25,844 nt of DNA. Source: a virus. Positions within the stretch are counted from its first letter, which is position 1. Each line of letters opens with the position of its first letter. Location: positions 1 to 25,844 of IMG/VR virus record IMGVR_UViG_3300009183_000331; one strand, 5' to 3'. The position numbers and the translations under genes were made by a program. Positions 1 through 25,844 of this stretch are shown here, piece after piece. The notes beneath the pieces were generated by a model that had not been told where the DNA came from, searched no databases, and worked only from the letters and a program-made list of their open reading frames with translations.

Positions 1-25
1 AATCCATGAAACCCATAAGAACCCC

Positions 26-514
26 TTATCCGCGAACTCCATCAGCGTTAATGTTGAGTTTTGTGCAAGCAGCCTTGACCATAATTGGGGTCACGCCCGG
101 CTTAATTTCCCAATGCATAAAATCTTGAGCACGCCAGTCCCCTCCCCATTGAATCCATTTGCCATACCGCTGTTTCATCACAGCAATAGCAGCCTTAGTC
201 TTTACTTGACTAAAAAACTTCTTGCCCCAGTTAGAGTTCTGAGCACCTTCCTGAGACCAATTCAGGTCTATGGCGCTCCCGGAAGCATGATTAGATTTAC
301 GGCCCGGAGCACCATTAGCGTCCCGATTGTTGTAACCACCTTCATCTGTAGGCCCAATATCAATACGGCGCACAGACTTGTTGTAGTCAGCCGCTACAGC
401 AAGCAGCAACGGGGCAGCATCCTCAGCCAACGTGAGGCGACGATCCGCACCCGGAACTTTCTTAGTTACAAGGTGTTTAGGGGGCACAACCCACCCGTTA
501 AGTGATTGGGTCAC
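26..514 (-). CDS. M15-family peptidoglycan peptidase (endolysin)
   Basis: This 162-aa protein is a zinc D,D- or L,D-type peptidase that would cut peptide bonds in peptidoglycan and release progeny phage. The M15 signature SNHASGSAIDLN spans residues 74-85 and gives the expected zinc ligands H76 and D83. The second motif, DFMH at 131-134 followed by WE, supplies H134 as third ligand and D131 as the likely catalytic acid, in the D-x-x-H arrangement of phage M15 endolysins. There is no signal peptide, so export would depend on a holin, and the holin candidate lies immediately upstream. No separate cell-wall-binding domain is visible, so this is a compact single-domain lysin. The start codon is GTG and overlaps the stop of the holin candidate by 4 bases (GTGA). 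The fold and cleavage class are well supported by the motifs; the exact bond cut is not. Confidence 0.9.
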   Translation of the reverse strand: MTQSLNGWVVPPKHLVTKKVPGADRRLTLAEDAAPLLLAVAADYNKSVRRIDIGPTDEGGYNNRDANGAPGRKSNHASGSAIDLNWSQEGAQNSNWGKKFFSQVKTKAAIAVMKQRYGKWIQWGGDWRAQDFMHWEIKPGVTPIMVKAACTKLNINADGVRG

Positions 515-711
515 GAAACACTCGCATCAGCACCCACACCGTACTGCCGTGTCAACGGAGTAATGTAAGCAATACCAAACGTGGCAATGGCCCCGATGAG
601 ACTGCCAAGAATAGGGTCAACATTAGGAATACCTTGAGCAGCCCAAGCCAAAACAGCGGCAATAAGCAGCAGCGAGAAGTGACGTACTGGGGCTGGAAGT
701 TTGTCTAACAT
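511..711 (-). CDS. Two-helix holin candidate
   Basis: This 66-aa protein has two hydrophobic segments, roughly residues 10-28 (ending AAQGI) and 34-53, joined by a short Asn/Pro/Asp turn, and ends in a soluble tail with the motif TPLTRQYGVGA. Size, two membrane spans and a place directly before the M15 lysin fit a holin that opens the inner membrane for the signal-less endolysin. I recall the TPLTRQYGVGA ending from actinophage holins, but this is memory, not a search result. The start ATG shares one base with the upstream stop (TAATG) and follows a strong Shine-Dalgarno sequence AAAGGAG at 717-723, five bases before the start. It overlaps the lysin start by 4 bases, so the two should be made together. 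Confidence 0.8.
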   Translation of the reverse strand: MLDKLPAPVRHFSLLLIAAVLAWAAQGIPNVDPILGSLIGAIATFGIAYITPLTRQYGVGADASVS

Positions 712-1004
712 TATTTCTCCTTTAGATCAATACCTAAATGGTCAGCGATTGCTTGGGTGATAAGAGTATTCTTATACGTTTCACGCGCTACATCTGGTAA
801 TGAAAGGCCACCGTTAGCCTTGGGATTAATAGGATACGTTGCTTTAGTAACTTCTTCGACCACAATGTCATGGATCTGTTTCACCAAATGGCGCACTATC
901 CAGCGTGTAGCGATAGCAATTGCCCCTATCACACCGCAAATAGTGCCTATATCGGCAACATCCAACCCATTATTGTTAATGTCGAAGAATCCAGCGAGTA
1001 CCAT
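711..1004 (-). CDS. Small membrane protein of the lysis cassette, DUF2746-like
   Basis: The 97-aa product has one hydrophobic segment at about residues 18-36 and then a charged, mostly helical tail with RHLVKQIHDIVVEEV. Near the N-terminus, FDINNNGLDVAD (residues 7-18) looks like a dockerin or EF-hand calcium loop placed just before the membrane span. The later segment around NGGLSLPDVARET recalls the SLRD-type motif of DUF2746 proteins that sit beside actinophage lysis genes; I could not check this. It may be a second holin, an antiholin or a spanin-like accessory. A GGAAAGGG ribosome site precedes its ATG, 17 bases after the upstream glycine-rich gene ends, and its stop overlaps the start of the holin candidate. 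Existence as a gene is secure; function is open. Confidence 0.75.
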   Translation of the reverse strand: MVLAGFFDINNNGLDVADIGTICGVIGAIAIATRWIVRHLVKQIHDIVVEEVTKATYPINPKANGGLSLPDVARETYKNTLITQAIADHLGIDLKEK

Positions 1005-1021
1005 GAGCAGCCCTTTCCGGC

Positions 1022-1819
1022 TTAACCAATTCGATAACGTATTACGACAATTCCTGTACCACCTGCACCGCCACCAACGCCACCGTTGCCCGTGTTTGCA
1101 GCACCAGTTGAAGTACTAATGTTGTCTCGACCTGTACCGCCACCACCAGCGCCATAGGAAACTGAAGAACCAGTAATCGTTAATGCAGTAGCAGCACCAC
1201 CGCCGCCACCGCCACGGTAGGTACCATTGCTACCATTTCCAGCAGAACCGCCACCGCCTCCGCCTCCGCCGTTACCGTCGTAGTCGTCAGCACTTACACC
1301 TTGACCACCAGAGTACGTTCCACCACCGCCAGAACTCCACGGTGAATTGACATGATAGCCAGCGCCGCCACCACCACCGGAGCCACCATTTGTTCCGCTG
1401 CCGCCGTTACCTCCGCCATCATCGCCTTGAGCACCGCCATTGCCACCGGGTCCAGACGTAATGGAATTAAAAATAGAAGAGCCGCCACCAGCAGCGACAG
1501 TTAAAGACAGCGCTCCAAGGGCAAGAGAACCAGCAAGCGTCTGCTTGACACCGCCGGCACCGCCACCACCAGCGCCACCAAGATCAGTGTTACTTGCTCC
1601 AGCACCGCCGCCGCCAACAATCAGCCAATCAAACGGTTGAATATTATTAGTGACAGTAAATGTTCCTGCGCCAGCCGTAGTAAAAGCATGAACACGATAC
1701 ACACCACCAGTAACAGTTCCAGTCTGACCGCTGCTAGTAAACGTAGTAATAGTGCCGCCAGTGGCATTGTTAAATTTGCCTGAACTAGCGACAGCAGCAA
1801 AAATAATACTGCTAGGCAC
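1022..1819 (-). CDS. Glycine-rich fibre-tip or adhesin-like protein (copy 2)
   Basis: This 265-aa protein has an N-terminal beta domain (residues 1-65, with NNATGGTITTFTSSGQTGTV) leading to FDWLIVGGGGAG near residue 63. About 170 residues of Gly-rich loops follow, and a conserved end GIVVIRYRIG. It is clearly paralogous to the protein at 6658-7476, which has the same N-terminal domain, the same hinge and nearly the same last ten residues. Long Gly-rich segments separated by variable polar loops resemble the polyglycine sandwich of receptor-binding adhesins that cap some T-even phage fibres (S16/T2 gp38). That parallel is structural inference. Its start is GTG and overlaps the end of the preceding fibre gene by 8 bases, so it is probably coupled to that fibre and may be its tip. 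An ordinary fibre or decoration protein is the alternative. Confidence 0.75.
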   Translation of the reverse strand: MPSSIIFAAVASSGKFNNATGGTITTFTSSGQTGTVTGGVYRVHAFTTAGAGTFTVTNNIQPFDWLIVGGGGAGASNTDLGGAGGGGAGGVKQTLAGSLALGALSLTVAAGGGSSIFNSITSGPGGNGGAQGDDGGGNGGSGTNGGSGGGGGAGYHVNSPWSSGGGGTYSGGQGVSADDYDGNGGGGGGGGSAGNGSNGTYRGGGGGGAATALTITGSSVSYGAGGGGTGRDNISTSTGAANTGNGGVGGGAGGTGIVVIRYRIG

Positions 1820-2597
1820 TTAAATCACCAGCGGCAAACCAAGTATTGGTATCCCTTTTAACAAGTACTGCTGACGACCATTGAGTACGCAACTTCAAAC
1901 CCGGAGTGCTATTGATTGTTACTCCAGCACCAGCCGTTATTGTTGTTTGACCAGCGCCAGTTTGAACAATAAGAATTAGAGTTCCAGTAGGGAAAGCAAC
2001 ACTTGAGTTTGGTGGGACAGTAAGAGTGTTCGCTGTAGCAACAAGCATTTCAACCTGTTTGCCAGCATCACCAAGAACCAGCGTGTAAGAAGCCGTTTGA
2101 GGATTAATAGTTACGCTAGTAAGCGATGTAGCAAGATTAGTTACGGAAGACTGAGCAATGTTAGTCAACGTATTAGAGGAGCCGCTAATGGTTTTATTTG
2201 TAAGAGTTTGAGTAAAAGTAGTGCCCACAACGGCACCAGTAATACCATGAACAGTCGTCGAAGAGTTCACATGCAAGTTGGCTTCATTAGCATCCGTAGC
2301 CGTAAAAATATGCTCAGTAGCGGCATTAGCGGCATGGCTAGTAATAGAAGTACCATCAGCAGCACGACCATTGGTGATTCCGTCATTAAAGACAGTAAGC
2401 ACATTGCCAGCACGAGAGACACAAAGAATTTTTTCTTCCGCTGCCTTAGCGCGGTCAATGACAATATAGAACGGACCGACACTGCCATCGGGCCAGTTGG
2501 TAAGATCGTCACAATAAATAGTTAAGTTAGCAGTGGAGTTACCCAAAGCCTGTGTAAGTACGGCTGGCTGTGCGCCGCCCGAATATTGTCGCCTCAT
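1812..2597 (-). CDS. Tail fibre protein
   Basis: The product is 261 aa if it starts at the ATG at 2597, which overlaps the upstream stop as ATGA and has GGAGAG at 2604-2609, six bases away. A longer reading from 2636 would overlap the upstream gene by 43 bases and lacks such a site. The N-terminal part (about residues 18-75, GSVGPFYIVIDRAKAAEEKI) is a beta domain common in environmental phage fibres. A middle stretch has the VGTTFTQTLTNKTISG type of repeat typical of fibre shafts. The C-terminal 85 residues (LGDAGKQVEM, then LTVPPNSSVAFPTGTLI, ending FAAGDLSA) form a widespread fibre end domain. It lies between the large tail protein and the glycine-rich protein, which fits an attachment fibre or a fibre-tip carrier. 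Confidence 0.8.
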   Translation of the reverse strand: MRRQYSGGAQPAVLTQALGNSTANLTIYCDDLTNWPDGSVGPFYIVIDRAKAAEEKILCVSRAGNVLTVFNDGITNGRAADGTSITSHAANAATEHIFTATDANEANLHVNSSTTVHGITGAVVGTTFTQTLTNKTISGSSNTLTNIAQSSVTNLATSLTSVTINPQTASYTLVLGDAGKQVEMLVATANTLTVPPNSSVAFPTGTLILIVQTGAGQTTITAGAGVTINSTPGLKLRTQWSSAVLVKRDTNTWFAAGDLSA

Positions 2598-4483
2598 TGT
2601 ATACTCTCCACTATTAGGGTAAATGTTCCTTGCCAAGACTTACCATTCATGGTCAACTTTTCAGGAGACCAAAGAAAATCTTTTCCATATACTTGATATG
2701 AGATACCTGACTCTTGCATAGTAAATAATTTGCGACTTTCAACAAGATCAACAAGAGCCAAATACGTTTGCAAAGGATCACGATTATAAGTAATAGTATC
2801 AATAGTTAATTCTTCATAGTTCATAATTGGTAGCGTCCACCGAGAAGTTCTACCCTGCACAGGGATAGCGCGATGCTCCCAACGACTAAAATGAGGGGAA
2901 GTAGTTACGTCATCACTACGGCGCAAAACAAACCGAGAATCTAAACGAGAATATTGAACACCATCAAGAGAAGCATTACCGCTACGGATAGAACCCTGTT
3001 GAGCAAACGTACCAAGGCGAATAAAACCAGTAGAATCATACGAAATATCTAAATCAACTTCACCAACAAGAGGCTCCCATTTAGCCTGCACATACAAACC
3101 AGTTTTAAGATCCTCAATACCAAACGACATAGTGCCCTGCTGTAGCCAGCCAGCCTCAACAAAATCACTACTAGCAAACCACACACCTTCACCATCTACA
3201 GAAAACACTTGTTTATCTAGGAAGGTAGTAACGGATCGCGTTATGCTTGCTGCCACAGTCACAGCAGCAATATCATTAGCGTAAGCAGGAGTAAGAGCGC
3301 TAGTAGTTGTTGTTCCTAAATCCATTCGACCCAAACCAGACACAGGATTTTCAGGAAAGTATTCGCTATCAAGGGTGTAGTCACCATTCATTGATGACAC
3401 GCCATACCAAATGAATCTACTCTGCCCCTCAAAGCAACGAACAGGCTCATCCGTGGGAATGATAGGTCCGAGCGTAAGATCGCCGCTAGTATTTGCGGTA
3501 GCCATACGGACACCAAAATTAGTACCAATCATTATAAACCCAAGATACGATTCTATAACGTAACCAATCTCCCCATCGGGAAGAGTCGCAGCAACAACCG
3601 CTGGAGTAAGACCAGTACCATCTTGCGAAATACCAACACGATGCACAACATACTTATCTTGCACACCGCCCAGAACATAAATACAAGTGTCGCCGGGGGC
3701 AGCGGATTGCCAACGAAAAGCCGGTGCCGGATTAGTGTAAATGAGTGTCCCGGTACTGCCAGCAGTAATGTCGCGCAAAGTATTCTGAACGCCAGCAAGA
3801 AGAAAATCTTTTTCATACGCAATAAAATTAGCGTTAGCGTAAGTGCCTTTAAGCGTAGAGCCAACCCCCGGACCAGCAGTTTCATACACTTTGCCATCGT
3901 TGTGCAGGGTAGTAACTTTAGAACCAAAATTAGCAATATCAATAACAGGATGCCCACTATTAGGGACAGTGCTACCGGCAGACGCAGTGCTACCTACCGA
4001 GAGTGCGTCGTACCACCAAATAGTTTCATTGTTAATAACAGCAAGATAGTCACCGTAAGTAGTTAAGAAAGTAGAACCAGAAAACCCATCTGTCCCATAC
4101 AGTTGTTTAGTCGCTGGAAGCAATTCGCAACGCCACTCAGTCCACGGATTGATACCAAACGAAGTATTAAAACGGTAAGGCAAAGAATCATCACGGTCCA
4201 CGTTTGTTTGACCAGCGCCCTGATGCCACGACTGCATTTGCTGCCGCCAAACATTCTGAGGAAGCAACAACAAATCTCGTTGAGAATCCACGTTACGCTG
4301 CTGAACTACCTCAAACGATTCACGCTTATAGCGACCTTCACCAACATAACTAGGAGAAGTATCAATCAAATAAGGGACACCATCAATACCAATAACGCTA
4401 GGAGAAAAATTTGAAGACAACGCAGCAGTAGATTGATTGAACGGTTCATCAAACGGTTGAGTAATCTGCGTCCCATACACCAT
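2594..4483 (-). CDS. Large tail protein, nozzle-like (beta-rich)
   Basis: This 629-aa protein follows the head-tail connector gene with a TAATG overlap. It is beta-strand rich throughout, with repeated short units such as TTYGDYLAVIN, TLHNDGKVYE and DTCIYVLGGVQDK spaced as in propeller blades between about residues 140 and 350. The C-terminal part (about residues 430-629) looks like a beta-sandwich, with KTGLYVQAKWEPL and RWEHRAIPV. In podoviruses a protein of this size and position right after the connector is the tail nozzle (T7 gp12-like), which makes the lower tail tube. I assign it by position and strand pattern only; I do not recognise a specific family signature. A minor tail protein is the alternative. 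A good GGAG site stands seven bases before its ATG. Confidence 0.65.
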   Translation of the reverse strand: MVYGTQITQPFDEPFNQSTAALSSNFSPSVIGIDGVPYLIDTSPSYVGEGRYKRESFEVVQQRNVDSQRDLLLLPQNVWRQQMQSWHQGAGQTNVDRDDSLPYRFNTSFGINPWTEWRCELLPATKQLYGTDGFSGSTFLTTYGDYLAVINNETIWWYDALSVGSTASAGSTVPNSGHPVIDIANFGSKVTTLHNDGKVYETAGPGVGSTLKGTYANANFIAYEKDFLLAGVQNTLRDITAGSTGTLIYTNPAPAFRWQSAAPGDTCIYVLGGVQDKYVVHRVGISQDGTGLTPAVVAATLPDGEIGYVIESYLGFIMIGTNFGVRMATANTSGDLTLGPIIPTDEPVRCFEGQSRFIWYGVSSMNGDYTLDSEYFPENPVSGLGRMDLGTTTTSALTPAYANDIAAVTVAASITRSVTTFLDKQVFSVDGEGVWFASSDFVEAGWLQQGTMSFGIEDLKTGLYVQAKWEPLVGEVDLDISYDSTGFIRLGTFAQQGSIRSGNASLDGVQYSRLDSRFVLRRSDDVTTSPHFSRWEHRAIPVQGRTSRWTLPIMNYEELTIDTITYNRDPLQTYLALVDLVESRKLFTMQESGISYQVYGKDFLWSPEKLTMNGKSWQGTFTLIVESIQ

Positions 4484-5382
4484 TATATACTCCGAATGTA
4501 TGAAATTCGTGACGTTAAGCGAGCCGCTTCTTCCAAAATTCTCATCTTATAATCGCGTTCAACACGAGCAGCAGTGTTCAAGTTAGACCCAGCAACTACC
4601 TCATTAGCACGACGAGCATCACCTTGCACTTGAACTTGCCCACGCTGCGACTCACCAGTACGCAGTAACGTAGCAAGACATCCAAGAGTAGGAATATCAA
4701 CCATGCTTGCACCCAAACCACACACATCAGTCACACTGTCAGACAATTCAGTGGCTTGATTAAAAGGTGCTTTGTATAAAAATTGGATCTCTGTACCGCT
4801 AGGAATATTACGGAGCAAACGAATGTATGAAGTAAGGTCTGATTCAGAGCCACTATTTAGTTGCATACGATACGCATTATTAGGAATGTCATACCAAACA
4901 TCAGGAGAACCCGGCATACGGTAACGTACCCGTAAAAGGCTAATCATGTTGAGCGCTTCTTCAGGAATTTCATACGTTTGCCAAGTAGGATCAACGTCTT
5001 CTGTCCAAGAAGCAACCTGATATAACCCATTTTCTGGGCTAGACAAGCGAAGAATTTCTTGATTCATTGTCTGAAACATGTACCAGTCAGTGACTTTAGG
5101 TTTAATGAAAACAAAATCACCTACGGCAAGGTCCTTTTTAGGGCTGTTATCAAAACCGGGAATAACATTCACACTATTGGAAGCAGTATCAATGCCCCTA
5201 ACAAACCACACATTTAGGCCACCGGATATAATCATTCCCTGTGTAATGCCTGACACATCCATGTCAAGGACAAGGCTTGTATCTTCAGCGGTATAGGTTT
5301 GGGCAACAAGGTTAATCTGGTCATTGTTAGAGCCAAAAGCCATACGACGAGTATCACTCACTAAATCAAGCATCGTTGTCAT
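4483..5382 (-). CDS. Head-tail connector protein
   Basis: The 299-aa product begins with a short helix (MLDLVSDTRRMAFG), then a small beta domain with TSLVLDMDVSGITQGMII. The helix-turn segment TMNQEILRLSSPENGLYQV follows near residues 107-125, and further beta and helical parts end in ARVERDYKMRILEEAARL. I recall the SSPENGLYQV segment and this domain order from head-to-tail connector proteins of actinophages. The role would be to bind the portal ring and seat the tail, as gp11 does in T7. The gene sits between a glycosyltransferase (ATGA overlap) and the tail protein (TAATG overlap). GGAGG lies seven bases before the ATG. Family recall is moderately firm, but no search could be run. Confidence 0.7.
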   Translation of the reverse strand: MTTMLDLVSDTRRMAFGSNNDQINLVAQTYTAEDTSLVLDMDVSGITQGMIISGGLNVWFVRGIDTASNSVNVIPGFDNSPKKDLAVGDFVFIKPKVTDWYMFQTMNQEILRLSSPENGLYQVASWTEDVDPTWQTYEIPEEALNMISLLRVRYRMPGSPDVWYDIPNNAYRMQLNSGSESDLTSYIRLLRNIPSGTEIQFLYKAPFNQATELSDSVTDVCGLGASMVDIPTLGCLATLLRTGESQRGQVQVQGDARRANEVVAGSNLNTAARVERDYKMRILEEAARLTSRISYIRSI

Positions 5383-6434
5383 GCTGCGGCCTCCAAATAA
5401 AACTTTACATTAGCAGTAAGTCTACCGTCATACGGATCTAACTTTACCGCTTCCATACCATGAAACGCTGCCTCACGGTAATATTCCAGCCTAAAAGCCG
5501 CTACAGCGGCAAGATCATGCGCTCTACTTCCCCAAGCCCAAGACTCAGTAAGGTAAGTAAGAGGACGGGTAGTTATCTTTAATGCCGCTGTTGCAGACTG
5601 TAAACAGATTTGCCATAGTTCCATGTCGTGTGCCCATTGAGCATACTCAAGAAGAGCCTCACGGGATTCAGGATCTTCCTCAGTAGCCCACCCAAGCCAG
5701 TCACCCTGCTCCCACTTATCTGTAGACAACTGGGCAATGTACCGCATAGACCTAGCCCTTTCAGGCCGCCACACTGCCCTAGGTAAAGACAAGTGCCGCT
5801 TAAATTCCGCTATTGCCGCATCGTTACGGCCAGCAAAAAGGTACTCACGAGCAAGGTAATGAGCATTACGATCATCATCAGGATCCTCCTCGACCGCTAA
5901 CTCAAGCAGCGGAAAGTATTGTCCACGGGATTTATTCTCATCAGGATGATGATGAATCTCTAGCCCATACCAGCCCTGTACTTCTTCACCCTTAGGCATG
6001 ATGACTTCATGGACGGGGTGTTTCCAATAATATCCATGACGCGCATGAATTTTGTCACCCCCGTATTGCAGTCCGGGTTTACCATTAACCCATGACCATG
6101 TGTACTGATAGCGAGGACGAGTCACCCCATCAGCATGTGCGGCCTTTAGATGCTCCACCCAGCCCTCTACAAGAACTTCATCCATATCCAGCGCTACGCA
6201 AAGATCAGCGTCTTCCGGGACCATTTGAAGACTCAGATTTCTAGCATTATCAAATCGCCAAGGATCAAACTTCCATCGCTCTACATGGATACCTAAATCA
6301 CGAGCGAGTGTGACAGTGTTATCGGTTGAGCCGGTATCAAGGATAGTGAGGTAGTCGGCTTCTTTAGCAGACTCGTACCATCGTTCTACAAACTGCTCTT
6401 CGTTCTTAGCAATAGTGTAGACGGCTATCTTCAT
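5379..6434 (-). CDS. GT2-like glycosyltransferase with helical C-terminal half
   Basis: This 351-aa protein has a GT-A family 2 domain over about residues 1-200. It shows an N-terminal strand with AVYTIAKNEEQF, the nucleotide-sugar site DTGSTDNT at 33-40, and DMDE at 83-86, which is the metal-binding DxD. The second half is all-helical with tandem degenerate units (for example NAHYLAREYLFAGRNDAAIAE) that look like TPR-type repeats. It would transfer a sugar from a nucleotide donor to an acceptor. It lies inside the late structural operon beside fibre genes and overlaps the connector gene by ATGA. That context points to a virion protein or a host surface glycan as acceptor rather than phage DNA. 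There is a 25-base gap upstream and no clear Shine-Dalgarno sequence, so it may be made at a lower level than its neighbours. The enzyme class is secure; the substrate is unknown. Confidence 0.88.
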   Translation of the reverse strand: MKIAVYTIAKNEEQFVERWYESAKEADYLTILDTGSTDNTVTLARDLGIHVERWKFDPWRFDNARNLSLQMVPEDADLCVALDMDEVLVEGWVEHLKAAHADGVTRPRYQYTWSWVNGKPGLQYGGDKIHARHGYYWKHPVHEVIMPKGEEVQGWYGLEIHHHPDENKSRGQYFPLLELAVEEDPDDDRNAHYLAREYLFAGRNDAAIAEFKRHLSLPRAVWRPERARSMRYIAQLSTDKWEQGDWLGWATEEDPESREALLEYAQWAHDMELWQICLQSATAALKITTRPLTYLTESWAWGSRAHDLAAVAAFRLEYYREAAFHGMEAVKLDPYDGRLTANVKFYLEAAA

Positions 6435-6459
6435 TATGAGGCAGTCATTTCAATTAATC

Positions 6460-6654
6460 CTAACTATCAATTAAAGGAGTAGAAAGTTGCTCAAATCCAG
6501 TAATTTCATTCCAAACAAAACCGTTACCTATTGCTTGTTCTTCGGTATATGGGATAAAAGTAAACCCATCTATACCTTCATTTTCCGCAACCCAAGCAGC
6601 GTCAGCAACTTCAATATTGACAACAATGCCATTTTTAATACGCGCAATATTCAT
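6460..6654 (-). CDS. Small hypothetical protein beside the fibre module
   Basis: The 64-aa product opens with the strand pair MNIARIKNGIVVNIEVAD and later has IGNGFVWNEITGFEQ. This layout resembles small phage proteins of the form 'ARVENGVVVEV ... VGxxYNG' that accompany fibre genes. I do not know its function. It begins three bases after the first glycine-rich gene, with a weak GGATAA site, and ends 25 bases before the glycosyltransferase. It could be a fibre assembly helper or a small virion protein. The coding assignment rests on length, compact packing and sensible composition. Confidence 0.6.
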   Translation of the reverse strand: MNIARIKNGIVVNIEVADAAWVAENEGIDGFTFIPYTEEQAIGNGFVWNEITGFEQLSTPLIDS

Positions 6655-6657
6655 TGA

Positions 6658-7475
6658 TTATCCAATCTGATATCTGACGATTACCGTTCCAGCAACCCCG
6701 TTACCGCCACCACCCCAATACTCGCCACCGTTACCTCCACCACCGCGTCCGGCTCCTTGACCCCAGCCGCCGCCGCCTGCATAGTTTGTTGCAGTTCCGT
6801 TAATAGAGTTACTTACAGAAGCGCCACTGCCTAAATCGTTGTAACCACCGCCACCGCCTGCTCCGCCACCGCCACCACCACGAACATCAGGATTGTCGTC
6901 AGGGTTTCCTGCACCGCCATTATTACCTTGTGATGGGCTTGTGGAAGGAACGTTTCCTGATCCTCCGGGTTGGTAACCATAGTTTGCGCCAGCACCACCA
7001 CCTGAACCACCACTGCCGCCACCACCAGCGCTGCCGCCACCACCACCACCAGCAGCAGAAAGTGAGTTAAAAGTAGTAGCGCCGCCAGCGCCTCCGCCAC
7101 CGGGATTTTGTCCCCCCGGACCACCACCTGCGCCACCAATAACAATGGCTTTAGCACCAGTTGATAAAGTTTGTGCAAGGAAAGAACGGTAGCCACCAGC
7201 GCCTCCGCCACCGCCGTAACCTGCTGCTTCTGGACCAGTAGCACCACCACCACCACCGCCAACCATTAAATAATCAAAAGGATTATTGGCAACAGTAATA
7301 GTTAAAGTTCCGCTGGATGTAAAAGTGTGAACGCGATATATTTTTCCTGTGACCGTTCCAGTTTGACCGGTACTCGTAAAACTCGTGATTGTGCCACCAG
7401 TAGCGTCGTTAAATGACGATCTACCAATTCCGCCAATAGGCGCATATATTTTCTTTGCTCTTCCCCATCTAGGCA

Positions 7476-7476
<1 letters not shown>
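6658..7476 (-). CDS. Glycine-rich fibre-tip or adhesin-like protein (copy 1)
   Basis: I place the start at the ATG at 7476 (MPRWGRAKKIYAP), which overlaps the collagen-like gene stop as TAATG and gives 272 aa. An upstream start at 7512 would extend 36 bases into that gene with no ribosome site. The N-terminal domain (FNDATGGTITSFTSTGQTGTV, then IYRVHTFTSSGT) leads to FDYLMVGGGGGG, and about 170 residues of Gly-rich loops follow, rich in Asn, Ser, Ala and Pro, ending in TVIVRYQIG. It is a paralogue of the protein at 1022-1819. Two such genes each following a fibre gene suggests two adhesin modules. The polyglycine-sandwich idea comes from T-even gp38-type tips and is inference. Translation probably depends on reinitiation after the collagen-like gene. 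Confidence 0.75.
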
Positions 7477-8960
<1,484 letters not shown>

Positions 8961-8968
8961 TACTTCTC

Positions 8969-9313
8969 CTAACCATGCATGTTGTACGGATTATCATACG
9001 TTTCAGGATAAACATTGTCAGTATAGACGTTCCTCCAAGTATAACCTGCCGCTGTCAGCGCGTCATACTCAAAAGATCCCACATCAGTACGAAAATCTGT
9101 GCCACCAAGAATAAAAGTATGAACATCAGGCTGCTGAATCTGACGAAACTCATCAAACGACTGGCCCTCTATAACAGTCCCATCGTTATAAATCAACACA
9201 CTATTCTGGGCAGAAGGAGAAAGAAAAAAAGACCACAACGGAGAAACATTAGGCCCATACTCAACACGAGGACCATACGTTCCCCTACCAAGCAACTGAA
9301 CCTGAACCGTCAT
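8969..9313 (-). CDS. Hypothetical protein before the collagen-like fibre
   Basis: The 114-aa product contains [20 protein letters not shown] near the N-terminus and the segments [18 protein letters not shown] and [12 protein letters not shown]. It is rich in aromatic residues and beta-prone, with an acidic, Tyr-rich end ([12 protein letters not shown]). It carries no signal peptide, membrane span or motif that I recognise. The start overlaps the previous stop as TAATG with an AAAGG site, and the collagen-like gene starts 8 bases after its end, its ribosome site partly inside this gene. Position suggests a virion protein that anchors or joins the fibre, but that is inference only. Confidence 0.65.
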
Positions 9314-9516
9314 TACTTACCTTTCTTACTCGCTACAGAAGCATGATACTTACGACTAGCAGCCACACCCTGCTTCACAGTCTTAGCACCAGCCTTCTGA
9401 GTAAGATTAATTTTATCCCACTTTTTAGGATTACTACCGGCATGGTCAACAATAATACTCTTGCCAACCTTTTTAACAGTATGTTTCATACCATCAAGTT
9501 TTACTGTCTTTTTCAT
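9313..9516 (-). CDS. Small basic protein, Lys-rich
   Basis: I start this at the ATG at 9516 (MKKTVKLDG), which overlaps the previous stop as TAATG; a GTG twelve bases upstream is also possible. The 67-aa product has 17 Lys and 1 Arg against 3 Asp and no Glu, for a net charge near +15, plus three His. A beta-hairpin-like first half (TVKLDGMKHTVKKVGKSIIV) is followed by an Ala/Lys-rich tail ending SVASKKGK. It is the last of the strongly basic proteins encoded after the coat gene. DNA binding inside the head, or binding to capsid, would suit the charge. I know no family for it. Confidence 0.6.
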   Translation of the reverse strand: MKKTVKLDGMKHTVKKVGKSIIVDHAGSNPKKWDKINLTQKAGAKTVKQGVAASRKYHASVASKKGK

Positions 9517-9782
9517 TAACAGTCCCACGCTCTCAACGATTTATTGATACGACTATTAGGATCCTTCGCTGTCTTAGCAGAAGTATTGACCCTCTTCATA
9601 CCCTCCATACGAGCACAAAAAGATTTCCTACGGGCAGCAGACTTAGGAGATTTCTTAGCCTCAGCCATTTTTACAGGAGGCTTAAGATTCATACCCTGAG
9701 CCTTAGCAGACGCACGACCCTTAGCGTTCAAACCACCCTTAGGATTCTTTCCTGCTTTACGCTGCCACGCCGGAGTAGCCAT
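9516..9782 (-). CDS. Basic phage protein, DUF6321-like
   Basis: This 88-aa protein begins MATPAWQRKAGKNPKGGLNAKGRAS and contains KSPKSAARRKSFCARMEGM and a closing NSRINKSLRAWDC. This combination of GGLNAKGRAS, RRKSFCARM and SLRxWxC recurs in many environmental phages, which I remember as the DUF6321 family; the name should be checked. It carries 23 Lys/Arg against 4 Asp/Glu in 88 residues and two Cys (C56 and the final residue). Function is not established. Charge, small size and place in the late operon suggest a nucleic-acid-binding or head protein. The gene is TAATG-coupled on both sides. Confidence 0.8.
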   Translation of the reverse strand: MATPAWQRKAGKNPKGGLNAKGRASAKAQGMNLKPPVKMAEAKKSPKSAARRKSFCARMEGMKRVNTSAKTAKDPNSRINKSLRAWDC

Positions 9783-9958
9783 TACTTCTTCTTCCGCTTA
9801 GGAGAACCCTTAATAGCGTTAGTCATAGCCTTACGACCAGCATCCCCATAATCAGCCTTAACAATCTTTGCTTTAGGAGTAGCAGTCGTCTTGCCATTCT
9901 TAGCCACATTTTTTACATATGACTTAGTGACAAAAGCAGCACCAAGACTAGTAGCCAT
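9782..9958 (-). CDS. Small basic protein, Lys-rich tail
   Basis: The reading frame is open up to 10081, but its N-terminal part overlaps another gene and reads as low-quality Leu-rich protein. I therefore start at the ATG at 9958 (MATSLGAAFVTKSYVKN), with the ATG at 9970 as alternative. The 58-aa product has 13 Lys and 2 Arg against 2 Asp and ends PKRKKK. A weak GGAAAC site precedes the start, which lies 11 bases inside the end of the 48-aa Cys gene. It is probably a DNA-binding or capsid-binding basic protein. No family is recognised. Confidence 0.6.
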   Translation of the reverse strand: MATSLGAAFVTKSYVKNVAKNGKTTATPKAKIVKADYGDAGRKAMTNAIKGSPKRKKK

Positions 9959-10094
9959 TGTTTCCGTCATAACCGCCCGGAGTAGCGTCAGTAGCAGGAA
10001 CAATAACTTCCTTGCCGCTGCCACCGTTTGAGCCAAAGTCTTGACCGCCACTTTTCTTATCGTTAGGTGTTGAACACCCACACTTCATACACAT
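9948..10094 (-). CDS. 48-aa protein with N-terminal CxxCxC motif
   Basis: This short frame runs from the ATG at 10094 to TAG at 9948-9950. The protein begins MCMKCGCSTPNDKKSGG and continues with a Gly/Asn-rich stretch ending GGYDGNNGY. C2, C5 and C7 form a CxxCxC pattern, suited to a metal site or to disulfide or iron-sulfur binding. Its ATG shares one base with the upstream stop (TAATG), and an AAAGGG sequence lies about ten bases before it. I recall similar tiny Cys-start proteins from environmental phage genomes but know no function. It is neutral to acidic, unlike its basic neighbours, and so may have a different role. Confidence 0.6.
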   Translation of the reverse strand: MCMKCGCSTPNDKKSGGQDFGSNGGSGKEVIVPATDATPGGYDGNNGY

Positions 10095-10762
10095 TATCGA
10101 GTACCCTTTCCGTAACCAAAACCTTTAATTTTTGTAGGATCTTTAGCCATAGGCTTTTTAGGAACCTTCTGACCACGAGGCTTATCGTTAGACCACATAC
10201 CAGTCGTATTCTCTGACTGACGACGAGCAAGACTTTCACTACCAATCTTACGAGCAGCAGCCTCACGAGCAGTCATTGCTACTCCTGCTCCTGTTCCACC
10301 AGTTTTTCCAGCAACCTTACGAGCAGCAGCCTCACGAGGAGTCATCTTAGAAGCAGCCTTAACTGCTTTCTTGGGAGTATTTAAAGATTTTAATGGATCA
10401 GTTTCTATCATCTTAGCCCCACTTAACAAAGAAGATGCAAGATTTGATAAAGGTTTTCTAGAAACATTAGTTGCCTTAACTGCTTTTGCAGTACCAGACA
10501 ACTTTTGCAAAGACGCATTATTAGAAAGTTTCTTAGCATCTCTCAAAGTTGTAAAAGCAAGACTTTTAGTAATTAATTCTTTCTGTTGATTAGAACCCGT
10601 ATATTGCCGTGATGCAGGAGCATTAGACTTATTTTGAGAAGCAGCCTTAACTAGCCTTGCATTTTTAACTAGCCTTGCATTTTTTACGTTTAATGGTTCT
10701 TTCTCAGCATTTTTTAGTTTTGGATATTTAGAAAGTGTCTTAGGTTTAGGTGTCATAGCCAT
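10094..10762 (-). CDS. Basic Ala/Lys-rich protein with internal repeats
   Basis: The 222-aa product is strongly basic, with about 48 Lys/Arg against 12 Asp/Glu. It contains a perfect six-residue tandem repeat (VKNARL twice, residues 27-38) and a degenerate pair MTPREAAARKVAG and MTAREAAARKIGS about 22 residues apart. There is no membrane span and no recognised domain; composition resembles histone H1-like or other disordered DNA-condensing proteins. The C-terminal FGYGKGTR echoes the KPKYGKGR ending of the preceding gene product, which hints at a shared targeting or processing tail. The ATG follows a GGAAAGGG site and begins two bases after the previous stop. Function is unknown. Confidence 0.65.
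   Translation of the reverse strand: MAMTPKPKTLSKYPKLKNAEKEPLNVKNARLVKNARLVKAASQNKSNAPASRQYTGSNQQKELITKSLAFTTLRDAKKLSNNASLQKLSGTAKAVKATNVSRKPLSNLASSLLSGAKMIETDPLKSLNTPKKAVKAASKMTPREAAARKVAGKTGGTGAGVAMTAREAAARKIGSESLARRQSENTTGMWSNDKPRGQKVPKKPMAKDPTKIKGFGYGKGTR
10647..10682. repeat. Perfect 18-bp tandem duplication in coding sequence
   Basis: Two identical adjacent 18-base units (10647-10664 and 10665-10682, unit ttaactagccttgcattt) encode the repeated residues VKNARL in the basic protein. The frame is kept. Perfect identity of both copies suggests a recent slippage event. Confidence 0.9.
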
Positions 10763-10764
10763 GA

Positions 10765-11928
10765 TTAACGTCCCTTTCCATACTTAGGCTTTTCACGACG
10801 AGCAGCAGCAAGCGCAGAAGCACGAGTCCTTTTATTTGTAGCAGAACTAGCACGATTCAAAGCAGCCTTTGTACGAGCAATTGAATCAGCGCGAGAAGCA
10901 GCACGAGAAGCAGCATTTGAATTATCAATAAACTGCCGATTAGAAACTTTAACCGCTGCTGCTTTATTAGCCGCAACTCTCTTACCAACAGCCTTACCGG
11001 CAGCCGACCCAGCAACCTTGCCAGCAGTTTTAGTGCCAGCAACTTTACCAGCAGCCTTAGCGCCAGCAGTCACAGCACTACGACCAGCAGCCTTACCAGC
11101 AGCCGACCCAGCAACTTTACTAGCAATAAGCCGACCAGCAGTAGTACCGCCCTTAATCGCTCCAGCAGCCAAACCAGCACCCGGCATAAGTACAAAACCA
11201 GAACCCGTTTTCATAATATCAGTTAAACGACCCTTAGGCATTGCTTTGCGAAAAGGAGTACCAGCAGCAGACATTCCATACACACCACCAGTAGCCTTTT
11301 TTACATCAGAATCAGATGGCATAGGAGTCTTTGGGCGAGTAGACGGTTTAGGAGCATCACCCGGCTTCTTAGCACCAAGACGATCAACGTATTTTACTTT
11401 GTCCTGACCAAATGTTGCAGAACCAGTTAAAGTATTAGCAATAGCCCTATCTGCTGCTTTGCTTCCTACACGACCTTTATTTGGGGTAGCAGCCGCACGA
11501 TCAGCAGCAATTTGTTTTGCGCGAGCATCAGCAGATTTCCATGCACCCGGCAATGCCTGATTTTTTGCGTAAGCAGCGGCATTAACACTAGGTTTAACAG
11601 GAGTTTTACCACCACCGCCATTACCACTACCACTACCAACAGGCTTAGAATCAGAAGCACGAAGACGACGACCATTAACGTAAGTTGCTTTCTCACCAGT
11701 ACCAAGAGTTACAGTGCCCGTAATGCGCGTTCCCGGAGAAGTTTTATTAACAAGACCTTTGCCTTCAACCCATGCAGTATTACTAATATTAACTTTAGTA
11801 GCAGCACCAAGATTCTTTTTGTATGTGCCAACTTTTTTACCATTAGCGGAAGAGACAGCAGTCTTCAATTCTTTAGCAGAAAGATTAGTAGTCTTACCTT
11901 TATATTGCCCAGAAGGCATTTTAGCCAT
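10765..11928 (-). CDS. Large basic Ala/Lys-rich, histone-H1-like protein
   Basis: I start at the ATG at 11928 (MAKMPSGQYKGKTTN), which has AAGGAG at 11935-11940, six bases away; the frame stays open upstream to 11970 but would cross the hairpin. The product is 387 aa. An N-terminal part (residues 1-90) looks folded, with TAVSSANGKKVGTYKK and GTVTLGTGEKATYVNGRR. A Gly/Pro/Ser linker follows, then a long Ala/Lys/Gly stretch (about residues 260-330) with repeats such as KVAGSAAGKAAG and KVAGSAAGKAVG, and an Arg/Ala-rich end. Such Ala-Lys repeats resemble the tails of histone H1 and mycobacterial HU, which bind and compact DNA. It follows the coat gene after the hairpin and may be a head-associated DNA-binding or capsid-decorating protein. 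That role is inference. Confidence 0.65.
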   Translation of the reverse strand: MAKMPSGQYKGKTTNLSAKELKTAVSSANGKKVGTYKKNLGAATKVNISNTAWVEGKGLVNKTSPGTRITGTVTLGTGEKATYVNGRRLRASDSKPVGSGSGNGGGGKTPVKPSVNAAAYAKNQALPGAWKSADARAKQIAADRAAATPNKGRVGSKAADRAIANTLTGSATFGQDKVKYVDRLGAKKPGDAPKPSTRPKTPMPSDSDVKKATGGVYGMSAAGTPFRKAMPKGRLTDIMKTGSGFVLMPGAGLAAGAIKGGTTAGRLIASKVAGSAAGKAAGRSAVTAGAKAAGKVAGTKTAGKVAGSAAGKAVGKRVAANKAAAVKVSNRQFIDNSNAASRAASRADSIARTKAALNRASSATNKRTRASALAAARREKPKYGKGR

Positions 11929-11934
11929 TTGGTA

Positions 11935-11940
11935 CTCCTT
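11935..11940 (-). promoter_or_regulatory. Ribosome binding site fixing the start at 11928
   Basis: The minus strand reads AAGGAG, six bases before the ATG at 11928. This favours that start over upstream in-frame codons that would run through the hairpin. Confidence 0.75.
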
Positions 11941-11950
11941 AAAAAGTTGA

Positions 11951-11995
11951 GATGGTCCCTCCCCCGACAAGGGTGGCGTGAGGGAGGGACCTATC
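11951..11995 (-). terminator. Strong hairpin after the coat gene (terminator or attenuator)
   Basis: GGTCCCTCCC (11954-11963) pairs perfectly with GGGAGGGACC (11982-11991). Three more pairs (GAT with ATC) extend the stem past a one-base bulge. The loop is 18 bases. On the minus-strand transcript it is followed after about eight bases by TTTTT, which is imperfect spacing for an intrinsic terminator. It sits between the coat gene stop and the ribosome site of the next gene, so it may partly stop transcription or protect the coat message from 3' decay. Confidence 0.7.
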
Positions 11996-12018
11996 TAATT
12001 AAACCAGACAACAACTGA

Positions 12019-13056
12019 TTATGAAGCCAGCGATGAACTAGTTCTGATCCGAAGTAGAGCATCAGCGCGGAACACGCTGTACCCAACTAGGTGGTACCAG
12101 CCAACAGAAGCAAAACGACGCAACTTGTCAACCACTGGAGAAACAACCGTCTTAGGGTTGCCGCCAAAGCCCGGAGCCGTTGAGAACGCCTTGGCAAGAG
12201 CCTCAGCACCCATCAAGTAGCCCGTACCCTGATTGGTAAGGTGGTTGTTTACAATGAGGCGAACGCCTTCATAGGTTCCAACTTCACCCATGAAGATGCT
12301 GTTTCCAGCGCTGTTATCGCCTGAGTAGCCAACCATCCAACGGAAACCAGTGTCAGTCGTTTCGGACATCAACTGCTGTGCCTGATATGGGCTAATGACA
12401 GCAACATAGTTACCGCCACGCATAGGGCGCACGTTTGCTGCACGAAGGCGAGCAACACCTTGACGGAGCATTGCACCACTGAGGTTAGACGAACCATCAC
12501 CAATAGATCCGACAGTGGCAGTTGTGCCGTCATCGTAAGTAATGGTGGTTGCATCGAGTGCGGTACGGCACAGGGTGTCAATTGACAGACCTGCGTTGTA
12601 GCCGACACGCTCAGCAATAAGTGGATCAAGCGAAATCATGCTTGTTCCACGGATGAGAGCCGTATTTGTTACTGCTGTGCCGTACTCACGCATTGACACG
12701 GTAAGTGCCTTTGAAGAGAGGACAACTGAGTCAACGTCAAGGTTCTCAAGGAGAGGAGTTGTTTGTTCACTAATATCGTCAACAAACGAGAAACGAACTG
12801 AACCGCCACGATGGGTGGTGTTCGTTGCGCGAACCGTAGCAAACTGGTCAAAGATCAGTTCTGGACGCAGTGCTGGGTACACCATCAAGTCGTAAGCCTT
12901 GGTTACAAACTGTGAACCAAGAGTAATGTCTACGATTGGGGCTGGTGCGTTAATAGATAGTGGACCAGCGGCAGTTACGATCTCACCGGGTGAGTACGAA
13001 GGGGCTGCTACTGGGCCATTCTGGTTGGAACCTGCGGTTCCGGTACCTGCTGGCAT
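12019..13056 (-). CDS. Major capsid protein, N4-gp56-like (HK97 fold)
   Basis: This 345-aa protein follows the scaffold gene by 11 bases. It starts with a Gly/Ala/Pro-rich arm (residues 1-35). The core includes LRPELIFDQFATVRATNTTHRGG, TPLLENLDVDSVVLSSKAL and SMREYGTAVTNT. It ends with GAEALAKAFST, then VVDKLRRFASVGWYHLVGYSVFR and ALLRIRTSSS. The combination of an EALAKAF segment with a late GWY-x3-GYSVFR motif is characteristic of the N4-gp56 family of coat proteins as I know it. It would form the icosahedral shell around the scaffold. An AAAGGAAAA site precedes the ATG. Composition is richer in GC than in most neighbours (rows near 53-57 percent), as expected of a highly expressed gene. No protease is fused to it. 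Confidence 0.9.
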   Translation of the reverse strand: MPAGTGTAGSNQNGPVAAPSYSPGEIVTAAGPLSINAPAPIVDITLGSQFVTKAYDLMVYPALRPELIFDQFATVRATNTTHRGGSVRFSFVDDISEQTTPLLENLDVDSVVLSSKALTVSMREYGTAVTNTALIRGTSMISLDPLIAERVGYNAGLSIDTLCRTALDATTITYDDGTTATVGSIGDGSSNLSGAMLRQGVARLRAANVRPMRGGNYVAVISPYQAQQLMSETTDTGFRWMVGYSGDNSAGNSIFMGEVGTYEGVRLIVNNHLTNQGTGYLMGAEALAKAFSTAPGFGGNPKTVVSPVVDKLRRFASVGWYHLVGYSVFRADALLRIRTSSSLAS

Positions 13057-13067
13057 GATGTTTTCCT

Positions 13068-13535
13068 TTACATTTCAGATTCGATTGGGATGCCGTACTG
13101 TCGTGCAACTTCCAACATCGCTTGAGAGCCGCCTTCTTCCATCGCTGCTGCCATACGCGAATAAGCAGCATCTTCAGATCCGTCTTCCATTACTGCACCG
13201 GCTGAAGCAGTCATAACTCGCTCTTGCGAATTTTGAATTGCTTGAGACTGTGCTGAATTATCTGAAGGAGGAGCCAAGAAACCTGCGTCTAACGCCGCTT
13301 GACGTACCGCTGCACCAGTCATTTCACCGTCATAACCCTTAACGAAATATCTCATTCGTGAGTCTTCAGGATCAATACCTGCTTTCATGAACGCCAATTC
13401 ACGCTTTGTTTGAGCAAGTTCCGATTCAAGTTTCTTTGACTTATTCGCTGCCCGACGAAGACCACGAGGAGAATCTTCGGACTGAATTTCGTCAACTTCT
13501 TCTGAATCAAAGTCGTCTTCATATTGTGTGGACAT
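13068..13535 (-). CDS. Capsid scaffolding protein
   Basis: The product is 155 aa from the ATG at 13535, chosen because GGAAAGGGAA lies at 13541-13550, five bases away; the frame stays open to 13697 but the extra part has no ribosome site and reads poorly. An acidic N-terminus (YEDDFDSEEVDEIQSED) is followed by a coiled coil (about residues 25-50, KKLESELAQTKRELAFMKAG). Then comes IDPEDSRMRYFVKGYDGEMT and a helical C-terminus that ends GIPIESEM. An acidic head, coiled coil and the motif 'AGIDP...GYDGEMT' are typical of scaffolding proteins of actinophages and related phages. It would direct coat assembly into the prohead and then leave. Its place directly before the coat gene agrees. Confidence 0.88.
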   Translation of the reverse strand: MSTQYEDDFDSEEVDEIQSEDSPRGLRRAANKSKKLESELAQTKRELAFMKAGIDPEDSRMRYFVKGYDGEMTGAAVRQAALDAGFLAPPSDNSAQSQAIQNSQERVMTASAGAVMEDGSEDAAYSRMAAAMEEGGSQAMLEVARQYGIPIESEM

Positions 13536-13540
13536 TGCAC

Positions 13541-13550
13541 TTCCCTTTCC
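13541..13550 (-). promoter_or_regulatory. Ribosome binding site fixing the scaffold start
   Basis: The minus strand reads GGAAAGGGAA, five bases before the ATG at 13535. No comparable site precedes the in-frame starts at 13622 or 13697. Confidence 0.75.
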
Positions 13551-13731
13551 TAGACGCACCAAACCGGGAGGATCTGGTGGAGGTTTGTAACTGGATATGC
13601 CAATAGCGGTCGCTAAAGACATAATTAATGGATAGCCAATTAATACACAGCAACGGAGGCCAATCCGCACTGGAAAGACTTGAGCCAGCACACCCACTTT
13701 TCAGCAGGGCCAATCACAAGTACAATCAAAG

Positions 13732-13760
13732 TATATACATAACTCAGTAGTGAAATGCAA
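13732..13760 (-). promoter_or_regulatory. Candidate sigma70-type promoter for scaffold and coat genes
   Basis: On the minus strand TTGCAT (13755-13760) and TATATA (13732-13737) are separated by exactly 17 bases. Each box differs from consensus at two positions. It lies in the only large gap, just upstream of the two genes needed in greatest amount. It is also inside an inverted repeat, so it may be regulated. No transcript data exist here. Confidence 0.55.
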
Positions 13761-13772
13761 GTATTGAGTTAT
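13739..13772. repeat. 8-bp perfect inverted repeat flanking the promoter -35 box
   Basis: ATAACTCA (13739-13746) and TGAGTTAT (13765-13772) are perfect inverse copies 18 bases apart. The right arm overlaps the stop codon of the upstream gene, and the -35 box lies between the arms. It could be an operator or a weak hairpin; being AT-rich it is not a convincing terminator. Confidence 0.6.
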
Positions 13773-14764
13773 TGTGTCGCGGCAGATTTAAGACCAACAT
13801 TTCCGGTCTTGTCATTAATGAAATTACCGCCGCCTTGGAAGCGACCCACGCGAGCGCCAGCAGCCCTCTCAATGTTCTTTTTAGCAGCAGCATCACCAAG
13901 CAAATTGCCAGCAATAAGATCCTTTTGACTAGCCGTATCGCCAGCGCCAGTAGTAAGACTTGCCTGATCAGCGACCTTAGAGAATCCTGTACGGGCAGTA
14001 TCTTGAGTAATGCCAAGTTGTTGAAGATTCTCAGCGCCCATAACATCAAGACCAATACCTTGAGCAGTAGCCTCAGCGCCAATCTGGGAAGCAGCAAATT
14101 GCTTCTGGAGAAGAGGAGCCGCTACCTCAGGATCAAGGAAGTATGCAGCCAAACCGCCTTGGTCAATGCCATAGAACTGCTTAAACTGGTCTTTAAGGGC
14201 CTGTGGAGCCTCAATAGAAGCAGCAGCAGCAAGAACTACCCGGTCATTAAGTTCAGCAGTAGAAACGTCATTAGTGAGCAGATTAGTGACATTGTTCATT
14301 AGCATATTTGCAGGAAGACCATACCGTTGTTCTAGGGCAGCCGCGCCTCTTTCATATGCAACGTAATCACCTTCACTTATAGCGCGACCTTTAGCGGCTA
14401 GTGATGACATAGCAGGAAACCGAGTTTTGTACTCTGGCGTTTCTCTAAGAAGAATAGCAATAGTATCAGCAGTATATCCAGCCCTTACATACTGTTCAAT
14501 TTTAGGGTATAGCGAAGCCAAGCCATACTGACTAAAAGCGTTTTTAACTGCACCAAGAGTATTAGCCTGATCTTTTTGTTCGTAGTATCTTTTTTGTTTT
14601 TCCCAATCAGATTCACCGTCGGTACCATCGCCATTACTACTACCCGTAGAAGCAACAGCCGCTACAGGAGTATTAATCCCAGCATTAGCCATAGTAATAA
14701 AAGAAGTATCGCCAGAAGCCTGAGCAAGAGCAGACTCACGAGCATCAAATGTAGGAGTAGACAT
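13769..14764 (-). CDS. Putative internal or minor virion protein (331 aa)
   Basis: A disordered Ser/Gly/Asp-rich N-terminus (residues 1-55) leads into a helical domain. It contains ASLYPKIEQYVRAGYTADTI followed by RETPEYKTRFPAM (about residues 83-118), then YERGAAALEQRYGLPANM, and ends in a Gly/Lys-rich tail with RVGRFQGGGNF. I recall the 'GYT-DTI-LLRETPEYKTRF' segment from structural proteins of actinophages that lie near portal or ejection genes. There is no signal peptide or membrane span. It is TAATG-coupled to the gene before it and is the last of four genes between portal and scaffold that share Ala-rich, helical character. Ejection with the giant protein is plausible but unproven. Confidence 0.65.
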   Translation of the reverse strand: MSTPTFDARESALAQASGDTSFITMANAGINTPVAAVASTGSSNGDGTDGESDWEKQKRYYEQKDQANTLGAVKNAFSQYGLASLYPKIEQYVRAGYTADTIAILLRETPEYKTRFPAMSSLAAKGRAISEGDYVAYERGAAALEQRYGLPANMLMNNVTNLLTNDVSTAELNDRVVLAAAASIEAPQALKDQFKQFYGIDQGGLAAYFLDPEVAAPLLQKQFAASQIGAEATAQGIGLDVMGAENLQQLGITQDTARTGFSKVADQASLTTGAGDTASQKDLIAGNLLGDAAAKKNIERAAGARVGRFQGGGNFINDKTGNVGLKSAATQ

Positions 14765-15807
14765 TAGCCAGCCAATCCGAAGGTTTTAAGAATACTATTT
14801 GCCGTACTAGAAACTTTATCCAAAGCACCCTTAGTTTGCATCCAACGAGGATCTTCACGAAGACTCTTTTGAAAATCCCAAAGAGACTTAGACACAGGAT
14901 TACCCTGATCATCAACACCCATAAGAGCATTACGGATATGACCATCATTCAAAGTAATTTGACTAGGATCCATATCAAACTCCTGAGCCATCACATTAAT
15001 ATACGGGGAAGCAAGATCATAAGCATTTTGACCAGCCTTAATCTTATCCCCATAAACACCCCACATACCAGCAGCCTGATTACGCACATCGCGTTCCCAA
15101 TCAGCGGCATTAGTCAAACCAGAAGCCACAGACTTAGCCGCAGACTGATACCAATTATCGCTGTAATTAATTCCATTAGCAGCAGCAACCTTTTTAAGAT
15201 CATCAGCCAAACCACCAGAAGCACCAGTTAAAGTAACTTTTCCGCGATCATCAGGAAGAGAACCAATATCCCCAGCCAAAGCAGTATTCATTAACTGTTG
15301 ACGACCCGGCTCACCCCAACCCTCATACACATACCTACGCGCAAGACCAGCCATTTGCGCTGGAGTAATATTAGAACCAAGATCAGTAGCAGCCTTTTGA
15401 ACAGCCAACTCAGCAGTCTTAAGACTCTGATCCCAATCAGCAGAAGTTTTACCATCAATTTTGCCAAAGTTTTCAGCAGCCCAAGCCTTACGCGCATACT
15501 GATCATTAGTGCGATACCAGTTAGAGTTTTGAACAGCAGCATTAAATTTATTAATACCAGCCTGCCCAACCCATTGTTGTTTGACTGCTTTTTCAAAAAT
15601 ATCAGTAATTTCAGGAACAGAATAAATAAGACCAATAGCAGATTGATATTGAGCAGCCATCTCTTCACGAGTTAAAGGATCAACATCAACAACGCCATCA
15701 AGATTAACATCTTTATACCCACCAGCCTTAGCATTAGCCTGAGCAGTTCTTTGAGCAGCAGTTAATTTCTTAACAGCAGGTTTCTTAGGTGCAGGTGTAA
15801 CAGCCAT
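14764..15807 (-). CDS. Putative internal or minor virion protein with calcium-loop motif (347 aa)
   Basis: The N-terminal 25 residues are Lys/Ala/Pro-rich. DVNLDGVVDVD at 33-43 fits the D-x-N-x-D-G-x-x-D pattern of an EF-hand or dockerin calcium loop. A helical region follows with EEMAAQYQSAIGLIYSVPEI, TPAQMAGLARRYVYEGWGE, and a C-terminal WDFQKSLREDPRWMQTKGAL that may pack on a partner. I know no exact family. It starts on a TGATG junction with the upstream gene and ends on TAATG with the next one. Gene context puts it with the giant virion protein, so an internal or ejected role is favoured over a scaffold or protease role. Confidence 0.62.
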   Translation of the reverse strand: MAVTPAPKKPAVKKLTAAQRTAQANAKAGGYKDVNLDGVVDVDPLTREEMAAQYQSAIGLIYSVPEITDIFEKAVKQQWVGQAGINKFNAAVQNSNWYRTNDQYARKAWAAENFGKIDGKTSADWDQSLKTAELAVQKAATDLGSNITPAQMAGLARRYVYEGWGEPGRQQLMNTALAGDIGSLPDDRGKVTLTGASGGLADDLKKVAAANGINYSDNWYQSAAKSVASGLTNAADWERDVRNQAAGMWGVYGDKIKAGQNAYDLASPYINVMAQEFDMDPSQITLNDGHIRNALMGVDDQGNPVSKSLWDFQKSLREDPRWMQTKGALDKVSSTANSILKTFGLAG

Positions 15808-16586
15808 CAGACTTTCGCTCCTAACGCGCCGATAAAGGAATCAAGTAAAGAAGTAGCAGCCTGAAATTCTCCAGCACCCTGTTGACCAGCAGCATACTCA
15901 TCAGCAAAAGTAGAAGCATTAAAACCACCAGTAGTTTGAGAAGTAGTAGAAGAACTTTTACCAGACTTAGTAGTTGTTTGCTCAGTCATAGTAGGAGAAG
16001 CCTGCTGTTGAACATTCAAAGCCTTAAGAAAAGCAGCCTGCTCTTGAGGATTAGCCTGCCGTCCAAGATGATCACTTAAAGCAGTATCAATAAGACCACG
16101 AGCAGTTGAAGGATCAGTAAGGTTTACAGACTTTTGAGTAGCATAAGAAGTGCCATTACCGCCACCGCTATTTACAGTGCCGCCAGCATTTAATCCAGCC
16201 TTCGCATTTGCCGCAACCATATTTTCAAATATAATATCTGGAAATGCTTTTTTATTAGTTGTATATAATATATTTGCTGAATTTGTTACTGCTTGTTTCC
16301 AACCAGCCTTTAACTGTGCTTGAGTCCATCCGCCTTTACCATACGCAGCATCCATTGCTCCATGTAACTTATCAATCATTGCCGTTGGAAGAATATCAAC
16401 AGATGACTGAGCAAGAGAAATATTATATAGCGAACCAGCAGTATCATTAATATCAGTACGCATTAATACTATGGAGACTGGATCCATAGGGCTATAAGAT
16501 CCAGCCATTTGAGCAGCAGTACCACCAGTGCCAGTAATAGGTGGCAAATTTGCAGTAGCCTGTTGAGCAGCATTACCTGTAGTCAT
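15807..16586 (-). CDS. Putative minor virion protein (259 aa)
   Basis: The product begins with a disordered Ala/Thr/Gly segment, then a helical domain (residues 50-130, with MIDKLHGAMDAAYGKGGWTQ). After a Gly/Ser linker comes a small helical domain, LTDPSTARGLIDTALSDHLG followed by RQANPQEQAAFLKALNVQQQ. The end is Ser/Thr-rich and then helical (QAATSLLDSFIGALGAKV). I recall the 'DALSxHLGRxAxPxEQxxFLxxLN' pattern from actinophage structural proteins without known function. GGAGG stands eight bases before the ATG, within the 3' end of the giant gene, and the gap to that gene is two bases. Confidence 0.62.
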   Translation of the reverse strand: MTTGNAAQQATANLPPITGTGGTAAQMAGSYSPMDPVSIVLMRTDINDTAGSLYNISLAQSSVDILPTAMIDKLHGAMDAAYGKGGWTQAQLKAGWKQAVTNSANILYTTNKKAFPDIIFENMVAANAKAGLNAGGTVNSGGGNGTSYATQKSVNLTDPSTARGLIDTALSDHLGRQANPQEQAAFLKALNVQQQASPTMTEQTTTKSGKSSSTTSQTTGGFNASTFADEYAAGQQGAGEFQAATSLLDSFIGALGAKV

Positions 16587-16588
16587 GA

Positions 16589-19500
16589 TTAACCTCCACT
16601 AATAACTATGCCGTATGAAACACCCGGATTTTTTGGATCGTCATCTGCGCTTAAAAAACGATTAGCAAAAGTATCCCAACCATTAATATTTTTAAGATCA
16701 CTTCTACATTTATCCCACCAATTAGCAAGATCACGATTTTTAATAGAAGTAATAGAACCGCCACCACGAGCATCCATAGCAGCAATGACTTGATTACGAC
16801 GGTTTAAGTATTCACTAGCCGCTTGCCAAATAGGATCATCTTTATGATCTTCAGCAAAGACAGAATCATTTAGTGCAGTTGTCATAAGAGCAACTGAACT
16901 TTTAGCCATACTTCCACTGTGTTCATTGTAAACTTCAAACCAACCACTGTACATAGGATCATTTTTCATTTGAGATACAAACGTAGTTTTTTCTGCTTGC
17001 AATGAAGGAACTTTGCTTGCACTTGAATATCCCATAGACGCAGCACGAGCATCTAATTGATTTGAAAATTGAGTAAATTTAGCCCAACCAACATTAATAG
17101 CGTTATTAAACCATGCTTCTTCTGGAGTTAAAGATTCACGATACATAGTGCTTACACCCGGAATAGCATTTGCTTTTTGCCAAGCATAAATAGAACCGTC
17201 AAATACGTCATTTGCATTGCTACTAAATAGCATAGACAAAGCAGACAAATCTCCAAGTTTTTGAAGTTCAGGAGAAACAGTTTTAATTAAACTTTCATAA
17301 CGATTAGCCTTACTAACCATACCTTCAGCACTATTTACAACAGATTTTGTCATACCAAGATTTGCCGCTGCTAAGAAATCAGTACCGTATTTTTCCATAA
17401 ATATTCTATCTGCGTCTTTACCCTGCACAGGATCATTTTTAATAGCAATATATTCATCAACAAATGGTTGCAAAGTTGATTCATAACTTGGAGGAAACGG
17501 ACTAAAAGCGTTACCAATTAATTTAACCAAAGTTAAATTGTTTGTCATGGCAGTAATTTCATCAGGCTTAGGATCTTCTGCGCGTAATCCAGCCCTCCAT
17601 TTAAGATGTTCAGTTACATAATTAGCATAATAAGTTTTAGCGTACCTTTCATTTCCTTCACCTTGAAAAATTTCTAAGGCTCTATTAACTGTTGCAGGAA
17701 GCAATTGTTTTGCTAAATCTAAACTAGGACTACCATTGGGACCAAATGTATGATCTTTCATAACAGACCAAATGCTATTAGCCATATCTTGACCAAATGC
17801 AGTAGTAAGCAAAGCAGGAGCATCTGGACCAATAAGAAAATTATGTTCCATTAAAAAACCAGCAGGAACAGCAACAGTAGGACCAAATTGAAAAAGAGTT
17901 CCATTATCTAATTGAGAAGCAATTAAATTTAATTGACTTGGACTAAAAGTTAAATCTAATTGATTGGTTATTCCTAATAAATTTTCAACATTGTCAGGAA
18001 TCCAATCATGCGGAATAGGAATATGAATCATTCCTTTGTCATCCGTAAGATCCATTTGACCCGGTGCTCCCCAAAGATTAGTCATTAATACTGCTACAGA
18101 AGGATCGTTCCAAAGCAAACGACCAACAGTAGTAACAGAGTTTTGTGTAGCACTAATAAATGGGATGGCAATTTCGCCATAAGTACCAAGATTAGTTCGA
18201 CGTTCAATAGTGAACATCCACTCTTTAGTATCTTTTAATGCACGAAGATGAGCCTGCTTTTCCAACTCATTATATTGACGCATAGTAATTTTTGCATCTT
18301 TACCAATACTGCTTTGAAGAGTACCAATCATTTCAAGCAAACTATCTTTATATCGCTTGCCATAAAAAGGAGCACGAACAAGAGCATCTTCAGGAAAAGT
18401 ACCAAGCCATTTCATTCCAGTAGAAGTAATGGTATTAATACTTTCGCGTATAGAAGCAGAACCAAGTTCTTCAGAAATATGACCAATAACAGGTTTTAAT
18501 GCGTACACTGCTTCACCATTAATATTTTTTTTATCAAGATAATTTTTTACAAAGTCGCCGTTAAAACTATCATCAGGAATCATAGTTTTCATATAATTTT
18601 GTAATTCTGGACTAGGCGCAAGAATTTGATAACGATCAATAGTTTGTTGAGCAATCTGTAATGCTTGATCATAATCTGGACGAAAGAGTGCAGCATCAGG
18701 CAATTCAATTTTAGGGTCTTTAATTTTACGAGCAGCATACGTTTCTCTTAACTGCCTATTTTCACCATTAACAATAAACTCAAGAATTTGTTTACCAGAA
18801 GCATCAGTATGCAAAAACTTAGCAATATCTTCAACACTAGATCCGTTAATAGCCATCTGGCCTATTTCAGAATACTTAACTTGACGCAAAGCAGAAGCAA
18901 CACCATTAAAATAATTTTCATCACCCGGTTGAACATTTACATAATTTTTCATCCGATGAATACGTAAAGCATTACTCATACTATTAGAAGCACTAACTGA
19001 CATGGAACGAGTAGTTGCATCAGCAGATAAATTAGACAAAGCAACATTTGTATAATCGGAATCTTTATTAAATGCTGCACGCAAAACAGTGCCATCAGGA
19101 GCAATAATAGTTCCATTATGCACACGCATCTTTGCCGCACCTTGTTGACGAAAAGCAGATAAAGCAGAAGTTTCATTATCAAGTTCCATGCGCCTACGCA
19201 TTGAATCTTCAAGAGTTGATCTCATTAATTGCATGTCATCAAGTACAGCATTACTAGCAGTAAGCAATTCACTGTTCCCACTATCTAATTCGCTAATTGC
19301 TTTAGCCTTATCATCAGCACTCATTTTTCGAGATTTTTGAATTTTATTAACTTGTTTTTGATAGTCATCTAATTGAAATTTAGTAATTTTACTTACACGA
19401 ATTTTATTATCTACAGCGGCAGTTAATTCGTCAGCAAGATTTTTTAATTCTTCAGTATCAGCACCAGCAGCCTTAGCCCGTTCAATTTTTGCTTGCAAAT

Positions 19501-22195
19501 GATTTTCTTGTGAACGATAAAAATCCAACATAAAATCACGAGATTCACTATTAACATCTTCAATGAATCGTCCGGGTTGTTGAACAAATTGATTGTATTT
19601 AGCAATATCAGCATCACGAGCAGAAATTTCACGATCTAACCATTTTATGTAATCTTTTGGCATAAGAACATTTGATTTTCCTGCTTTACGCAAAGTGGCA
19701 GCAGCCTCAGCGGAACGAAGAGTTTTGCCAAATGTAATATGACTATAAACATTAGCAGGAGTATTTTTTAATGTTTGTACTGCGGCGTAACGCAAAGGAT
19801 CAAGAGAAAATGTGTAAGCAGATGCTCGGAACAAACCTTCCATTACGTTACGTTGTGTGTAACCTAAACGAAGAAGAACTGATGGTCGCCAAACTTCATT
19901 AAATGCGTCATAAAAATCTTTAGCATTTTGACCAAAAAATTCTCCGCGTTTGTCCCATTTTTGCAAAGAATCTGATTCACTGTGCATACGCAATTGTTTG
20001 TCAAGTTGTTTATAGTTAATCATGTAAGTGCCATTTTGCAATTGAGACTCAAGCCAAGGAGCAACATTCTTTGTGTTATCTTCATCAATCCAAAAACCAA
20101 CATCTTTAATATTGTCAGTAATTTGTTTTCTTTGAGTCATTGCATGATTTTGTAATTCTTCAGCGGCTTTTTTACTCATACCATGCCATTGAGCAATATC
20201 AGAAAATATTAAATCTTCAATTTTGCTTAATGCTACTTGTGCTGATTCTGCACCAGCGGTAGAAGAATGTAGTGATTCCATATACATATCTATTAATTGT
20301 TCACGACGATTTCTTCCACCAACAAATTTTTCTTCACCATCAATAATAATTTTACGAGCATCACCAGAATAAGTAGGAACATCATTTAACACAGCATTAA
20401 GTTCTTTCCAAGAACCCATTGCGGCTGCACCTTTAGTATTAATAAATCCTGAAGGATTTTCTTCACCAAGCCAACGCCATATATTAACTGTCTTGCTAAT
20501 TCCTCCACGACCAAATTGATCTTTTGTCCATCCGCGAGCAGTAAGAGGATTATTAACTCTTTTCATTTCTTCAATTTGATTACCGCCTTTAAGCGTAATC
20601 ATTTTTCCAGTTCCATACTTTTGCCCACGACTAGCAGCAATTTCATATCCAGCATTAGAACGATTCATGCGTGATTGTTCTACTCGACGACCAAACGCAT
20701 TATCAACAGAAAATCCACTTTTAGAACCAGCAAATATATTAGTTGTATTAATACGCATTTGTTCATCAAGTAAAAACTTTTGCAAAGAAGGATCATTAGC
20801 AATTTGATCGTTCAATTCACTCTTTAACAATCCTTGCAAAGTAGGATCACTCATATCATCAAGTTGACCAAGAGTTCCATTATCAATAGCAGCAAAAGTA
20901 CGTTGCGCTTGTTGTTTTGACTTTAACAAATTGTTGTACTCAGGAGTACCTTTAGTAGCAGTCTCTAACAACTTAGCAATTTTTGCTTCAGCCTCAGCAG
21001 CATGATCCATTAATATTTTACGTTGACTTGGACTACGATCAAGAATACTCATAACAGCCTGACGCTGTTCACGCGCAATAGGCATAGCAAGAGAAGGGCG
21101 TTTAACCATAAGTTCAGCAGCCGCTTCAGGATCACCAAAACCATGACGAATAATTAATTGAGCAATTTCTTCATCTTTATTACTATGCAATGCGGCAGAG
21201 ATTGTTTCAGAACCAGTAGCACCACGAAGACGTTGAGCAATTTGTCCAGAAGAAAGAATTTTTTTACCAGTAACAGGATCTACTTCTGCTGTTCGTGCAG
21301 CAAATTGAGCAATAGGAGCCTTTTCTGCCATTGGTTTAGCAAGACTTTCAACCATTTGCGTTTTAAGACGAGCAGTACCACCTTCACCTTGAAAAATGTC
21401 ATCAAGATATTTTAATTTACTTACCTTTGCGGCTTTACCAGCAAATAAAAGAGGATCAGCAAAAGTAGTAAATACTGCATCAGAAAGACCAGAAGCCCAT
21501 TTGCCTACAGTTGAATCTTGAAAAGCAGCCTTACGCATACCGGCATCAGTAATATCAAAGTTTTTGTCACCAAGAGGACCAGCAGCATTAGTGCCAGCAA
21601 GAAAACCACCCAGTAAAGAAAATGGGCTAGTAATAAAGTTCATTGCAGAACCTACTAAACCACCTTGTTCTTGCACATTCTTAGCACCAGCCGCTAAAGA
21701 AGCCTGACCATAAGAAATTTGTCCAGCCTGATCCCAATTAAAAGTTTGTACACCACCCGGAGCAGCCGATACAGCCCATGAAGCACCTTGATTAATACGG
21801 TCGTAACCCCATCCAAGAGAACGCCACATGCCATCCCAAGCCCATTCAACGGGATTGTCTTGAGTGTCAGTAAAATCAAAAAGACTTGCAAGAAATCCAG
21901 TAGCCGCTGCAATAGGTCCACTAGCGGCTTTAGCCTGCATGGGATTTTGTAAAGCAGCAGTCATTTTTGCTTGATCTTGTGGTGAAACATAATTAGATGC
22001 AAGAGTTGAAACAGGAGTTCCCAATGTAGTATTAGGAGTTTTTACGACACCTGTTGAAGAAACAGAAGCAGGAATTGAACTATTAACACTATCAGCAGTC
22101 CAACCTAACCCAGAAATGTCTTTTGTTACAGAAGAATCCCACCATGCTGCTTTAGTATCTTTTACTGGTTTTTTTGCTGGATCTTTAGTTGACAT
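16589..22195 (-). CDS. Giant putative internal (ejected) virion protein, 1868 aa
   Basis: At 1868 aa this is the longest gene in the window. The N-terminal 220 residues contain hydrophobic, aromatic stretches (PVEWAWDGMWRSLGWGYDRI near 110-130 and NFITSPFSLLGGFLAG near 190) that could touch membrane. The centre is helical, with VWRPSVLLRLGYTQRNVMEG near 765 and long coiled coils from about 870 to 1010 (KQVNKIQKSRKM, MRSTLEDSMRRRMEL). Near 1330-1365, RRTNLGTYGEIAIPFISATQ and RLLWNDPS resemble the 'FPF' region of podoviral internal virion proteins. I see no transglycosylase, lysozyme or polymerase motif. The likely role is a core or ejection protein that forms a channel for DNA, as gp15/gp16 do in T7. 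Its place between portal and scaffold is unusual. AAGGG lies six bases before the ATG. Codons in the middle are AT-rich. Confidence 0.7.
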   Translation of the reverse strand: MSTKDPAKKPVKDTKAAWWDSSVTKDISGLGWTADSVNSSIPASVSSTGVVKTPNTTLGTPVSTLASNYVSPQDQAKMTAALQNPMQAKAASGPIAAATGFLASLFDFTDTQDNPVEWAWDGMWRSLGWGYDRINQGASWAVSAAPGGVQTFNWDQAGQISYGQASLAAGAKNVQEQGGLVGSAMNFITSPFSLLGGFLAGTNAAGPLGDKNFDITDAGMRKAAFQDSTVGKWASGLSDAVFTTFADPLLFAGKAAKVSKLKYLDDIFQGEGGTARLKTQMVESLAKPMAEKAPIAQFAARTAEVDPVTGKKILSSGQIAQRLRGATGSETISAALHSNKDEEIAQLIIRHGFGDPEAAAELMVKRPSLAMPIAREQRQAVMSILDRSPSQRKILMDHAAEAEAKIAKLLETATKGTPEYNNLLKSKQQAQRTFAAIDNGTLGQLDDMSDPTLQGLLKSELNDQIANDPSLQKFLLDEQMRINTTNIFAGSKSGFSVDNAFGRRVEQSRMNRSNAGYEIAASRGQKYGTGKMITLKGGNQIEEMKRVNNPLTARGWTKDQFGRGGISKTVNIWRWLGEENPSGFINTKGAAAMGSWKELNAVLNDVPTYSGDARKIIIDGEEKFVGGRNRREQLIDMYMESLHSSTAGAESAQVALSKIEDLIFSDIAQWHGMSKKAAEELQNHAMTQRKQITDNIKDVGFWIDEDNTKNVAPWLESQLQNGTYMINYKQLDKQLRMHSESDSLQKWDKRGEFFGQNAKDFYDAFNEVWRPSVLLRLGYTQRNVMEGLFRASAYTFSLDPLRYAAVQTLKNTPANVYSHITFGKTLRSAEAAATLRKAGKSNVLMPKDYIKWLDREISARDADIAKYNQFVQQPGRFIEDVNSESRDFMLDFYRSQENHLQAKIERAKAAGADTEELKNLADELTAAVDNKIRVSKITKFQLDDYQKQVNKIQKSRKMSADDKAKAISELDSGNSELLTASNAVLDDMQLMRSTLEDSMRRRMELDNETSALSAFRQQGAAKMRVHNGTIIAPDGTVLRAAFNKDSDYTNVALSNLSADATTRSMSVSASNSMSNALRIHRMKNYVNVQPGDENYFNGVASALRQVKYSEIGQMAINGSSVEDIAKFLHTDASGKQILEFIVNGENRQLRETYAARKIKDPKIELPDAALFRPDYDQALQIAQQTIDRYQILAPSPELQNYMKTMIPDDSFNGDFVKNYLDKKNINGEAVYALKPVIGHISEELGSASIRESINTITSTGMKWLGTFPEDALVRAPFYGKRYKDSLLEMIGTLQSSIGKDAKITMRQYNELEKQAHLRALKDTKEWMFTIERRTNLGTYGEIAIPFISATQNSVTTVGRLLWNDPSVAVLMTNLWGAPGQMDLTDDKGMIHIPIPHDWIPDNVENLLGITNQLDLTFSPSQLNLIASQLDNGTLFQFGPTVAVPAGFLMEHNFLIGPDAPALLTTAFGQDMANSIWSVMKDHTFGPNGSPSLDLAKQLLPATVNRALEIFQGEGNERYAKTYYANYVTEHLKWRAGLRAEDPKPDEITAMTNNLTLVKLIGNAFSPFPPSYESTLQPFVDEYIAIKNDPVQGKDADRIFMEKYGTDFLAAANLGMTKSVVNSAEGMVSKANRYESLIKTVSPELQKLGDLSALSMLFSSNANDVFDGSIYAWQKANAIPGVSTMYRESLTPEEAWFNNAINVGWAKFTQFSNQLDARAASMGYSSASKVPSLQAEKTTFVSQMKNDPMYSGWFEVYNEHSGSMAKSSVALMTTALNDSVFAEDHKDDPIWQAASEYLNRRNQVIAAMDARGGGSITSIKNRDLANWWDKCRSDLKNINGWDTFANRFLSADDDPKNPGVSYGIVISGG

Positions 22196-22352
22196 ATGAA
22201 CCCTTAGCCTTAACGCTTACACCAGTAAGATTAAAAATAAATTCATTTCGATCTTCATCACTAGGCCAATTAGCGTTAGAAAGAGCAAAAATTACTGGAG
22301 CATGTTGCACACCAAAGGCTTGAGTAAAAGCATCAAGATTACGCACAAACAT
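22185..22352 (-). CDS. 55-aa hypothetical protein
   Basis: This short frame begins at ATG 22352, one base after the previous stop, with AAAGGGAAG upstream, and ends 11 bases inside the giant gene. The protein begins MFVRNLDAFTQAFGVQHAP and contains ALSNANWPSDEDRNEFIFN, ending KAKGSYVN. It is compact, mixed in composition, and fills what would otherwise be a 158-base gap exactly. No family is recognised. The tight fit and good ribosome site make a real gene likely. Confidence 0.65.
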   Translation of the reverse strand: MFVRNLDAFTQAFGVQHAPVIFALSNANWPSDEDRNEFIFNLTGVSVKAKGSYVN

Positions 22353-22353
22353 A

Positions 22354-22737
22354 TTAACTTCCCTTTATGTAGCGGATAAGAATTTTCACGCTGTCAGGTG
22401 TATCGGGACGATTCATAATTGGGTCAAGTAATGGTATCCATTTTTTTAATGCTTGTGTTTCTTGAATACGAGTATCAAAACCAGTCATTGCTTCAGGACC
22501 AGCACCAGCGCCAGTAGGAAGACCAGTAGTAACAGGTTCATTAGGACGCTGCGTTGGGTCAGAAAGGTTAGGAGTCTGATCTGGATAGATAGGTAACTGC
22601 ATAGGAGCAGAATTAGCAGGTGCAGTCATGCCACCAGCAGCAGCAGTGTCTTTGCTTTCATCCATTTTCATACCCAAATCTGTACGATTTGCATAACCTT
22701 TACCCGGAGTACCTTCACGCTTGCCACCACGAGGCAT
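22354..22737 (-). CDS. Small portal-adjacent protein (127 aa)
   Basis: The product starts MPRGGKREGTPGKGYANRTDLG, then has a long Pro/Asn/Thr-rich disordered middle containing RPNEPVTTGLPTGAGAGPEAM. It ends in a helix (KKWIPLLDPIMNRPDTPDSVKILIRYI). I recall proteins with this same 'MPRGGKRxGTPGKxYxNRTDL...TGLPxGxGPGPEA' layout directly after the portal in actinophages and other environmental phages, with no known function. Disorder plus a C-terminal helix suggests a portal- or capsid-binding accessory. It is TAATG-coupled to the portal. Confidence 0.75.
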   Translation of the reverse strand: MPRGGKREGTPGKGYANRTDLGMKMDESKDTAAAGGMTAPANSAPMQLPIYPDQTPNLSDPTQRPNEPVTTGLPTGAGAGPEAMTGFDTRIQETQALKKWIPLLDPIMNRPDTPDSVKILIRYIKGS

Positions 22738-24608
22738 TACATTGCCCCCCGTCCAGCGTTACGCATTGGCATAACAGTTTGTGCAGGACGGCGCAACGTA
22801 CTCATCAACTGGCTAAGACCTTCCTGACCCGGAGAAGCACCCGGAATAGGAGACATACCAGCCGCACCCTGAGGACCAGCCATAGCCGCTACAGTTCCAC
22901 TAGCAGCCGCCTGATCCGCTGTCATCTGACTTTGATCCTGAGGACCACCAGCAGATTCTTGTTGCTTCTGTTGCTCTTTCAAAGCATCCTCAGTAACTTT
23001 ATTCAAAGCCTCAGCAAGTTCCATCTTGTCATACTTAACAAGATTCATAATCTTAGAAAGAGTCAACGGAGGAATAGCGCCCGATGTAGCCTGCTGTTGC
23101 AACCCAGCCATAAGAGCCTGTTCCAAACCCTCACTAATGATTGAGTCATGTTCCTGCTCAGGGTTATCAATGTACGGATCAAGAGTAGCGGCAGTTGCCT
23201 TAGACATAATGCCAAGACCAACACGCTGCCCAATACCAATAATGAGAGAGTTAATATCGCTACCTGAAGCCGGATACGAAACAACATGTTCATCAGTAGC
23301 AAACGTTTCATTAGGAGTGTAAGTAACAGGACTGTTAGCGTTACCAGTGCCAACAAAAATAGTCTTAGTAACATCTCCAGCCCACGATTTAGCAAGAGCA
23401 ATAGCGCACTCGTTCTCTTCTTCAAGAGAATAAGCAAACGCTTCTTGTGCTTCTGCTACAGGGAAGTCAATAACAGCGGAAAGTACAGCGTCGCCTCTGC
23501 GACCAGTACGGATACCTGTACTGGATTCGCCGCCAAACTCCGCTGGAATACCAGCAGTGACACGCTGATTTCGTTCCAGTCTATCAATAGTGGGGTTAGT
23601 AAGGTAACCCGGTTGCGATTGAATGTCACGGATGTCTCCACCAGCAATGATGTTGACCATTCCAGTACGCCCATCGTGGGGTCCGTCAAGGAAACGACCG
23701 ATTTCACCCGGACGACTAACCAAATAAGTATCAGGGAAAATGCCCTTCTCCACAGCGATAACTTCAAGAGCCATCAACTTAGCCTGTTGGAAGTACATGC
23801 CAATCATATTGTCAAACTGGCCTGCTGCTGTATCAAGAGTAATCCGCATTGGAATTATTACAGGGCACTCTTCTCCACGGTTAGGGTAGCCTTCTAGTTC
23901 TATACCCCGTAATGCTTGTCCAGTAAGTTGTTCTACATAACTATCTGAATATTGATTATGGTTTTTGTACCCAGCAGCAATTAACTGAGTGCTCTCTTTA
24001 TCAATAAATTCAATAAGAAGAATACTTGCATCATTAGGTATGTCAGTTCTACCCATAAGGTTATAAAGTTTGTCCCCGTATCCCATGCTACGCATCCAGC
24101 CAGCAGAACGACGATATGCAAAAATGCAGTCAGTAGGAGTTAGGCGACCCGGAATAATGTCTGTGCTTGGGTAAGTTTCAAGAGGATGACGGACCTGCCA
24201 AGTAGGAAGTTGTTCTTTATAATCCCAACGAACAACTACAGGACTCATGCCATAAGCAATAAGGTGACGGCCTCGCTGCTTCATCTTCATAGGCACACGG
24301 TCTTCTTGCCACCATCCAGTGACAGTGCGTGAAGAATTCTGGGCATTACGGTCGGAAGCACGATTGCCCGGTTTGACTGAAGCAAAATGTACGGAAGGAA
24401 TTACTGAAGTGATACGTCCAGCCATTTGATCTACGCCAGCGGCAAGAAGGTTAGGGGTAGAAGGCATCTGATTCTGTTCAAGATCAGGAAGAGGAATCTC
24501 CATAGTGCCGTTATAGATAGACTGAATCATTTTCATCTTGCTATGGATAGGCCCATAAAAATTGACACGCTGCTTATAGAGAGTAAGAATCTCGTCAGTA
24601 GTTTTCAT
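22737..24608 (-). CDS. Portal protein
   Basis: I start at ATG 24608 (MKTTDEILTLYKQRV), which overlaps the terminase stop as ATGA and has GGAGAGGG five bases upstream; this gives 623 aa. The core shows GVDQMAGRITSVIPSVHF and RTVTGWWQEDRVPMKMKQRG. These are followed by ayGMSPVVVRWDY-type strands, QVRHPLETYPSTD, and a later helical crown region with TSTGIRTGRRGDAVLSAV and FPVAEAQEAFAYSLEEENE. This pattern and the place right after the terminase identify the dodecameric portal through which DNA enters and leaves the head. The last 120 residues are Gln/Ala/Gly/Pro-rich and probably disordered. Family assignment is by remembered sequence pattern and gene order. Confidence 0.85.
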   Translation of the reverse strand: MKTTDEILTLYKQRVNFYGPIHSKMKMIQSIYNGTMEIPLPDLEQNQMPSTPNLLAAGVDQMAGRITSVIPSVHFASVKPGNRASDRNAQNSSRTVTGWWQEDRVPMKMKQRGRHLIAYGMSPVVVRWDYKEQLPTWQVRHPLETYPSTDIIPGRLTPTDCIFAYRRSAGWMRSMGYGDKLYNLMGRTDIPNDASILLIEFIDKESTQLIAAGYKNHNQYSDSYVEQLTGQALRGIELEGYPNRGEECPVIIPMRITLDTAAGQFDNMIGMYFQQAKLMALEVIAVEKGIFPDTYLVSRPGEIGRFLDGPHDGRTGMVNIIAGGDIRDIQSQPGYLTNPTIDRLERNQRVTAGIPAEFGGESSTGIRTGRRGDAVLSAVIDFPVAEAQEAFAYSLEEENECAIALAKSWAGDVTKTIFVGTGNANSPVTYTPNETFATDEHVVSYPASGSDINSLIIGIGQRVGLGIMSKATAATLDPYIDNPEQEHDSIISEGLEQALMAGLQQQATSGAIPPLTLSKIMNLVKYDKMELAEALNKVTEDALKEQQKQQESAGGPQDQSQMTADQAAASGTVAAMAGPQGAAGMSPIPGASPGQEGLSQLMSTLRRPAQTVMPMRNAGRGAM

Positions 24609-25844
24609 GCAATCCCTCTCCGAACGTAACCCATCCATGAGGGACGGTTTAGTTGATATAAACCTTCCCTACGAGGAGTGTAGTGGTTCTCCACCGCTAA
24701 TTTAGCAAACCATGTAGACATAATAAGGTCAGTAGTGTCGTAATCCGGGTATCGCGTGGCTTCATCAATAAGATTTTGACATCTTTGCCTAGAAGTCATG
24801 TCACCCCAAGGAATACGAATCATACCCTGACGAAACAAATCACCAATAGATTCAAGCCCATATTTAGGGTCTTGCTTGTTAATACTTGTGGTGTGTGGAA
24901 CAAATGCTACCCCTGTCATCGCTGACCATTTTTGCACATGTGGCTGCGACAAGAGCCAACGCTGAGCAGCGTTGACCTCAACCACAACGTGCGTAATCGG
25001 GATACCAAGATCGTTTGACTGGAAGTACATTTCATGGATAAGCCCTGACCAATCAAAAGTATTAAGGTCCAACGATAGGAACTGTTCAGGGTTCATGCGC
25101 CGCTTGTGCAAGTCCACGATGTATCGGTTGCCTGACTCTGGGTCATAGATCCACCAAATAATACCCCACCATTCTGTAGGAGAAGGGTCAACAGTGATGT
25201 AGGACCAGCCGTTGCCGTTGAGTAGGTTCTCTGGTGGGTCAAGGAAGACACGTTGCCTGTCTAGGCAGCCCGGTGCTGGGTATCCTTCAGCGTCAATGCC
25301 ACCTGTGATCCATGTTGGGTCAACTAGGCCACCAATAATGTCGCCATCTTCTTGCTGATACATGATGGCAAACGAGCGAGGGTTATTATGCTTGAGAGTT
25401 TCAAGATGTTTCCACGGCAAACGGTATGGATCTAGCAAACAACCTTTAGGCCAAGCCTGTACCGAATCATGATCTCCACTACAAATATCTTCATCATGGG
25501 ACTTATACACCACATGCCTATACTTGACAGTCTCATCCATGTTTTTTTTATCAAGGCAATAACGGTACAAGTCATCGTGTTGAATCCGCTGACCCTGCAA
25601 AAGAAGAGTGCCACCCGGTTCAAGACGAGTCTCAGCCTCAGCGTCCCACCACTCCCTTAACTGTTCCTTTGATTCCGCAGTCTTTGTATTCTTGCGGTCA
25701 ACAAGGTCATCCCAGAGAACAAAATCAAAACGACCACCAAGGAAACCTGAGTCTTGGCCCCAAGCCGAAACGGTCGGTTCTTTGTCGTCGAGTTGAACGC
25801 CATCCAATTGTCGGACCACAAGGGCTTCACCACGCCATAGGTCT
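24605..25844 (-). CDS. Terminase large subunit, 5' end cut by window edge
   Basis: The frame is open to the right edge, reading DLWRGEAL before the first internal start-like codon, so at least 412 residues are visible and the N-terminal part with the Walker A loop is missing. RFDFVLWDDLVD is the Walker B strand with its acidic pair, and LLQGQRIQHDDLYRY is the coupling motif. The nuclease half shows YITVDPSPTEWW (first catalytic Asp), ITHVVVEVNAAQRW (central Glu) and TTDLIMSTWFAKLA (last Asp), as in RNase-H-fold terminases. The enzyme packages DNA into the prohead and cuts it. It precedes the portal with an ATGA overlap. Identity is very secure; only length and start are unknown. Confidence 0.93.
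   Translation of the reverse strand, partial: DLWRGEALVVRQLDGVQLDDKEPTVSAWGQDSGFLGGRFDFVLWDDLVDRKNTKTAESKEQLREWWDAEAETRLEPGGTLLLQGQRIQHDDLYRYCLDKKNMDETVKYRHVVYKSHDEDICSGDHDSVQAWPKGCLLDPYRLPWKHLETLKHNNPRSFAIMYQQEDGDIIGGLVDPTWITGGIDAEGYPAPGCLDRQRVFLDPPENLLNGNGWSYITVDPSPTEWWGIIWWIYDPESGNRYIVDLHKRRMNPEQFLSLDLNTFDWSGLIHEMYFQSNDLGIPITHVVVEVNAAQRWLLSQPHVQKWSAMTGVAFVPHTTSINKQDPKYGLESIGDLFRQGMIRIPWGDMTSRQRCQNLIDEATRYPDYDTTDLIMSTWFAKLAVENHYTPRREGLYQLNRPSWMGYVRRGIA

Follow-up and report, generated by a model that had tools for sequence, protein, structure and literature searches.

The genes that follow the coat gene of this virus probably encode an island of head-internal proteins comparable in function to the T4 internal proteins. 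The basic proteins of the island look as if they were loaded into the head together with the DNA because the block is kept among relatives, its contents are swapped, and a copy of a coat peptide is found in about half of these relatives. The relevant features of the window, by which we mean the whole 25,844-nt stretch analysed, are the following.

8969..9313, minus strand: 114-aa acidic protein that closes the island, an anchor gene among relatives (charge, comparison).
9313..9516, minus strand: 67-aa basic protein of the KWDKINLTKKAGAKTVKQG family, net charge +15; its homologue in locus L010 is tagged (charge, comparison).
9516..9782, minus strand: 88-aa basic protein, net charge +19, PF19846 DUF6321; found in 22 of 24 loci, it is the best conserved gene of the island (profile, comparison).
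9782..9958, minus strand: 58-aa basic protein, net charge +13, bearer of the N-terminal tag (charge, comparison).
9917..9946, minus strand: tag LGAAFVTKSY, residues 5-14 of the 58-aa protein, mimicking residues 46-55 of the major capsid protein, MCP (comparison).
9948..10094, minus strand: 48-aa neutral, Cys-rich protein (MCMKCGC...) that recurs in the islands of relatives (charge, comparison).
10094..10762, minus strand: 222-aa basic protein, net charge +36, no convincing family match (ORF, charge, profile search).
10765..11928, minus strand: 387-aa basic protein, net charge +57, Ala/Gly/Lys-rich, no family match (ORF, charge, profile search).
11954..11991, minus strand: GC-rich hairpin between coat gene and island (folding).
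12019..13056, minus strand: MCP, N4-gp56 family (TIGR04387; phrog_1357), full-length relatives at 68-94% identity (profiles).
12892..12921, minus strand: MCP residues 46-55, LGSQFVTKAY, copied by the tag; start of a predicted N-terminal helix (comparison, low-confidence model).
13068..13622, minus strand: 184-aa acidic protein whose gene immediately precedes the coat gene, phrog_7813, function unknown (profile, charge).

The island is a translationally coupled run within the structural-gene region. Most gene junctions in the block overlap by 1-11 bases and dN/dS lies between 0 and 0.4 in all tested pairs of island genes except one, so the genes are real and, for the most part, under purifying selection. 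The first-pass annotation had described five strongly basic proteins in a row after the coat gene. All five ORFs, their place and their strand were as described, and its hand counts of basic against acidic residues were exact (23/4 for the 88-aa, 15/2 for the 58-aa and 18/3 for the 67-aa protein), but a sixth gene, encoding the neutral 48-aa protein, sits among them. Net charge per 100 aa ranges from +14.7 to +22.4 in the five basic proteins, compared with -7.0 to +5.6 in the other 20 genes analysed, and the probability of finding the five most basic of 25 genes within six neighbours is 0.0019 in this single genome. Across 24 loci of this freshwater phage family, with the island taken to run from the coat gene to the next conserved gene, 114 of 123 island ORFs are basic as opposed to 14 of 335 elsewhere (Fisher p ~1e-79, from loci that are related and hence not independent). 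Clustering of basic genes is thus far from chance.

Place and basic charge of the island are conserved in all 24 loci while the protein families change from phage to phage, and the 88-aa DUF6321 protein is the only near-constant member. The hairpin behind the coat gene has a strong counterpart at the same position in 24/24 loci (-29 to -48 kcal/mol per 75 nt). Capsid genes of the phrog_1357, phrog_371 and phrog_267 types are also followed by DUF6321 and other basic genes. Profile searches of Pfam and PHROG gave no convincing match for the 222-aa and 387-aa proteins, and four further island families besides DUF6321 had no match in a PDB sequence search. The 67-aa and AGRPYPNL families had no tblastn match among annotated phages; since an AGRPYPNL protein is present in MinM2 and was missed by that search, short basic queries evidently lose tblastn matches. 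DUF5872, common to the islands of some relatives, is named in a haptophyte virus genome. A consensus scan found no promoters or terminators above chance, and an Rfam search of the window was without match.

The new element of this analysis is a tag that mimics the coat protein. One short island ORF opens with LGxxFVTKSY in 13 of the 24 loci, and this peptide copies the start of the coat N-terminal arm. Fourteen island ORFs, one in the window and the others in 13 further loci (of which L010 and L012 are near-identical), have FVTKSY starting at residue 6-9; the hexapeptide was not seen outside coat protein and island in 106 loci. The tag is fused to six different, unrelated basic proteins: the 58-aa type (window, L002, L007), the 67-aa homologue (L010), the AGRPYPNL family (L013, L015, L020, L024), HPGFKAVQ (L009, L025), a 239-aa protein (L005) and a KKFPYT protein (L014); in L016 it stands nearly alone, in 17 aa. 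Synonymous changes are seen among its codons, even between AGT and TCN serine. Of the 18 bases in the core codons, 2-6 differ from the coat gene of the same genome, yet the six residues are invariant. By this codon pattern, the tag is under selection at the peptide level. The tag DNA pattern matched 9 IMG/VR contigs, all of this phage family. No analogous coat-arm mimic (LVQxAYD) was found in the basic ORFs of other capsid groups.

How might a piece of coat protein serve the island? The coat protein belongs to TIGR04387 (79.1 bits, cut-off 60). Its profile had no match in a PDB sequence search and its structure prediction was poor, so that the position of the tag in three dimensions is not derivable from the model. 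In the procapsids of P22 and SPP1, the scaffold binds the N-terminal helix of the coat protein (PMC9965877, PMC6813328). By analogy we tentatively propose, as a serious possibility, that the coat-arm copy is a capsid-loading signal: the mimic, along with whatever protein it is fused to, would be brought into the procapsid by the scaffold. The tag would bind the procapsid partner of the coat arm, most likely the scaffolding protein, and this binding would load the tagged protein inside; untagged island members would enter via other signals or charge. The 184-aa acidic protein is scaffold-like by place and charge and is our candidate for the reader of the tag. Lysines of the island proteins would then touch the packaged DNA, as T4 internal-protein lysines contact DNA phosphates (PMC3012670). 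Such DNA binding is plausible, and ejection together with the DNA into the host is likely; the variable proteins may there counter host defences. The absence of the tag from about half of the relatives and the GTG start required by four tagged ORFs count against head cargo.

Further evidence comes from DUF6321. The 88-aa protein is a clear member of PF19846 (74.4 bits over residues 11-86, curated cut-off 28.5) and retains the two invariant Cys and the W.C end of the family. In the T4-like cyanophage S-CREM2, gp137 contains DUF6321 and was detected in purified virions along with its basic neighbour gp136 (PMC10665884 Table 3), although at 4.1% coverage the DUF6321 part may not be what was detected. 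S-SCSM1_29 also contains DUF6321, and its record is labelled 'virion protein'. S-CREM1 gp179 consists of MKTYNDFITE-V followed by DUF6321 and agrees with MKTYQEFIAE-A of T4 ipII/ipIII at Y4, F7, I8 and E10, residues reported to be important for targeting and processing in T4 (PMC9026906). Variants of this T4-type capsid-targeting sequence (CTS) are found on DUF6321 proteins of S-RIM44 and S-CAM1. As in the window, the HTVC115P pelagiphage copy lies among capsid and structural genes; in the window the domain is free-standing inside the basic island, whereas cyanomyoviruses often have it at the C-terminal end of longer proteins that are encoded between TerS and TerL. DUF6321 had no match in a PDB sequence search, and a fold search with its model (pLDDT 88) turned up nothing credible in the PDB (an unrelated protein scored highest, with VIA Z 2.8 over 42 residues); the viral fold matches were DUF6321 itself. 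The literature collection searched contained no paper on DUF6321.

These relatives bear on whether the island proteins enter the virion at all. They could instead be late accessory proteins whose place of action is the infected cell, in host take-over, RNA or ribosome binding or membrane action, as swapping of accessory genes would suggest. In some phages the same small families occur at other genome positions, and in relatives several of the large island proteins contain hydrophobic Gly/Ala stretches. Membrane action was rejected as a general property, as significant hydrophobic stretches occur in a minority of large island proteins and in none of the window. We consider a non-virion role unlikely because the place behind the coat gene is constant in several capsid types, DUF6321 relatives with a CTS or detected in virions are known, and the coat arm is mimicked.

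The tagged proteins could also be minor capsid or cement proteins, held at the shell by the arm-like tag and not ejected. N-arms of mature heads lie between capsomers (PMC6813328, PMC11768535), and an arm mimic could occupy such sites. A single short tag on swapped partners is more like a cargo signal, as are the T4-type signals on DUF6321 relatives, and we regard a cement role as quite improbable. That the tag is a functionless relic of coat-gene recombination or a chance match is very unlikely: it is only ~10 residues long, missing from about half of the relatives and close to the coat gene, but its invariably extreme N-terminal position, unrelated partners and fixed residues argue otherwise, and no other coat segments were found to recur in the island.

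The well-studied cases of head-loaded proteins come from T4, P22 and a few jumbo phages. Like the island proteins, T4 IPI, IPII and IPIII are small, basic and mutually diverse and share a short N-terminal peptide. Unlike the T4 CTS, the tag imitates the coat N-arm and lacks a downstream L/I-x-E cleavage motif, and the small island proteins carry 4-5 times the charge per length of IPII and IPIII. No T4-type CTS (MKTYxxFIxE plus the gp21 motif L/I-x-E) was present at the N-termini of the five window proteins. The window showed no T4-type prohead protease, and this lack counts against head cargo. The ejection proteins of P22 and SPN3US likewise travel in the head and pass into the host, a likeness of role for which we claim no relation. 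In PBCV-1, a eukaryotic virus, several basic proteins are proposed to accompany the packaged DNA (PMC3281028).

The many DNA-associated basic proteins of PBCV-1 virions, together with the strong Lys bias, the place after the coat gene and the phosphate contacts in T4, could also speak for the phage chromatin suggested by the first-pass annotation. In such a chromatin the head would hold hundreds of copies of the five proteins, which would condense the DNA or neutralise its charge. We find this very doubtful. One copy of each protein gives a total of +140 against roughly 87,000 phosphates, so that neutralising 10% would take ~60 copies of each, and the PBCV-1 study itself sees no evidence of much neutralisation of phage dsDNA by basic proteins (PMC3281028). 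Moreover, the set differs between close relatives, and histone or nucleoid-protein homology was rejected for the island proteins after Pfam, PHROG and PDB searches without match. The likeness of the largest protein to histone H1 holds for composition (20% Ala, 12% Lys) and not for family: no linker-histone or Hc1-type relationship was recognised, as the Pfam and PHROG searches yielded no family of any kind at E up to 1 and a PDB sequence search also had no match. What survives of the earlier suggestion is packaging in the head or action on the host at entry, backed by cyanophage virion proteomics of a DUF6321 member, the S-CREM1 CTS and the coat-arm mimic.

If head-internal cargo is the right reading, the island would represent a second, simpler route for loading cargo into phage heads, and a role would be suggested for DUF6321 and several unassigned small families common in aquatic phages. 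The tag would be a mobile encapsidation signal, unrelated to the T4 CTS, that loads swappable basic cargo in a diverse phage family, and a peptide that is directly testable as such.

The run of basic ORFs that the first-pass annotation had reported behind the coat gene (an N4-gp56 family major capsid protein) was confirmed, with all five at their claimed positions and the hand charge counts exact. No other gene among the 25 analysed in the window is strongly basic, the remaining genes carrying net charges of -7.0 to +5.6 per 100 residues. The five do not form an uninterrupted row, as a sixth gene inside the run, encoding a neutral protein of 48 aa, had been overlooked.

Features of the island and its upstream boundary (window positions)
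11954-11991, minus strand: GC-rich hairpin directly behind the coat gene
10765-11928, minus strand: basic protein, 387 aa
10094-10762, minus strand: basic protein, 222 aa
9948-10094, minus strand: neutral Cys-rich protein, 48 aa (MCMKCGC, MCMKCGCSTPNDKKS), inside the basic run, recurring in relatives and possibly metal-binding
9782-9958, minus strand: basic protein, 58 aa
9516-9782, minus strand: basic protein, 88 aa
9313-9516, minus strand: basic protein, 67 aa

The first two genes lie 2 bases apart and most junctions of the run are overlaps of 1-11 bases, an arrangement which points to a single translationally coupled unit. The 90 bases between coat gene and island contain the strong hairpin, which is kept at the same place in 24/24 loci examined, with a varying stem sequence, and may reduce expression of the island relative to the coat. 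Downstream of the island, a collagen-like GPTGPT repeat protein is encoded (7476-8960); similar repeat proteins also stand downstream of islands in other phage groups (L028, L032, L046).

Via the coat protein 25 relatives, mostly metagenome fragments, were retrieved. The island interval was taken from the coat gene to the homologue of the 114-aa acidic gene (24 loci, window included), and ORFs carrying +10 net charges or more per 100 aa were counted as basic. Each interval holds 3-8 basic ORFs, and 114/123 ORFs inside the intervals are basic vs 14/335 outside. Place and charge of the island are conserved, with its component proteins being exchanged. Clustering assigned them to DUF6321 (22 loci), CMKCGC (~16), AGRPYPNL (10), DUF6496-like (8), HPGFKAVQ (4) and DUF5872-like (3) families, plus many singletons. 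Pairwise dN/dS was 0 to 0.4 in all tested pairs but one short AGRPYPNL pair (0.74), which argues that these are real, constrained proteins. In some relatives (islands of L003, L004, L006, L011, L017 and L022), large island proteins include a hydrophobic Gly/Ala stretch that is significant; several others have a W-(D/N)-G-x-x-W motif at the C-terminus. One island protein (L019:11693-11965, DPRLARAG...KMSAAYWANKVKW), of a family common in roseophages, matches phrog_7595 and, weakly, part of phrog_220, a minor head protein and DNA pilot.

Basic islands of the same small families, including DUF6321, DUF6496 and DUF5872-like proteins, also stand behind other capsid-gene types, namely in phrog_1357 phages whose coat has 391 aa (L028, L032; also ct2KA10, L149) and in phrog_371 phages (L075, L051). 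Streptomyces phage FlowerPower, whose coat protein is related, lacks such an island.

The proposal of a chromatin-like DNA-condensing set is not supported, since Pfam and PHROG gave no match to a histone family, the set varies between phages and its summed charge is low: +140 per set vs roughly 87,000 phosphates, taking the genome as ~43 kb from the longest related contigs (41.9-43.9 kb), so that neutralising 10% would need ~60 copies of each protein, and most of the charge near-coat copy numbers.

What several islands share is a short N-terminal peptide, LGxxFVTKSY, copied from the coat protein. The 58-aa protein of the window begins MATSLGAAFVTKSYVK, and residues 44-57 of the coat protein, nearly invariant among relatives, read ITLGSQFVTKAYDL. 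FVTKSY starts at residue 6-9 of one island ORF in 13/24 loci (the window plus 12 relatives), and L012, which is near-identical to L010, has a 14th copy. The tag precedes the 58-aa type (window, L002, L007), the 67-aa type (L010), AGRPYPNL (L013, L015, L020, L024), HPGFKAVQ (L009, L025), a 239-aa protein (L005) and a KKFPYT protein (L014), and a 17-aa ORF in L016 (about 2304-2357) is almost nothing but tag (MASLAETFVTKSYEKGK). As the 67-aa protein is untagged in the window and its homologue in L010 is tagged, the tag moves between partners. Compared with the coat gene in each genome, its core codons differ at 2-6/18 bases, the peptide being unchanged. Exact FVTK[AS]Y was absent outside coat protein and island in a six-frame search of 106 loci, and a k-mer comparison revealed no other recurrent sharing between island and structural proteins. 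Across the whole viral collection the tag DNA pattern occurred in 9 contigs, every one of the window's phage family, and in whole-record searches of 14 relatives it turned up, apart from the coat gene, just a single time per record. The copied segment begins the conserved N4-gp56 region (profile match from residue 47) and, in a low-confidence predicted model, the N-terminal helix. In P22 and SPP1 procapsids, scaffold binds the N-terminal helix of the coat (PMC9965877, PMC6813328). We infer that the tag most likely acts as a decoy arm that scaffold carries into the procapsid, the probable scaffold being the acidic 184-aa protein encoded upstream of the coat gene.

The 88-aa protein is a DUF6321 member (PF19846). 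Its identity within the window's phage family (~75-98%) often exceeds that of neighbouring structural genes, and its fold, predicted with confidence (pLDDT 88), had no match in a search of the PDB. DUF6321 occurs widely in phages of Synechococcus, Prochlorococcus and Pelagibacter (487 records); its gene comes after the capsid gene and a single tail gene in HTVC115P and lies between TerS and TerL in cyanomyoviruses. The label 'RecA-like recombination protein' on the DUF6321 proteins of Greip (L107:3876-4127) and MinM2 (L108:5992-6237) looks wrong.

Virion records and T4-type N-termini give good, though indirect, support for DUF6321 as a head-internal domain in T4-like phages. S-CREM2 gp137 carries DUF6321 at its C-terminus (residues 415-488, E 3.5e-10), and the published virion proteome, whose ORFs we tied to gene products by matching coordinates, includes gp137 with 4 unique peptides (4.1% coverage) and, with 8 peptides (24.1%), its basic neighbour gp136 (PMC10665884 Table 3). 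S-SCSM1_29, with DUF6321 at its end, is labelled 'virion protein' in its record, a label which we infer to derive from the mass spectrometry that is reported to have detected 45 proteins. Because Lys-rich proteins are poorly detected after trypsin, absence from published virion lists would mean little. The free-standing DUF6321 protein gp179 of S-CREM1 begins MKTYNDFITE-V, identical at 7/10 positions to MKTYQEFIAE-A of T4 ipII/ipIII, including residues 4, 7, 8 and 10, which are reported to be decisive for head targeting and gp21 cleavage after L/I-x-E (PMC9026906). Variant N-termini occur on DUF6321 proteins of S-RIM44 and S-CAM1 (MKSFKQLRIDINE-S and MKSFKELRSDIRE-A). Several fused forms have I/L/V/M-x-E immediately ahead of the domain; those of ACG-2014d and S-SSM4 do not fit this pattern. 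Close to the DUF6321 genes of S-CREM1 and S-SCSM1, near-neutral proteins (L152:1361-1690, L159:4716-5036) start with T4-type capsid-targeting sequences (MKSYKQFLSE-S, MKTFKQFMSE-S).

In T4, internal proteins lying within the DNA number ~1000 molecules, lysines being the only positively charged residues seen contacting phosphates; the set is diverse with the targeting sequence alone conserved, and one member, IPI*, blocks a host restriction enzyme (PMC3012670). The targeting peptide of T4 is unrelated to the tag, but the proposed scheme would be the same. By analogy, the island pattern, swapped basic proteins sharing one short N-terminus, fits the T4 internal-protein scheme.
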